Positions 1 through 50,599 of a stretch of 50,599 nt of DNA are shown in pieces. Below the pieces are notes generated by a model, which worked only from the letters and a program-made list of their open reading frames with translations, searched no databases and was not told the DNA's origin. Location: IMG/VR virus record IMGVR_UViG_3300033143_006358, positions 1-50,599 of that record; one strand, 5' to 3'. The stretch comes from a virus. Numbering within the stretch: position 1 is the stretch's first letter; the number at the start of each line of letters is the position of its first letter. The position numbers and the translations under genes are program-made.

Positions 1-114
1 CGATTGTCGCTCGTATTGCGCCACCGCAGACTGCATGGCCTCTATGCGCTCGTTAGATGTTAAATGACAGCCGCCCACGTACGCCGCCGTTATCAACAGC
101 AATATGCCGGTCAA
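1..114. repeat. Terminal direct repeat, left copy
   Basis: Bases 1-114 are identical to 50486-50599. The lipoprotein reading frame stays open through the join, and its start codon and ribosome-binding site lie just beyond the repeat at 136-138. This means a circular assembly (or terminally redundant, permuted DNA) whose unit length is 50,485 bp. The length of the overlap itself is probably an assembly property. Confidence 0.95.
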
Positions 115-138
115 AATAAATGTTTTGTTCGTTCGCAT
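1..138 (-). CDS. Lipoprotein with coiled coil and C-terminal membrane segment, N-terminal part
   Basis: This is the 5' end of the gene whose remainder is at 49997-50599; joined, it gives 208 residues. The start is ATG at 138-136, preceded by the SD-like AGAAAGGAA. The first 24 residues form a signal peptide (MRTNKTFILTGILLLITAAY) ending in a lipobox-like VGGC, so the Cys should be lipidated. It follows rusA in the same leftward operon, 41 bases downstream. Finding the true start requires reading across the join. Without it the ORF appears to begin at an artificial TTG at the window end. Confidence 0.85.
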   Translation of the reverse strand, partial: MRTNKTFILTGILLLITAAYVGGCHLTSNERIEAMQSAVAQYERQS

Positions 139-179
139 CGTATTCCTTTCTGTAAAGTTACATCCTAGACACACGCTAT

Positions 180-662
180 TTACTGGCTGGCATCACCGCC
201 TTCCGCCGCTAATTTATGAACAGTTACCATCGCGCCCGGTCTGTCGCCGTAATGCTTGCTCGCTCCCTGGTTTACAATCTGGGCGTCATCTCTCCATATT
301 ACCTTGTTCAAGGCATCCTCGACGGCGCGGAACATCTTAGTTGTATCCGGCTTCACAATATGCGCCATGGGTGCGCTTGGTTTTAATTCGTCGTGGTTTC
401 TGCCGGTGCCGTAATGTCCTTTTGGCCGCGGCAGGTAAAATTCTACGAACAAGGCAATCGGTCCCGTCCATAATTCCCATCCGCCGCCTACCTCCTCCAG
501 CGCGCGGCCTTGCACTGACGCTCGCCATGCCGGGCCGCCTTTGCAACTGTCATGGGCGTACATTTTGCCGCTCTTTTTGCTCCGCCGCGGTGTTTTACTT
601 CCGGCCGTCATTGGTATGCCGGGGACAAAAAAACTTATTATCTCTTTCGCCTTCGTTTTCAT
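180..662 (-). CDS. rusA: RusA-like Holliday-junction resolvase
   Basis: Cuts four-way DNA junctions made during phage recombination and replication, acting as a dimer on DNA. The 160-residue length is usual for phage RusA proteins. Near the N-terminus FFVPGIPMTAGS matches the family's hydrophobic strand with G-x-P. The core is KPDTTKMFRAVEDALNKVIW followed by RDDAQIV, giving the acidic set D106, E115/D116 and D125/D126 and the lysine K104. The ATG at 662 has GAGGGTGA upstream and overlaps the previous stop as ATGA. A longer start at 689 would lie inside the preceding gene. It belongs with the Sak4-like ATPase, SSB-like protein and nuclease as a recombination set. Confidence 0.9.
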   Translation of the reverse strand: MKTKAKEIISFFVPGIPMTAGSKTPRRSKKSGKMYAHDSCKGGPAWRASVQGRALEEVGGGWELWTGPIALFVEFYLPRPKGHYGTGRNHDELKPSAPMAHIVKPDTTKMFRAVEDALNKVIWRDDAQIVNQGASKHYGDRPGAMVTVHKLAAEGGDASQ

Positions 663-1171
663 TTCACCCTCGCAAATTCTAACGCCCATACCCAGGGATT
701 TATTTCCCGGCCAAAGCCGCGCTTCTCGACGCGGACGGATTTAACCTCTAAGTTAATCCGCGAAGCCCAGCGCGGCATGAACATCGCATTCAGTATCCCC
801 CCGTCATCTTCGATGGGTTGGTTTGGATACGTATAATCGGCCATATATGCACAACTCTTATCAAACCAACTTTTTGCTCCTTCTTCATTGTCGATGAATT
901 TTGGCCATTTTAATTGCCTGTTTTTGCCCACAGGGAGTTTTTCATAACACCAAACAGACTCTTTTACCCACAACATATCGCCGGGCGCGCCGTAGGGACA
1001 TTTGATGCGACTGCCATGTTCGTTTTCCCATCCGGCTCGCCCATTGACAACAATAGGATTCCACCTGACCCCATTCGGCTGCGGTTTTGTCACGCGCCGC
1101 GTCATCGTCTTGCGACCATCGAGGATTGCACGCACCATGTCGCCGGTGAATAATATCGGGTGGTATTTCAT
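659..1171 (-). CDS. ASCH-like phage protein, internally shortened
   Basis: The opening MKYHPILFTGDMVRAILDGRKTMTRRV, the middle CPYGAPGDMLWVKES and the segment FMPRWASRI are hallmarks of a widespread phage protein family with an ASCH-type (RNA-binding-like) fold. Family members usually carry about 60 more residues, beginning with an ERLQDI-like helix, between MPRWASR and the final NPWVW strand. Here RVEKRGFGRE leads almost directly into INPWVWALEFARVK, so an internal deletion is likely while both flanks and the frame are kept. Function in phages is not established. It overlaps both neighbours by ATGA (start at 1171, stop at 659), which points to coupled translation. Confidence 0.8.
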   Translation of the reverse strand: MKYHPILFTGDMVRAILDGRKTMTRRVTKPQPNGVRWNPIVVNGRAGWENEHGSRIKCPYGAPGDMLWVKESVWCYEKLPVGKNRQLKWPKFIDNEEGAKSWFDKSCAYMADYTYPNQPIEDDGGILNAMFMPRWASRINLEVKSVRVEKRGFGREINPWVWALEFARVK

Positions 1172-1425
1172 CCCAGATCTCCCTGCTCGTTCAGTTGCCG
1201 GAGAAAGTCGGCAATGTCAACAATAACCTCGCCGCTAAGTTCTATTTCGTTATCTACGCTGAACATATATTTCCTGTCTTGTGAACAATAGTATAATGCT
1301 CCTAAATACACACCCTCTTTATTAAGACAATTCCACGTATTCATCAGCGCTGTATCTATAAACGTCACATTTTCATATAACGCTTCGCCTTTATGTTTGC
1401 CGAAAGGCATTGTAAATTCATTCAT
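1168..1425 (-). CDS. Small protein with MPFGKHKG-type N-terminus
   Basis: An 85-residue protein of unknown role. Residues 6-13 (MPFGKHKG) resemble the N-terminal signature of DUF3820-type proteins, but the rest does not follow that family clearly: NTWNCLNKEG, then an acidic beta-rich stretch and an amphipathic C-terminal helix. Start and stop both overlap neighbours (ATGA at 1425 and again at 1171-1168), so it is a genuine member of the operon. Confidence 0.7.
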   Translation of the reverse strand: MNEFTMPFGKHKGEALYENVTFIDTALMNTWNCLNKEGVYLGALYYCSQDRKYMFSVDNEIELSGEVIVDIADFLRQLNEQGDLG

Positions 1426-2150
1426 TCCGCACCTCCCGCGGCTTTTACGATTTGCGATCCATACTTATCCATCCATATCGCCAACAAGGACACGTACAGC
1501 TCATATTCATCCACCTGCTCCGGCGTGTAATTATTCTCCGCGGCGCATCGCCGCACATTTTCTTGCCACCACGCTAACGGCTTGTCGATACAGCCGGAAC
1601 GAATTGTATCCGGACCTGAGACCTCCATATAATATCGACTGCCGCTGAAGTGCAGCGGAGGCGTTGGGAATAAATAACCATTTACGATAAACGTGCAGTT
1701 GTCCCGTATGGTGATTGTGTAATTGTCCTGCGTGGTGATTGTGCAGCCGCTCCGCGCGGTGATTGTGCAGCCTCTCAGCGCGGTGATTGCGCAGTTGTTC
1801 CACGCGGCGATTCTGCCGTAGTTCCGCGCGGTGATTGTGCCGTTATCCCCCGCGGTGATTGTGCAGCCACTCCCCGCGGTGATTGTGCTGTTGTTCCACG
1901 TGGTGATTGTGCAGCCGCTCCCCGCGGTGATTGCGCAGTTATCCCCCGTGGTGATTGTGCCGTTATCCCCCGCGGTGATTGTGCTGTTGTTCCACGCGGT
2001 GATTGCGCAGTTGTCACAATCACTAAAATCTATAACTAAACCGCTAATTGTCGAGCTAAACGTTCTTGTATCTTCGTCCCATGAAAATAACTTCAATGCC
2101 AGCGGCTTTCCATCTTTCAGCACTCTTTTTCTCACGTCAATCTTTTTCAT
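1422..2150 (-). CDS. Octapeptide-repeat (beta-helix/roll-like) protein
   Basis: 242 residues. The N-terminal part (about 1-45) starts MKKIDVRKRVLKDGKPLALK. Residues about 46-155 are 13-14 tandem octapeptides of the pattern (T/A)-I-T-A-x-x-N-x, such as TITAGDNG, AITAWNNS and TITAGSGC. The C-terminal domain (about 156-242, LFPTPPLHFSG onward) is unique. Comparable TAG-repeat proteins are common in phages and prophages and are expected to form a small solenoid; function is unknown. The start has GGAGGTAG just upstream and overlaps the previous gene by 14 bases. The repeat is exact at 24 bp in DNA, so all three frames stay open and unit number can change without frameshift. Confidence 0.85.
   Translation of the reverse strand: MKKIDVRKRVLKDGKPLALKLFSWDEDTRTFSSTISGLVIDFSDCDNCAITAWNNSTITAGDNGTITTGDNCAITAGSGCTITTWNNSTITAGSGCTITAGDNGTITARNYGRIAAWNNCAITALRGCTITARSGCTITTQDNYTITIRDNCTFIVNGYLFPTPPLHFSGSRYYMEVSGPDTIRSGCIDKPLAWWQENVRRCAAENNYTPEQVDEYELYVSLLAIWMDKYGSQIVKAAGGAE
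1687..2022. repeat. 24-bp tandem repeat array (about 14 units)
   Basis: Units begin GTGATTGTG or GTGATTGCG at 1711, 1735, 1759 and every 24 bases to 1999, with a degenerate unit at 1687. The first half is nearly constant. The second half comes in a few recurring versions (CAGCCGCTCCCC, CCGTTATCCCCC, CTGTTGTTCCAC), as if units had been shuffled. It codes for the octapeptide array of the gene at 1422-2150. Confidence 0.95.
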
Positions 2151-2784
2151 CGCTACCTCCGGCGGCTAGTTGCTGCTTCTGCTCGTAAAGCGACATTGTC
2201 GGACGTAGGTTTGCTTTCTTAAGTTGTTCCGGCACCGACACGGGTATCAATTCCTTTCCGGCGATTTTATTACATATATACGTATAATATACCTTCGCTT
2301 TTATTATGCTTTCTCCGTGTTTTTCCAAGTGCAGCCTTTTTCTCTCTGCAATTTCGGCGTCCATTTTTTTTGCCTGCTCTAAAAATACCTGCCATTGCGC
2401 ATAATCATAACCGCCCTCGATGCCGGAATAATTATTCATCCCGTATTCTGCATACTTCGTCCACTGAGCCTTGCGGTAAAACTGGGCGGCGACCGGATTG
2501 TCGTTGGGTATGCCGAACACCACCTTGCGGGGACATGTACTTTTGTGCTTGCGCGTGAACTTCAATAAATCCCAAGCGTCCGGAGTATATGCCTGTTTGC
2601 CGCTTGCGCTCATTGCTTCCCGGTATTGGGACAAGGCGTTTATGAAGTCCTGGAAATACAACTTACGGCGATTGAAGATGTCGCATATTTCAGCTATGAT
2701 TCCATCCGTAAGTTTATTGTGGCCGGAATAATACTTGCTTAGTTCATCATACGCCGCATTTTGCGTCAATTTTGTGGTATCCAT
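2137..2784 (-). CDS. Unknown protein downstream of replisome organiser
   Basis: 215 residues, not recognised. It is hydrophilic and mixed in character, with an aromatic-rich middle (FYRKAQWTKYAEYGMNNYSG) and a charged helix (YAQWQVFLEQAKKMDAEIAERKRLH). There is no clear P-loop or HTH. Its ATG overlaps the stop of the replisome-organiser gene by one base (TGATG), and its end overlaps the octapeptide-repeat gene. The position directly after a DUF1376-like organiser is where phages often encode a helicase loader or partner. That would be only a positional inference, since no AAA motif is present. Confidence 0.75.
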   Translation of the reverse strand: MDTTKLTQNAAYDELSKYYSGHNKLTDGIIAEICDIFNRRKLYFQDFINALSQYREAMSASGKQAYTPDAWDLLKFTRKHKSTCPRKVVFGIPNDNPVAAQFYRKAQWTKYAEYGMNNYSGIEGGYDYAQWQVFLEQAKKMDAEIAERKRLHLEKHGESIIKAKVYYTYICNKIAGKELIPVSVPEQLKKANLRPTMSLYEQKQQLAAGGSDEKD

Positions 2785-3530
2785 CAGTACAATTTCTCTC
2801 TTTCTTCCGCCTCTTTATCTAGGCGGGCATATTTTTCCTTGTCAGTCTCTTTTTTCAGCTTACCTTCGGCAGAGTCTTTGTCCATGCGATTTATGATAAT
2901 CCCCGGCTTAGTGGCAGGGCGTTCTTCAATGTACACTAGGCAGGCTTGTTTGCCGTAGGTCTTTACCGCCACTTTCCATTGCCGGTAATAATGCTCAATC
3001 AATCCTACCTGTCCAGTTTGGTCTGTCCATCTTTGATACACCTCATCAGTGTTTGTGTCTGTCTGTAAATTCATAGGGGGGTAGGGGGGTTCTTCTTCCT
3101 TATTTGGTATTGGTATTGGTATTGGTATTGGATAGCAAGGTTTAAGCATTGCTTGACCGTTGCTTGGGCTTTTGCTTTTAGCACCCTTATTATGCCTTGC
3201 GTTCGCTGCTTTAACTGCCCTATTATGTGTCATAACTCTATACTCTGACTGCTTTTGTAGTTCCTTAGATACTCTCTTGTGCGTTATTTTACCATCAATT
3301 ATCTCGAACTTATTTGAAATTTTCTCATACATTAACTTGGCTTTATCTGATCGTTTAACTCCGAATAACTTAGCAATAACTACCCAGCTAACGTCGAGAT
3401 AACCGTCATTTAACCACAAGTAATGTATGAGTTTGCAGTAACAACCATACTGCTCCATGTCCCAAAACATGACCTCTGTGTCACTAAAAAAGTCAGCAGG
3501 GAATACTTGGCAAGAGTTTGTAGAACGCAT
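2784..3530 (-). CDS. DUF1376-like replisome organiser / replication initiator
   Basis: The N-terminal FPADFFSDTEVMFWDMEQYGCYCKLIHYLWLNDGYL matches the winged-helix-like DUF1376 domain of phage replication proteins, which bind origin DNA and recruit host replication enzymes. It is followed by a basic region (KAANARHNKGAKSK), a slippery Ile-Pro repeat (PIPIPIPIP) and a Pro/Glu linker before a C-terminal domain of about 95 residues. I chose ATG 3530, which leaves the domain's usual short N-terminus; GTG 3581 lies inside an attenuator hairpin. No strong SD precedes either start. A sigma-70 promoter at 3652-3679 and an attenuator-like hairpin suggest it is separately controlled. Confidence 0.8.
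   Translation of the reverse strand: MRSTNSCQVFPADFFSDTEVMFWDMEQYGCYCKLIHYLWLNDGYLDVSWVVIAKLFGVKRSDKAKLMYEKISNKFEIIDGKITHKRVSKELQKQSEYRVMTHNRAVKAANARHNKGAKSKSPSNGQAMLKPCYPIPIPIPIPNKEEEPPYPPMNLQTDTNTDEVYQRWTDQTGQVGLIEHYYRQWKVAVKTYGKQACLVYIEERPATKPGIIINRMDKDSAEGKLKKETDKEKYARLDKEAEEREKLY
3076..3133. repeat. G-tracts and hexanucleotide repeat in replisome-organiser linker
   Basis: Two G6 runs (around 3077-3092) and four tandem TTGGTA-type hexamers (around 3108-3131) sit in the interdomain linker, coding for PPYPP and the (Ile-Pro)4 tract on the minus strand. Hexamer slippage changes linker length in frame. Slippage in the G-runs would truncate the protein. Confidence 0.8.
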
Positions 3531-3544
3531 ATTTGGTACGCCCA

Positions 3545-3606
3545 AAAATAAAGGTTTTAGCGGGCTGGCAAGACAGAACACAAGGAACTGTACCCGCCAA
3601 AACCTT
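3545..3606 (-). terminator. Attenuator-like intrinsic terminator in replication gene leader
   Basis: On the minus strand the arms AAGGTTTTGGCGGG (3606-3593) and CCCGCTAAAACCTT (3564-3551) form a 14-bp stem with a single G-U pair. A TATTTTTGG run follows, 15-20 bases before the ATG of the replisome organiser. It lies downstream of the promoter at 3652-3679, so it is placed to attenuate that transcript. Confidence 0.75.
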
Positions 3607-3651
3607 GAATCTCGTATCGGATTTCATTGTGTCCCATCTTGCCATATCCCA

Positions 3652-3679
3652 ATTATCCCTCATTATCCCAGGCTGTCAA
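3652..3679 (-). promoter_or_regulatory. Sigma-70-type promoter for replication genes
   Basis: Minus-strand TTGACA (3679-3674), a 16-base spacer and GATAAT (3657-3652), so transcription would start near 3645 and run into the replisome organiser at 3530. A perfect -35 with a 5/6 -10 supports it. The palindrome GGTGACCCGTCACC lies just upstream. Confidence 0.7.
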
Positions 3680-3689
3680 TGGTTTTTTT

Positions 3690-3703
3690 GGTGACCCGTC
3701 ACC
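3690..3703. promoter_or_regulatory. Palindromic operator candidate
   Basis: GGTGACCCGTCACC is a 6-bp inverted repeat around a CC centre, 11 bases upstream of the -35 box at 3674-3679. Size and place suit a dimeric regulator. The adjoining CGGTCGGTCGGTCGCTCGACC stretch adds short direct repeats. The binding protein is unknown. Confidence 0.45.
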
Positions 3704-3782
3704 CTTTATTTTTAAGCCGGTCGGTCGGTCGCTCGACCCACATTATTCGCTTGAGTTTCACAACCAACCGGCGAATATGAAG

Positions 3783-4064
3783 TCATTTTTCCCCTTCGAT
3801 CTCAGCCAGGAGTTGCTCAGCTTCGGTCTTTAATTTCTCGTTTGTCCAAATATCCGCGGCGCCCAAGAAAGAATCCAGAAAATCCACCAGCCTGTCGTGG
3901 TAATTCGCGGCCTTGACAATGAAGCGGGCGTTGGCTGTCAGTTCTTTTTCCGGTCTCCCACCTTTTACTAATGTAGCAATTACCTTATTATTGCTGGCCC
4001 TTACAATGTTTTTAAGCGGAGTTGTTTTCCACGGAAGCGACGTATGCGAACTTTTCTTTTTCAT
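3783..4064 (-). CDS. Small phage protein of the HTPxPWK/ANAxFIVxA type
   Basis: 93 residues. HTSLPWK near the N-terminus, KVIATL, then NARFIVKAANYHDRLVDFLD follow the pattern of a very common small phage family whose members start 'HTPxPW' and end in 'NAxFIxxAxNxHxxLxxxL'. The function is unknown. A relative is encoded on the other strand at 44856-45179. The start overlaps the preceding microprotein gene by ATGA. Confidence 0.75.
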   Translation of the reverse strand: MKKKSSHTSLPWKTTPLKNIVRASNNKVIATLVKGGRPEKELTANARFIVKAANYHDRLVDFLDSFLGAADIWTNEKLKTEAEQLLAEIEGEK

Positions 4065-4171
4065 ACTTCCTTCTCAATCTCGTCCAGGATTTCATTATCG
4101 TCTGAAATATCAGGTTTTTCCGGCCACCAGTCAGGTAGTTTGTCGGTCATATCAATACTCCGCGGTTCCAT
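4061..4171 (-). CDS. 36-residue acidic microprotein
   Basis: ATG at 4171 with AAGGAG about 8 bases upstream, ending in a TGA that overlaps the next ATG (ATGA at 4064-4061). The peptide MEPRSIDMTDKLPDWWPEKP continues into an acidic helix (ISDDNEILDEIEKEV). It is strongly acidic with a WW pair. Function is unknown. The ribosome-binding site and coupling make it a real gene despite its size. Confidence 0.7.
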   Translation of the reverse strand: MEPRSIDMTDKLPDWWPEKPDISDDNEILDEIEKEV

Positions 4172-4192
4172 CACTCGCTCTCCTTCCCGGCG

Positions 4193-4711
4193 TTAAAATG
4201 GGGGATCATTATTGATTGTGGACCCATTGTCCGTAACTGCTTCTGTTTCCTGATTTGTGTTCACTAGTGGCCTTTGTGGTTTGGCCGGTTTGCTCTGTGG
4301 CTTTTGGCCCTGCCTAAATCTAGCCTCTATCGTTTTGGTCCATTCACGGTCCACGGATTGATATTCTTTGTCGCCACTGTTAAGCATAGTCAGGCTCCAT
4401 TCTTCGTAGCCCTTGATATTGTGCTTACAGGATAATTCTATTCCGTCATATAACTGTTGCTGAAATCGTGGCTCGTCACAATTTCCATTCCAACTGATTT
4501 TCTCTAGTTTTTTCTCTGTGAACGGCCAAGCAGCATCGCTCATATATAGCAATACGTCACGGGTGCAGGGCGAAATGTCGCTCCATTGCTCTTCGTCTGC
4601 TATATGAGTTACTTCAAATCGCAGGTACATAAACGGGGTGCGTTTTTCGTTGTCCATCGCGGCCACTCCGGCTTTAAGTAAATGACCATAATATTGTCCA
4701 GTGTCTAACAT
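4193..4711 (-). CDS. Single-stranded-DNA-binding-like protein with SSB-type tail
   Basis: 172 residues: a beta-rich core (FMYLRFEVTHIADEEQW ... YEEWSLTML), then a disordered Gln/Pro/Lys linker and a C-terminus ending NNDPPF. That tip resembles the DDDIPF interaction tip of bacterial SSB, which recruits host replication and repair enzymes. It sits between the Sak4-like ATPase and a small gene, the usual place for a phage SSB or DUF669-like protein. GGAG precedes the ATG at 4711. The SSB role is inferred from the tail and context; the OB fold is not proven from sequence alone. Confidence 0.65.
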   Translation of the reverse strand: MLDTGQYYGHLLKAGVAAMDNEKRTPFMYLRFEVTHIADEEQWSDISPCTRDVLLYMSDAAWPFTEKKLEKISWNGNCDEPRFQQQLYDGIELSCKHNIKGYEEWSLTMLNSGDKEYQSVDREWTKTIEARFRQGQKPQSKPAKPQRPLVNTNQETEAVTDNGSTINNDPPF

Positions 4712-4713
4712 AG

Positions 4714-5604
4714 TTATGCACTCCTTTTGTTAGGTTCAATGTGCTGCCAGATTGTATTCCAGATTTGGGATGGATCTTCCGGTATTTCAATTACATCCGG
4801 CATCCCATAACGATTTTTGGCGTCGAAGGTATCTCTATGCTCGGTATAAAGTACCCGTTCTGTACCGCCAATACCCTTGCCCTTTTTTCCTTTGGTGTCA
4901 ACTTTGTCAACGATTGTAAGAAACGTACCAAACAAAACCGCGTCGGCCCATCTGTGAGTTAGACTCCATGTTTTTTTATGTAGGTCCGCAATATACTTAT
5001 CAAAGTCTGCGCCGACGGGATTTTTGAAATCCTTTATTTGATAGTGACTTGTCAGCACAATGGTTATGCCCTTATCTTTTAATTTGTCTAGCTTGGCTAA
5101 CAGACCGATCCAATCCGTTAAAGCGGTATCGTAACCCTTCTGGTAAGATGCAAATCCCGTATCACCCCAGTCGTTATTATAATCACGACGACAAACGTGT
5201 TCATGGCACAATCGTTCTATGCCATTTAACGCGTCAAAACCAATTATTTGGTGTGGCAATTTGTCATCCATACTGTTTAAGTCGTCTAACAAAGCTAACA
5301 ATTCCGACCAGGTGTTTATCGTTGTGTCATCAATTTGTGGAACTCGGCCCGCACCTAACAAGGTTTCGTACCCGGTTTCACCGCGTATTTGTACAATGGC
5401 TGCATTTGGCGCAAAAGCTATAGCACTGGTTTTGCCCCAGCCCTCAACGCAATTCAAAACAATTCGAGGCGGCTTAAACTCAGCCTTGCTTTTACTAAAC
5501 TTCGGCACGACAACATTAGTTAATTGTTTTAGTTTATTGCCGTTCGTGCTAGACGGTGGCGGCAAGTTGGGTTTTGTCGGCGGTTTTGTTTGTGGAGGAT
5601 TCAT
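4714..5604 (-). CDS. Sak4-like RecA-fold ATPase (single-strand annealing/recombination)
   Basis: 296 residues. After a Pro-rich start, VLNCVEGWGKTS (residues 49-60) is the Walker A loop with K58, and HQIIGFDALNGIE (residues 118-130) holds Walker B D124. Later ITIVLTSHYQIKDF and HRWADAVLFGTF fit the AAA_24/Sak4 family, RecA-core ATPases that promote phage strand annealing with SSB. The ATG at 5604 has AAGGA at good spacing. Starting at 5640 would add residues with no support. It overlaps the nuclease gene by 56 bases. The set SSB-Sak4-exonuclease is a common phage recombination module. Confidence 0.85.
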   Translation of the reverse strand: MNPPQTKPPTKPNLPPPSSTNGNKLKQLTNVVVPKFSKSKAEFKPPRIVLNCVEGWGKTSAIAFAPNAAIVQIRGETGYETLLGAGRVPQIDDTTINTWSELLALLDDLNSMDDKLPHQIIGFDALNGIERLCHEHVCRRDYNNDWGDTGFASYQKGYDTALTDWIGLLAKLDKLKDKGITIVLTSHYQIKDFKNPVGADFDKYIADLHKKTWSLTHRWADAVLFGTFLTIVDKVDTKGKKGKGIGGTERVLYTEHRDTFDAKNRYGMPDVIEIPEDPSQIWNTIWQHIEPNKRSA

Positions 5605-6733
5605 TATTATTTTCCTTTTGTTCCAGTTCAGGATGAACATTTTTAGCTATTTCATATCCTTCGGGTATTAAACCAGATTCGGGGTCATATCCATTGGTGC
5701 ACAAATCAAAATACGGACAAGTGCCATAGCCAATACAGGCGCCGGTATTACGCGGCCAACGGCCATGCCTATAACAATCACGAAGTATTTTTGCTGTTTG
5801 CCAAAGCTCATAGCGAGCATCATCCAGATCAGATTCCAGTCGATGAATTTCCCTGCGTGCGAAGTAAAAGTCCGGGCGCCTGGCTATATCGGCGGTGAGT
5901 CTATCGCCGTACATTTCCAAAGTTTCAATAATGGCAAATCCTTTTTTCCCCGGCACGATTTGTGCTTCTTGTGCGTTTACGGCGAATGAAACCTTATCGT
6001 ATTTCACGTCGTAGGTATCAATTACAGTCAATTTTTCATCCTTAGTAAATTTATGTAAATAGCGACCCGATAAAATTAGCTCTGCCGTAGCCTTTTGCGT
6101 TAGAGTAATTGGTTTGGCCAGCGTCGGCTTACGAGTCACATCATAAAGGGTGGTATTTATGTCATAGCCAAGATACTGAGCGGCCAAGACATACATACTA
6201 ATTTGACTGTCAATCCTTAACCGTTTCCAATAATCGGATTCGGGCGATAAGTCGGTGCTGGTTGTTTTGTGCTCCACATTAGTCAGACGATTATCTGGCA
6301 ACATACCAATTTTATCGACTACGCCGAATGCACGGTATGTACGGGAGGAGCGACCGGTATCGGGGTTCACTATCGGCATTTCAAAGAATCGCTCAGACTC
6401 CAATATCTTGATTTGATGATCTGGCTCGCTCCATCGCCAAAAATAACCACTTAGTAATCGCCCTACAATTTCTCGTTCCAGTAACCAATCGGGCAGAGAT
6501 TCTTCCGCCACATTGTCAAAGCCGGTATCGTAAAACTTTAGCGCTTCGGTCACGGCTTTTTCTGACGATAGTCCTTTGGCTCTTAGGTCTAAGCCTATGT
6601 GGAACACTTTGCCCATACGCAATGGCTTTTCATCAACAATTCGACGTAAGCCAACTACATAGCTTAGAAAGTGTTTACGCAAACAGGTCATGGCTGTTTG
6701 CTTTCTACTATACGTCAATACGTCACTATCCAT
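5549..6733 (-). CDS. PD-(D/E)XK nuclease of RecB/Cas4 type with probable Fe-S cluster
   Basis: 394 residues from ATG 6733; GTG 6742 is the alternative start, and the numbering here is from the GTG. The motifs are in order: C20, H48 (GKVFHIGLD), D143 (FGVVDKIG), E157-x-K159 (NVEHKTTS), Q180-x3-Y184 (QISMY), then C336-x5-C342-x5-C348. One N-terminal and three C-terminal cysteines are the AddB/Cas4 iron-sulfur arrangement. It should resect DNA ends for the annealing ATPase encoded next. The RBS leader ATATGAAAGAAAGTG is shared with the gene at 6907-7143. Confidence 0.9.
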   Translation of the reverse strand: MDSDVLTYSRKQTAMTCLRKHFLSYVVGLRRIVDEKPLRMGKVFHIGLDLRAKGLSSEKAVTEALKFYDTGFDNVAEESLPDWLLEREIVGRLLSGYFWRWSEPDHQIKILESERFFEMPIVNPDTGRSSRTYRAFGVVDKIGMLPDNRLTNVEHKTTSTDLSPESDYWKRLRIDSQISMYVLAAQYLGYDINTTLYDVTRKPTLAKPITLTQKATAELILSGRYLHKFTKDEKLTVIDTYDVKYDKVSFAVNAQEAQIVPGKKGFAIIETLEMYGDRLTADIARRPDFYFARREIHRLESDLDDARYELWQTAKILRDCYRHGRWPRNTGACIGYGTCPYFDLCTNGYDPESGLIPEGYEIAKNVHPELEQKENNNESSTNKTADKTQLAATV

Positions 6734-6742
6734 TGGCTTCAC

Positions 6743-6906
6743 TTTCTTTCATATGGCCGGCGGAGCAAAAGGACGGTAATGCCCCGCCGACCTCTTTTTT
6801 CTTTTTGCTCATCAGTAATTGACTTACTGCAAGACTTATAGCACGACTAACAAGTTCTTCGGCTCATCGACACATTGGCTTATAGCCGTCGTCCACGATG
6901 TATCGC
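6743..6906 (-). other. Gap with decayed duplicate of the upstream gene's 3' end
   Basis: On the minus strand, in the frame after a TGA, the sequence would read AEELVSRAISLAVSQLL, echoing the EELAGTD..SQAISRAV end of the gene at 6907. No start codon precedes it, so it looks like a duplication remnant. An ATG at 6812 opens only 24 codons. An imperfect hairpin (6758-6766 with 6781-6789) lies just before the nuclease gene. Confidence 0.45.
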
Positions 6907-7143
6907 CTACTTATGAACATTTACTGCGCGACTTATAGCTTGACTTACTGCATTACTAATTTCGCTGTCCGTTCCGGCTAGTTCTTCTTTTGGAATCGCT
7001 ATTTTTAATGTGTACGGCATTTTAATAATCACCTCCTTTCTTGTGATATTGATATTATCATTTCCTATCGCCATATCGATATTGAATCCGAACGACCTCA
7101 TTGATTCGTTTACGCGGTCGATTAGCTCAAATATCTTTTCCAT
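6907..7143 (-). CDS. Small protein with strong internal ribosome-binding site
   Basis: 78 residues from ATG 7143 (SD-like GAAAG, the same leader as the nuclease gene). Unknown function; the C-terminal helix is EISNAVSQAISRAVNVHK. Inside the frame, AGGAGGTGAT (7037-7028) precedes an in-frame ATG at 7020. That would make a 37-residue product starting MPYTLKIAIPKEELAG. This is the best SD in the window, so the short form may be the main or a second product. Confidence 0.6.
   Translation of the reverse strand: MEKIFELIDRVNESMRSFGFNIDMAIGNDNINITRKEVIIKMPYTLKIAIPKEELAGTDSEISNAVSQAISRAVNVHK
7028..7037 (-). promoter_or_regulatory. Consensus Shine-Dalgarno inside a coding frame
   Basis: Minus-strand AGGAGGTGAT matches the 16S rRNA tail over ten bases and ends 7 bases before an in-frame ATG at 7020. 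It decides the start of the short 37-residue form of the gene at 6907-7143. Confidence 0.65.
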
Positions 7144-7226
7144 CGCCGTCACTTTCTTTCATATTTAGTCGCGGGCCGGATCCCCCACCCGGCGCCTTCG
7201 CCTGGCAGCCTATTCACTTTTAATAA

Positions 7227-7544
7227 CTAAGTCAGTTGGTTCTTAAAGTGCTTGACAACATATTCGTGCATTGCTTTCAATTCCCCAAGCCGACTTTCGG
7301 TATCTTTTATATGCAAGGCAATTATTTTTGGAATAAGATTTTCCAAGTCTAATGCTGCATGGAAATCGAGCCACTCTGAAACGCCGCCGATAGTAATTAC
7401 AATCCTGGGGTTATCTTCCCACATTGAATACATCTGCCAGCCAAGATCAATGTTATATTGCTTCCGGTATTCCATCATAATATCATGCAACTCATCTAGG
7501 GTGTAGCTGCCTACCTTACGAACATTAACTACTTGGCCGTTCAT
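7227..7544 (-). CDS. Unknown small protein
   Basis: 105 residues, unrecognised. It has a helical N-terminus (YTLDELHDIMMEYRKQYNI), a beta stretch (PRIVITIGGVSEWLDF) and a long C-terminal helix. The ATG at 7544 has an excellent GGAAGGAGAT leader. It stands alone, with about 80 non-coding bases on either side. Confidence 0.7.
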   Translation of the reverse strand: MNGQVVNVRKVGSYTLDELHDIMMEYRKQYNIDLGWQMYSMWEDNPRIVITIGGVSEWLDFHAALDLENLIPKIIALHIKDTESRLGELKAMHEYVVKHFKNQLT

Positions 7545-7628
7545 ATCTATCTCCTTCCGGCTTATTTGCTGCCCCTACTCCGTTCGCGGGCGTGTTTCTG
7601 CCGCCTGCAATCCAATGGCGACGGCGAG

Positions 7629-7826
7629 TTATTTATCGTCGCCGTCCTTGACAGGTATATATTTATCTAGGTCGGCTTCTGGAATTATTGATTTTCGCGA
7701 GACTTTTATACATTGCGGAGCAACGATACCAATTCTCGTCTTGCCATATTTCCGCGGAAGGTTTTTGATGGCAATATCCTTATTTATATACACAATATCA
7801 TTTAGCCTTAAGGTCAATACTAACAT
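7629..7826 (-). CDS. csrA: CsrA/RsmA-like translational regulator
   Basis: 65 residues that align to E. coli CsrA without a gap over residues 1-46. MLVLT matches MLILT, R7 is kept, RIG is at 31-33, AP at 36-37, V at 42 and the RNA-contact R at 44. R6 of CsrA is Leu here and the G-E turn is N-D. CsrA dimers bind GGA in mRNA leaders to block or stabilise messages. The phage copy may act on host or phage ribosome-binding sites. TAATG links it to the gene upstream, and AAGGG provides the SD. Confidence 0.85.
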   Translation of the reverse strand: MLVLTLRLNDIVYINKDIAIKNLPRKYGKTRIGIVAPQCIKVSRKSIIPEADLDKYIPVKDGDDK

Positions 7827-8146
7827 TACACTGCCCTTTCGTCGTCCGTGACTTTGATTCCCAGCTTACCAACCTTAGATAATAATTTGTTGACAAGCCC
7901 GGCGTATCGCGCGTTCCCGTGTTTGATCTTATCAAGCATGTCAATAGCTTCCTGTAACAGCGATTCCTCCGTGTCCTTCGGCTGCGGGCGGCGGATGTTC
8001 AGGAACCAACCTACCTTACAATCGATTTTGTAGCACAGGTTACAATTCCAGTCATCTTTTTTGTAGGTAGCAAAGAACCAGCCGTCCTCCCAATTCTTGT
8101 TATCACGGCTCACTTCCACCTCATCGCCAGCCTTAAACCTATTCAT
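7826..8146 (-). CDS. Tudor/SH3-like small protein, paralogue 2
   Basis: 106 residues. GDEVEVSRDNKNWEDGWFFAT followed by RRPQPKDTEESLLQEA duplicates the neighbouring gene at 8139-8597, which is one domain longer. The GDxVEVSxDxxxW pattern is seen in small phage proteins of barrel-like fold and unknown role. Two Cys pairs (CNLCYKIDC) could bind metal. It overlaps the paralogue's stop by 8 bases and the CsrA gene start by one. Confidence 0.75.
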   Translation of the reverse strand: MNRFKAGDEVEVSRDNKNWEDGWFFATYKKDDWNCNLCYKIDCKVGWFLNIRRPQPKDTEESLLQEAIDMLDKIKHGNARYAGLVNKLLSKVGKLGIKVTDDERAV

Positions 8147-8597
8147 TGCTTGCCCTCTCAGCTTTCAGTTTGTCGTTAAACTCTTTAACTTTCGACAAAA
8201 CATTGCGGAATTGGCTATCTCCGTGATCTACCAAGTTACAACCCGCTTTATATAGTTCCTCCAGTAGCGATTCCTCCGTGTCCTTCGGCTGCGGGCGGCG
8301 GCAATGGCAGAACCAGCATACACTGCTATCGGCGGTGTAGCATAGGTAGGAATTCCAGTCCGCTTTTTTGTCGGTAGCAAAGAACCAGCCGTCCTCCCAA
8401 CCCTTGTTATCATGGCTCACCTCCACCTCATCGCCAGGCTGGAATTCAGGGACAGGAAAGATGTCCACTGATAAAGGCATAAGCAAATCACACGTCTTTA
8501 TCCGCACGATCAAAGAAGGAAAAGGAAGATGCGCACCACGAACCTCCTGAACCTTTGCCTTTACAAATACGTCATCGCCAACCTTAACCTCATTCAT
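8139..8597 (-). CDS. Tudor/SH3-like small protein, paralogue 1 with extra N-terminal domain
   Basis: 152 residues. Residues 1-50 form a separate beta domain (VKVGDDVFVKAKVQEVRG). Residues about 53-115 carry GDEVEVSHDNKGWEDGWFFAT and CRRPQPKDTEESLLEE, shared with the next gene. The tail is a lysine/glutamate helix. The tandem copies differ mainly in the Cys/Trp segment (SSVCWFCHC against KVGWFLNI). Function is unknown. ATGA couples it to the acidic microprotein upstream. Confidence 0.75.
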   Translation of the reverse strand: MNEVKVGDDVFVKAKVQEVRGAHLPFPSLIVRIKTCDLLMPLSVDIFPVPEFQPGDEVEVSHDNKGWEDGWFFATDKKADWNSYLCYTADSSVCWFCHCRRPQPKDTEESLLEELYKAGCNLVDHGDSQFRNVLSKVKEFNDKLKAERASNE

Positions 8598-8740
8598 CGG
8601 TCACACATCCTTTCGTAGTAATCATCGGGATTGTATTCTTCCCTTTCGTCATATTCATCGTCGTATTCATCGTCGTAATCAATGTCTCTCTGGCGAGCCC
8701 CAGGCGGTAGGTTTCCGATATGTGAAGTCATTCTGCTCAT
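8594..8740 (-). CDS. 48-residue acidic Asp/Tyr-rich protein
   Basis: From ATG 8740 (GAGGA at good spacing; a GTG at 8779 would extend it): MSRMTSHIGNLPPGARQR, then a run DYDDEYDDEYDEREEYNPDDYYERM. The acidic and tyrosine-rich C-half resembles DNA-mimic or decoy peptides, but that is only a compositional likeness. It overlaps both neighbours with ATGA-type junctions. Confidence 0.65.
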   Translation of the reverse strand: MSRMTSHIGNLPPGARQRDIDYDDEYDDEYDEREEYNPDDYYERMCDR

Positions 8741-8904
8741 TTTATCCTCATCAACTTTCTCGCCAGATAGCCCAGGCACGTGCCCACTATCGCAAAGATA
8801 TTGCCTCGATCATCTTTGGCATATTCGCCGTTGCCGATCTTGAGTAATCCCGGTTCGCGAAAACGACTAAGTAGGTTATTACTTTGTATTCGTGTTGGCT
8901 TCAT
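8737..8904 (-). CDS. 55-residue unknown protein
   Basis: ATG 8904 to a TGA overlapping the next ATG (8740). It reads MKPTRIQSNNLLSRFREPGL, then a beta segment (LKIGNGEYAKDDRGNIFAIV), then a basic end (LARKLMRIK). The coupling supports it; the SD is weak (AAGAGTG). Function is not recognised. Confidence 0.6.
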   Translation of the reverse strand: MKPTRIQSNNLLSRFREPGLLKIGNGEYAKDDRGNIFAIVGTCLGYLARKLMRIK

Positions 8905-9064
8905 GGCGCACTCTTGAAATTAAAATGGGCCGGGGGCAGGAAAAAACACGCAAAAATCCCCCGGCCCGCTCCGCTCTCTCTTTTTCTCCCTCCCGAAACA
9001 GCTTGCGTACCTGCCCCCATCCCCTCATGACCCCGCGATCTTCTGTGTATGGCTTGGGCAGCAT
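8879..9064 (-). CDS. Possible 61-residue basic protein
   Basis: The ATG at 9064 overlaps the previous TAA (TAATG), the junction used elsewhere in the operon. The product is basic (MLPKPYTEDRGVMRGWGQVRK...). AAGGGG is rather far upstream. No family is recognised, and another frame is also open here, so this is tentative. Confidence 0.4.
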   Translation of the reverse strand: MLPKPYTEDRGVMRGWGQVRKLFREGEKERAERAGGFLRVFSCPRPILISRVRHEANTNTK

Positions 9065-9366
9065 TATTTCGTTGGCCCCTTTGCCAGTACGACCATTTTT
9101 TCATGGCCCGCCTTGGCATCTTCGAGGGATGTATAGCGATCTATTTCTTGATCGTGATCCCCGCCAAAAATCATTGTTTCCCACAACATTGGCGGACCTA
9201 CGCCAAAGCGATGGTCGATCCCTAAAAATACAGTTGATACATAGACATCGGGAGAAACGGTGGTTTTCGCCACGGCACGATCGGCGGATTCAAACCATCG
9301 CCCCCATTTATAAATATCGGGCTCTGGCATAGGCTTGCCGTCTTTTAATATATATCTATCCGTCAT
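9064..9366 (-). CDS. Widespread phage protein (YILKDGKPxPxxDxxxWxxWFE type)
   Basis: 100 residues. RYILKDGKPMPEPDIYKWGRWFESADR, VSTVFLGIDHRFG, GPPMLWETMIFGG and a closing AxAGHEKMV are the signature of a conserved phage protein seen in many siphoviruses and podoviruses. Its role is unknown. As first gene of the leftward early operon it sits behind a structured leader (9395-9457) and the presumed promoter near 9471-9499. Confidence 0.85.
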   Translation of the reverse strand: MTDRYILKDGKPMPEPDIYKWGRWFESADRAVAKTTVSPDVYVSTVFLGIDHRFGVGPPMLWETMIFGGDHDQEIDRYTSLEDAKAGHEKMVVLAKGPTK

Positions 9367-9394
9367 CTTGCCTATCTTCCCTGACCGCCATAAA

Positions 9395-9457
9395 GTTTAC
9401 AAGCCGACCAGTTGTCACGCTCAGGGAGGGGCCTGGAGCCTGGCCGGGCTTGCAAAC
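9395..9457 (-). promoter_or_regulatory. Structured leader hairpin of the early operon
   Basis: Minus-strand GTTTGCAAGCC + GGCCAG pairs with CTGGTC + GGCTTGTAAAC: 17 base pairs, two of them G-U, with one bulged C. The loop holds a smaller CAGG/CCTG hairpin. It lies 29 bases before the ATG of the gene at 9366. It could be a cis-regulatory RNA, attenuator or RNase processing site. Confidence 0.55.
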
Positions 9458-9493
9458 TAATCAGCAATTTAGTATAGTTAATTGAGCGTGACA
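9413..9493. promoter_or_regulatory. Paired operator-like sites TGTCACGCTCA / TGAGCGTGACA
   Basis: The 11-mer TGTCACGCTCA at 9413-9423 recurs in inverted form at 9483-9493. The second copy falls between the possible leftward -10 (TATACT, 9476-9471) and its -35 zone. Two exact copies 70 bp apart suit a repressor that loops DNA. The first copy also lies in the hairpin loop. Confidence 0.5.
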
Positions 9494-9649
9494 TAATATT
9501 AAGCTCCTATTAAATTATCTGTGATGAATACCCTATGTCCATCACCTATTACAGATTACATCATAATTGCCGATTTGTCAAACGGCTCATCCCATTATTT
9601 TTTCAGGTATTAACATAAGTTCTTTCCTGGTAACGAATAATAAAATAGA

Positions 9650-9696
9650 AGCCTGCGAAGAATTGTTGTTATGGACAGATATGTTCTTCGCAGGCT
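9650..9696. repeat. 13-bp perfect inverted repeat upstream of rightward promoter
   Basis: AGCCTGCGAAGAA (9650-9662) and TTCTTCGCAGGCT (9684-9696) with a 21-base spacer. It ends 6 bases before the -35 box at 9703. It could be an operator, a hairpin insulating the promoter from upstream transcription, or a recombination site. Confidence 0.75.
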
Positions 9697-9702
9697 GTAG
9701 GG

Positions 9703-9731
9703 TTGACAATCCATAATTTATATCGTATATT
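9703..9731 (+). promoter_or_regulatory. Strong sigma-70 promoter giving a leaderless start
   Basis: TTGACA (9703-9708), a 17-base spacer and TATATT (9726-9731). The expected transcription start, 7 bases past the -10, is 9738, the A of the ATG. It has the same hexamers and spacing as the promoter at 40791-40819. Confidence 0.75.
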
Positions 9732-9737
9732 ATCATT

Positions 9738-9908
9738 ATGCCATTAAAAAAGGGAAAGTCAAGGGAAGCCATTAGTTCTAATATCGCAGAGCTTGTTCGG
9801 TCCGGAAGGCCGAGGGATCAAGCAGCGGCTATAGCCTACTCTAATGCCGGTAAAGGCCGGAAAAAGGTCATGGCAATCCCAAGAAAAAGAAAAAAGAAAG
9901 GAAGATAA
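9738..9908 (+). CDS. Small basic phage protein (MPLKKG-x-S..ISxNI type)
   Basis: 56 residues: [20 protein letters not shown], then [20 protein letters not shown] and a Lys/Arg tail. This matches a very common small phage protein (MPLKKGxSxxxISxNIxxLxxxGxPxxQAxAIAxxxAGK), often found near structural genes. The role is unknown; the charge suggests nucleic-acid contact. The start codon coincides with the predicted transcription start, and no SD is present, so translation may be leaderless. Confidence 0.85.
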
Positions 9909-9910
9909 CT

Positions 9911-10951
9911 ATGAATGAAAAACCACAATCAGAGCGTTGGCCGGTAACCGTCACCACTGCCGGGGCAGCTTTCGTGACGCCATTACCGGCGCCGAGTAAC
10001 AGCCTAAGTCATTACGTAACCGGCATAAACTCTTCTGGCGCAGCAGTTTGCGTATTTCCGCGCCGCCAATGCGTACTATTTAATGAGGCCGCCGCCGCCG
10101 ATTTCATTACCGTGGCCGACGCCGCAGGCGTGCAGATAGCAAACTCCAAGGATTTCATCATCCTGTTCTGGTTCAAGGCTGCCAAAGCCCAGGTGTCCAC
10201 CGGGGATTTTGTCTCTAAAATCAACGGCACAAACGGTTATACGGTAGAAATCGACGCATCCGGCAAGCTCAAAGTATCCATCGGCGACGCCGATACCGAG
10301 GCGACAATAACCTCCACGAACGTCGTAAACGACGGGAAATGGCACCATGTAGCCATTTACGGCGAATATGGATCTGCCACCGGCCTCAAGTTGTTTATCG
10401 ACGGTGATTCTGCTGCGACCGCCGTTACGCTGGTCGGGGTCACCGGAATAGGCACCGGGGCAGCGGGCTTGATATTGGGAGGCGGCGCCACAAGCGCTAC
10501 CAAGACGATACACATGAGCCAGTTCGGGATTTACGTAGCTACTGATTTATCAACGACTTATGCGACTATTATCGCCGCTCATTATAACAAAGGCGAATCA
10601 GGCGAGGGCGGCGAAAGGGTCGTCGGTAAGAAGTTTATCGGTACAGAGACAAATTTACAGGTGGCCTACAACCTGGACGAAGGCGCCAGCACGGTAACGA
10701 CGGACCTGGTAGGGGCATTGGATGGTACTGCGGAGGCAACCGTGACCTGGGTAAATGACGGCGTGCCGTTCGAGAATTTCAAAAACAACGTCGCCGAACC
10801 GCTCCCCGCCGTGACTATAACAGCAGTGGCGGCGGGCAATACCAATATACAGTTCCCTCATCCCATCAAGATAGGTCGCAATGCGCCGTTACACGTGTCT
10901 ATATCGGCGGCGGCCACGGTCACATTTTTTGGTTATACAGACGGAGTATAA
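9911..10951 (+). CDS. LamG/concanavalin-like virion surface protein
   Basis: 346 residues. The N-terminus (about 1-60) is Pro/Ser-rich. Residues about 65-215 form a jelly-roll: FIILFWFKAAKA, GYTVEIDASGKLKVSIGD, DGKWHHVAIYGEYG, LKLFIDGDSAATA and LILGGGATSA are typical LamG (laminin-G/pentraxin-like) strands, with the WHHVA signature. A C-terminal beta domain ends VTFFGYTDGV. Such domains bind carbohydrates; on a phage this suggests host attachment or capsid decoration. GGAAGAT precedes the ATG. It is the only large structural gene outside the late operon. Confidence 0.8.
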   Translation: MNEKPQSERWPVTVTTAGAAFVTPLPAPSNSLSHYVTGINSSGAAVCVFPRRQCVLFNEAAAADFITVADAAGVQIANSKDFIILFWFKAAKAQVSTGDFVSKINGTNGYTVEIDASGKLKVSIGDADTEATITSTNVVNDGKWHHVAIYGEYGSATGLKLFIDGDSAATAVTLVGVTGIGTGAAGLILGGGATSATKTIHMSQFGIYVATDLSTTYATIIAAHYNKGESGEGGERVVGKKFIGTETNLQVAYNLDEGASTVTTDLVGALDGTAEATVTWVNDGVPFENFKNNVAEPLPAVTITAVAAGNTNIQFPHPIKIGRNAPLHVSISAAATVTFFGYTDGV

Positions 10952-10952
10952 G

Positions 10953-11384
10953 ATGAAAACCAAACCAACTGATTTTCGCAAAGCGGTACGTACCGGAGAA
11001 GAAAAGGTAAAGCTGGGGCCTCCCATGCCTATGCCGGGCTACATCATGGTACAACAGGTTAAGACCCCGAACGTTTCGGAAGGCGGCATCGAACTACCGC
11101 AAACCTCCCAGGAAGATTTGCCCTACGGTATGGTGGTAAAAGAAAACCCATATGATATCGCAGCAAGAATAGAACCCAGACCGGAAGATAGACCTTGTTT
11201 TGAGCCGGCAAGGTCGATGGACCGGGCACTACTTAAAAACGGCACAATATCCATCCAGTTAGGCGACTATGTCCTGTTTCCGCCCCATGCCGGACATTTA
11301 TTGCCGGACGAGAAAGAACGTGGAGTACAATGGGTATTTATCAAACGGACCGATATTATAGCTGTTTTTGAGGCCAAAACTTAG
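10953..11384 (+). CDS. GroES/Cpn10-like co-chaperonin
   Basis: 143 residues. PMPGYIMVQQVKTPNVSEGGIELPQTSQ corresponds to the Cpn10 opening and mobile loop (…GGIxLP). YGMVVKENP, GDYVLFPPHAGH and VFIKRTDIIAVFEAK match its later strands (G-x-V, GDxVxF, xDIxAV). Such phage proteins (T4 gp31, for example) cap host GroEL to fold the capsid protein. No GroEL is encoded. An insert of about 35 residues (RIEPRPEDRP...) enlarges the middle. Start ATG 10953 follows GGAG, 1 base after the LamG gene's stop codon. A convergent terminator follows at 11399. Confidence 0.85.
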   Translation: MKTKPTDFRKAVRTGEEKVKLGPPMPMPGYIMVQQVKTPNVSEGGIELPQTSQEDLPYGMVVKENPYDIAARIEPRPEDRPCFEPARSMDRALLKNGTISIQLGDYVLFPPHAGHLLPDEKERGVQWVFIKRTDIIAVFEAKT

Positions 11385-11398
11385 AATCCTTTCCAAGC

Positions 11399-11467
11399 GG
11401 CGGAGTGGGTTTTTGCGCTCTGGTCTTCCCTGGGCCGTAGTGTCTTTTTTCTCACTCCGCCGTTTTT
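11399..11467. terminator. Convergent bidirectional terminator
   Basis: GGCGGAGTG (11399-11407) and CACTCCGCC (11453-11461) form a 9-bp stem with a 45-base loop, followed by TTTTT rightward (11463-11467). Leftward, AAACCCACTCCGCC lacks a good U-run. It separates the co-chaperonin gene from the tail end of the late operon, which runs toward it. Confidence 0.65.
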
Positions 11468-14400
11468 ATGGCATAAACGATAGCGAGCCGCCGCCCTGTG
11501 CTAAATCCTCTCCGGTCTGCTCCGCCATTGTCATAGCGGCTATCCCGCCGAACAGTGGTTTGTAGTCGGCTCCCATCGTATTTAGTATCCGCTGTAAACG
11601 GGTCATTTCCCTAGCCTTCTCTACCGCCTTAATATCCGATTTTTTGATCTGTAACGGGCCAAGTTGCGGGTATCGGCGCTGGTATTCCGCCTGCACATTA
11701 CCGGCCTTTTCCATGTCGTTTTCGACCATTGCCGCTATATACTGCCGACGGTAATCATGCAGGATATCTCCCTGTTTTAACAGGTATTCCCCCAGTTGCG
11801 ATTCGGTGGACTGATCTATGGTTCTTAGCCCCATGCTTCGGGCGAATAATTGCAACGGAGAATAACGTCCGATAAGTTTCTGTTTTCGGTCGTACAGGGC
11901 CACTTTGCCCGATCGTTGCACTTCGGAGTAGTCTGCCCGGTAGGGACTCAGGTATTTATAGGCTCGGTGCGCTGCTAATCCGCCCGGAACCGCTACGGCA
12001 AGTTGCTGAGGCAGTTTTTCCGTCTCGCCCGTCCAGGCGGCATGGGCCAGCGAACCGGCGATGCCGGCCACCGGAGGCACAAGCGGCATAGGATAAAAAG
12101 GAGCATCCTGCCACAGGGGGGCAGGCAAGGCCCCTGCGAGCAGCCCTGAGCTAACATCTACCCCCGCCACGTGCTTTGCAGCCTGATATGTCAACGTGGA
12201 GGCTAACATGGCCCTTCCTACGGTCCCGTAGTCCCTGGCGGCCTTAACCGCCCCGGTCGCCGGGTCTATGGCCCCGGAGCCAAAGCGGGTGGAAAGAGCC
12301 AGGAAATCCATCATTCGTAACGGGAACTGGGTAAATTGTCTCAAGGGGCCGGGCACCCTGAGCATGGCTCGTGGAACTCCCAACGGCCCGCCGGGAAACT
12401 GGGTGGCCCTAACCAGGTTGGCGGCGAAATCTACAGCGCCGGCAGCTGCCGGACCGCCTGCGTGGGCAATCCCTGATTCCCAGGCCAAAAGACGGTTAAA
12501 TCGCTCCGTGGCCGTGAACATGCCCATAGCCCCGGCCTTGCCGGTTTCTACCCATTTTCGTATTCCCGTTGCCCATACCTTAGGCAGCATTTCGGTCATA
12601 TCGGCATATTGGGGATTGGCGCCGAGGCCCTCCCTGATAAATTTAGGAAATACCTTCTCCATCGCCATTTCGTCCGAACGGGTCAGAGAATAACCCTCGG
12701 CCTGAGATTTACGCAGTTCTGTAGCATAAGACCGTAACTTGGGAAACAGATTGGCCAGGCCCGCCGCCGTTGCCTTCGGCCCTACGACGTTCAATGAGGT
12801 TATCACCGGCTGCATCAGGTTTTTCATGGCAGGAGCCGGATTTACGCCCAGGGTGGAATAATACATCCAGGACGTTATCTTGGCCGATATACTGGTAGGG
12901 GAAGCGCCGCCGGACGGACTGGATAATGTTTCTGAGAGAAAATTGTGTACCTGATCTCCGCCGGGCATTTTATGGAACATATTCTTAATCTTGGGGAGAT
13001 TCAAGGCGGTGTGATAGCGCAGTTTCATATCGTTATAGTTCATCTGCCGTTCGATCTGCCAGGGCGTTCGTTTGCCCTGTACCAGAGGCAGGTAGTCCCT
13101 TTGCAGAATATTCTTGCGGATCGGGTCCATGTGGGCCGCTTCCCTGGCAATAAGTTCATTATAGGTCTCGGTCATGCCCTTGTGTTTTATACTCCAGCCA
13201 TACGTCGGGCCGGCAGTGTGAACGTAACGGCTGAAATCGTCGGTCAGGTCCAGGTGGTATTCCGGCAGTTCGCCGATAAATTTGGTGTTATCCAAAAAAG
13301 TATCGAGAGTGTTCTTGGCCCCGTTGGTTTTAAATAGTTCACTATACCGGCCCGCCATAGCGGCGCGGGTTCCTTTGTCCGATACGAAATGAGTTTCCAG
13401 AAGATTATCAAGCCGTTTTTCCAAAACCGCCGGTGAATCCGAAGTATTGAATATAACCCTGGCGTCCTCGACGAATCCTCTGCTCACCTTCTGTTGTAAT
13501 TGCTGGATGGCCCCGTAGGTCTTTTTGTTCAGGACTCCCATGCCGTCCAGTTTTCCCAGCATTTCCATATCCGGCAGGCTGATACCGCGTCTCTGTAAAA
13601 ATGAAGTGTCAAAAGGAGTAGCCATTTTACCCTGCTTGGCGTAATATTCCGCCATCTCCGGTACTTCCTGTACCAGGGTGCGCGGTCCCTTCATGTACTG
13701 CGGGCTGTAGTCGGTTAGGAAGCCGCCCAACTGCGCCGTCTTTTTCGTTCCCTTAGAGATAACGCCGTGCGGTGCAGCGATAGGAACGTCGCCCACGAAA
13801 AAATACCGATTCTGCAAGGCCCGTTGTAAGTCCTCCGCCGCGCCCGGGGTTTTGAAAAACACCCTGCCAATCTCATCGTAAATATTTCTCGTACTGGATG
13901 CCATATTTTTCATCGCGGATATTCGGTGGGGAGCGAACCCGGCGGCCTTGAGCGCGTTGAGGTCCAATAAGGCGTCATTCGCCAGATTCACCTGTGTACC
14001 TTCCCGTACCGCCCCGAATAGCTTATGTAGAGAACCGCCGCCCGCTTTATCCGCACCTCGGTTCATCAAGCTCATAATCGCCCGCTCTTCGCGGGTGGGC
14101 AGACTGCCGGCCTTGCCGACAAAGGTTTCTAATGTCTGGTTCATCTTGCCGATATAGTTTTGCATAAAGGCATGGGTTTTGTTCGAGCCGTCGAAAAGGG
14201 TTTTCCATACTTTCGGAAATTCGGCGAAGATACGCATAGGCGTACCCAGATTCTTACCGAACCACGATAGCCCGCTGGCCGCGCCTTTGGCGGTGCGGGC
14301 AAAATTGAATACACTGGCCGCCGGCAATATCGGGTATCTCATGGCTAAAACAGAACCGAGAATAACCAGCGGATTAGTGACTATATCGAGCATGGCCTTG

Positions 14401-14591
14401 ATAGCCGGGTTATCTCCGTACCGTGAGCCGATGGTTTTTCGTTCTTCCGGCGATAGAGAAGCGGGCTGGAATATGGATTTGATGGAGGCGTCGTAGTTGC
14501 CTTGCTGGATATTGGATATTACCAGAGCGGGCCGATCATAGAAATTGAGCGGGAAGTTGTACGTGCTTTGCGCAAGCATATTTTTTGCCAC
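11466..14591 (-). CDS. Giant internal virion (ejection) protein
   Basis: 1041 residues, last and largest gene of the late operon. It is mostly helical and Ala/Gly/Lys-rich with several hydrophobic stretches (NPLVILGSVLAMRYPILPAA; PLVPPVAGIAGSLAHAAW), as expected for proteins packed in the head and injected ahead of the DNA (the T7 gp16 / P22 gp16-20 role). No lytic transglycosylase or peptidase motif was noticed. SSFMP closes the protein. It starts at ATG 14591, 7 bases after the preceding gene. The role comes from size, composition and position; no domain is recognised. Confidence 0.75.
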   Translation of the reverse strand: MAKNMLAQSTYNFPLNFYDRPALVISNIQQGNYDASIKSIFQPASLSPEERKTIGSRYGDNPAIKAMLDIVTNPLVILGSVLAMRYPILPAASVFNFARTAKGAASGLSWFGKNLGTPMRIFAEFPKVWKTLFDGSNKTHAFMQNYIGKMNQTLETFVGKAGSLPTREERAIMSLMNRGADKAGGGSLHKLFGAVREGTQVNLANDALLDLNALKAAGFAPHRISAMKNMASSTRNIYDEIGRVFFKTPGAAEDLQRALQNRYFFVGDVPIAAPHGVISKGTKKTAQLGGFLTDYSPQYMKGPRTLVQEVPEMAEYYAKQGKMATPFDTSFLQRRGISLPDMEMLGKLDGMGVLNKKTYGAIQQLQQKVSRGFVEDARVIFNTSDSPAVLEKRLDNLLETHFVSDKGTRAAMAGRYSELFKTNGAKNTLDTFLDNTKFIGELPEYHLDLTDDFSRYVHTAGPTYGWSIKHKGMTETYNELIAREAAHMDPIRKNILQRDYLPLVQGKRTPWQIERQMNYNDMKLRYHTALNLPKIKNMFHKMPGGDQVHNFLSETLSSPSGGASPTSISAKITSWMYYSTLGVNPAPAMKNLMQPVITSLNVVGPKATAAGLANLFPKLRSYATELRKSQAEGYSLTRSDEMAMEKVFPKFIREGLGANPQYADMTEMLPKVWATGIRKWVETGKAGAMGMFTATERFNRLLAWESGIAHAGGPAAAGAVDFAANLVRATQFPGGPLGVPRAMLRVPGPLRQFTQFPLRMMDFLALSTRFGSGAIDPATGAVKAARDYGTVGRAMLASTLTYQAAKHVAGVDVSSGLLAGALPAPLWQDAPFYPMPLVPPVAGIAGSLAHAAWTGETEKLPQQLAVAVPGGLAAHRAYKYLSPYRADYSEVQRSGKVALYDRKQKLIGRYSPLQLFARSMGLRTIDQSTESQLGEYLLKQGDILHDYRRQYIAAMVENDMEKAGNVQAEYQRRYPQLGPLQIKKSDIKAVEKAREMTRLQRILNTMGADYKPLFGGIAAMTMAEQTGEDLAQGGGSLSFMP

Positions 14592-14597
14592 AAGTGA

Positions 14598-15467
14598 TTA
14601 CCCTCCTATAGCGCCTTGTAGCATATTCATAAGGGTCTGCTGGTCGGGCGAGCCTTCCTGCCCCCCGGCGCCGCCTATCAATTCCTCGCCCTGCGCCACC
14701 GCCGGGGCCGACAAGGAAACCGGTAACGCCGAACCCGGACTTTGCAGATTCGCCAGCGCCGTCTGCTTTCCGGCCAGACTGCCCGCCAGGTGTTGAATCT
14801 TCTGCTGGTTGAGCATGTTTTCGGCGATCTCCTCTTTTTTTAGGTCGGGGTTGATTCCCTGCGACAATAGGTTCAGCCGCCCTACAAGTTCTTGCATTTT
14901 TGGCGTATCCTGTGACGCCACAATATCACCGATTGTTTTTTCGACCATCAGTAAGCCGATAAAGATTATCCCCACCGTCGTACCCACTTTCAATAAACCC
15001 CCTTTTTTGGCCACTGCGCCCGCCGCTTCCCCAGCGGTCTCGATGGCTCCTGCCGCGCCGGTCGCACCTTTTCCTACGTTCAGGAACTTGCTCGTTATAT
15101 TCGTGCCGATCTTCGGCATGGTCGGTGATTTCAACATAGGAGATATCAAATTCTTGCCTTCTGTGGCCGACATCTTTTCGGCGGCGCCCCACAAAGATTT
15201 GATACGGTCGCTACTGTGTTTTTTGACATAATTCAGCATGTCTTTCGTGGCCGCCACTTCTCCTTTTTTTCCTTTGACGACTACGAAACGATCCACTATC
15301 TTTTTCGCTTCGGCAGCGCTCTTGGCAATCGGGCCTTTCGCCATAGGCGCAGTGACGGCGGCGCCCATAGCTATTTCGGTAGAGGTCTTGAGGGGTCCTC
15401 TCATAGAACCGGGCTTGACATATCCACGCATGAACTTATTGGTTGTGGGGGTAAAATTTTTGGCCAT
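14598..15467 (-). CDS. Internal virion protein with one membrane segment
   Basis: 289 residues, rich in Ala, Gly and Lys. A basic N-terminal half is followed by a hydrophobic segment (VGTTVGIIFIGLLMVEKTI, about 180-200) and then a Gln/Leu helix and a Gly/Gln-rich tail. It sits between two other helical virion genes. It probably forms part of the ejected conduit. The clear RBS GAGGTGAT lies upstream of ATG 15467. No homologue is recognised. Confidence 0.65.
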   Translation of the reverse strand: MAKNFTPTTNKFMRGYVKPGSMRGPLKTSTEIAMGAAVTAPMAKGPIAKSAAEAKKIVDRFVVVKGKKGEVAATKDMLNYVKKHSSDRIKSLWGAAEKMSATEGKNLISPMLKSPTMPKIGTNITSKFLNVGKGATGAAGAIETAGEAAGAVAKKGGLLKVGTTVGIIFIGLLMVEKTIGDIVASQDTPKMQELVGRLNLLSQGINPDLKKEEIAENMLNQQKIQHLAGSLAGKQTALANLQSPGSALPVSLSAPAVAQGEELIGGAGGQEGSPDQQTLMNMLQGAIGG

Positions 15468-15481
15468 AATACATCACCTCT

Positions 15482-15952
15482 TTACTGTAACAGGGCCGCC
15501 ACCGGGAACTCCGGCATAAATACGTCCAGATTTCCGCCGCCCGTCGGCATTTCCGGCGCTACGGGCTGGCTTGCCAACTGCGCCGCGGCTCCTATCGCCT
15601 GCGTTACCGACGGTTCGGAGGCCGCTTTCTGGGCCATCATGGTCATCATAAACTGCTGTTTCATATTCTGCTGTTCGTAGGCGCGCTGGTCCTCTCGTTC
15701 CTGCTTTAACTGTTCGGAGGCTTCTTTATCGTGCTTAGTCAGGTATTTCAGGTATTCGTCGGACGCTATCTGCTGCGCCTCAGCAAAGCCCTTCTGGGCG
15801 GAAATCTGTTTTTGCAGCACTTCCATATCCATACTACGGGGCGATTCCAGGCCCAGGCTATTGAATACGCCCATTTCCCATAGACCCTTGAATGACTCAT
15901 TCAACACATATGCGCCGCCAAGCACCGCCGCCATTATTGCCAATACGTGCAT
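15482..15952 (-). CDS. Small internal virion protein, membrane-anchored
   Basis: 156 residues. The N-terminal hydrophobic helix (MHVLAIMAAVLGGAYVLNES) could span a membrane. A Gln/Lys/Glu coiled coil follows (about 45-110), then a Met/Gln stretch and a Pro/Gly-rich end. It is probably a core or ejection component, judged by place in the operon. AGGAGAACAATC before ATG 15952 is a good RBS. Confidence 0.65.
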   Translation of the reverse strand: MHVLAIMAAVLGGAYVLNESFKGLWEMGVFNSLGLESPRSMDMEVLQKQISAQKGFAEAQQIASDEYLKYLTKHDKEASEQLKQEREDQRAYEQQNMKQQFMMTMMAQKAASEPSVTQAIGAAAQLASQPVAPEMPTGGGNLDVFMPEFPVAALLQ

Positions 15953-15970
15953 GATTGTTCTCCTATTTCT

Positions 15971-17608
15971 CTATTCGTACGATCCGGCAGGACGGCCAAA
16001 AAAGGTCGGCGTTTGACTCCTGCGCGCTTTATTAAATTGCTCCGCTTCAAAATCCTCCAGGGATATATTCGGATTGGCTTCCGGATTGAGCGGGTTTACT
16101 AATTCTTCTTCGTCCTGAATATAATCGCTGAACATGGTCTGGCGTTTTTCCTTCTGTTTCGCCAGCCGTTCTTCTCGACGCGCGACGGCGGCAAATTCGC
16201 CCGGCCTCGCCCGGCGTCCTCGTATCATCCCGGTCGCCATGCCCCTTTGGGCCGGTGCGCTTTGCAGCGAACTCGTCGGCTCCGGCGGAAATTCAGGCAG
16301 GCGCTGTTGACGGCGCGGTATCCGAGAGGGCGGATTGCCGTTATAGATTTCGTTCAGGTACGGCCTGTCCGGTCCATGTATTTCGCCGTAAACGCCTTCA
16401 CCCGGATTGAGGTAGGCCATGCGTTCCTTGATTATATCCAAGAATCGTTGCCGGTTCATGTCCTGCCCCGGCCCCGTTACATCGTCCATAATCCGCTGCT
16501 CTAGGTCACCCGGCGAGATTCCGCCGCGTATCGTGTTCATGTGGTCGAACTCGCGCGTAACCTGCGGGTCGTTCCTGCCCGCGCCGGTATGCAGTACGGC
16601 CCCGTCTATGACGGTATGATGCAAAGTCTTGTAATAATTAAGTTTTTCCATCAACTCTATATCACGATTCCAATGGCCTAACACTTCGACCATTTTATTC
16701 GACGACCAGTTTTGTCCTGGATTGTAGGATGCGATCAAACTTTTAATGGGCGAATATTCTTTTGGATTCATTACCGCCGCCATCCATTCTTCCGGCGTCA
16801 TGGACTGTTTCAGTTTATACAGGTCTTTAATGAGCATTTGGCTGGCCTCGTCCGGGTAATTCTGCTCTAGGGCTATATCGTATTTGTCCGCCAATACGCC
16901 GGAAATATCCGCCATGACCGCCAACTGCTGTGCGTTCAGTTTTCCGGCTTTGATCTGCTCTTCCATAGCGGAAAGCAATTTCTCCGGGTCCGCGTCGCGC
17001 GGTATATTTGGGAACGCATCGTAGAATTTATCCCCGGCCCGGTTCAGGGAATTCAAAGTAATATCGTTCTCGTCGAGCGAACCATTGATTTGCTCTCTCA
17101 AATCGTTCCTGGATTGATTATACTGTTTATGGAGTTCGCCCCCTCTATTCACGCCGCCCATCACATCGCGAAGCTGTTTGGTACGTTCCTCTTCGCTGAG
17201 AAAGGCGGACATTATTCCCATGTAAGCCAACTCCATTCCTTCGTGATACCGATACGCCTCCGTACCGGCGCGTTCTCTGGCCAGTTCGTGTTTTCGGTCC
17301 ATCTCAAAAAGTTTATCTTCGCGCGTAATCTGAAAGAGATTGTTCTGCATGTTCATAAGCCAGGCTAATTTTTTGTCCCGGTTCTGCTGCGCCTCGCGGA
17401 TGAAATCCTGGTCGATAAACTTATTGTCGGTTTCATGCTGCATTTGCAATTTAGCAAGTCGCTCATAGACCCGCTGCCCGGACATGGTGGTCATCAAGGC
17501 TTCTTTTTGCATACCGATATTATTATACAGGTTACTGCGCGCCGCCGTATTGCCCAGCGGAGGTTCGGACATATTCGCCAACATCGCGGGATGGGGATTC
17601 ATGCTCAT
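15971..17608 (-). CDS. Helical internal virion protein
   Basis: 545 residues, strongly helical and charged, with long heptad-like stretches (residues about 45-130, MQHETDNKFIDQDFIREAQQNRDKK). The C-terminal third is Pro/Arg-rich and probably unfolded (RIPRRQQRLPEFPPEPTSS). No enzyme motif was seen. It lies between the tail-nozzle-like gene set and the largest ejection protein, so a head-core/ejection role is inferred. AAGGAGATGATAAA precedes ATG 17608. Confidence 0.7.
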   Translation of the reverse strand: MSMNPHPAMLANMSEPPLGNTAARSNLYNNIGMQKEALMTTMSGQRVYERLAKLQMQHETDNKFIDQDFIREAQQNRDKKLAWLMNMQNNLFQITREDKLFEMDRKHELARERAGTEAYRYHEGMELAYMGIMSAFLSEEERTKQLRDVMGGVNRGGELHKQYNQSRNDLREQINGSLDENDITLNSLNRAGDKFYDAFPNIPRDADPEKLLSAMEEQIKAGKLNAQQLAVMADISGVLADKYDIALEQNYPDEASQMLIKDLYKLKQSMTPEEWMAAVMNPKEYSPIKSLIASYNPGQNWSSNKMVEVLGHWNRDIELMEKLNYYKTLHHTVIDGAVLHTGAGRNDPQVTREFDHMNTIRGGISPGDLEQRIMDDVTGPGQDMNRQRFLDIIKERMAYLNPGEGVYGEIHGPDRPYLNEIYNGNPPSRIPRRQQRLPEFPPEPTSSLQSAPAQRGMATGMIRGRRARPGEFAAVARREERLAKQKEKRQTMFSDYIQDEEELVNPLNPEANPNISLEDFEAEQFNKARRSQTPTFFGRPAGSYE

Positions 17609-17620
17609 TTTATCATCTCC

Positions 17621-19705
17621 TTATGTCTTAGCAGCTTCTTCGTTAGCAGCCTCTTCGTTGGCATATTTCACATTCATCCGCATACCGGTTCCCCCCAATC
17701 GCCCCAGGCCAATCTGTTCTTCGATAACATTGCTCCAATAATCCATAATCTTGCTCATAGACGGACTTAAAGGCACAAAGGTATTGTCCATGTTGCGCAT
17801 AAAGTTCGCTATGGTTTCCTGGCCTCTCATTTCCAAATTATCGTAACTGATACGATTGGACTCACGCGCCTCGTCATTCATCAACGAAAACTGCGTCGAG
17901 GTGTTCCAGAGATTCGTTATTGCGCCGGCAAGCTCGGTGTGCATCTTGGCCGCGTTCTGCTCGGCCCAGCTTATCGCCTGCAAGCCGGCGGTATCCAGTC
18001 CGCCCTCCATCTGGGCCGCATCTATCCGCGCTTGCAGGGATTTTACGCCCGCGCCCAATTTTAACTGGCCCATCGCCGTTTCGACGGCGGCCACCATATT
18101 GTCGGCGGCGGTTCGCGCCTGTGTGGATAACGATGCCATCTTGGTCTGCGTATCGGAAACAAACCCGGCATATCGACTACGCAAGTCGGCGGCGGTGTCG
18201 TTATAGTGGGTACTGATTTGATTGGATAGCATACCCATTTCGCTGCTCTTGGCGGAATTCAACTGCGCCATGGCCGCCTGTTTCGCCTGTGGGTTGTCGG
18301 CGTATTGCGCATTGATTTGTCTCTCCATGTCGGCGTATCGAGCATCCAGGCCCGCCCGCTGCGTACTGATAGCCTTTGCCGTCATATCACGATAGGCGTC
18401 CAAGTCCTCGGTCCTGAGATTTTCGGCCCGCTCCAATCCCTGATCGTACAGGGTATCGGCGGCGGAAATGGCCTCTACTCTGGTGTCCTTGGCGCCTTGA
18501 ACGGCCTGCCCGGCGCCCGCTTCGGTCCTGCCTACCAGGGCGTTGCCGGCGGCGACGATGCCTTCGGTCCTGCCCTTGGCTCCCTTCTGTAAATCGGATA
18601 CGGTCGCTTTCACTTCGCCCGGCATACCGGAAACGACGCCCTTGGCCTGTCCCAGCGCGGCAGCGCCTACCAGATTCCCCTGTTCAATCTGCGCCTTTCG
18701 CGTATCAAAGGTTCCCTGTGCCTGCGCCTTTCCTTCTTGTACCTCGCCCACGCCGCCCTGTAATGTAGATAAGGCTTCTTCTTCCCTCGCTTTTTTCTCC
18801 TCCAACTCCTTCATTGCCTGCTGCAAATCATACTGTACCGCATTGGGATAAGATTCATAGGACGGTCGACGGATTTTTGTTCTCGTCTGAGCAACTTCGC
18901 CCGCGCCCGGCACCGGTTCCGGCCTGTTTGTCATCGGGTTGATTCGAGTCAGGGCCGGTTTTTTGGTCTTTTCTTTGGTGTAAGTACCGGCGATAATCTG
19001 GGCTAAAATATCCTCGTAGTTCATTGGCTTGACAGTGGCTTCTCCTTCGGGGGATACGGACACTTCTTCCACTCCTTCCTCGCCTACGAAGGCCCGATCT
19101 CCTTTTTTAATCTTCCCACCCTTTGCCATCCACGGCGTTCTCGAAAGCGGAGAGTTGGCTGGCATAATGGTTTGTCTGGCCAAAGGCCCGGGCGCACGAG
19201 GACCGACGGGCGGCTTTTTTCGCTTCGGCCTCGCTTGTGGGTTTATCGTGCTGGGGCCGGGTAAATTCTGCCTGATTCCTACAGGCGGCGGAATTGTGCC
19301 CGAATTAGACGGACCGGTCGGTATCTCTCCGGAAATCGGCTGCATAATCGGTTGTTGAACCGGCGATTGTTCCGGGAGCGGAGTATTGGTTAATCCGGCT
19401 ATGATTCCCGGCGTTGCCGCCTGGGGCGTTATCTGCGGCTGCATTGGCGTAGGAGTTCCGATTATGGTACGTGACGGCGCCAGGCCTCCGGTTATATTCA
19501 CCTGTGGCCCCCGCCTCATGGGGTCGTTATAGGGATCGGCAATTTCTTGGAATCGGTCAAGAAATCTCTGCGCAGGACTAATTTTGTTCGCTTCCTCGCC
19601 CGTAGTTACCACACCCGTTCCGACCATCTTCTGTTTCCTGCGAAACCAATCGGCCATTTCCGGATTGAACGGCCTTGGCACTAGCGGTCTAGCTCGGAAT
19701 GTCAT
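17621..19705 (-). CDS. Pro-rich/coiled-coil virion protein with VGEEGVE motif
   Basis: 694 residues. The N-terminal about 200 residues are Pro/Gly-rich and unstructured. KGDRAFVGEEGVEEVSVSPEGEATV (about 200-225) resembles the 'VGExGPE' strand found in tape-measure and internal proteins. Residues about 290-640 are Ala/Gln/Glu coiled coil with tandem-like units (KGVVSGMPGEVKATVSDLQKG). The end carries a short duplication, ANEEAANEEAA. It is likely an ejected internal protein. The repeated NEEAA unit is 18 bp in DNA and may vary in number. Confidence 0.7.
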   Translation of the reverse strand: MTFRARPLVPRPFNPEMADWFRRKQKMVGTGVVTTGEEANKISPAQRFLDRFQEIADPYNDPMRRGPQVNITGGLAPSRTIIGTPTPMQPQITPQAATPGIIAGLTNTPLPEQSPVQQPIMQPISGEIPTGPSNSGTIPPPVGIRQNLPGPSTINPQARPKRKKPPVGPRAPGPLARQTIMPANSPLSRTPWMAKGGKIKKGDRAFVGEEGVEEVSVSPEGEATVKPMNYEDILAQIIAGTYTKEKTKKPALTRINPMTNRPEPVPGAGEVAQTRTKIRRPSYESYPNAVQYDLQQAMKELEEKKAREEEALSTLQGGVGEVQEGKAQAQGTFDTRKAQIEQGNLVGAAALGQAKGVVSGMPGEVKATVSDLQKGAKGRTEGIVAAGNALVGRTEAGAGQAVQGAKDTRVEAISAADTLYDQGLERAENLRTEDLDAYRDMTAKAISTQRAGLDARYADMERQINAQYADNPQAKQAAMAQLNSAKSSEMGMLSNQISTHYNDTAADLRSRYAGFVSDTQTKMASLSTQARTAADNMVAAVETAMGQLKLGAGVKSLQARIDAAQMEGGLDTAGLQAISWAEQNAAKMHTELAGAITNLWNTSTQFSLMNDEARESNRISYDNLEMRGQETIANFMRNMDNTFVPLSPSMSKIMDYWSNVIEEQIGLGRLGGTGMRMNVKYANEEAANEEAAKT

Positions 19706-19721
19706 AATTTATCTCCTAAAA

Positions 19722-21905
19722 TCAGGATGCCTTTTCGCTCAAGGTTATCGTACCGGTAATTAACAATCCTGTCAACTCAATGTCGTATGGGCCTACCACA
19801 CACTCTATGTTTGGCTCAAGAGTAAAACCGTCCAATTTAACGGCCTTGCAGCACGTGGAAGGATTGGTGGTAATATCTATCTGCACTTCGCCTTCCATAT
19901 CGTTCGTACTATCGGCGGCGGAGCCATATACGGTATCGCCCGTTTTGTCCCGAAACATACCAAAGGTGAGATATTCAGGCATATCCGACGCGATTCTCAA
20001 GCGCGTCCAGCGGGTGCATTTAATAGCGACCGCTTTTATTACCTTGCGGTGAAACAGATGATGCACGTCCATTTCCGGCCTTACGGGACTGAATCGCAAC
20101 TGCATATAGAGCGCGTTACAGGCGATTATCGAACCGGCAGCCGGAATAATATCGCCCGCCGAATTACTGCCCTGCCAGGTTGGAGTCGGCGTATCGTTCA
20201 CATAAGTCGTTCCCCGGTCGGACCCGGAAACTACGCGCACCACCCTACCGCCGCTCGGTGCGAGCGTCGCCAGGTCGCTTACGCCGTCCGCTACGGAGAA
20301 CGTGGCGTAACTTGCGTTAGCAGTAGGACATATACCACCGTCCTTATCCTGATTGTAGTCGGGCGTTGCCACCACGCCGTCGCCCCGGACGAAATAGGCC
20401 CGGACGCCGCCGCCCTCGTTAAACTCAACGTCCGGCCCGCTGGTAACAACCTCAAAGGGAAAATCATAGAGCATGGTAATGCTCTGCGTGGAGTCCCAGA
20501 GACAGGCGCATTGACCCAAATCGGCGTTCAAAATAAATACGCAGCCCATCTTAGAGTCATATCCCATAGAGATATTGTCGGTATAGGCGGACCATTCCTT
20601 ATGAAAAATACGGTTAAAGCCCTGTACCAACTGGCGCGCTCCGCCGCCTGCGCCCAATATCATCAATCCCTGCTGAGTGAGCATAACCACTTCCCGGTCG
20701 ATAGCGCATATCGCTTCTTTGCTCAATAGCCCCCTACCGTCCTGCATCCGACTGATCGCCACCTCGCCGCCGGCCTTGCGTATCAGATAACCGGCGGTAT
20801 TCGTAAAGGCATACAGATCGTCGCCGGCCCGGATAAATCGCTGCACCGGCCCGTCGCCCGGCAGTCCGGGATAAGAATATTCGCTGCCAAACTCCTCCGT
20901 ATTGGTTTTGTACGGATTGGTCCATACCAAACCCACGCCGCCGTTGGTATCGGGGTCTTGCGCTGCAAATACGCTGCCTTCGTAATAGGCGCAGGCGCCG
21001 GAGTTCGGCGGCATAATTAACGGATCAGCCCAGGGGTCGTACCGTTTCTGCTGGACCAACGCGGCATCAGACAGCAGGCCCATTGTGGCCTGACCGGCCT
21101 TGGCAATGGTTTGTTCCAGGAAAAGATCGCCCGTATGGTACGGATCGAGCGGGTCGCGCAGGTTCATACTGCGATAGACTTCCATCATATCCCAGTCTGC
21201 ATCACTCGGCGCATCGGGAATGTTAATAACCACTTTACAACCGTCGCTGCTGTCGGAAATCGACATGGTATGGGTAAGGCTCTCGCTTAGCCCGGTATAA
21301 ATCTGTCGTTTGGTATGATAATATTTATAGGCGAACATATATCGTCCGCGATGACTCAGGAAATGATCCGCCGTGTCGCCCGTTTCCGCGCCTGCCGTGG
21401 CCTCCGCCATATCGCCTGTTTTCATTTCGCCAAACGTATCATCGACCGGCCCCATCGGTTCTTCTTCGATACCTGAATCTTCGTAGAGCACTACAGGACC
21501 GGCGCTTTTTCTAAAAACATACAGGTATTCATGGCGCGAGCATACGTCCAGGCTCTTTGAGTCGGCGGGACCAGTTGCCGTCAAGGTTTGGGTCGTACCG
21601 CTGCCGTCTTCTTCTTCCAGTTCCAGGCGCAGGGCGTTGGAATTATATTGATAAAGGAATCCCCGATGCTCCACGCCGTCAACCGTCATGGCCACGTGCC
21701 GGCAAAAAGTTATTTTACCGGACGAAGGCCCGGTAAGGGTCATTACGTGCACGTTGCCCGGATACCGACGCGCGGACCCTCGGTAGCGACCGTCCACGCC
21801 CACCATACGGCTCATGGTATTGTCGGGCAGATTGTCGGGATGGACGGAAGCGTCCATCATGGCCCCGGCAATTCTATATTCAACCTGATAGTCTGCGTTT
21901 GCCAT
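19722..21905 (-). CDS. Tail nozzle / tubular-B-like protein
   Basis: 727 residues from ATG 21905 (the open frame extends upstream inside the methyltransferase gene). It is beta-rich with propeller-like blades (GDDLYAFTNTAGYLIRK; AICAIDREVVMLTQQGLMIL) and motifs common in podovirus nozzle proteins (VEYRIAGAMMDASVHPDNLP; LSHRGRYMFAYKYYHTKRQIYTGLSE). It is expected to form the distal short tail under the adaptor at 25901-26767. Its start overlaps the upstream stop by one base (TAATG). The fold assignment is inference. Confidence 0.7.
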   Translation of the reverse strand: MANADYQVEYRIAGAMMDASVHPDNLPDNTMSRMVGVDGRYRGSARRYPGNVHVMTLTGPSSGKITFCRHVAMTVDGVEHRGFLYQYNSNALRLELEEEDGSGTTQTLTATGPADSKSLDVCSRHEYLYVFRKSAGPVVLYEDSGIEEEPMGPVDDTFGEMKTGDMAEATAGAETGDTADHFLSHRGRYMFAYKYYHTKRQIYTGLSESLTHTMSISDSSDGCKVVINIPDAPSDADWDMMEVYRSMNLRDPLDPYHTGDLFLEQTIAKAGQATMGLLSDAALVQQKRYDPWADPLIMPPNSGACAYYEGSVFAAQDPDTNGGVGLVWTNPYKTNTEEFGSEYSYPGLPGDGPVQRFIRAGDDLYAFTNTAGYLIRKAGGEVAISRMQDGRGLLSKEAICAIDREVVMLTQQGLMILGAGGGARQLVQGFNRIFHKEWSAYTDNISMGYDSKMGCVFILNADLGQCACLWDSTQSITMLYDFPFEVVTSGPDVEFNEGGGVRAYFVRGDGVVATPDYNQDKDGGICPTANASYATFSVADGVSDLATLAPSGGRVVRVVSGSDRGTTYVNDTPTPTWQGSNSAGDIIPAAGSIIACNALYMQLRFSPVRPEMDVHHLFHRKVIKAVAIKCTRWTRLRIASDMPEYLTFGMFRDKTGDTVYGSAADSTNDMEGEVQIDITTNPSTCCKAVKLDGFTLEPNIECVVGPYDIELTGLLITGTITLSEKAS

Positions 21906-23137
21906 TATGAAGAGATAGTCCTTTTTAATATTTCCATGAATTCCACCGGACTTATCAAGTTTAGCGCTTTTTTCCGGTTTTGTTCCAAGTACGTATAGGT
22001 TAAATCCTGCCCGTTCAAGTTCAGGACTTGCTGTTTGCCCTGTCGGATTACGCCGACGCCGTAATCCGTATCTACCACGAACATTTCCAAATTCGGCTGT
22101 GTGGCGCGCCAGCGGATGAAAGCTCGCCAAACTGTCCCGCAGACGTTCAAAGACTCCGCCCCTGCCGATGGCGGATTGCAATCGTGCATGACAATTGTGC
22201 CGCCTTCATTGATACTTTGCTGTGCATTTTCCATGTCACGAAGCACTTGTCTCTCTTCGTGACAGCCGTCGATAAATATGAGATCGTATTTTTTATCGGG
22301 ATACGAAACAAAAAATTCATCCGATGTCATTTGGTATGTGGACACCGGCTTCGGGTCAATTCCTTCTTTTTGTTTACAACGTATTCGATCAAAACACCCT
22401 TTAGGGTCGCGAACGCCGATTTCAAGATAGGATTGATACCTATATTGATTGATTAGGCGGCGTATAATGTCAAACCGAAAACGAACATTATGATAGGTCA
22501 AGCCCAACTTACGTTTCCAATATGTAAAGTCGCCCCAATACGGGATATGCGTTTCATGCGTTTTGCACTCTCGGTATCCGGTAAAATTATTTCCATGCCG
22601 AATATCCAGGACCGGAAACTCTTTATCTATTTTTTCCGTTCGCCACGGGTCGGTCGTGGTCGCTCCTGGTTCTGGACGGGAAAAGAATTTGCCATTTTCC
22701 GTCTCTTCTTTACGAGATTGAAACGCTTCCTTTAGGATTTGCCGATGTCCACAGCAGCAACTTAACGGACCTGTCGCCATCTTGTCGCCGTATCCTTCAT
22801 AATTCAATAAGCGGCGAGGCCCTTGGTAATAAATGACATCCTTTTTCTGGGGTTCAAAATCGAAATATTCTTCTGGGTACAACACATCATGTTCTGCAAT
22901 AAACAGCACCTCGGAAGAACAAAAATCCAATCCACAATCAATCTGTTTGAATATAGTCTTTTGATGTCTGCCGAATTTCGTGCCGATACAGATATTCCGA
23001 CCAAATGGTATTGGCTTTTGGGATATGGATATAATAGGGATTTCTCTGGCCGCCTTGCGAAGTTGTTCCTGACAGCATTTTTGTATGGACGGTTTTAATG
23101 CGTTATCCGTTATGTAAATAATCTCTTTATGACTCAT
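21905..23137 (-). CDS. Fused glycosyltransferase and SAM-dependent methyltransferase
   Basis: 410 residues from ATG 23137. Residues about 1-220 look like a GT-A fold: IIYITDNALKP and IPIISISQKPIPFG at the start, then the metal-site-like EVLFIAEHDVLYPEEYFDF. Residues about 235-380 are a class-I methyltransferase: YLEIGVRDPKGCFDRI (SAM loop), a GIDPKP acidic turn, KKYDLIFIDGCHEERQVLRD and GGTIVMHDCNPP, the pattern of glycan-modifying Methyltransf_24 enzymes. I infer it adds and methylates a sugar on the glycan begun by the neighbouring GT. It overlaps that gene by 11 bases. Confidence 0.75.
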   Translation of the reverse strand: MSHKEIIYITDNALKPSIQKCCQEQLRKAAREIPIISISQKPIPFGRNICIGTKFGRHQKTIFKQIDCGLDFCSSEVLFIAEHDVLYPEEYFDFEPQKKDVIYYQGPRRLLNYEGYGDKMATGPLSCCCGHRQILKEAFQSRKEETENGKFFSRPEPGATTTDPWRTEKIDKEFPVLDIRHGNNFTGYRECKTHETHIPYWGDFTYWKRKLGLTYHNVRFRFDIIRRLINQYRYQSYLEIGVRDPKGCFDRIRCKQKEGIDPKPVSTYQMTSDEFFVSYPDKKYDLIFIDGCHEERQVLRDMENAQQSINEGGTIVMHDCNPPSAGAESLNVCGTVWRAFIRWRATQPNLEMFVVDTDYGVGVIRQGKQQVLNLNGQDLTYTYLEQNRKKALNLISPVEFMEILKRTISS

Positions 23138-24350
23138 TATTTTCAAACCTGTCGTATTCTTCCAGTCGCACTTCATCGCGCCAGTCCACAATGGCTTTAG
23201 TCGCCTCCACAGGATCTTCGCCCACGTTCAAAACGCCGGGGCCGCCGTGGTACAGGATTCGTCTCTCCGTAACCGTATGGTCAGTTTTATTTACCTTAGA
23301 GCATCCCACAGCCGCCTGCGCCCCCAGCGTCTTATCCCAGCCGGGCACGGGCCAGAATTTACCTACCAGCCACTCTACTCCATGAATTTGACGCGGACCC
23401 ATTCCTCCGTAAAACATTTCCTGAATTTTTCGTCTGGTTTCGTCAACCTCTTCCGGCTTGGTGTCATGCGACGCTTTCGAGTTAAAAAGATGTAAACATT
23501 TTACATCGTTATGCAAAAGACAGCGTCCGCCGGAAAGCCATACTTTCAGCGACATTTCTGAACCTTCCGCCCCCCACTTGCTCCATGACTCATTTCTGCC
23601 TTGTAGCTGCCAATATCTGCTTTTACGCATCATCCATCCGCAGCCGGTAATGGACATAGATTCGATAACCGTTTCTTGTTCGTTTTTCTTTCCCCACCAC
23701 TTATCCACCAATTCGGGCGTCAATCGCACTCTGCCGTAATTGTGGTTCTTGTTTATCCATTGTTCCCCTTCTATTTTTACCGCGTCCAGTTTGCCAATAA
23801 CCAAATCCATAGGTCCGCAAATCGCTTTCAGTTTTTCGTCCCACCCCTCGCTCATTTCACAGTGGGCGTCCACGATAAAGATAAATTCGCCTCTTGCCTC
23901 TTTTGCCGCTTCATTCATTAAGACTCTTCTGCCCTGATTATTTGCATCTAGTTTCTTGATAATTTCCACGGAACCATTTGCGGCTTTTCTTATTTGTTCT
24001 TCAGTTCGGTTCAGATATATTTCGGACGGTAGCGAAATAATAATCACGCTCACCTTACCGGGATCGCAGGCCGTCCACTGGTTCTCCGGGCAGGACTCAC
24101 TGGCCCATTCCGTCTTTTTCTGCATGTGACAGCCGCATTTCCGGCAGCGCGTGGATTCCCTTACCTTGCCGTTTTTCTCCACGGTCCGTTTAATCAGCAT
24201 ATCGCATTTGAGACAGCCTTCCTCCCAGCGCAGGATTCTTTCTTCCGGGGAGACGTTTACTTTTTCCCGCCGGGCTCTCTGTTTAGCGCGTCGATGCACG
24301 GCTCCGGCCAGGTTCAATGCCTGACGTGGTTTGCTCGGTAATTCGCTCAA
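23127..24350 (-). CDS. Polypeptide-GalNAc-transferase-like glycosyltransferase with zinc ribbon
   Basis: 407 residues. The N-terminal basic segment and a zinc ribbon (C46-x2-C49 ... C69-x2-C72) precede a GT-A catalytic core: SVIIISLPSE, then FIFIVDAHCEMSEGWDEKL with D161-A-H163, ITGCGWMMRKSRYW, and SKWGAEGSEMSLKVWLSGG leading to CLHLF (H287). In family GT27 the metal is held by DxH plus a later His, and WGxExxExSxRxW is diagnostic, so the enzyme may put the first sugar on Thr/Ser. A GT2-type relative cannot be excluded. TTG is the only upstream start, with AGGAGA 7 bases before. It begins 11 bases after the mucin-like gene. Confidence 0.75.
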   Translation of the reverse strand: MSELPSKPRQALNLAGAVHRRAKQRARREKVNVSPEERILRWEEGCLKCDMLIKRTVEKNGKVRESTRCRKCGCHMQKKTEWASESCPENQWTACDPGKVSVIIISLPSEIYLNRTEEQIRKAANGSVEIIKKLDANNQGRRVLMNEAAKEARGEFIFIVDAHCEMSEGWDEKLKAICGPMDLVIGKLDAVKIEGEQWINKNHNYGRVRLTPELVDKWWGKKNEQETVIESMSITGCGWMMRKSRYWQLQGRNESWSKWGAEGSEMSLKVWLSGGRCLLHNDVKCLHLFNSKASHDTKPEEVDETRRKIQEMFYGGMGPRQIHGVEWLVGKFWPVPGWDKTLGAQAAVGCSKVNKTDHTVTERRILYHGGPGVLNVGEDPVEATKAIVDWRDEVRLEEYDRFENNES

Positions 24351-24361
24351 GATTCATTCTC

Positions 24362-25369
24362 CTATATATAAGTTACGTCCCATTCTATCGTACCCCCGTT
24401 GCCGTCTCCGGTGCAAATGCCCCCGGTACAGTAGTTGTCCGCCACGTTGCAGGAATCGCTCCAAATCGCACCGCCCCATACTTCCTGAATAGACACACCG
24501 GCGTAGGTATTATCGTTCGTACCAAGGCCTGACGGACCGCAAAATGTAATCTTAACATGATCGTAATTAGGGGGATTAGTAAATCCGGCGTCATCCGTCG
24601 TCCAGGAACATTTTGTGGGTCGAACGTTGCCGCACTCCCAGAAGCATCCGGGTTCTGAGGGGGCCTTACCGAGCGAGGTCGTGTAATAGTAACCGCCCAG
24701 TCGGTAGGTGACGGTGACGGTATCGACGGAGCCACAACAGTCCGTACAAGCCTCCGGCGTCGTAGTCGAGGTAGTCGAAGTGGTTGTCGATGAAGTTGTA
24801 GTCGAGGTGGAACTACTTGTAGTGGTAGTGGTGGTGGAGGTTGTTGAGGACGTCGTGCCCGTAGTCGTTGTCGTAGTTGTCGTGGAGGTCGGAGTCGTCG
24901 TGCTGCTCGTCGTTCCCGTAGTCGTCGTAGAAGTCGTCGTAGAAGTCGTAGAGGTCGTACTGGTGCTTGTGGTCGTTGAAGTCGTGGTGGTCGTACTACT
25001 ACTAGTACTGCTGCTGGATGTCGTACTGCTCGTCGTGCCCGTAGTCGTCGTAGAGGTCGTAGAGGTCGTAGTGGTCGTAGTGGTCGTAGTCGAAGTCGTG
25101 GCACAGCAATCGTCCGGTATATAAGCGTACAAATTGTTTTTATTAGTATCGTAGCATACCATGTAATAATCGTCGCAGTCCGGTACGTACACTTCCAGCC
25201 AGGTCGGGTCGGATGTACCGAGCACTTCGGATGGATTATTGTACCCGGCGCAGAGTTCGCCGATGGCATAGAGACAGCCCGGCCCCACATCGACTTCGGA
25301 GCAGTTCTCGATAAGACCGTCGCCGTCGCCGTCGGGATCGTAGCCAAAGTATTCCAATACGTAAGCCAT
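24362..25369 (-). CDS. Cys-rich protein with Thr/Ser mucin-like stalk
   Basis: 335 residues. The N-domain (1-90) has about seven Cys and a DPDGDGDGLIENC calcium-loop-like motif. Residues 91-204 are almost only Thr and Ser, broken by three Gly and one Pro. The C-domain (205-335) has about ten Cys and beta strands (VDTVTVTYRLGGYYY; DHVKITFCG). All four Thr codons are used, so the run is selected as protein and is not a simple DNA repeat. The two GT genes follow directly. I infer a virion stalk carrying O-glycans. Cys enrichment is unusual for a phage protein made in the cytosol. The RBS is weak. Confidence 0.75.
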   Translation of the reverse strand: MAYVLEYFGYDPDGDGDGLIENCSEVDVGPGCLYAIGELCAGYNNPSEVLGTSDPTWLEVYVPDCDDYYMVCYDTNKNNLYAYIPDDCCATTSTTTTTTTTTSTTSTTTTGTTSSTTSSSSTSSSTTTTTSTTTSTSTTSTTSTTTSTTTTGTTSSTTTPTSTTTTTTTTGTTSSTTSTTTTTTSSSTSTTTSSTTTSTTSTTTPEACTDCCGSVDTVTVTYRLGGYYYTTSLGKAPSEPGCFWECGNVRPTKCSWTTDDAGFTNPPNYDHVKITFCGPSGLGTNDNTYAGVSIQEVWGGAIWSDSCNVADNYCTGGICTGDGNGGTIEWDVTYI

Positions 25370-25392
25370 TCCACTATACGGTTCCTATCTGC

Positions 25393-25899
25393 TTACGGAC
25401 ATTCAAAAATAGTTTTAATATCTATCTTAGGTATGAACGGGCCGGTAAACCATTGCCCGTCCCTGGTCTTAAATACCATAATCTTATCGTCCTCATCCCA
25501 TTGCGGTACGCAGTCCTGGATTGCCAGGCCGTTCGGAAGCAATAAAGTAACATCCTGCGTGCTCCCGTCTTCCAACAGAGTTACTTTTACGGAGTCATCG
25601 TCGTCATCTACATCCGCCGCTACCGTGGCCGGATGCGGTTCGTATATTTTCATCGGGTACGTGGCGCCGGGATCGTTAACGGACGGTTTGAATCCGTCAT
25701 TGTAATTTATCGCGCCCGCAATGTTTGTCGATAATAATTCCGGCACGGGAGACGTTATGGTTTCAGACGGGTCTTGCGGCTCCAGGTAATTCACATTCTG
25801 TGATTTTAACGCTTGTGTAGCTTCCCGACCGGTGAATACGGGGACCGGTGCGGGGCGTTGCAGCGTGAATTGTCTGCCGGTGGGCGGATAGTTCTGCAT
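25393..25899 (-). CDS. Virion-associated beta protein, unknown
   Basis: 168 residues. A Pro-rich start (YPPTGRQFTLQRPAPVPVF), an acidic run (ADVDDDDDSVKVTLLEDGS) and a C-terminal beta segment (DGQWFTGPFIPKIDIKTIF) suggest a small baseplate or connector-like protein. Not recognised. It lies directly after the adaptor (stop at 25901, ATG 25899) with AGGGGA as RBS. Confidence 0.65.
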   Translation of the reverse strand: MQNYPPTGRQFTLQRPAPVPVFTGREATQALKSQNVNYLEPQDPSETITSPVPELLSTNIAGAINYNDGFKPSVNDPGATYPMKIYEPHPATVAADVDDDDDSVKVTLLEDGSTQDVTLLLPNGLAIQDCVPQWDEDDKIMVFKTRDGQWFTGPFIPKIDIKTIFECP

Positions 25900-25900
25900 C

Positions 25901-26767
25901 TTAAAATCCCCTCATTCGCCGAGTGGTCCTGCCGTCCTGGTTCCGGGTGGACCCCTGGCTATAATCCTTCTGGGATATGAACATACGCAGCGACCGCATC
26001 TGGGCGGAATATTCCTTGCCTACCATGCCGTAGCGGATGGTATTGCCTTCCGCCAGGATGATTTTAAGCGCCGCGCGGGTGGCGACTACCAGGTCCATCG
26101 CCGACGGGAACGGCGGTATGATCTCAAAATCAACGTTATCTGTGGAAGTCACCAAGGCGGGACTCCATCCCGGCTCCACGGTTAATACGGAATCGCTCTG
26201 GGCGCTGACGACCTGATATTGCTCTACCGTATTATCGGTATTGGGCATGATATGAACTACGCTGCCCAGGTAAGAATTCGCCCGTCGGTCCCTATACCCG
26301 GCGGTGACGGAATCCGGTATGGTGATGGTATTGGCCGTATTATCGACGGTAGCGCTATTGGCCGCGAATAATCGGGCACAACCGTCCGGCTGAAACCGAA
26401 CCGTAACGGTGGTTCCGTCGGCGATATAACCGGGCTGAAACCGAATCCAGTTATTCTCAATGATACATTTCGTGCCGTAGGGTGAGAGCCGACTGCCCTT
26501 TTTGTAAAATATCTTGGTTCCCGTATCGTCGTCGTCTTCGCCGATACTGATAATCTGTCCGACCGTGGGCGGAACGGCGTAGAGTTCGGTGGCGGAGGAA
26601 TAAGTAAAGGTATATTTGGCCACGATTTTCGTATTACTGCTGCGCTGTAATTCCTGTAATACCTCAGCATAACTTTCTTCCAGGAGTTGAATAATTTCCT
26701 CCACCGAATACTTGGCGTTGGTTGCCGGTTCGTCGGTAATCTGTCGAACCTTGGCGACGGAGCGCAC
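25901..26767 (-). CDS. Head-tail adaptor (tail-tubular-A-like)
   Basis: 288 residues. The N-terminal helices (VAKVRQITDEPATNAKYSVEEIIQLLEESYAEVLQEL) followed by a beta domain and a terminal helix bundle (PSAMDLVVATRAALKIILAEG) fit the adaptors that bind under the portal in short-tailed phages. The start is GTG 26767. No ATG exists in frame back to the TAG that ends the upstream beta-helix gene, 14 codons away in the same frame. No clear SD was seen, so initiation here is odd (see findings). Confidence 0.65.
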   Translation of the reverse strand: MRSVAKVRQITDEPATNAKYSVEEIIQLLEESYAEVLQELQRSSNTKIVAKYTFTYSSATELYAVPPTVGQIISIGEDDDDTGTKIFYKKGSRLSPYGTKCIIENNWIRFQPGYIADGTTVTVRFQPDGCARLFAANSATVDNTANTITIPDSVTAGYRDRRANSYLGSVVHIMPNTDNTVEQYQVVSAQSDSVLTVEPGWSPALVTSTDNVDFEIIPPFPSAMDLVVATRAALKIILAEGNTIRYGMVGKEYSAQMRSLRMFISQKDYSQGSTRNQDGRTTRRMRGF

Positions 26768-26809
26768 CAGAAAGGAATCCGAACCGCCGGTGATCCCGTC
26801 ATCGACCGT

Positions 26810-28441
26810 CTAGGTTCCTACGACCGCCGTACCATACAGGTAGGTCTGTGATTTATTGGCTCCGCTGACCACCAGTGTTTCATCGTTGTCCCAGGTATGA
26901 CCGGCCCCGGCGCAGAAGACATAGTAGGTGGCGTCGTCCAGCCAGAATACGACCTGCCCCAGATTGTCCGTAGTCAGGAATCCGGCGTAGGCCGGCGAAC
27001 CGGACGAACTGAGACTTAACCAGCAGCGTGCGCCTTCGATGGCTACGCCGCCGGTCGTTTGGATAGTAAGCGTGCATTGATAGGCCCCGGCAACCGGCTG
27101 GCCGAGCGCTTCCAACGTATCGGTTATGCGGACGAAATCGCTGGTGTCACCGCCCGCCGTCATTAGGTTCGACAGTACCGAGCCGTCCACTACTTCCACC
27201 GTCATGTCGTCGCCGTCGGCGACCGCTGTCTTCATCAGGTGATCGAGATTGTTGGACACCATCACGTCCTGGGGCGTAGAGTTGAGAGTGCCCGAACTAG
27301 AGGAATAATTGCAGTTCATCACGTATAATGTTGCTGAATCATTCACATCAATATCGGTTTCTCCTCCACCGACACTATTACTATGTAATGTACAGTTAAT
27401 TAAGGCCGCTTTCGTATCCGCATCATTAAGCTGTACGCATATAGCGTTGCCTGTATGATTGGAAGTGCCGCTGCAAAATACCTGCACATTTTCTACGACG
27501 AAGTTCGCTGCACCCAACGCATCGCCGATCATTAGGCCGACCATATCTTCAGATGAAACATCGTTACGATAGTTGTATATAGTGCAGTTGCGAATGATGC
27601 CGTATCCATCGCTGCCTACTATTATCCCCCTACACTCATTACCCACTGCTGATGGGGAATCCATGTATATGGCACAATCTTCGATGATGATATTCTGTGC
27701 CCCTGATGCGTTAATACCATCAAATTCATGGGTAATCGTACAACGACTGATTCTACAATCTCGTGACCCGCGTGGATACATCCCGTCCGCGACGCCCAAG
27801 ACGATGCAATCTTCAACTACAACATTGCTGTGTCCCAAATAGCTGATCCCATGACCAAAGCCAGAACCGTCAGCCGTTAAATTCCTAATCGTGCAGCCGT
27901 CGCAGGGATTGATTGCATTGCCAGCCGCTGACTGAATAATTACGCCGCCCCTATCCGTTCCCTGAATCGTTACCGCCACTGCGGGCGATACCGTTTCTGC
28001 GTAGGTGCCCGGATAAATGATGATCGTGTCACCTGCGCTGGCGTTCGTTACGGCCTGTCCGATAGTGAGTACGGCGCTTTCAAAGCTATGACCTCCGTTG
28101 GAGTCATTGCCCGTCTTGGCTACGTGATGAACGTGGCTACTCTCCCCTCGGCGGGTAAAGACAGTGCCCGGTACGCCGAGGACCTGGATGTCGCCGGTGC
28201 TGCTGGCTGGGCATATCGTAATCATGTTCCCGTCGGTTTCCGCCGCCGTCAGGTCGAAATAGTAATAGCCGTCCTCCAATTCGGTCGGGTTCGTGTCATC
28301 GACCGCGTTCGCCGCTGCGCCGTCGATGCGGAGGTTGGCGGTGATATTGGCGGCGTCGCCCGCCTTGGGAACGTTGTCCGTCCGGTCGAAGGCGAATACG
28401 ACCCACTTTTGTCCCGTAGTTTTTTTTATCAGGTCTGCCAT
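26810..28441 (-). CDS. Right-handed beta-helix virion protein (fibre-like)
   Basis: 543 residues. The N-domain (1-100: VFAFDRTDNVPKAGDAANITANLRIDG...) resembles upper-baseplate/fibre attachment domains. Residues about 105-400 are parallel beta-helix rungs (AVLTIGQAVTNASAGDTIIIYPGTYAE; GCTIRNLTADGSGFGHG; VVVEDCIVLGV) of the DUF1565/pectate-lyase-like sort. The C-domain carries an Ig/carboxypeptidase-regulatory-like fold (AYQCTLTIQTTGGVAIEGARCWL). It is a probable host-binding or depolymerising fibre; no catalytic triad could be fixed. It starts by TAATG overlap with the mucin-like gene and ends in TAG. Confidence 0.8.
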   Translation of the reverse strand: MADLIKKTTGQKWVVFAFDRTDNVPKAGDAANITANLRIDGAAANAVDDTNPTELEDGYYYFDLTAAETDGNMITICPASSTGDIQVLGVPGTVFTRRGESSHVHHVAKTGNDSNGGHSFESAVLTIGQAVTNASAGDTIIIYPGTYAETVSPAVAVTIQGTDRGGVIIQSAAGNAINPCDGCTIRNLTADGSGFGHGISYLGHSNVVVEDCIVLGVADGMYPRGSRDCRISRCTITHEFDGINASGAQNIIIEDCAIYMDSPSAVGNECRGIIVGSDGYGIIRNCTIYNYRNDVSSEDMVGLMIGDALGAANFVVENVQVFCSGTSNHTGNAICVQLNDADTKAALINCTLHSNSVGGGETDIDVNDSATLYVMNCNYSSSSGTLNSTPQDVMVSNNLDHLMKTAVADGDDMTVEVVDGSVLSNLMTAGGDTSDFVRITDTLEALGQPVAGAYQCTLTIQTTGGVAIEGARCWLSLSSSGSPAYAGFLTTDNLGQVVFWLDDATYYVFCAGAGHTWDNDETLVVSGANKSQTYLYGTAVVGT

Positions 28442-28929
28442 TATGCGGCCCTCTTGAGAAACATTTCATAATATAAGGTCGGCTTTATCGCCGAGGTCGT
28501 CGTAGAACTCGTAGTGCCGGTCGTTGTGCTGCTCGTCGTTCCCGTAGTCGTTGTAGAGGTCGTTGTCGTACTAGAGGTGGTTGTGGATGTGGTCGAAGAG
28601 GTCGTACTTGTTGTGCTGCTGGTGGTTGTCGTCGAAGTGGTCGTGGTACTACTCGTGGTCGTAGAAGTGGTGCTGGAAGTCGTTGTTGTGGAGGTTGTGG
28701 TGCTAGTAGAGGTTGTCGTAGTCGTCGTGGATGACGTGGTACTGGTTGTCGAAGAGGTTGTGGAGGTAGTTGTGCTCGTGGTTGTCGTCGTTGTCGTGGT
28801 TGTCGTGGTGGTGGATGTGGTTGTCGTAGTGGTAGTAGTGGTCGTGGTGACGGCGGGCGGCGCGGCCTGGATGGCGCCGATGTCCATGCCATCGGTTTGA
28901 ATCGAACCTATATCCATATACGTAGCCAT
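28441..28929 (-). CDS. Second mucin-like Thr-rich protein with DIGxIQ motifs
   Basis: 162 residues. Two DIG(S/A)IQ motifs at residues 6-20 are followed, after APPAV, by about 120 residues of Thr with Ser and a few Gly, ending IKPTLYYEMFLKRAA. The DIGxIQ motif usually follows beta-helix domains, and here it comes right after the beta-helix protein encoded upstream in the same frame. Thr codons are mixed (ACT, ACC, ACG, ACA). It is likely a stalk or linker on the virion and a second candidate substrate for the glycosyltransferases at 21905-24350. Confidence 0.75.
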   Translation of the reverse strand: MATYMDIGSIQTDGMDIGAIQAAPPAVTTTTTTTTTTTSTTTTTTTTTTTTSTTTSTTSSTTSTTSSTTTTTTSTSTTTSTTTTSSTTSTTTSSTTTTSTTTTSSTTSTTSSTTSTTTSSTTTTSTTTTGTTSSTTTGTTSSTTTSAIKPTLYYEMFLKRAA

Positions 28930-28938
28930 AGTTCTACC

Positions 28939-30042
28939 TTACACAGCCGGTGGATTCGTATTATCGTGGGCCGGATCCCATGAGTGCCAAAACGTCATAC
29001 AGAACGAGGCGTCCATACCCGCCCCTACCGAATCGCTGTCGGCATCCTTCGGTGAATAATCACGATGCAGATTAGTAACGTTCCCCGCGTCGGTGAACAA
29101 TGCTGCTTCCGCTTGCGCCGATGCCACATCACCTCGGTCGCCCACGCCATCGCCTGCGGATACGTCTGTGAAGCTGGCGGAGCAATCGTCGGTATTACTG
29201 CAAAATAGATTAAAGAAACCTGTAATATTTTCGTTTATATCCGAACTGGAATCCATCCCTACGCCACAATCATATAATATAGAGTTTAGAACATGAAAGG
29301 CATAGCCATTAGCTCCGTTGTTTATGATTCCAGTAACACCTGCTTCATTTTCTCCGTCGGCAATACAATTGATATATACATCGCGTTGATTGCCTCTAAA
29401 ATCAGCGTGGGCGGTTCCGTTATCGAAGGCGAGACAATTATAAATAACATCTGAACCTCCACAATAAAATCCTTGTTCCGAATTGCTATGAGCAACACAC
29501 CCTATGAACAGGGCCGAAGTGTTTACACTCACGCCACGTGCGCTATTATCAAACATACAGTTAAAAAAGATGCATAGATTATATGGCTGGCACGCATTAT
29601 CGGCGGCATTAGTAAACCGGCAATTGTAAAAATATAGATAATTTCCGACTGTCCCTTTGAATGAATCATTCGACGCTCCGGTAAAGACAAAGTTTTTGAA
29701 AAGAATATGTATTGACGATTGAGTTGAATACACACAGTAGGAAAATTGATCGCCGACCGGGTCCGCATTGATGGTAACAATCCCGCCGTCACCGGGAGTA
29801 GTGTGATACCCCTCAAAAACTATCGGCGTCTCGGAGGCCCCTACCTGGCCTGCGTCAATAAACATAACGCAATCGTTTGCGCCATCCTCTGTTTCGTAGT
29901 CGCCGGATGCCTTTACCCACACTTTTTCCCCGGCGGCTACCATATCAATAGCATGGGCTAGAGTCGCAAAGGCTAACTCTTCCGACAATCCACTATCACC
30001 GTCATCGCCGGTCGTTACATCAACATAATACGGACCTGCCAT
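28939..30042 (-). CDS. Parallel beta-helix virion protein
   Basis: 367 residues. MAGPYYVDVTTGDDGDSGLSEELAFATLAHAI is the typical opening of secreted right-handed beta-helices. Rungs run through IHILFKNFVFTGAS, YLYFYNCRFTNAAD and ALFIGCVAHSNSEQGFYCGG to about residue 300, and the end (DYSPKDADSDSVGAGMD) is the usual capping segment. TAA follows NTNPPAV, and the mucin-like gene opens in the same frame three codons after the TAA. The function is inferred to be a fibre or head decoration. Confidence 0.8.
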   Translation of the reverse strand: MAGPYYVDVTTGDDGDSGLSEELAFATLAHAIDMVAAGEKVWVKASGDYETEDGANDCVMFIDAGQVGASETPIVFEGYHTTPGDGGIVTINADPVGDQFSYCVYSTQSSIHILFKNFVFTGASNDSFKGTVGNYLYFYNCRFTNAADNACQPYNLCIFFNCMFDNSARGVSVNTSALFIGCVAHSNSEQGFYCGGSDVIYNCLAFDNGTAHADFRGNQRDVYINCIADGENEAGVTGIINNGANGYAFHVLNSILYDCGVGMDSSSDINENITGFFNLFCSNTDDCSASFTDVSAGDGVGDRGDVASAQAEAALFTDAGNVTNLHRDYSPKDADSDSVGAGMDASFCMTFWHSWDPAHDNTNPPAV

Positions 30043-30431
30043 TATTCATTTTCCCTATCTACAGGCGTTTCTTTTGGCACATCAAAATATTCATATTCTC
30101 CATTTTCTATAAAACCATGTGTCTTGTGGACGTAGTTCTCCAACTCCAACGATTGGCCGTCTATGGTCACAGAGTCCGAATCTTTATATACATTTCTTTC
30201 CCTAATCGCCTGATTACACAGGGTACACGTACTGCCGGGCGGCGGTTCGCAATTCGATAAATTGCAGCGAATAAACGTGCGGGGCGTATCGTCGCCTGGA
30301 AATAGACGAACGCCTTTTTTTACACCGCCGTCGTCGATACAATCCGGCTGCCGAAAATTACAGGCTATGTACTCCGTGTCCATAACGCTTGGCGTAACCT
30401 GACCGCTAAAGTTTCTGCCGGTAGTCGTCAT
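30042..30431 (-). CDS. Cys-containing small virion-operon protein
   Basis: 129 residues with five or six Cys (CNFRQPDC; CNLSNCEPPPGSTCTLCN), which may bind metal. Residues 1-60 look beta-rich (FSGQVTPSVMDTEYIACNF). Unknown. It overlaps the gene before by ATGA and the beta-helix gene after by one base, so it is translated with them. Confidence 0.65.
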   Translation of the reverse strand: MTTTGRNFSGQVTPSVMDTEYIACNFRQPDCIDDGGVKKGVRLFPGDDTPRTFIRCNLSNCEPPPGSTCTLCNQAIRERNVYKDSDSVTIDGQSLELENYVHKTHGFIENGEYEYFDVPKETPVDRENE

Positions 30432-30655
30432 GTTACGTCGTCCTCCCTTAACTTCTCCAGGTATGCCTCCAGGTCCAGTCCCAGCTTTAATACCTTACGT
30501 AAGAGGGGGTCGCGTTGGAGCCATTGCTTCTTCCATGCCAAAGGCATTTTCTTGAACAATTTAAGTCGCGGAGTCACTACGTCGCGCAATATATCAACCC
30601 CTTGCAAGAGTTGCTGGTATTGAGCAGAGGTTGTGTCTATGTTAATATCCGCCAT
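30428..30655 (-). CDS. Small helical protein
   Basis: 75 residues, basic and helical (VVTPRLKLFKKMPLAWKKQWLQRDPLLRKVLKLGLDLEAYLEKL). Unknown. It ends by ATGA overlap with the next gene. AAAGGCG serves as RBS. It could be a head-completion helix protein, but this is unproven. Confidence 0.65.
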   Translation of the reverse strand: MADINIDTTSAQYQQLLQGVDILRDVVTPRLKLFKKMPLAWKKQWLQRDPLLRKVLKLGLDLEAYLEKLREDDVT

Positions 30656-30666
30656 ACTGTACGCCT

Positions 30667-30984
30667 TTATTTTAGCAAAATTTCATCCACTTTATCTTCG
30701 ATGCGACGCTGCGACGCTTTCACTTCATTGATATTCTCTTTTAATTCATCACAGGATTTATCCAGGCGCTTCATACACTCATTATGTTCCACCTGCTCGA
30801 CTTTGTCGTCGATCTGTCGCTGCAAGTATATATGTTCCGTATGCGCCTGCTTCGTTTGATATTCCACCGTGGCGCTCAGTCCGCTAAACGTCAAGACAAC
30901 GGACACGATCACAATCGCGCACGCCAGGAGAAATTTCGGTTCGCGCCAACCATTCCCGTTGCGTTTTTTAGTCACTTCCGGCAT
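30667..30984 (-). CDS. Membrane protein with coiled coil (lysis candidate)
   Basis: 105 residues. A short basic N-terminus, one membrane helix (FLLACAIVIVSVVLTFSGL, about 18-37), then a coiled coil to the C-terminus with two Cys (HNECMKRLDKSCDELKENI). The layout is like an inner-membrane spanin or a haemolysin-type holin accessory. It lies in the late operon before adhesin-like genes. AAGGGG precedes ATG 30984. The role is an inference from topology. Confidence 0.65.
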   Translation of the reverse strand: MPEVTKKRNGNGWREPKFLLACAIVIVSVVLTFSGLSATVEYQTKQAHTEHIYLQRQIDDKVEQVEHNECMKRLDKSCDELKENINEVKASQRRIEDKVDEILLK

Positions 30985-30993
30985 AATAACCCC

Positions 30994-31383
30994 TTATCCC
31001 CCCAATACCTGTACCTTTCGCCGCCGTCGTTTTTCCGAGCGGACGTAAGACCGGTCCGTGAGCCGCCGAGCGTCGCGGTATTCGTTTGCGGCCAGAATGG
31101 AACCCATTTGTTTATTGTAGGAGCGAAACGAAAGGCGTCGGCGCAGTTCGTTTATTTCACCGCGAGACAAACGACGAAAATCGCCGCCCACGTTCAATAC
31201 GTCGAAGAACCGGTTATGATAATCGTTTTCCCACCGGGCGATCACCCAGTTGCCGGTCTCTAAGTGTAAATAGAGAAAGAGTCCCGGTGTTTCCGGGAAC
31301 TCCTTCTCCAACCAACGTCCGGTCTCCGTGTTACCGGAGACTTCCACAAAATGCCTGCGCGGATTGTATTTGCAGGGCAACAT
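30994..31383 (-). CDS. Conserved-looking small protein, unknown
   Basis: 129 residues. HFVEVSGNTETGRWLEKEF, GLFLYLHLETGNWVIARWEN and FFDVLNVGGDFRRLSRGEINELRRRL suggest a compact beta/alpha domain, followed by a basic tail (RSEKRRRRKVQVLGG). Good RBS AGGAGTACAATC. Function is not recognised. Confidence 0.65.
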   Translation of the reverse strand: MLPCKYNPRRHFVEVSGNTETGRWLEKEFPETPGLFLYLHLETGNWVIARWENDYHNRFFDVLNVGGDFRRLSRGEINELRRRLSFRSYNKQMGSILAANEYRDARRLTDRSYVRSEKRRRRKVQVLGG

Positions 31384-31401
31384 GATTGTACTCCTGTTCT
31401 A

Positions 31402-32331
31402 TTACGTGGCGGAGCCGGCAGCCGGCAGTAGGAATCCGCTCGTATCGACGGTGTCGCAACCGTAACATTCATAGGAGAAGCACGAGCCGGGATCGACCAG
31501 GGCCGCATCCGTATCGCCGGAGTAAACATTCCTCGCCAGCATCCCGGTACTTGCCCCGGTCAGTTCCAGGGCGAAATCGCCCGTCTGGTCGTTTTGCAGG
31601 TAACAGCCTTCGATAAGAATGTTGGTGTTTACCGCGTCGGACCAAATCGGAGCGTTGGCGAAGTCGCCGATGATCCGACAATTCCTGATAATGACCCGAT
31701 CCTGTGCGTCGTCAATTACAATGCCGCCTTCGGAACCGGCGGCTACGGCGGCGATCAGTAGGCAGTTCTCGATTGTGGTCTTGTCGGCCACATTCGCACT
31801 GGCCAGGGTGATGCCGTCAACCGCTTCGTAAGAGGTCACGTTCATAATCAACTCGCAGTTGCGAATCGTGCATCCGTCCGCATCGACGTCGATCATGGTG
31901 GTCACATCTACGGCGGCAATGGTAAACCTGAGATTGTCCAATATGCAGTTTGCCGCCGCCAGGTCCACGTCGGCCCCGGCTACGCCGGTGGCGCCGATGG
32001 TAATCAGGGGCCTTAGGTCCCCTTCTCCCATACCCTTGATGGTCACACCGGCCACATCGACATCAATACCGCTGGCCGCCGTGACGGACTCGGTATGGCC
32101 GGCGGCCACGTAGATCACATCGCCGTTACTGGCCGTACACTGGCCAATGGCGAAATCAATCGTGGCAAACGGCGTGTCCCAACTGGTGCCGTGAACATCG
32201 TCCGCCGTATCTACGGCCTGAGTGGCGCCGCTATCAACGAAAAACATACTGCCCGACGTGAGCATACCTGTTTCCTGTATCCCGTAACTATTGAGCACTT
32301 CCATAAGTTGTGCCGTTACATTATTAGCCAT
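31402..32331 (-). CDS. Beta-helix head-fibre or decoration protein
   Basis: 309 residues. After a helical start, GTSWDTPFATIDFAIGQCTASNGDVIYVAAGHTESV and repeated rungs (CTIRNCELIMNV; TTIENCLLIAAV; RVIIRNCRIIGDF; NILIEGCYLQND) show a right-handed beta-helix. It is encoded directly after the major capsid protein, behind a terminator, where head decoration genes usually lie. AGGAGT gives the RBS. Confidence 0.8.
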   Translation of the reverse strand: MANNVTAQLMEVLNSYGIQETGMLTSGSMFFVDSGATQAVDTADDVHGTSWDTPFATIDFAIGQCTASNGDVIYVAAGHTESVTAASGIDVDVAGVTIKGMGEGDLRPLITIGATGVAGADVDLAAANCILDNLRFTIAAVDVTTMIDVDADGCTIRNCELIMNVTSYEAVDGITLASANVADKTTIENCLLIAAVAAGSEGGIVIDDAQDRVIIRNCRIIGDFANAPIWSDAVNTNILIEGCYLQNDQTGDFALELTGASTGMLARNVYSGDTDAALVDPGSCFSYECYGCDTVDTSGFLLPAAGSAT

Positions 32332-32350
32332 AATTTAACTCCTTATTTTG

Positions 32351-32388
32351 TCTCGTGCTACGTAGCGAAGCTACTTCGCAGAGTAGTA
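32351..32388 (+). repeat. Dispersed palindromic element, copy A
   Basis: It opens TCTCGTGCTACGTAGCGAAG and closes CTACTTCGCAGAGTAGTA. The inner inverted repeat GCGAAG-CTA-CTTCGC makes a hairpin. It is intergenic, between the capsid terminator and the next gene. The other copies are at 36969, 39697, 43126 and 44436. Confidence 0.8.
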
Positions 32389-32422
32389 AAAGACTTGCGC
32401 CGGTTATGGTCCGGCGCAAGTC
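32386..32422 (-). terminator. Intrinsic terminator after major capsid gene
   Basis: Minus-strand GACTTGCGCCGG / CCGGCGCAAGTC form a perfect 12-bp stem with a 7-base loop (32422-32392), followed by TTTTAC. It starts 3 bases past the capsid stop. It probably ends part of the transcripts, raising capsid message relative to distal genes. Confidence 0.85.
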
Positions 32423-32424
32423 GT

Positions 32425-33990
32425 TTAATTGGATTCCGTAATACCGGCTATTTTAATGCCTCTGACATCAATCGGAGCCATTTGCGAAAACTGTTGGAAC
32501 GGGGCTTCGAGCATCGGAATCACCCTTGACGTGGTGGCGGCGCGCGCCATATCGAATATGCCGCCGCCTTTCATTGCCATAATGAACTCGAACTCGCCGT
32601 CGAGATCGAAGTTCCCGCCCGAACCCGGCGCCGAAATTCCGCCTACGCTCATGGAACGCGGCGGCACGTACCGACGCAAATTGCCTTCCTTGGTCTTTAG
32701 ACCGTACAGCGTACCGGACGCACAAAACGGACTGATGAGAAGGTCGAACGATTTACCGTCCCACTCGAACCCAATCTTATTGAACCCGCCCTGCACGTTT
32801 AGCGCCTTGCCGGTCCGGTCCCAGTTCAGCCGGGACGCGCCCAGAGACGCCTGTGCCAGGTACTTATTGATCACCTTCTGCGTGGTAATCAGGGTGTCGA
32901 TCTTATTGCCGTAGGCTTCGACATATTGACCAATTTTCTCAATGAAAACCGTATCGGTCAGCGGTCCGGCAAGGTTGGAGGTTACAAAGCTCTTGAACTG
33001 GGGATAATTCGCCAGGGAAAAAGCCGCCGTGGGGTCGTTTTCGTTACGATTCCATGCGGTCGCATCGCCCCCGAACAGGGTTCCGGAGTCAAGAATCCAG
33101 TCCTCGACGCCGTAATGCCCGAACTTATAGACCGTACCGCCGCCGGCGGCGGTCGAATTCGAGTCCTGCAAGAAGACGTACTGGTCCGCTTCTCCGATAT
33201 AATTACCGTCCAGGCCGCCGCCGTTATAAATATCCACTCCGGCCACGGAGGTAATGGTAACGGTGCCGGCCACCTGGTCCACCTTGTCCACGATCATCTG
33301 CGTTCGGGCCGAACTCACCATATTGATTAGCGTCGTCCCGGCGGCGTTGTTGTAAATATCGACGCTCATTCCCTCTTTCCACCAGCGGATACGACTGGAC
33401 TGCGGCGTGAAGGTGACGTGGACTTCCGTGGTCCCGTCCCGCGCCATGCCCCAGTCCAGGTTCGCGTCGTCCGTGTCGATATAACCCAGATACTTGTAGC
33501 CGCTGTTGCCGTTCAGGTAAAAACTGACCGCCTCCAGGTGCGCCAGATATTCGCCCACCGTCTTCATATCGTCGGCGATGTCGGAATAGGCACAGGAGTT
33601 CAGGGATTGAGGTTTCAGTAGATAGGTGGGGATGCCGAAGTTTCCGTGATGGCACGCCAGGGGGAACGACCTCATAATGGTTCCCATATGAGGCGTCTGG
33701 GCCGGATCGGGGAAACTCTGTAAAGCGCTATACACCATCGTCTGGTTGGTTTCCGTCAGGGGCGTTCCGCCATGAATGGAAACCGGGTTTACCAATCCGG
33801 CCACCGAGGTTCTAAACCGGTGATTCACCTTCCAGCTTCTGCCGATCTTATCGGTCTCCACGTTCTGAGAGGTGCGGATCGTCTTGGTATAAATAGGGTC
33901 TATTTCCGGCAAAGACTCCATCGCTATCGTGGGAAGTTCTTCCCGGATCATGGGATCGAGAGTTGCCATTAACGTAGTTGCTACCGCCAT
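32425..33990 (-). CDS. Major capsid protein
   Basis: 521 residues from ATG 33990, which has AGGAGAA at ideal spacing (the open frame back to 34029 lies in a structured leader). It follows portal and scaffold. The Thr-Ser-rich beta/alpha sequence, with an extended N-arm (SLPEIDPIYTKTIRTSQNVETDKIGRSWKVNHRF), a long central domain and the end QFSQMAPIDVRGIKIAGIT, is consistent with an HK97-fold shell protein of the larger podovirus kind. Hairpins before and a terminator after point to high, separate expression. The order scaffold-capsid is the main evidence. Confidence 0.8.
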   Translation of the reverse strand: MAVATTLMATLDPMIREELPTIAMESLPEIDPIYTKTIRTSQNVETDKIGRSWKVNHRFRTSVAGLVNPVSIHGGTPLTETNQTMVYSALQSFPDPAQTPHMGTIMRSFPLACHHGNFGIPTYLLKPQSLNSCAYSDIADDMKTVGEYLAHLEAVSFYLNGNSGYKYLGYIDTDDANLDWGMARDGTTEVHVTFTPQSSRIRWWKEGMSVDIYNNAAGTTLINMVSSARTQMIVDKVDQVAGTVTITSVAGVDIYNGGGLDGNYIGEADQYVFLQDSNSTAAGGGTVYKFGHYGVEDWILDSGTLFGGDATAWNRNENDPTAAFSLANYPQFKSFVTSNLAGPLTDTVFIEKIGQYVEAYGNKIDTLITTQKVINKYLAQASLGASRLNWDRTGKALNVQGGFNKIGFEWDGKSFDLLISPFCASGTLYGLKTKEGNLRRYVPPRSMSVGGISAPGSGGNFDLDGEFEFIMAMKGGGIFDMARAATTSRVIPMLEAPFQQFSQMAPIDVRGIKIAGITESN

Positions 33991-34092
33991 AATAATTCTC
34001 CTAAAAACAAGGTTCATGTGTACGCGCACAGAGTCCGTACTCTATGTCGCAAAGTGGAACAACCAACCTTGTTGCTTAGGCGCTGGGCAGCT
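33991..34092 (-). promoter_or_regulatory. Structured leader of the capsid gene
   Basis: AACAAGGTT (34073-34065 on the minus strand) pairs with AACCTTGTT (34014-34006), followed by TTTT. The loop holds AGAGTACGGACTCT and TGTGCGCGTACACA hairpins. It could be an RNA-processing site or weak terminator that shapes capsid message. Confidence 0.55.
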
Positions 34093-34920
34093 TTACCGGA
34101 TGCCTTTGGCTAATTTGTGCAAAACTCTAGTGGCAAAGTTACTGCCGTAGTTCGGATCGGTGCCGGCAACTCGTTTCGGAGGCGTATCGCTCAGTGACGT
34201 GACTTCCAGGCCGTCCGGCGTCGGGCCAAATCCCGGTATCGGGGCATTGACCTTCCTGAACAGGTTCCCGAATTTCTCCAACTGGGTCACGGCGGACGCC
34301 ATGACGCGGTTTACCAATTCGGGCCTGAGCTTTTCACCCTGGTTCATACTGACGATTACCTCGTTCCTTACTTGTCGCATTACTTCTTCTCGAATCTGGT
34401 TCTTCTGACCCGGTTCGAGTTCTTTCGTTAGCGTACCTAGTGTTTCGTTTTTGTCAAGTGCGGATTCGGCCCAATCGGTAAAATTCCGGTTGGCTTCGTC
34501 CGCCGCCCGCTGCGCCTCCATGCGGTCCACGGTTTTAATGGTTTTTTCCACGCGGTCCGGCAACTTGTTATCGCCGGAAGGCGGTGCCTGGGCCGCCGCG
34601 GGCGGCTGTTGGTTCTGTAAATCGTTTACGTCCATGCCGAATAACTCCGCCCAGCGGCTTTGTTCGGCCTCGGAAGCCGTATCGTCGCTGAGTTTCTGGT
34701 ATAATTGCTGAATTTCCAGTCCGAGAGACGCCTGCTTACGCAGATCGGAGGCCTCTCGGAACCGCTCGTCGGCGCCCTGCGCCTTCTCATACGCCTTGAT
34801 CGCCTCTTCTCGGCTTACCTGTCTTTCTTGTCCATCTACCTTGACGGTAAATGTTTCCGGCGCGGCGGCGCCCGGTTCCGGTGTGGTTTGTGGGGCTTGA
34901 TTCGTTGGTTCTTCCGGCAT
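34093..34920 (-). CDS. Scaffold protein
   Basis: 275 residues. The acidic, Pro/Gln-rich N-terminus (TNQAPQTTPEPGAAAPETF) leads to FTVKVDGQERQVSREEAIKAYEKAQGADERF, the motif of many phage scaffolds. Long helices and a basic C-terminus (FATRVLHKLAKGIR) follow, usual for the capsid-binding end. It is encoded between portal and capsid, the standard place. AAGGAGT is the RBS. Confidence 0.85.
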   Translation of the reverse strand: MPEEPTNQAPQTTPEPGAAAPETFTVKVDGQERQVSREEAIKAYEKAQGADERFREASDLRKQASLGLEIQQLYQKLSDDTASEAEQSRWAELFGMDVNDLQNQQPPAAAQAPPSGDNKLPDRVEKTIKTVDRMEAQRAADEANRNFTDWAESALDKNETLGTLTKELEPGQKNQIREEVMRQVRNEVIVSMNQGEKLRPELVNRVMASAVTQLEKFGNLFRKVNAPIPGFGPTPDGLEVTSLSDTPPKRVAGTDPNYGSNFATRVLHKLAKGIR

Positions 34921-34931
34921 AATTTACTCCT

Positions 34932-36857
34932 TTACAGTTGATATTGCGGCTCCTGCCCTTCCATAGGCGGCGCCATAGAATCCATTTCGGGCGCACCGGG
35001 ATAGGGTAGTTCGTCCGGATAGGTTCCCAGCGCGGATTGATGTGCCTTGAGATGGTGGGTAAAGGCATCGCGCACTTCGGTACTGGCCAATTTGAATTCG
35101 GGTCCGCCCATAAAAGAAAGCAATACTTCAATGTCGATCACGTGCATATCGTTTTCGGAAACAATCACTTTGCCCGGCGATTCTCCGTCCGCGTACAGAA
35201 TCACGTTTTCCAGTTTGGCGCGTCGGTAATTCTGCCATTCGATTTCAGCGCCTACGGGGATGTCCAGTCCCAGTTCCCTGACCTTGAACCGATATTCGCG
35301 CGGGGTGACGATGCCGTTCTGCAGCGCTTCGGTAAGGTCGCTGCGCTGCTGGGTCGGCGATTGGGGCATTTTCGAGCCGATACTGATTCGCACTTCGTGC
35401 GGGGAGGGTACGGAGTCCTGATCGAGTTCGATTTCGCCGCTGCGCACATTGTAGCGCACGCCGACGAGCGCGTCGTCGGAAAGCGTCAGCGATACGGCCT
35501 GCCGGTCGCCCCAGAGATTACGGGTGAGCCATAACAGGGCCTTATACGATTCGACCATCATGGACGCCAGCGATTGCATCGGTCCGTTCAGGGGGATATT
35601 CGCGGTTTCGTAGAGCAGCGAAAGAGCCTTGGAACTATCGACCCGACCCGGCGCATCGCCTTTGAACAAATCCGACTGCGCCGACTGTGTTTGCATCAGC
35701 GAGAGTCCCAGTTGCAGCATTTGGTTGGGGAACGGTCCGACGTTGGCCGGTGCGATATTGAACGGCTGTATCTTAGGGTCGAAAGAGCTTTCCTGGTAGA
35801 GTAAACATTTATCGCCGCCGCCGCGCGCTTCCTGTAGTTCTTCGAGGGAAATCCCCATCGTGGCCGACGCCAAAAGCATACCGTACAGGTCCAGATTCTC
35901 CACCTGCGAAAATGCCTGGTTCAACATGGCCTCCACTTCGTCGTTCAGGCCGATAAACTGCTCGACGAACCCCTTGGCGTAGAATCCTCCGACCTGGATA
36001 TAGCGGGCGACATTGACCGGCATGGGCACTTTCTGATTTTTGTAACTATCGTCGCGTATCACCTTTCGACCCGCCATCGCCATGTAACGTTTGAGTATAT
36101 TATCGTTACTGCGCATCCAGCATTCGACGAACCAGCACCATTTCTGGTTGCTGTCGTCACTGCCGCCGGAGGAACGGCCCGTCAACGAGGACGTTTCCTG
36201 CGCCCCCGGCGCCGTACCCATCGGCAGAGAGATAATTTCCAGTTCGGATTCGTCCCCGCTCTTGATCAGTTTTTCGTCGCGCAGCCAGTCGAGAGAGACG
36301 CAGCGCACGCGCAGGAGTCCCTCGACGTTGATCGGGTCGGCGGGTTCGGCGGGAATTCCCATCAATTCCCACGGCGGGATCACTTCCAGAGACGGCTGAC
36401 CGTCCACCGGGAAGGCGCCGACGGCCACGTTGCCGAACTTGATAAACATGGGCAATAGGGTCTCTTTGAGCCGGTCCACTTTTTCTGCCGGCATCCGTTC
36501 ATTCATAATAATCTGCCCGATGGACGCCTTGCGCAGCCCGTCCAGGCCGCGTCCCAGTCGCGTGACGCGGGGGGCGATGTCGATCTGCATCATGCGACCC
36601 AGTTCGGTCTGGTACGTATTGATGATGCCGTCGTATTTGAATCCGATCACGGTCTCGGCGTCGTTCAAATAGCGCACGTTGACGGCCCCGGTCAGGAAAT
36701 TGATGGAACCAAAGTCGCGGATGCCCTGTAAATACAGGTTTAATATCATCCATTTTACTCGTTCCTTGTTGCGGTAAGGACCGGCGCCGTGCGCCAGTCG
36801 ATACAGACATTCGGCCAGTTGTTTTTTATCGGTCGGCAGATTCGATCCTTGTGCCAT
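34932..36857 (-). CDS. Portal protein
   Basis: 641 residues, the right size for a podovirus portal. It follows terminase with one small gene between. Features: NKERVKWMILNLYLQGIRDFGSINFLTGAVNV at the clip/wing side, EVIPPWELMGIPAEP, a helical stem (FVEQFIGLNDEVEAMLNQAFSQVENLDLYG), then SLTLSDDALVGVRYNVRSGEIELDQDSVP and PTQQRSDLTEALQNGIVTPREYRFKVRELGL near the end. Assignment rests on order and these portal-like segments. AGGATA precedes ATG 36857. Confidence 0.85.
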   Translation of the reverse strand: MAQGSNLPTDKKQLAECLYRLAHGAGPYRNKERVKWMILNLYLQGIRDFGSINFLTGAVNVRYLNDAETVIGFKYDGIINTYQTELGRMMQIDIAPRVTRLGRGLDGLRKASIGQIIMNERMPAEKVDRLKETLLPMFIKFGNVAVGAFPVDGQPSLEVIPPWELMGIPAEPADPINVEGLLRVRCVSLDWLRDEKLIKSGDESELEIISLPMGTAPGAQETSSLTGRSSGGSDDSNQKWCWFVECWMRSNDNILKRYMAMAGRKVIRDDSYKNQKVPMPVNVARYIQVGGFYAKGFVEQFIGLNDEVEAMLNQAFSQVENLDLYGMLLASATMGISLEELQEARGGGDKCLLYQESSFDPKIQPFNIAPANVGPFPNQMLQLGLSLMQTQSAQSDLFKGDAPGRVDSSKALSLLYETANIPLNGPMQSLASMMVESYKALLWLTRNLWGDRQAVSLTLSDDALVGVRYNVRSGEIELDQDSVPSPHEVRISIGSKMPQSPTQQRSDLTEALQNGIVTPREYRFKVRELGLDIPVGAEIEWQNYRRAKLENVILYADGESPGKVIVSENDMHVIDIEVLLSFMGGPEFKLASTEVRDAFTHHLKAHQSALGTYPDELPYPGAPEMDSMAPPMEGQEPQYQL

Positions 36858-36860
36858 ACT

Positions 36861-37118
36861 TTATCCTATATTATGACTGATTACGAGTTCTTTATCGTCT
36901 GCCTCCGGCGGTAACTTGGTTTTGCGCCGACGGCGAAAATACGTTTGCGTTTTTTTTTGTCGTTGGTTCTCGTGCTTCCGGGCGGAGCGCTGCTTCGCAG
37001 AGTAGTATCGGGTACGTTTTACTTCCTGTATTTCCCCGTGCAGAACGGAGATTGCAATCAGGATGAAACCCTGTAAAACCAGTACGCCTAGGACTCCGCC
37101 AAGAATCAATACGTCCAT
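36861..37118 (-). CDS. Small membrane protein with basic tail
   Basis: 85 residues. The N-terminal membrane helix (MDVLILGGVLGVLVLQGFIL) is followed by a basic stretch (YYSAKQRSARKHENQRQKK). The segment TRYYSAKQRSARKHE is encoded by a dispersed palindromic element (copy D), so part of the protein arises from the repeat. It overlaps terminase by TAATG. A holin role is possible but not shown. Confidence 0.6.
   Translation of the reverse strand: MDVLILGGVLGVLVLQGFILIAISVLHGEIQEVKRTRYYSAKQRSARKHENQRQKKTQTYFRRRRKTKLPPEADDKELVISHNIG
36969..37007 (+). repeat. Dispersed palindromic element, copy D
   Basis: It opens TCTCGTGCTTCCGGGCGGAG and closes CGCTGCTTCGCAGAGTAGTA. It lies inside the small membrane-protein gene and keeps its frame. 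Same orientation as the other copies. Confidence 0.75.
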
Positions 37119-38965
37119 TAGACGGCCCTCCGTATCGTTTGGCGTCTCGCATCGTTCGAGGTCCGTGCGCGCCGGTGCGTGCGCCGGGTCGCACGCGGCG
37201 CGCTCTGGCGTACGGCGTCGAGCAATGCCGGGGTGATCCGCTGCGAACCGAGACTATTCAGGTACGGCAGGCCCGTAATCGGTTCGTACATTTTGCCCTG
37301 TAAGATATTTTCCTCGAAGCTCGGCTCTTCTCGTTCTTCGGCGACGTTCACGCCGCTGCGGCGCGGTACGTAGCCGATCATGGCCAGGGCGTCCACGTCG
37401 TCGTCGTTCATTAAAAGCTGTAAATCCACGGTGAAATCGGCCAGGTGCGCACGGAGCATCCGAAACGCGACCTGGGTCTCCAACGGGTATAATTCACCCA
37501 TCGTTTCCGGGGACGCCGGCAGTTTTAACTTGCCGGCGGCTACCCGCCATTCGAGCGCGTTGGCGATCCGCACGCCCTTGGACGTATTCACGGGATATTT
37601 TGGAGATATAACAGCCGGATGCCAGTCGAGATTCGCCGCCGCTTCTTCCACGGCCCGCCGCAGTTCCTCCGCCAGTCGTTTCTGGATGGCGATGGACTCC
37701 GGGGCCAGGACGTGACTCTGCCACCGCGCGCCCTGTGCTAATATAATCTTGCGCACGTCGTCCGGGGACGCCTTGCCGAGCCAGAGGTCCAGGACGTGGG
37801 CGATGTCGTGTCGGTCGAAGCCGGTAGTGACGACGCAGGAAAAATCGCTGGTGCGACTGACCGTATAAGCGAAATCGACCGTCGTCATGCGAAAAAGCGA
37901 GCGCACCCACTTCGCATAGGGGTGTAGCTGCGGTTCCATCGCGCCGTCGGGCAGGCAGAGATTATACGTAACGTCGGCGTCCCCGGGCGCCAGCGGATTG
38001 GCGCTGACGGGGCCGGAGGCGTGATAAAGATTTCTATCCTCTTTCAGGTCCAGTAATCGGTCCTGTTCGCTCATGGGCTTATTCATACATTCGGCGTAGA
38101 AGGCGGCGGCGCCCAAACGCTGCTTTCGTTTTATCAGGACCTCGCTGGTCCATCGTTTCGGCCAGAGCAGGTCGGTAAATTCCCCGCTCGGCATTTCGGT
38201 GCCGGCCTCGTAGATTCTGATATTCCAGAACTTGAATCTCTTGTCCGTACCGCTGCTGGCCCAGTACAGAAAGCTCTTGCGCGACAGGATGGTTCCGATC
38301 CAGAGCAATTTGCAGCCTTCTTCCAGCATGGGCATAATGATACGGAATAACATCCACTCAAAATCTTCGCGCATTTTTTCGCTGGCGCTTTTGGTTTTGG
38401 GATCGTATTCGGGGTCGTCCAGGATAAAGCGGTCCGGGCGGGCGCCGCGTTTGCGCCCCTCGGTGCTGAACCCGCGCAGTTTGGCGCCGTTGGCCAGGCG
38501 CAGGTAATGCCGGTTCCAGACGCCGCTGGCTATTTTTAATTTTCCAAAATCGTCAAGAATGCGGTCGTTGCCGTCCAGCTGCTCCATGATACGGTCGAAC
38601 CGTTCCTCCACCATAGCATCGGTCGATAAACACAGGGCCGTATCGGAATAGGGCATAGTACACAAGTCCAGGAGCGGCAATTCCGTTCCGGCCACTACGC
38701 TTTTGGCGCTGCCGCGCGGCGCGCAGAGAACGTTATAGTCATGTTCCTGTGCGTCGCGTATGATCTGGTAATGGAACGGGGGCGAATCGAACCATCGTTT
38801 GTAGAAGTTAGGGACGGGTTTGAGATACCACTGCCGAAACGCCCACCACGCCGTTACGGTCGCCGCCGCCGAAGAACGGTCTTGCAAAACGCTCATGCGC
38901 GCCTGCTTCTGACCGTCTTTCGTCAAATGCGGATAATCCTGAGGCAGTGGGTAGTAGGAGTTCAT
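37118..38965 (-). CDS. terL: Terminase large subunit
   Basis: 615 residues. Walker A APRGSAKS (residues 82-89) and Walker B RFILDDPEYD (179-188, catalytic E186) define the packaging ATPase. The nuclease half has TTVDFAYTVSRTSDFSCVV and a late LMNDDDVDALAMIGY acidic motif for two-metal cutting. KRRARTSN-like basic residues close the protein. It packages DNA into the head through the portal encoded next but one. The start overlaps the preceding stop by ATGA. Confidence 0.95.
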   Translation of the reverse strand: MNSYYPLPQDYPHLTKDGQKQARMSVLQDRSSAAATVTAWWAFRQWYLKPVPNFYKRWFDSPPFHYQIIRDAQEHDYNVLCAPRGSAKSVVAGTELPLLDLCTMPYSDTALCLSTDAMVEERFDRIMEQLDGNDRILDDFGKLKIASGVWNRHYLRLANGAKLRGFSTEGRKRGARPDRFILDDPEYDPKTKSASEKMREDFEWMLFRIIMPMLEEGCKLLWIGTILSRKSFLYWASSGTDKRFKFWNIRIYEAGTEMPSGEFTDLLWPKRWTSEVLIKRKQRLGAAAFYAECMNKPMSEQDRLLDLKEDRNLYHASGPVSANPLAPGDADVTYNLCLPDGAMEPQLHPYAKWVRSLFRMTTVDFAYTVSRTSDFSCVVTTGFDRHDIAHVLDLWLGKASPDDVRKIILAQGARWQSHVLAPESIAIQKRLAEELRRAVEEAAANLDWHPAVISPKYPVNTSKGVRIANALEWRVAAGKLKLPASPETMGELYPLETQVAFRMLRAHLADFTVDLQLLMNDDDVDALAMIGYVPRRSGVNVAEEREEPSFEENILQGKMYEPITGLPYLNSLGSQRITPALLDAVRQSAPRATRRTHRRARTSNDARRQTIRRAV

Positions 38966-39210
38966 TTCTTCTTCTTTTTAGCCTTTTTCTTTGGTTTACC
39001 CTCTATCTCGTTACCGAGCGAGCAGGGGACGGGTTTGTGCGTTTGGGGATCTCTTTGGGGCGGGTCCGGGTCCATTGACGGAAGCGGGACCACTTCTTCC
39101 CAGCAGTGTTTCGGGATTTGATTCGCATAGCCCGGCGTCACGTCCAATACCTGACCCTGGTTCAAGCGGCCCAGTACGCCGTCGTATTGTTCGATAATTC
39201 GTATTCTCAT
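38962..39210 (-). CDS. Small protein with lysine tail
   Basis: 82 residues from ATG 39210, which has GGAAGGT 4 bases upstream. ATG 39225 (ATGA overlap with the gene before) is an alternative adding five residues. IRIIEQYDGVLGRLNQGQVLDVTPGYANQIPKHCW is an SH3-like fold also seen in small head-joining proteins. The end is a run of lysines. The role is unknown. Confidence 0.65.
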   Translation of the reverse strand: MRIRIIEQYDGVLGRLNQGQVLDVTPGYANQIPKHCWEEVVPLPSMDPDPPQRDPQTHKPVPCSLGNEIEGKPKKKAKKKKK

Positions 39211-39221
39211 AATTACCTTCC

Positions 39222-39932
39222 TCATAACTTTTCAGAGTTCATAATCGTAAATAAAGCGGCCAGGGTCAGTATGCCGATTGACGCCACGGCGTTCGTCGAA
39301 TAGCCCGGCACAATCCGATGTAGAATAGGCGCCAAGGTCTGGATCTTCTCTTTGTCCTGGATGAATTCATGCACTTTATCGCATAATTCATCGTAAGGGA
39401 GCCGTCGCCCGTCGTCCCGCTCCCAATAGAGAGGAGAGGGCAGGAACCCGATTCGACTAAACGCCTCACGAATATAGATATTCGCCGTGTCCCTATTGAT
39501 CCGGTCGGTCAATAAAAGTATGTCGTCCGGAGATAATGCCTTCCCATAGCGGCTTGGCGATTCGACAGGTTTTTCCGTGTACTGCGCCGCAATATCGCCG
39601 GCGACGCGAAGTGCTTCTTTACTCTCGACCTCCGGCGGAGGTGTTTCATAGGGTTTACCAGACGCAGTCTCAGATAATGTGTTCATGGTTTTTTCCCTCG
39701 TGCTGCGTAGTGAAGTATCGGAACCGGGTTTGGAAATGAATTTACGGCGATTTTTCTTCGCCCGACTGCTCAAACTACGACGTTTGTCCTTCACGCTCTT
39801 ACTGCGAGTGCGACTACTTCTGACGACGCGATACTCCGATTCGTCCACTACGTTGTCGGGAACCTTCGGCGCCAGGGGACCGCTAATATCATTGCTCGGT
39901 ATAACCGTGCCGGGACGCATAGGCATAATCAT
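39222..39932 (-). CDS. Unknown late protein with hydrophobic C-terminus
   Basis: 236 residues. A very basic N-third (RSSRTRSKSVKDKRRSLSSRAKKNRRKF) precedes an acidic Pro/Glu linker, a helical domain (LSPDDILLLTDRINRDTANIYIREAFSRIGFLPSP) and a C-terminal hydrophobic segment (TNAVASIGILTLAALFTIM). It lies between small and large terminase, an unusual insertion. It might bind DNA and membrane. It overlaps the small terminase by ATGA. A partial dispersed element (copy E) lies inside it. Confidence 0.65.
   Translation of the reverse strand: MIMPMRPGTVIPSNDISGPLAPKVPDNVVDESEYRVVRSSRTRSKSVKDKRRSLSSRAKKNRRKFISKPGSDTSLRSTREKTMNTLSETASGKPYETPPPEVESKEALRVAGDIAAQYTEKPVESPSRYGKALSPDDILLLTDRINRDTANIYIREAFSRIGFLPSPLYWERDDGRRLPYDELCDKVHEFIQDKEKIQTLAPILHRIVPGYSTNAVASIGILTLAALFTIMNSEKL
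39697..39717 (+). repeat. Dispersed palindromic element, partial copy E
   Basis: CTCGTGCTGCGTAGTGAAGT shares the 5' half CTCGTGCT-CG-AG with the other copies but lacks the GCAGAGTAGTA end. It lies inside the gene at 39222-39932, in the same orientation. Confidence 0.5.
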
Positions 39933-40387
39933 TCCTCCGAAGTGTCGTACGTACGCAAAACCTTAACCTCCTCCGGGACATCGCCGGCATCAGGAGTTTT
40001 AAAATCGTCACCCATTAAAAATTTACTCAAAGTGGCCGAGTCCGTAGGAGCGTCGAATACGTTCTTAATGTCCAAATGAGCCATGTCGCCACTATCCAAA
40101 ACTTGCTGAGACACTATATTACGCATCGCCATCTTCACGTTGCGATCAATCGCCACACCAATCAAATCCTCAACCTGACGCAAAGCGCGTAACTGTAAAG
40201 CAGGATTTTCAAAATTGTCCGAAATAGTATGAAGCAAAGTCCCTAAATGCTCCTCAATATTCCAGCCACTATCAGCCAAAACAGCGTTGATACGCTCTAA
40301 ATCAAAGAATCCGCCCAAAGCAGATAACCGACGAGATTTCTTGGCAGGTGCATTATCTTCGACGCTTCTTTTGTCATAATTTAACAT
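39929..40387 (-). CDS. Terminase small subunit candidate
   Basis: 152 residues from ATG 40387 (TTG 40393 also open). A basic start (KRSVEDNAPAKKSRRLSALGG), then helices (FDLERINAVLADSGWNIEEHLGTLLHTI; NPALQLRALRQVEDLIGVAIDRNVKMAM) as in small terminases that read packaging sites. First gene of the late operon, two genes before terL. No recognisable SD. The assignment is mainly positional. Confidence 0.65.
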   Translation of the reverse strand: MLNYDKRSVEDNAPAKKSRRLSALGGFFDLERINAVLADSGWNIEEHLGTLLHTISDNFENPALQLRALRQVEDLIGVAIDRNVKMAMRNIVSQQVLDSGDMAHLDIKNVFDAPTDSATLSKFLMGDDFKTPDAGDVPEEVKVLRTYDTSEE

Positions 40388-40442
40388 AGTCAAAAATTTA
40401 TAAGAAAGTTAAAAGAAAAACAAGAGAAAAATACTACCCACT

Positions 40443-40532
40443 GTAAGTGAATATTCATCTTTATACGTAAGTGCAGTAAGAGTAAGTAGTTATGGCAAAT
40501 ATCATTATATATAGTAAGTGAATGATGGTGGA
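40443..40532 (-). promoter_or_regulatory. Late promoter candidate with GTAAGTG repeats
   Basis: Minus-strand TATAAT (40509-40504) has no matching -35 (TCCACC at 17 bases). GTAAGTGAAT occurs at 40443, GTAAGTG at 40467 and GTAAGTGAAT at 40514, spaced 24 and 47 bases (about one and two times 24). One copy lies in the promoter spacer. This suggests an activator-dependent start of the late operon near 40497. Confidence 0.55.
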
Positions 40533-40790
40533 TATATGAATAAATATTGTAAATGTAAGCGAGATCAATCTCACCCAATCCAAGACTTTTTTGGGGGCCG
40601 ATGATAATCTGATGGAATACAACCACCCGCCGCCGCATACCCATTGTGGGGAAGATTTCCAGGGAATTCAAGTGAAATCCAGGCGGTTTACCTTCGCTTT
40701 TCTAATGCTCTACCTGCGGTTTCCCGGGCGCATCTGGAATCCGCGGCCAGGAAACGGCAAGCAAGGCGCCGGAAAACATCGTGTAAAGCC

Positions 40791-40819
40791 TTGACATATC
40801 GACGCTTGCGGATTATATT
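40791..40819 (+). promoter_or_regulatory. Consensus promoter beside the origin
   Basis: TTGACA (40791-40796), 17 bases, TATATT (40814-40819), pointing right into the DnaA boxes and 900 bases of non-coding DNA. It may make an origin-activating or leader RNA. Same boxes and spacing as the promoter at 9703. Confidence 0.7.
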
Positions 40820-40838
40820 GCCTTCGCAGCGTCCGAAG

Positions 40839-40869
40839 TTATCCACAATCGCTTGTTAAGTTATCCACA
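40839..40869 (+). promoter_or_regulatory. Two perfect DnaA boxes (origin of replication)
   Basis: TTATCCACA at 40839-40847 and again at 40861-40869, the same orientation, 22 bases apart (two helical turns). Both equal the bacterial DnaA consensus. Host DnaA and perhaps the phage DnaA-like protein (45461-45901) would bind here. Confidence 0.8.
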
Positions 40870-41286
40870 TTGTATTGCATAATGTTAGATGGAAATAAAA
40901 TGTATGTGGCTATGAATCTATACCCTGGACGTCGGCTATTGTCGGCTATATCGCCCATCTTACCATCGCATTACATGCCGATTACAGGTCAATAATCGGC
41001 ATTGCAATGAAATTCGACGCGACCGCGCACGCATAAATCATTACATCGCAGGCATTTACGCCGATTCTGTTAGCTTTTGCATCGGCAACATGCACATTTT
41101 GAGCGCGCATAAATGATATAAGTCCATACGTGACAGTATAATACGCGCATAATGCCAACGGTTTGGAATCAGGCGTAATCTGTAGTAGTTACGGCGCGGA
41201 ATATAGATATATTATGCAATATCAGTATAAACCCTGATATTGGCATCAGTAATACTACTTAGATAGGTGTCAAATTTATCTCTATC

Positions 41287-41370
41287 CACGTTCACGTTTC
41301 GTTTGTGCATCATTTTGTTGTTTTTTTACATCATATTGTTTCGTTTGTGCATCATTGTTATTGTATCTTA
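41287..41370 (+). repeat. 21-bp phased repeats (iteron candidates)
   Basis: CATCAT recurs at 41308, 41329 and 41350, exactly 21 bases apart, each followed by a T/G-rich half. GTTTCGTTTGTGCATCATT occurs at 41296 and 41338. Two-turn spacing on AT-rich DNA fits initiator binding, with the replisome organiser as the likely partner. Confidence 0.65.
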
Positions 41371-41635
41371 CCTATTTTAACATTCTGATTACCTATTCAC
41401 CCTATCTTGCCTATATTAACACTCATCTTCTCTATTTACCCTATTTTATCCAGCTTACCTAATCGTCACATCTTACCATTTACCAATCTTCGCATTTTGG
41501 TCACTCATTCACCATTTTGCGAACGAGCGATATTTCGCTTTTTTGCTTAATTATGTAAACTCTTTTCGCACAAGCACTTATCAATACTACGTTATATAGT
41601 ATTAAATATTATCTAATAAAAGTGTATCAAATCGC

Positions 41636-41664
41636 TTGACTTTGCATCGTTTAAATGGTATTTA
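41636..41664 (+). promoter_or_regulatory. Promoter for the rightward gene run
   Basis: TTGACT (41636-41641), 17 bases, TATTTA (41659-41664), 50 bases before the ATG at 41715. The -35 is near consensus and the -10 is weak. Confidence 0.5.
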
Positions 41665-41714
41665 TTTATAGACGTTGTTGTTGTTATGGATTTTTTTTTA
41701 AAGGGAGCCAAATT

Positions 41715-41975
41715 ATGATTACTGCTGATTCTATTGAGACAAGCGAGCGGATTTTACATGAGTATCTATCCCCTTATGGCTGGTCTATGCTGGACGTTGG
41801 GGTCGGTCTGAATAAGTTTATGGACGTATTCGGGCAAACCGGCCTCGCAGCTATGCTGCGATACATCTCTTTTTCGGCAGAAAATACGGATGAATCCATC
41901 ATTGCCGCGACTATCGGCCATGATCTGATGGGCTGCGAATCTGAGTGTTTTTCTCCGCGTACGTCCGGATATTAA
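41715..41975 (+). CDS. Small phage protein ending SPRTSGY
   Basis: 86 residues from ATG 41715 (GGGAG upstream; the frame is open from 41655). LHEYLSPYGWSMLDVGVGL, then AAMLRYISFSAENTDESIIAATIGHDLMGC. It resembles a conserved small phage protein by its pattern, but no function can be given. A terminator follows directly, so it forms its own transcript from the promoter at 41636. Confidence 0.7.
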   Translation: MITADSIETSERILHEYLSPYGWSMLDVGVGLNKFMDVFGQTGLAAMLRYISFSAENTDESIIAATIGHDLMGCESECFSPRTSGY

Positions 41976-41980
41976 GCCTA

Positions 41981-42027
41981 GCGCGTCTTTGCGTTCTCCC
42001 GGGTCGCTCCCGGGAACGCGCTTTTTG
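41981..42027 (+). terminator. Intrinsic terminator
   Basis: GCGTTCTCCCGGG (41991-42003) pairs with CCCGGGAACGC (42009-42019), extended by GCGCG/CGCGC, followed by CTTTTTG. It lies just past the stop at 41975. Confidence 0.85.
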
Positions 42028-42064
42028 TTAACATTATATAACCTCTAATTCGAAAGGACGAAAA

Positions 42065-42313
42065 ATGAAAAGGGTAATTATCGCAACGACACACACTGTG
42101 CATGGCATGTTGGAGCAAGGCGGCGTCTGTGGCCGGCGCATATCATACGCCGGCGCCGATATAGCCGAGATTATGGAGTGCAACACCAGCAAAGCATCTG
42201 CCTACAATGGTACAGAGTTGGTGCCAGGATGCGACCATGTGACGCTCAATCAATATCTTGTGAAGCATGGTTACAAAGGCCGCGTCGTGCGGAAGGGCGA
42301 GTTAATACAATAA
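42065..42313 (+). CDS. Unknown small protein
   Basis: 82 residues: MKRVIIATTHTVHGMLEQGG, then GRRISYAGADIAEIMECNTSKASAYNGTELVPGC and a basic end. Unrecognised. The leader TTCGAAAGGACGAAAAATG belongs to the shared GAAAGG-type leader of this block. Confidence 0.7.
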   Translation: MKRVIIATTHTVHGMLEQGGVCGRRISYAGADIAEIMECNTSKASAYNGTELVPGCDHVTLNQYLVKHGYKGRVVRKGELIQ

Positions 42314-42381
42314 GTCGGGTAATACTTTTGGTTTGTAATAAATCTATGAGCAACAATAATTTGATTTGAAAGGGATGAAAA

Positions 42382-43182
42382 ATGAACCTCACAACAGATC
42401 ACTCTAGCAGTAGTTATAACTCACCAGTATTAGTGGACGATAGCGGCCAGGCCTACGGGCCGCATGATGTGCTGCCTTGTGGGTCGCGCGCATCTGATTA
42501 TGTCGCAGACCACCCACAATGCGGAGATGAGGATCTCCGATCGGTATATCTATCGCTCGCTCGCCACTTGAGCATTACGCCAAAGACTACCAAATCGCAG
42601 ACAACGCCGAGCATATCATGCTCATTTGGCCGTGATATTGGTATCGATGTTGTTACTTGGGGGACAATGATTACCTCAGATTATGGCCATGCTAGTTACG
42701 GCGATACCCCTGAGCAGCGGCATTATCATCTTTACGATATGCGCGCGCGCGCGATCGCGATAGAGTACCTCGATGCCGCCAAACTGGCGGATTGGGGAGC
42801 CGCTGCTCAATGGTCCTGGAGCGAGGATCTAAAGTCCGCCGCTTATGCAAAAATACACGAAAAACATCCAGGCATGGGCAAAAAAAAGGCCTATAATACC
42901 GGCAATCAACTGGCATCTCAAGCCTTAGCCGCTGCCGAGCAATACTATGCCTCATTGGCGGCGGGGCTGGTGGATATGGTCTATAAGATAGATAAAAAAG
43001 CTCAACAAAGCGGCAGAACGGTTTGGTCCACAGCGGTATATGAGGATCACTACATCGTCAAATTTGTGCCATACCCGACGCCTGAGGGAGCTAATATAAG
43101 CCCCCTAATTACCGTACAGCGTATTACTCGTGCTTCGCAGCGTAGCGCCGCTACGCAGAGTAGTAGTAGATTAGATAAGTAG
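42382..43182 (+). CDS. Unknown 266-residue protein ending in a repeat element
   Basis: The N-half is Ser/Asp-rich (TTDHSSSSYNSPVLVDDSGQ). The middle is helical (YDMRARAIAIEYLDAAKLADWGAAAQW; KKAYNTGNQLASQALAAAEQYY). The last part (TRASQRSAATQSSSRLDK) is encoded by dispersed element copy B, which probably replaced the original C-terminus. RBS GAAAGGGATGAAAA. Function unknown. Confidence 0.7.
   Translation: MNLTTDHSSSSYNSPVLVDDSGQAYGPHDVLPCGSRASDYVADHPQCGDEDLRSVYLSLARHLSITPKTTKSQTTPSISCSFGRDIGIDVVTWGTMITSDYGHASYGDTPEQRHYHLYDMRARAIAIEYLDAAKLADWGAAAQWSWSEDLKSAAYAKIHEKHPGMGKKKAYNTGNQLASQALAAAEQYYASLAAGLVDMVYKIDKKAQQSGRTVWSTAVYEDHYIVKFVPYPTPEGANISPLITVQRITRASQRSAATQSSSRLDK
43126..43165 (+). repeat. 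Dispersed palindromic element, copy B
   Basis: It opens ACTCGTGCTTCGCAG; then GCGTAGCGCCGCTACGC (a perfect hairpin) and AGAGTAGTA. It forms the 3' end of the gene at 42382. Confidence 0.85.
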
Positions 43183-43193
43183 CATTTTTTAAC

Positions 43194-43227
43194 CCTGCCT
43201 CCCGCGCGGTGCGGGGGGCGGGATTTT
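43194..43227 (+). terminator. Terminator-like GC hairpin
   Basis: CCTGCCTCCCGC (43194-43205) with GCGGGGGGCGGG (43211-43222): 12 pairs, two of them U-G, a 5-base loop, then ATTTTA. It separates the genes at 42382 and 43259. Confidence 0.65.
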
Positions 43228-43258
43228 AGGAGCAACAAAATTTTGAAAGGGTGAAAAA

Positions 43259-43516
43259 ATGAATTACCTGGTTCAAATCGACGACGGATGTCTAACATTC
43301 GTCAACCAAAGAGTTTATCGCGAGCGATCATTAGGTGAAGTGATAGCAAACATTCAGCGTCAACGCAAAGACAATGGCGAATCTTATTGGCGACTACAAT
43401 CGCCAGTAGACGTTTACGGTGGCGCTGGGCGGCTATATCGTACTACCGGTCGTAACCACCTGGCTGGCAATGAGTTTGTCATGATCTTTCCACTGGCGGG
43501 CTTGGAGAACTACTAA
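43259..43516 (+). CDS. Unknown small protein
   Basis: 85 residues, beta-rich start (MNYLVQIDDGCLTFVNQRVY), helix (SLGEVIANIQRQRKDNG) and LAGNEFVMIFPLAGLENY at the end. The ending ENY is shared with the gene at 43958. Leader GAAAGGGTGAAAAAATG. Not recognised. Confidence 0.65.
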   Translation: MNYLVQIDDGCLTFVNQRVYRERSLGEVIANIQRQRKDNGESYWRLQSPVDVYGGAGRLYRTTGRNHLAGNEFVMIFPLAGLENY

Positions 43517-43539
43517 ACTTTAACAGGAAGGGTGTAAAA

Positions 43540-43761
43540 ATGAAAAGGCACTACGTAAAAACTTACGGAGTTCGGGAGATAATATGGAAAGGTAAAAAGC
43601 GCTTTTGCGTTGTTTGTGACGGGCGACACCATCCCGACATGAACTACGCAAAGAGGGCGTTTGCCCTCAAAGAGGCGAAGTGTTTCTGCCGTAACGTACA
43701 TGTCAACTTTACTGACTTCCAGGGTAATCACGTAACCTTTGAATATATAGAACAGGAGTAA
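43540..43761 (+). CDS. Small Cys/His protein
   Basis: 73 residues. CVVCDGRHHP and CFCRN provide Cys and His for a possible zinc site. MKRHYVKTYGVREIIWKGKKRF is basic. Function unknown; GGAAGGGTGTAAAAATG is its leader. Confidence 0.65.
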   Translation: MKRHYVKTYGVREIIWKGKKRFCVVCDGRHHPDMNYAKRAFALKEAKCFCRNVHVNFTDFQGNHVTFEYIEQE

Positions 43762-43764
43762 ATC

Positions 43765-43965
43765 ATGATTATCAGTAAAGACTTAAACGAGGAGATCATC
43801 GCCGTTCTGGATAATCTCATCATCGACCTGGGCGAAGCGCACGCGGTCGAGAAGGACGCCGGTCACTATGGAGATGACGGCTGTAAGTATTGCGACGACA
43901 TCGTAGCGGGTAGTCGGTTACTTAATAAACTCCAACATTTAAAAGAAGGTGATTTAGTTGACTAA
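43765..43965 (+). CDS. Small helical acidic protein
   Basis: 66 residues (DLNEEIIAVLDNLIIDLGEAHAVEKDAG, CKYCDD). ATG 43765 follows GGAG by 7 bases and is 3 bases after the previous stop. It overlaps the next gene by 8. Not recognised. Confidence 0.65.
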   Translation: MIISKDLNEEIIAVLDNLIIDLGEAHAVEKDAGHYGDDGCKYCDDIVAGSRLLNKLQHLKEGDLVD

Positions 43966-44146
43966 AAAACTGTATAGCGTGGAATGTCCTGAGTGTGGGC
44001 GCGAAGGCAGGATCGAAGCTTTTTGCGGGGATATGATCGTGATGTCCTGCCCGGAAGATTGCGGGATATTCTACGCGGACTTTGAGGCAATACTTACTTG
44101 TGATCGGGTATTATCCGGGATCAATGCGGACCTGGAGAACTATTAA
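43958..44146 (+). CDS. Small zinc-ribbon-like protein with TTG start
   Basis: 62 residues: MTKKLYSVECPECGREGRIE, then CGDMIVMSCPEDCGIFYADFEAI. CPEC and CPEDC form a probable zinc ribbon. The TTG at 43958 is the only start and has AAGGTG in front. Function unknown. Confidence 0.65.
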   Translation: MTKKLYSVECPECGREGRIEAFCGDMIVMSCPEDCGIFYADFEAILTCDRVLSGINADLENY

Positions 44147-44171
44147 ACTTTAACGTAAAGGAAGGTGTATT

Positions 44172-44429
44172 ATGAGTTTACCCACATTTTTTAGTTATTG
44201 CGGCGCGCATGCGCTGGCGTTTGAAATTGGCGATATAACTGTATATTTCAGTTATCATACGCCGGTCGCTTATTATACTAATGGTTCGGGTTCTGTTGTG
44301 CGGGAGAACGAATGGGGACCGACAACCGGGAAGCACTTAAACGCCATCGACAGCGGCGACAAGGAAAGCCGTATCCCCGGAGATGAATTCGAGAAGCGTT
44401 TGGAGGAATTACTGAATGTCAAAACGTGA
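44172..44429 (+). CDS. Conserved small phage protein (SYHTPVAY..TTGKHLN type)
   Basis: 85 residues. ITVYFSYHTPVAYYTNGSGSVVRENEWGPTTGKHLNAID follows a pattern shared by many phage proteins of unknown role (TxWFSYxTPVAFxx ... VxxNxWGxTTGKHLNxID). KESRIPGDEFEKRLEELL ends it. RBS AAGGAAGG. Confidence 0.75.
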   Translation: MSLPTFFSYCGAHALAFEIGDITVYFSYHTPVAYYTNGSGSVVRENEWGPTTGKHLNAIDSGDKESRIPGDEFEKRLEELLNVKT

Positions 44430-44435
44430 CTGGTT

Positions 44436-44467
44436 ACTCGTGCTTCGCAGCGCTTCGCAGAGTAGTA
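44436..44467 (+). repeat. Dispersed palindromic element, copy C
   Basis: ACTCGTGCTTCGCAG then CGCTTCGCAGAGTAGTA, with the CTTCGCAG unit repeated directly. Intergenic, 6 bases past the stop at 44429. Confidence 0.85.
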
Positions 44468-44518
44468 CTGGTCTTACTGGCATTTATGGCTTTATGCTGA
44501 AACGGAAAGGTGTGTTAT

Positions 44519-44743
44519 ATGAATAACTTACAACTACAAACCTGTAAATATTGTCAGGCAGAACTTATGCGTATAGCGGGTATAGTTAAATTACACTATC
44601 CGCGAGGTTGCACAATCGCCCAAGTTGAGGAGATTGTGACAAAAAACTGGAGCGCTTTTCAATCAATAAATCCCGACTCAAAAGACGCTGAACTAGTTGT
44701 ATGTGAAGTTGCTAAGAGAATTAAGAGGCTAAAAACCAAATAA
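44519..44743 (+). CDS. Small unknown protein
   Basis: 74 residues from ATG 44519 (GGAAAGGTG leader). CKYCQAEL near the start, then a helix-turn pattern (CTIAQVEEIVTKNWSAFQSI) and a Lys/Arg tail. No family identified. Confidence 0.65.
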   Translation: MNNLQLQTCKYCQAELMRIAGIVKLHYPRGCTIAQVEEIVTKNWSAFQSINPDSKDAELVVCEVAKRIKRLKTK

Positions 44744-44758
44744 CGTAAGGGTAAAAAA

Positions 44759-44851
44759 ATGAAACAAATCTTGTCTGATATTATGGGCGTCGTGGTGATG
44801 CTCGTACTGATATTTATCGTTTATATGATCCTGGTAGGGATCGGAAGGTAA
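44759..44851 (+). CDS. 30-residue single-membrane-helix microprotein
   Basis: MKQILSDIMGVVVMLVLIFI then VYMILVGIGR. AAGGGT before the ATG and a stop 4 bases before the next ATG, which reuses its AAGGT end as SD. It looks like a small holin-like or regulatory membrane peptide. Function unknown. Confidence 0.65.
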   Translation: MKQILSDIMGVVVMLVLIFIVYMILVGIGR

Positions 44852-44855
44852 CATT

Positions 44856-45179
44856 ATGAAAACTGAACATACAAAAGGGCCGTGGGAAATTCATAGTGAT
44901 TTGGGGGAACCTATGCCACAGTTTATCTATGGCGCAGATGATACTTATGTCTGCAAGATCAAGCGGGATATTGGCAAACAGCCATCGGACGCGAATATAA
45001 TTAAAAGATTTAACGCCAACGCCCGCCTGATTGCCGCGGCGCCGGAATATGACGATGGGTCCCGGTTGGTGGTGGAGTGGTACGACTTAATCAAACAAAA
45101 TTACCCGGAGATGGCTGGGCTACTCAAAGGGATGGAAATATTAAAGACCGCCATAACCAAAGCGGAGGGGAAAGGGTAA
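44856..45179 (+). CDS. Small phage protein of the HTxGPWE type
   Basis: 107 residues: EHTKGPWEIHSD, YVCKIKRDIG, DANIIKRFNANARLIAAAPEYDD are the family signs (HTxGPW ... NARLIAAAPE). Related in pattern to the protein at 3783-4064. Function not known. RBS AAGGT. Confidence 0.75.
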   Translation: MKTEHTKGPWEIHSDLGEPMPQFIYGADDTYVCKIKRDIGKQPSDANIIKRFNANARLIAAAPEYDDGSRLVVEWYDLIKQNYPEMAGLLKGMEILKTAITKAEGKG

Positions 45180-45181
45180 AT

Positions 45182-45475
45182 ATGTATAAAGAATCATCGA
45201 CGCAAAAGAAACTAAGGGGCGATTTGACGCGACGGCAATATCAATGTTTAATGTGCATCAAACATTTTATGCAGATCCACCAGATGTCGCCTACCACGCG
45301 GGAGATTGGCAGGCGCCTGGACATCCAAAGCCCGGCGGTTTGCTCGTTGATAAAATGGCTGGTGAGAAAGGGATATATAGCCAAGGCGCCGCGCAAGGTA
45401 CGGGGGCTTACTATTATCAAACTGCCGGCGCCTCGAATCCCCAAGAGAGAACCAATCCCTCTACCGACGATGTAA
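45182..45475 (+). CDS. LexA-like winged-helix DNA-binding protein without peptidase
   Basis: 97 residues from ATG 45182 (GGGGAAAGGG). LTRRQYQCLMCIKHFMQIHQMSPTTREIGRRLDIQSPAVCSLIKWLVRKGYI corresponds to the N-terminal DNA-binding domain of LexA (helix-turn-helix about 30-50). The S24 self-cleavage domain is absent; a Pro/Arg tail replaces it. It may bind SOS-type or phage operators. It ends convergently with the DnaA-like gene, overlapping it by 15 bases. Confidence 0.8.
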   Translation: MYKESSTQKKLRGDLTRRQYQCLMCIKHFMQIHQMSPTTREIGRRLDIQSPAVCSLIKWLVRKGYIAKAPRKVRGLTIIKLPAPRIPKREPIPLPTM

Positions 45476-45901
45476 TTTACGCCATCGCAAATAACCATAG
45501 ATGGTAGCCGGGCTTTTAAGGCCCATCAACTGGGCTATCTTCGTCAGCGATAGATTGTACGTGATCCTCAACTTCCACGCACAGGCCCGGCGGCATACAA
45601 CGCGGTCGCTCCCTTTGTATCGCGGCTTTAACTGGCCTGCCGTCATTCCATGCTCCCTCGCGACATCCTCAATAATCTTGCGGCAATCTGCATCGGTAAC
45701 CAATTCGTCGTCTTTGGTTCCGATCGTCTTCGGCGGCTTTAGGCCAAGCCCTCGGTAGAACTCTGCCATTTGCACTTCATCAAGTTGTATGGCGCAAACG
45801 TCGGTCCCTCCCTGCTCGATGCGAATCTGTATCGTGTTTGAATCAAGATTGATAAACAGTGTCGTATTTCGCTCGGGCTGGTTTATTTGGATCTTTGGCA
45901 T
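45461..45901 (-). CDS. DnaA-domain-IV-like DNA-binding protein
   Basis: 146 residues from ATG 45901. After a beta-rich N-domain (IQINQPERNTTLFINLDSN), residues about 70-143 read CRKIIEDVAREHGMTAGQLKPR, then VVCRRACAWKLRITYNLSLTKIAQLMGLKSPATIYGYLRW. This has the helix pattern and the end signature (GxxxxxTI/TVxxxxR) of the DnaA box-binding domain. No AAA module is present. With two DnaA boxes at 40839-40869, it may occupy or help load the phage origin. It overlaps the winged-helix gene by TAATG; GGGGGA is the RBS. Confidence 0.75.
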   Translation of the reverse strand: MPKIQINQPERNTTLFINLDSNTIQIRIEQGGTDVCAIQLDEVQMAEFYRGLGLKPPKTIGTKDDELVTDADCRKIIEDVAREHGMTAGQLKPRYKGSDRVVCRRACAWKLRITYNLSLTKIAQLMGLKSPATIYGYLRWRKLHRR

Positions 45902-46197
45902 TAGAACAATTCCCCCTGTTGTGGCACCGGCCACCATGTTATCATCTTCGTTGACTGTATTGTGCATTGTCGAATAGGGCCGTTTCTCACGTATCCGGCG
46001 TCTCTCAATTCCGGCAGGCGCCGCGCCGGTTCGTGGCGGTCGAGTCCGCAATGCGCCGCTACCTCTGCCGAGGTCATGCCCGGCTTATCTTGCACTGCCC
46101 ACAAACATATACTACGATGGTTATTCGCCTTGCTCTCCACGTTCGCCGCCGCTATATGCGAGGTCGGCGGGTCTGTTTTTCGCGCTAACGCTTTCAT
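45901..46197 (-). CDS. Winged-helix small phage protein
   Basis: 98 residues. KTDPPTSHIAAANVE and the helix set TSAEVAAHCGLDRHEPARRLPELRDAGYV make a winged-helix domain common in phage proteins (DPxTSHxAA type). A beta wing (CTIQSTKMITWWPV) follows. It may regulate transcription. ATGA overlap with the gene before, TAATG with the DnaA-like gene. Confidence 0.8.
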   Translation of the reverse strand: MKALARKTDPPTSHIAAANVESKANNHRSICLWAVQDKPGMTSAEVAAHCGLDRHEPARRLPELRDAGYVRNGPIRQCTIQSTKMITWWPVPQQGELF

Positions 46198-46598
46198 ATT
46201 TTTAGATGCCTTGATATTTTTCGTATTTTACGCATTAGAAGCAACGCATATTCTTCTCTCTCTTTCCAAGTGGCTGGTTTTTCTATTATATTTTCTCTAT
46301 CTATTTCATCGTGACTATAAAATCTTTTTACGTACATTCTCTGGGCCGCTATCCATAATCGACCCTTGCGGGAATTATAAGCGAAATTTATTTTCATCAA
46401 TTGACAAACCGGGCACACAAAATCTCCCTTTCCTTTCGTTTCTTCCTTCCAGCCCTTTTTTCTTATTGCGACAAGGGCAAACGGATAAGTAAATTTATTC
46501 GTTCGCAGCGTGTGTGTTGTCCTGCACATATAGCATAGGGCAAAGAATCGCGGCATTCTTTTTATATTTGTACCTCTAAAATCCGGGACTGTTCTCAT
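46194..46598 (-). CDS. Zinc-ribbon-like protein
   Basis: 134 residues. CYMC (22-25) and CPVC (62-65) form a possible zinc site. A basic helical C-half follows (AQRMYVKRFYSHDEIDRENII ... LLLMRKIRKISRHLKI). Unknown. It starts after AAGGAAAT. Confidence 0.65.
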   Translation of the reverse strand: MRTVPDFRGTNIKRMPRFFALCYMCRTTHTLRTNKFTYPFALVAIRKKGWKEETKGKGDFVCPVCQLMKINFAYNSRKGRLWIAAQRMYVKRFYSHDEIDRENIIEKPATWKEREEYALLLMRKIRKISRHLKI

Positions 46599-46689
46599 TG
46601 TTATTTCCTTTCCAAATTAAAGGGGCGGGGCGCCGGACCGTCCGGCGATCGTTCATTACTTTGTCCAAAAGAAGTAGTTTTTTTCTCAT
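46576..46689 (-). CDS. Possible 37-residue protein
   Basis: ATG 46689 overlaps the methyltransferase TAA (TAATG). The peptide reads MRKKLLLLDKVMNDRRTVRR and runs into the next gene's start. It contains the palindrome CGCCGGACCGTCCGGCG (46631-46647), so the stretch may instead be a hairpin leader. Confidence 0.3.
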   Translation of the reverse strand: MRKKLLLLDKVMNDRRTVRRPAPLIWKGNNNENSPGF

Positions 46690-47420
46690 TATTTAGACTC
46701 ATTATCACGCTCCCTTCCGGTTCCTACGTTTTCGTTTTCCCCGCCCCCGACGGTAAACAAACATTGTTCCTCTTTTGGTTTTTCTTCTTTCGATGACTCA
46801 AACAGATACGGCTGACTTAATTCCTTTTCGATCCGCTGCTTGGCAATCTCGTAGTATTTCTGCTCGATCTCGATCCCGATGAATTTTCTGCCCGTGCGGA
46901 TACAGGCCACGCCGGTTGTGCCGCTGCCCATGAAGGGGTCAAGAATAGTTTCGCCCTCTTTGGTCATTCGCTCTACTAATAAACACATATATTCAATGGG
47001 CTTCGGTGTTGGGTGATCTGGCATTATTCCCCGCACCGAAAAACACATTACATTTTGCTGTAGCATTTTTGGTTTAGATATTGCCACAACAGCAGCAATC
47101 CAATTTGAAAAACCTATCGGGCTTCTGGTTCTACTATTAGTATTCCATGCTGCGACAACATCAACAAAATCATTACCTGCGAGTGGTATAGAGTCAGCCA
47201 GCCCAGCCGAGCCAGTTATAATCACAATCATTTTTACAATCCGCTTGGCATCACTATACCATTGTGTCGCAAATCCATTGTCCCAGTCGGCTTTGCCGCA
47301 CCCATACGGCGGGTCGGTTATCACGGCATCCACGCTTTTGTCCTCCATCGTTTTCATTACGTCCAGGCAATCGCCCTGGATCAGAGTCATGTCGCCAATC
47401 TGTTCAGTTTCATGCGTCAT
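46689..47420 (-). CDS. DNA methyltransferase (adenine-N6 or cytosine-N4, beta class)
   Basis: 243 residues. The catalytic TDPPYGCGKADWD (residues 35-47, motif IV) comes before the SAM-binding LDPFMGSGTTGVACIRTG (about 158-175, motif I), which is the beta-class order. HPTPKPIEYMCLLVERM and FIGIEIEQKYYEIAKQRI complete the core. The recognition domain is short and a Glu/Gly-rich tail follows. No restriction enzyme is nearby, so protection from host restriction is likely. ATGA overlap with the gene before. Confidence 0.9.
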   Translation of the reverse strand: MTHETEQIGDMTLIQGDCLDVMKTMEDKSVDAVITDPPYGCGKADWDNGFATQWYSDAKRIVKMIVIITGSAGLADSIPLAGNDFVDVVAAWNTNSRTRSPIGFSNWIAAVVAISKPKMLQQNVMCFSVRGIMPDHPTPKPIEYMCLLVERMTKEGETILDPFMGSGTTGVACIRTGRKFIGIEIEQKYYEIAKQRIEKELSQPYLFESSKEEKPKEEQCLFTVGGGENENVGTGRERDNESK

Positions 47421-47638
47421 TTTAGGTTTTCATTTAGCTCTGCGAGGAGCTTTTTTAGTTTCTCTTTGGGAATAACAAATATTTCTTCGGTAACTCTTTC
47501 CTCGCCTTGCTCCCAAATATATAGATACACGTTAATATCTGCGCTCATATCGAAACATTCGTCGTAAAAATGCCAGGATGAAGATAATCCGCTCTCATCC
47601 TCCCACGTAATTTCAGCGTATGTTCCTTTTGTGCTCAT
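47417..47638 (-). CDS. Small acidic protein
   Basis: 73 residues: TWEDESGLSSSWHFYDECFDMSADINVYLY beta segment and a helical end (IPKEKLKKLLAELNENLK). GAAAGGACGAGAAT leader. Function not recognised. Confidence 0.65.
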   Translation of the reverse strand: MSTKGTYAEITWEDESGLSSSWHFYDECFDMSADINVYLYIWEQGEERVTEEIFVIPKEKLKKLLAELNENLK

Positions 47639-47677
47639 ATTCTCGTCCTTTCATTTCATCCACGCCAACTTTCCTGC

Positions 47678-47974
47678 TTATTTATCAGGCATAAATTCCA
47701 TCGGGTCGCCGTTCTGCTCCATGGTAAAATAGGTGAAAGCTGAGCAGGCGGTCAGTAATATCCAGATCGCATGTTCAGCCTCAAATTCACAGTCGGTTCG
47801 ATTTGCTTGTTCTCGTAATCGCCTACTTACTTTGTAGGTATCATTCTTCTCCTGATCCATATTCATATATATGGTTGTTTTAACCACATACTCTATTTCC
47901 TCCGGGGTCATTTCGGCTGCGATCTTATCGACCCATTCGGGATGTTTAGGGGTTCTTATGCAGACACTTATCAT
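47678..47974 (-). CDS. Small unknown protein
   Basis: 98 residues: MISVCIRTPKHPEWVDKIAA then helices with a weakly hydrophobic end (AIWILLTACSAFTYFTM). Leader GAAAGGACGAAAGC. Not recognised. Confidence 0.6.
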   Translation of the reverse strand: MISVCIRTPKHPEWVDKIAAEMTPEEIEYVVKTTIYMNMDQEKNDTYKVSRRLREQANRTDCEFEAEHAIWILLTACSAFTYFTMEQNGDPMEFMPDK

Positions 47975-47986
47975 GCTTTCGTCCTT

Positions 47987-48190
47987 TCATCCACGCCAAC
48001 TTACGCAATGTCTATACGTGTAAATAGTTACCGCCACATCCAACTGGTCTTTAATCGTCCGCCCTAATATTCGCCCATGCGATTCTTGCCACATTTTCCC
48101 TACTGTGTTTCTGTGATCCCGTCGCAAGGCGAGTGGCAGGCCGTAAAAGATAAACCACAATATCGGGTCGCTAAATCTACATTTTCTCAT
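47987..48190 (-). CDS. Small protein with hydrophobic start
   Basis: 67 residues (RKCRFSDPILWFIFYGLPLALRRDH, then a Thr/Val segment). Overlaps the upstream gene's end by 14 bases. GCGGGCGATGAGAAA precedes it. A weakly supported but well-placed gene. Confidence 0.5.
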   Translation of the reverse strand: MRKCRFSDPILWFIFYGLPLALRRDHRNTVGKMWQESHGRILGRTIKDQLDVAVTIYTYRHCVSWRG

Positions 48191-48500
48191 CGCCCGCCTC
48201 CGGTTTCAGTAGAGCCTTGGCTTTCCTTAATTTACAATTATCTTCGTGAACTATTGCATCTGGATTTTCCCAATCTTCATTGGGCGCCCAATGATGACAG
48301 ACAACACAGCGACATCTTGGGCGGCCGTCAAATTCCTCCGTGTGTAGTTGAATATCCACCACCAACTCCTGTAACAGGACGAGGGCCTTATCGTACTCGT
48401 CCTTTAACTTAAACAACTGCAAACCTTCCGACAGGTCCGGGCAATCAACATCGTAAGGGCACAGCAGAGGATTTATGTTACAGGCGTTGCATTTATTCAT
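48177..48500 (-). CDS. Cys-rich small protein
   Basis: 107 residues. CNACNINPLLCPYDVDC at the start and CRCVVCHHW near the end provide zinc ligands around a coiled helix (FKLKDEYDKALVLLQELVVDIQLH). GGAGGTGAAC leader. Function unknown. Confidence 0.65.
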   Translation of the reverse strand: MNKCNACNINPLLCPYDVDCPDLSEGLQLFKLKDEYDKALVLLQELVVDIQLHTEEFDGRPRCRCVVCHHWAPNEDWENPDAIVHEDNCKLRKAKALLKPEAGDEKM

Positions 48501-48805
48501 CGTTCACCTCCTGCCGCTTTATTCCTTATGGCGGTCAAGTCTTTTTTCAACGGCTCGTCATCCATGACAAGTAATACATCATCTAACTCTACCGCCAACT
48601 CCTGTAATATGGTGTCTTTTTTCTCAATCTCGGCTTCCAGTTCGTTGACGTAGCAGTTGGCGGACTGCCAAGGCTTTATGCAGGTATAATGCGATCCACA
48701 TTTCCACTCTCGCCTTTTTGGTGTATCTTTTTCTGAGGGACCACATCCGCAAAATGGACAATCCTTTCCTATTTTTCCGTTGTATGTACGCAATCCGCTA
48801 CTCAT
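48497..48805 (-). CDS. Zinc-finger protein with coiled coil
   Basis: 102 residues from ATG 48805 with GGAGG upstream. CPFCGCGPSEKD and CGSHYTCIKPW make a DNA-or-RNA-finger-like site similar to the Lar/restriction-alleviation fold seen in phages. A coiled coil follows (VNELEAEIEKKDTILQELAVEL). It overlaps the glycosidase-like gene by 8 bases. Confidence 0.65.
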   Translation of the reverse strand: MSSGLRTYNGKIGKDCPFCGCGPSEKDTPKRREWKCGSHYTCIKPWQSANCYVNELEAEIEKKDTILQELAVELDDVLLVMDDEPLKKDLTAIRNKAAGGER

Positions 48806-49775
48806 CCTGCGCCTCCTTCCGTTTGGCCTCATACGCCGGGTAATAAGACTCTAGCCACTCTTTTAAATTTGACGGCTTAACGATTCGTAATAATCCTCGT
48901 TCGGCGCATTCCCGGTTAAAATCCTCTATCGTGATCGGCGGTTCGCCCTCATCGCTGCGCCGATACCAGATCATGTGATTGAGTGACGATCCGCCGTAAT
49001 CAACCGCACGCTGCCAACCGGCCTCGTCCATCGGCCAGTGGTTAATTGTCACCCCGTTATAAGTTTTGTTATATGGACTTTCATTGCGGACCGTCCACTC
49101 GACATAAGGGTCAAGGTGGGCGTTCGGCATCGTGCCAAAGGGATTCGTCAGCCAGGATTTAGCGTTTGTACCTACCATTGAAACGGTCTCATGGTGGAAC
49201 AATTTCAGGCCCATACCGTGTAAGAATTGAAATGCCTGAATCGTTTGCAAATGTGAACCAAACCACCCACCGTCAAAATACCACCCTTCCAGGCCCCACT
49301 CTCTGGCGAACTTACACAGGTCTATCGCCTGCGTCTGCCAAGGCTTGTCGCCCCAAATCGGATTGTATGGATTTTGATAGGTGTAACCTAGTACCTTAAC
49401 ACCTTGGGAATGAGCGTAAGTAATAAATTCTCTTACGGCCTGCTTGTCGGTGTATTCATAAAATAGATAACGCTTGCCCTCCAATGGGCTAATACCTAAC
49501 GGCTTTGATCCGCCCGACCACAGTCCACTAAAAAGAATCACGGCGCCTGTCCTGCACTCTTTTAGTTTGTCGATGTTTTCTGCAAACCACTCGAAGTTTC
49601 TGGTCTCATATAAGATGGCCACGTGAGGATCGCCCTTGTGCGGACTTATCTTCGGCGTGTTTACATTGCCGTTGATCCAGTAGTCCCCATCGTCGAGGTA
49701 ATATTTGTCGTCTGCAATACAATCACACGCCTCGCCGTAGCGTATGTCGCGTTTTGATATGACAATCTCATTCAT
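48798..49775 (-). CDS. TIM-barrel glycoside-hydrolase-like protein
   Basis: 325 residues. HVAILYETRNFEWFAENIDKL, GAVILFSGLWSGGSKPLG, VREFITYAHSQGVKVLGYTYQ, LEGWYFDGGWFGSH, GLKLFHHETVSM and LDPYVEWTVRNE are the strand ends of a (beta/alpha)8 barrel. YFDGG is a place where glycosidases carry an acidic residue. It may act on cell-wall or surface sugars and is the only endolysin candidate seen; a role on host glycans is equally possible. No signal peptide. AAGGAG precedes ATG 49775. Confidence 0.6.
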   Translation of the reverse strand: MNEIVISKRDIRYGEACDCIADDKYYLDDGDYWINGNVNTPKISPHKGDPHVAILYETRNFEWFAENIDKLKECRTGAVILFSGLWSGGSKPLGISPLEGKRYLFYEYTDKQAVREFITYAHSQGVKVLGYTYQNPYNPIWGDKPWQTQAIDLCKFAREWGLEGWYFDGGWFGSHLQTIQAFQFLHGMGLKLFHHETVSMVGTNAKSWLTNPFGTMPNAHLDPYVEWTVRNESPYNKTYNGVTINHWPMDEAGWQRAVDYGGSSLNHMIWYRRSDEGEPPITIEDFNRECAERGLLRIVKPSNLKEWLESYYPAYEAKRKEAQDE

Positions 49776-49860
49776 TATTGCGCTCCTTAAATTTAAGAAC
49801 AGTCGCAGGCCAGTTTAACCGTCCACACTGGCTCCGTTTATCCGACACGCCACCTTTCAT
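49768..49860 (-). CDS. Possible 30-residue leader protein
   Basis: ATG 49860 to a TGA overlapping the first codons of the glycosidase-like gene. It reads MKGGVSDKRSQCGRLNWPAT and ends KFKERNNE. The AAGGAG for the next gene falls inside it, so it could couple translation. Its own SD is weak. Confidence 0.4.
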   Translation of the reverse strand: MKGGVSDKRSQCGRLNWPATVLKFKERNNE

Positions 49861-49933
49861 CTCGTGTTTTTTGAGACCACTCCCGGCCCGGTAAGGCCGC
49901 CGCGACTATTCACTTTTCATTAACGTTTCAAAG

Positions 49934-49973
49934 GCGTGCGGGCGCAGAGAGATCGTGAGGCGCACCCGCACGC
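49934..49973. terminator. GC-rich hairpin between lipoprotein and glycosidase-like genes
   Basis: GCGTGCGGG (49934-49942) and CCCGCACGC (49965-49973) with a GCGC extension. On the minus strand CCTTTGAAA follows, a poor U-run. It may slow transcription after the lipoprotein gene or shield its 3' end. Confidence 0.5.
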
Positions 49974-49996
49974 AATAGGAGGCTCTACTACCCCTA

Positions 49997-50599
49997 TTAC
50001 AACGGCTTCACGCTTCGTACTAATTTTTTGGAATCAGTGGGCATAGTTGTTTTCAGCGTCGCCCTTTGCTCGTCTGTCAGAACTGGAGCCAGTGACGTAA
50101 CCATCCCGGTTGCCGCCTTTTTGGTCTTGTGCGATTTATAGCCTGCGCCGATAGCGGCCAAAAACGTTCCCGCAAGACTGAGCCATACGGCAACGGGGGC
50201 AGGGGTTACGCCTGAAATTTCTTTTAATCCCTGCCCCCACAACTCTAACTCTGTACCAAGGTTGGCGTTCGTTTCAATCGCTGCGTCAATTTTTTGTTTC
50301 CACGCCGTCACCTTGTCGTCGATCTCGGCTTTCTTTTGTAAAATTTCATCCGCCGTCGCCATCGCCGCGTCGATATTGTCCTTAATCTTCGCGGCAATCT
50401 CTGGGTCAATATCGGGATTATCTAGCTCTGCCCGCATATCTGCTACGGCCTGGCGCACAATTTCTACCTGGGACTGCACCTCCGCCGATTGTCGCTCGTA
50501 TTGCGCCACCGCAGACTGCATGGCCTCTATGCGCTCGTTAGATGTTAAATGACAGCCGCCCACGTACGCCGCCGTTATCAACAGCAATATGCCGGTCAA
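49997..50599 (-). CDS. Lipoprotein with coiled coil and C-terminal membrane segment (spanin-like candidate)
   Basis: These are the C-terminal 200 of 208 residues; the start is at 138 after circularisation. Domain order is a lipoprotein signal with VGGC, a long Ala/Glu/Gln/Asp-rich coiled coil (about residues 30-130, including DNPDIDPEIAAKIKDNID), one hydrophobic segment (PAPVAVWLSLAGTFLAAIGAGY) and a basic cytoplasmic-type tail. An N-terminal lipid anchor plus a C-terminal membrane segment is the topology of unimolecular spanins such as T1 gp11, which disrupt the outer membrane at lysis. The tail here, about 45 residues after the membrane segment, is longer than usual. Membrane topology is seen; the lysis role is inferred. 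It could instead be a structural membrane protein. Confidence 0.6.
   Translation of the reverse strand: MTGILLLITAAYVGGCHLTSNERIEAMQSAVAQYERQSAEVQSQVEIVRQAVADMRAELDNPDIDPEIAAKIKDNIDAAMATADEILQKKAEIDDKVTAWKQKIDAAIETNANLGTELELWGQGLKEISGVTPAPVAVWLSLAGTFLAAIGAGYKSHKTKKAATGMVTSLAPVLTDEQRATLKTTMPTDSKKLVRSVKPL
50486..50599. repeat. Terminal direct repeat, right copy
   Basis: Exact copy of bases 1-114. Both copies lie inside the same lipoprotein gene, so they do not look like separate packaging-site repeats. Joining the copies restores one intact gene. Confidence 0.95.

What the first reader, a model, noticed from the sequence alone, without database searches (positions are those of the whole stretch)
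21905..25369. Putative phage mucin-type O-glycosylation cassette
Three late genes stand in a row: a Cys-rich protein with a 114-residue Thr/Ser stalk, a glycosyltransferase with DAH (161-163), WGAEGSEMSLKVW and CLHLF signatures like family GT27 polypeptide-GalNAc transferases, and a fused glycosyltransferase-methyltransferase. In animals GT27 enzymes start mucin O-glycans on Thr/Ser. I infer that this phage sugar-coats its own stalk: first sugar, second sugar, methyl cap. Seen: motifs and gene order. Known: GT27 chemistry. Inferred: the pairing. I know of no described phage system of this make-up.
Basis: partly seen in the sequence, partly recalled or inferred. Interest (0 to 1): 0.93.

Follow-up and report, generated by a model that had tools for sequence, protein, structure and literature searches.

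The report
Phage mucin-like stalk glycosylation cassette
This uncultured phage, and at least six others, carry an enzyme resembling the one that starts sugar coats on animal mucins right beside a gene for a serine/threonine-packed stalk protein, so these phages probably sugar-coat their own fibres much as animals coat mucus proteins.

Summary
The three genes are real and stand where stated. The stalk has a 115-residue Thr/Ser tract (78 T, 32 S) written with all ten Thr/Ser codons, so it is no microsatellite. The 407-aa enzyme is GT27-like by sequence, profile and fold. A 14-member viral profile hits polypeptide GalNAc-transferases at 3e-37. An AlphaFold model (pLDDT 83) has GalNAc-Ts as all 50 listed best PDB matches. 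The metal ligands (DxH plus a distal His) are invariant. GT27-signature scans chosen without regard to stalks gave nine usable viral contigs. In seven, a Ser/Thr-rich stalk gene lies within 0-1.3 kb: poly-Thr/Ser, (Ser-Pro)n or poly-Ser. An eighth has a collagen-like stalk there. The second enzyme's N-terminal domain is fused to the GT27-like domain in two relatives. Thymidylate-synthase and C5-methylase searches found no DNA-glycosylation machinery in this phage or its nearest relative. Not shown: activity, donor sugar (GalNAc is unproven), step order, virion location, host. Phage virion glycosylation is known in mycobacteriophages, but with other enzymes and targets, and I found no described GT27-like/mucin-type phage system. 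Verdict: a new variant of virion glycosylation, likely real, high interest.

The parts
24362..25369 (-). Cys-rich Thr/Ser stalk protein (335 aa), proposed acceptor
   Evidence: ORF; homologue in G001, 51% identical overall, 63% in the 89-aa head
24755..25099 (-). 115-residue Thr/Ser tract (aa 91-205)
   Evidence: codon analysis: all Thr and Ser codons mixed; same length (115) in G001
25103..25369 (-). Cys-rich head of the stalk protein (aa 1-89)
   Evidence: 63% identical in G001; no Pfam or PHROG hit
23127..24350 (-). GT27-like glycosyltransferase (407 aa), proposed initiating protein O-glycosyltransferase
   Evidence: PF00535 2e-10; PDB sequence hits to ppGalNAc-Ts; fold
24075..24215 (-). 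Zn-ribbon-like Cys module (aa 46-92) of the GT27-like enzyme
   Evidence: phrog_13558 7e-6; same module on GT60-like phage enzymes
23862..23870 (-). DxH metal-binding motif (D161-A-H163)
   Evidence: invariant D and H in 14 viral sequences
23538..23576 (-). WGxE..E...W motif (aa 259-271)
23490..23492 (-). distal His (H287), third metal-ligand position of GT27
   Evidence: invariant in 14 viral sequences
21905..23137 (-). fused second glycosyltransferase-like domain (aa 1-215, ExD motif) and Methyltransf_24 domain; its ATG overlaps the end of the upstream gene by 11 bases
22493..23137 (-). N-terminal EHD-type domain, homologous to domains fused to GT27-like enzymes in G002 and G006
   Evidence: 6e-21 and 1e-15; alignment A6
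21905..22492 (-). Methyltransf_24 domain
   Evidence: PF13578 2.6e-11; stand-alone relatives in other phages
28441..28929 (-). second Thr/Ser-rich protein (162 aa, tract aa 28-146: 86 T, 31 S), possible further acceptor
   Evidence: G001 counterpart 23131-24456
25901..26767 (-). upstream tail/adaptor-like gene, shared with G001 (role inferred)
   Evidence: 40.6% identical in G001
19722..21905 (-). downstream tail-nozzle-like gene, shared with G001 (role inferred)
   Evidence: 36% identical in G001 over 740 aa; start

Best explanation
A late-gene cassette by which the phage O-glycosylates its own structural stalk during assembly in the host cytoplasm. The GT27-like enzyme (23127-24350), carrying a Zn-ribbon module that may hold it to its substrate, transfers a sugar from a nucleotide-sugar to Thr/Ser residues of the 115-residue tract of the neighbouring Cys-rich protein (24362-25369), and perhaps of the second Thr/Ser protein (28441-28929). 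The EHD-type domain of the next gene then extends the glycan and its methyltransferase domain caps it. The product would be a stiff, hydrated, mucin-like brush in the tail region. Shown: genes, motifs, GT27-like sequence and fold, and recurrent side-by-side placement with unrelated Ser/Thr stalks. Inferred: catalysis, acceptor, sugar identity, step order and virion location.
For: A profile of the two closest sequences hits only GT27 enzymes in the PDB (best 3e-11). The 14-sequence viral profile hits ppGalNAc-T1 at 3e-37 over the whole domain, while other GT2 enzymes match mainly the N-terminal part and more weakly. The AF2 model (pLDDT 83, pTM 0.84) has all 50 listed best Foldseek PDB hits in ppGalNAc-Ts (1.6e-13). 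The DxH and distal His are invariant. The stalk-enzyme pair is conserved in G001 while the downstream enzymes are swapped for other GTs and methyltransferases. GT27-like genes found by an enzyme-only signature lie 0-314 bp from Ser/Thr stalk genes in G002, G003, G004 and G007 and 1.3 kb away in G006. Placement within 100 bp occurs in 4 of 8 contigs versus 0.06 expected, p about 5e-5. With one contig per lineage, 3 of 6 lie within 500 bp versus 0.18, p 8e-4. GT27-like and EHD-type domains are fused in G002 and G006. In virion-glycosylating phage Che8, gp108 is likewise a GT2-Methyltransf_24 fusion.
Against: No biochemical data. This copy has Asn where most relatives have Arg/Lys after the distal HxF, and Gly where animal enzymes have Asn after the catalytic Glu, so donor and activity are uncertain. 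It lacks the ricin-type lectin domain. G005 has no nearby stalk and G008 has a collagen-like one. Tail regions often hold low-complexity proteins; control genes showed 2 of 270 at the same Ser/Thr threshold. Some contigs are fragments and two pairs are related, so independent lineages are few.
Confidence: 0.7

Rival explanations
1. The enzymes glycosylate other virion proteins (capsid, tail tube, adaptor) as in mycobacteriophages, and the Thr/Ser tract is only a flexible spacer that happens to lie beside them.
For: Known virion glycosylation in Che8-type phages targets capsid and tail tube (PMC12619734; PMC11256854). Che8 has a GT-methyltransferase fusion in a cassette where no Ser/Thr stalk gene is annotated. 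G008 lacks a Ser/Thr tract.
Against: The GT27-like gene sits beside a Ser/Thr-rich stalk in seven contigs with at least three unrelated stalk types, far above chance.
Confidence: 0.18
2. The enzymes modify the host surface (lipopolysaccharide or teichoic acid), giving superinfection exclusion or serotype change.
For: Phage GT2-type enzymes often do this; two of 14 viral relatives weakly match a GtrB-like PHROG. Bacterial GT2 polymer synthases share the fold.
Against: No flippase, polyprenol-type enzyme or integrase was seen among the window ORFs scanned with Pfam. The genes lie inside the late structural block beside the stalk. GT27 hits outrank all lipid-linked GT2 enzymes.
Confidence: 0.06
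3. The enzymes glycosylate phage DNA bases.
For: Many phage GTs do so, and the window encodes an N6/N4 DNA methylase at 46689-47420.
Against: No thymidylate-synthase-type hydroxymethylase or C5 methylase in this phage or G001. No TET/JBP hit (but that search had no positive control). A TET-associated GT appears only at rank 37 with TM 0.45 in the viral fold search.
Confidence: 0.03

Closest known systems
GT27 polypeptide GalNAc-transferases (mucin-type O-glycosylation), e.g. Toxoplasma GalNAc-T3 acting on the Thr-rich mucin domain of CST1
   Same: GT-A fold, DxH plus distal His metal site, WGxE motif, Thr-rich acceptor in a protein with a Cys-rich domain (PMC11074326)
   Different: no ricin-type lectin domain or membrane anchor, Zn-ribbon N-terminus, only about 15-19% identity, donor unknown, prokaryotic virus
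Mycobacteriophage virion glycosylation (Che8, Corndog, Myrna; Freeman et al. 2023, cited in PMC12363180)
   Same: phage-encoded GT set with a GT2-Methyltransf_24 fusion (Che8 gp108) in phages whose virion proteins are glycosylated
   Different: Che8 GTs score at most 17 bits with the GT27-like profile; known targets are capsid and tail tube, not a Thr/Ser stalk
TET-associated and other DNA-hypermodifying phage GTs
   Same: GT-A fold phage enzymes
   Different: weak fold match (TM 0.45); no hydroxymethylating enzymes found here
GT60-like 'DSHS/DSHT' phage GTs (L028-L030)
   Same: share the CxxC...CxxCGCxM Zn-ribbon module
   Different: different catalytic family (GT60 assignment from motif recall, not tested); Zn ribbon is C-terminal; no Ser/Thr tract seen at the two loci checked

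Membership tests
GT27 polypeptide GalNAc-transferases | GT-A catalytic domain homologous to ppGalNAc-Ts over its whole length | tested here: met
   profile 3e-37 over positions 3-263; Foldseek top 50 all ppGalNAc-Ts
GT27 polypeptide GalNAc-transferases | DxH plus distal His metal ligands | tested here: met
   invariant in 14 viral sequences; D161, H163, H287 here
GT27 polypeptide GalNAc-transferases | C-terminal ricin-B lectin domain | tested here: not met
   no lectin domain by Pfam; only about 62 aa follow the catalytic domain
GT27 polypeptide GalNAc-transferases | UDP-GalNAc donor and Thr/Ser acceptor activity | not testable with these tools
   needs enzyme assay; Gly instead of Asn after the catalytic Glu makes GalNAc uncertain
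Phage virion self-glycosylation (mycobacteriophage type) | phage GT and methyltransferase genes encoded together by the phage | tested here: met
Phage virion self-glycosylation (mycobacteriophage type) | homology of the GTs to Che8 gp108-110 | tested here: inconclusive
   GT27-like profile scores gp108 at 17 bits; shared GT2/Methyltransf_24 superfamilies only
Phage virion self-glycosylation (mycobacteriophage type) | glycans found on virion proteins | not testable with these tools
   uncultured virus
DNA-glycosylating phage GT systems | base-hydroxymethylating or TET/C5-methylase partner gene | tested here: not met
   no PF00145 or PF00303 in G000 or G001 (positive controls rang); PF12851 also silent but without a control

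The most novel reading that the evidence does not exclude
A previously unrecognised family of viral, prokaryote-side GT27-like protein O-glycosyltransferases builds mucin-like sugar brushes on phage tail stalks. The stalk chemistry is interchangeable (Thr/Ser, Ser-Pro repeats, poly-Ser, collagen-like) and the extension and capping enzymes are swapped like cassettes, so mucin-type protein glycosylation exists outside eukaryotes.
Probability: 0.58. Interest if true: 0.88.

Novelty: new variant of a known kind. Interest (0 to 1): 0.8.

Why it matters
Mucin-type O-glycosylation is usually treated as a eukaryotic trait; one paper states that O-GalNAc on Ser/Thr does not occur in bacteria (PMC5504323 abstract). 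GT27-like enzymes beside Ser/Thr stalks in several phage lineages suggest either convergent use or an old shared origin of this chemistry, and a new way for phages to shield or stiffen their fibres. The genes are small and cytoplasmic, so the idea can be tested in a laboratory E. coli strain and could yield bacterial tools for making mucin-like proteins.

Tried and rejected
Single-sequence relative searches failed. Profile scans with two sequences returned only the known relative or Zn-ribbon hits, and the first genome scan found nothing. AF2 with a two-sequence alignment was useless (pLDDT 30); the 14-sequence alignment of the catalytic domain fixed it. Microsatellite origin of the tract was rejected on codon diversity. 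DNA glycosylation was tested and disfavoured. A generic scan for Thr/Ser tracts returned many simple repeats and poly-Ser; only general GT2-level hits appeared in those loci, so not every Ser/Thr tract comes with a GT27-like gene. In my first Ser/Thr threshold the stalks of G004 and G006 were missed because half their residues are Pro/Val/Ile; they were found by reading the ORFs. The G006 1591-2766 stalk was added by hand to the permutation test, and G003 is not in it. L158 and L159 pattern hits were chance. Isolate phages contain no close relative.

Full report
WHAT WAS CLAIMED. Three late genes in a row were said to be a Cys-rich Thr/Ser stalk, a GT27-like glycosyltransferase and a fused glycosyltransferase-methyltransferase, and the phage was inferred to sugar-coat its own stalk.

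OBSERVATION. All three ORFs exist on the - strand. The window is a virus record of 50,599 bases with terminase and portal hits on the same strand. The stalk protein (24362-25369) has a 115-residue tract (78 T, 32 S, 3 G, 2 P) using all four Thr and all six Ser codons without a regular pattern. It is therefore not a simple DNA repeat. The enzyme starts with TTG behind an AGGAG; its relative uses ATG at the same place. The third gene's likely ATG (23137) overlaps the second gene's end by 11 bases. A second Thr/Ser protein lies at 28441-28929.

WHAT THE ENZYME IS. Pfam gives GT2 (2e-10) and a weak Glyco_transf_7C hit. PDB sequence search with the single protein gives ppGalNAc-Ts (3.8e-8). With the two-sequence profile all 16 hits are GT27 (3e-11); 8uhv is Toxoplasma GalNAc-T3. 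An enzyme-only DNA signature (WG.E..E...G...H.F) was scanned through the viral collection and gave ten contigs. L158 and L159 were chance; the rest encode GT27-like proteins, some twice. A 14-sequence alignment keeps D161, H163 and H287 invariant, the residues that bind the metal in GT27 (DxH: PMC11074326; the distal His is from general knowledge of GalNAc-T structures). That profile hits ppGalNAc-T1 at 3e-37 over the full domain, against 1e-17 for the nearest other enzyme, chondroitin synthase. The AlphaFold model from it (pLDDT 83, pTM 0.84) finds ppGalNAc-Ts as all 50 listed best PDB matches (TM 0.60-0.77 by query). The enzyme differs from animal GT27 in lacking the lectin domain, in having a Zn-ribbon-like N-terminus, and in Gly for Asn after the catalytic Glu and Asn for Arg after HxF. 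Sugar specificity and activity therefore stay open.

THE PAIRING. In the nearest relative G001 (54.9 kb) the stalk and enzyme genes are again adjacent (51% and 55% identical; stalk tract again 115 residues), while the downstream enzymes are replaced by a methyltransferase, a GT2-methyltransferase fusion and a second GT27-like enzyme. G002: the GT27-like gene overlaps a 1476-aa Ser-Pro-repeat protein. G003: 12 bp from a Cys-rich protein with 56 consecutive Ser. G004: 46 bp from a Ser-Pro-repeat protein. G007: 314 bp from the first of two Ser-Pro-repeat proteins. G006: 1.3 kb from the first of two Ser-Pro-repeat proteins. G008: 2 bp from a collagen/BclA_C protein, in a contig with NeuB and a cytidylyltransferase. 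G005: no nearby stalk. Random placement of the GT gene gives 0.06 contigs within 100 bp against 4 of 8 observed (p about 5e-5). With one contig per lineage, 3 of 6 lie within 500 bp against 0.18 expected (p 8e-4). G000-G001 and G004-G007 are related pairs (17 and 18 ORFs with matches), so about five lineages carry the Ser/Thr pairing once G003 is counted.

THE SECOND ENZYME. The N-terminal domain of 21905-23137 has an invariant ExD motif in a seven-member family with no PDB hit and only a weak GT2 hit in one member. In G002 and G006 it is fused to the GT27-like domain, and in G004 and G007 it is encoded next to it. Its methyltransferase domain has stand-alone relatives in many phages. Extension and methyl capping are inferred from this.

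RIVALS. DNA glycosylation lacks partner enzymes here (the TET search had no control) and a TET-associated GT is only rank 37 in the viral fold search. Host-surface modification lacks flippase-type partners and does not explain the stalk neighbours. Glycosylation of other virion proteins remains the main rival.

KNOWN PRECEDENT. Mycobacteriophages glycosylate capsid and tail tube (PMC12363180, PMC12619734, PMC11256854). Che8 gp108 is a GT2-Methyltransf_24 fusion, a notable parallel to the third gene, but its GTs are not GT27-like. Literature searches for phage mucin-type or GT27 systems returned nothing relevant; the Freeman and Pyle papers themselves were not held.

VERDICT. The central inference is well supported by comparative genomics, and the chemistry is untested. 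I rate it a new variant of phage virion glycosylation with high interest.

Noticed in passing
window 28441-28929 (-): A second Thr/Ser-rich protein (119-residue tract, 86 T and 31 S); its G001 counterpart (23131-24456) has a longer N-terminal part before the tract.
   Followed up: partly
window 24075-24215; L028:8744-10174, L029:2190-3482, L031:9872-10114: The same Zn-ribbon-like module (CxxC...CxxCGCxM...CPxxxW) is attached to GT27-like and GT60-like phage enzymes and also stands alone, hinting at a shared targeting module.
   Followed up: partly
L190:9643-12542 and L191:665-4003 (contig IMGVR_UViG_3300025889_014311): A phage contig with NeuB (3.5e-81), a cytidylyltransferase and LicD together with a collagen/BclA_C stalk abutting a GT27-like gene: possible sialic-acid-like virion sugar.
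   Followed up: partly
L188:15740-20000 with L189:1-2712 (G007), and L180:8508-17588 (G004): Long islands of GTs, several methyltransferases and epimerase-like genes upstream of Ser-Pro-repeat stalks in G007 and G004.
   Followed up: partly
L195:6172-7347 (Che8 gp108): Che8 gp108, in the glycosyltransferase cluster of a phage with reported virion glycosylation, is a GT2-Methyltransf_24 fusion, matching the architecture of the window's third gene.
   Followed up: yes
L168:3617-6550: A bacterial (Alicyclobacillaceae MAG) protein with a GT27-like domain (1e-27 with the viral profile); the long N-terminal part of the ORF is probably spurious.
   Followed up: no
window 9911-10951 (+) and 46689-47420 (-): A laminin-G-like protein on the opposite strand and an N6/N4 DNA methylase.
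   Followed up: no
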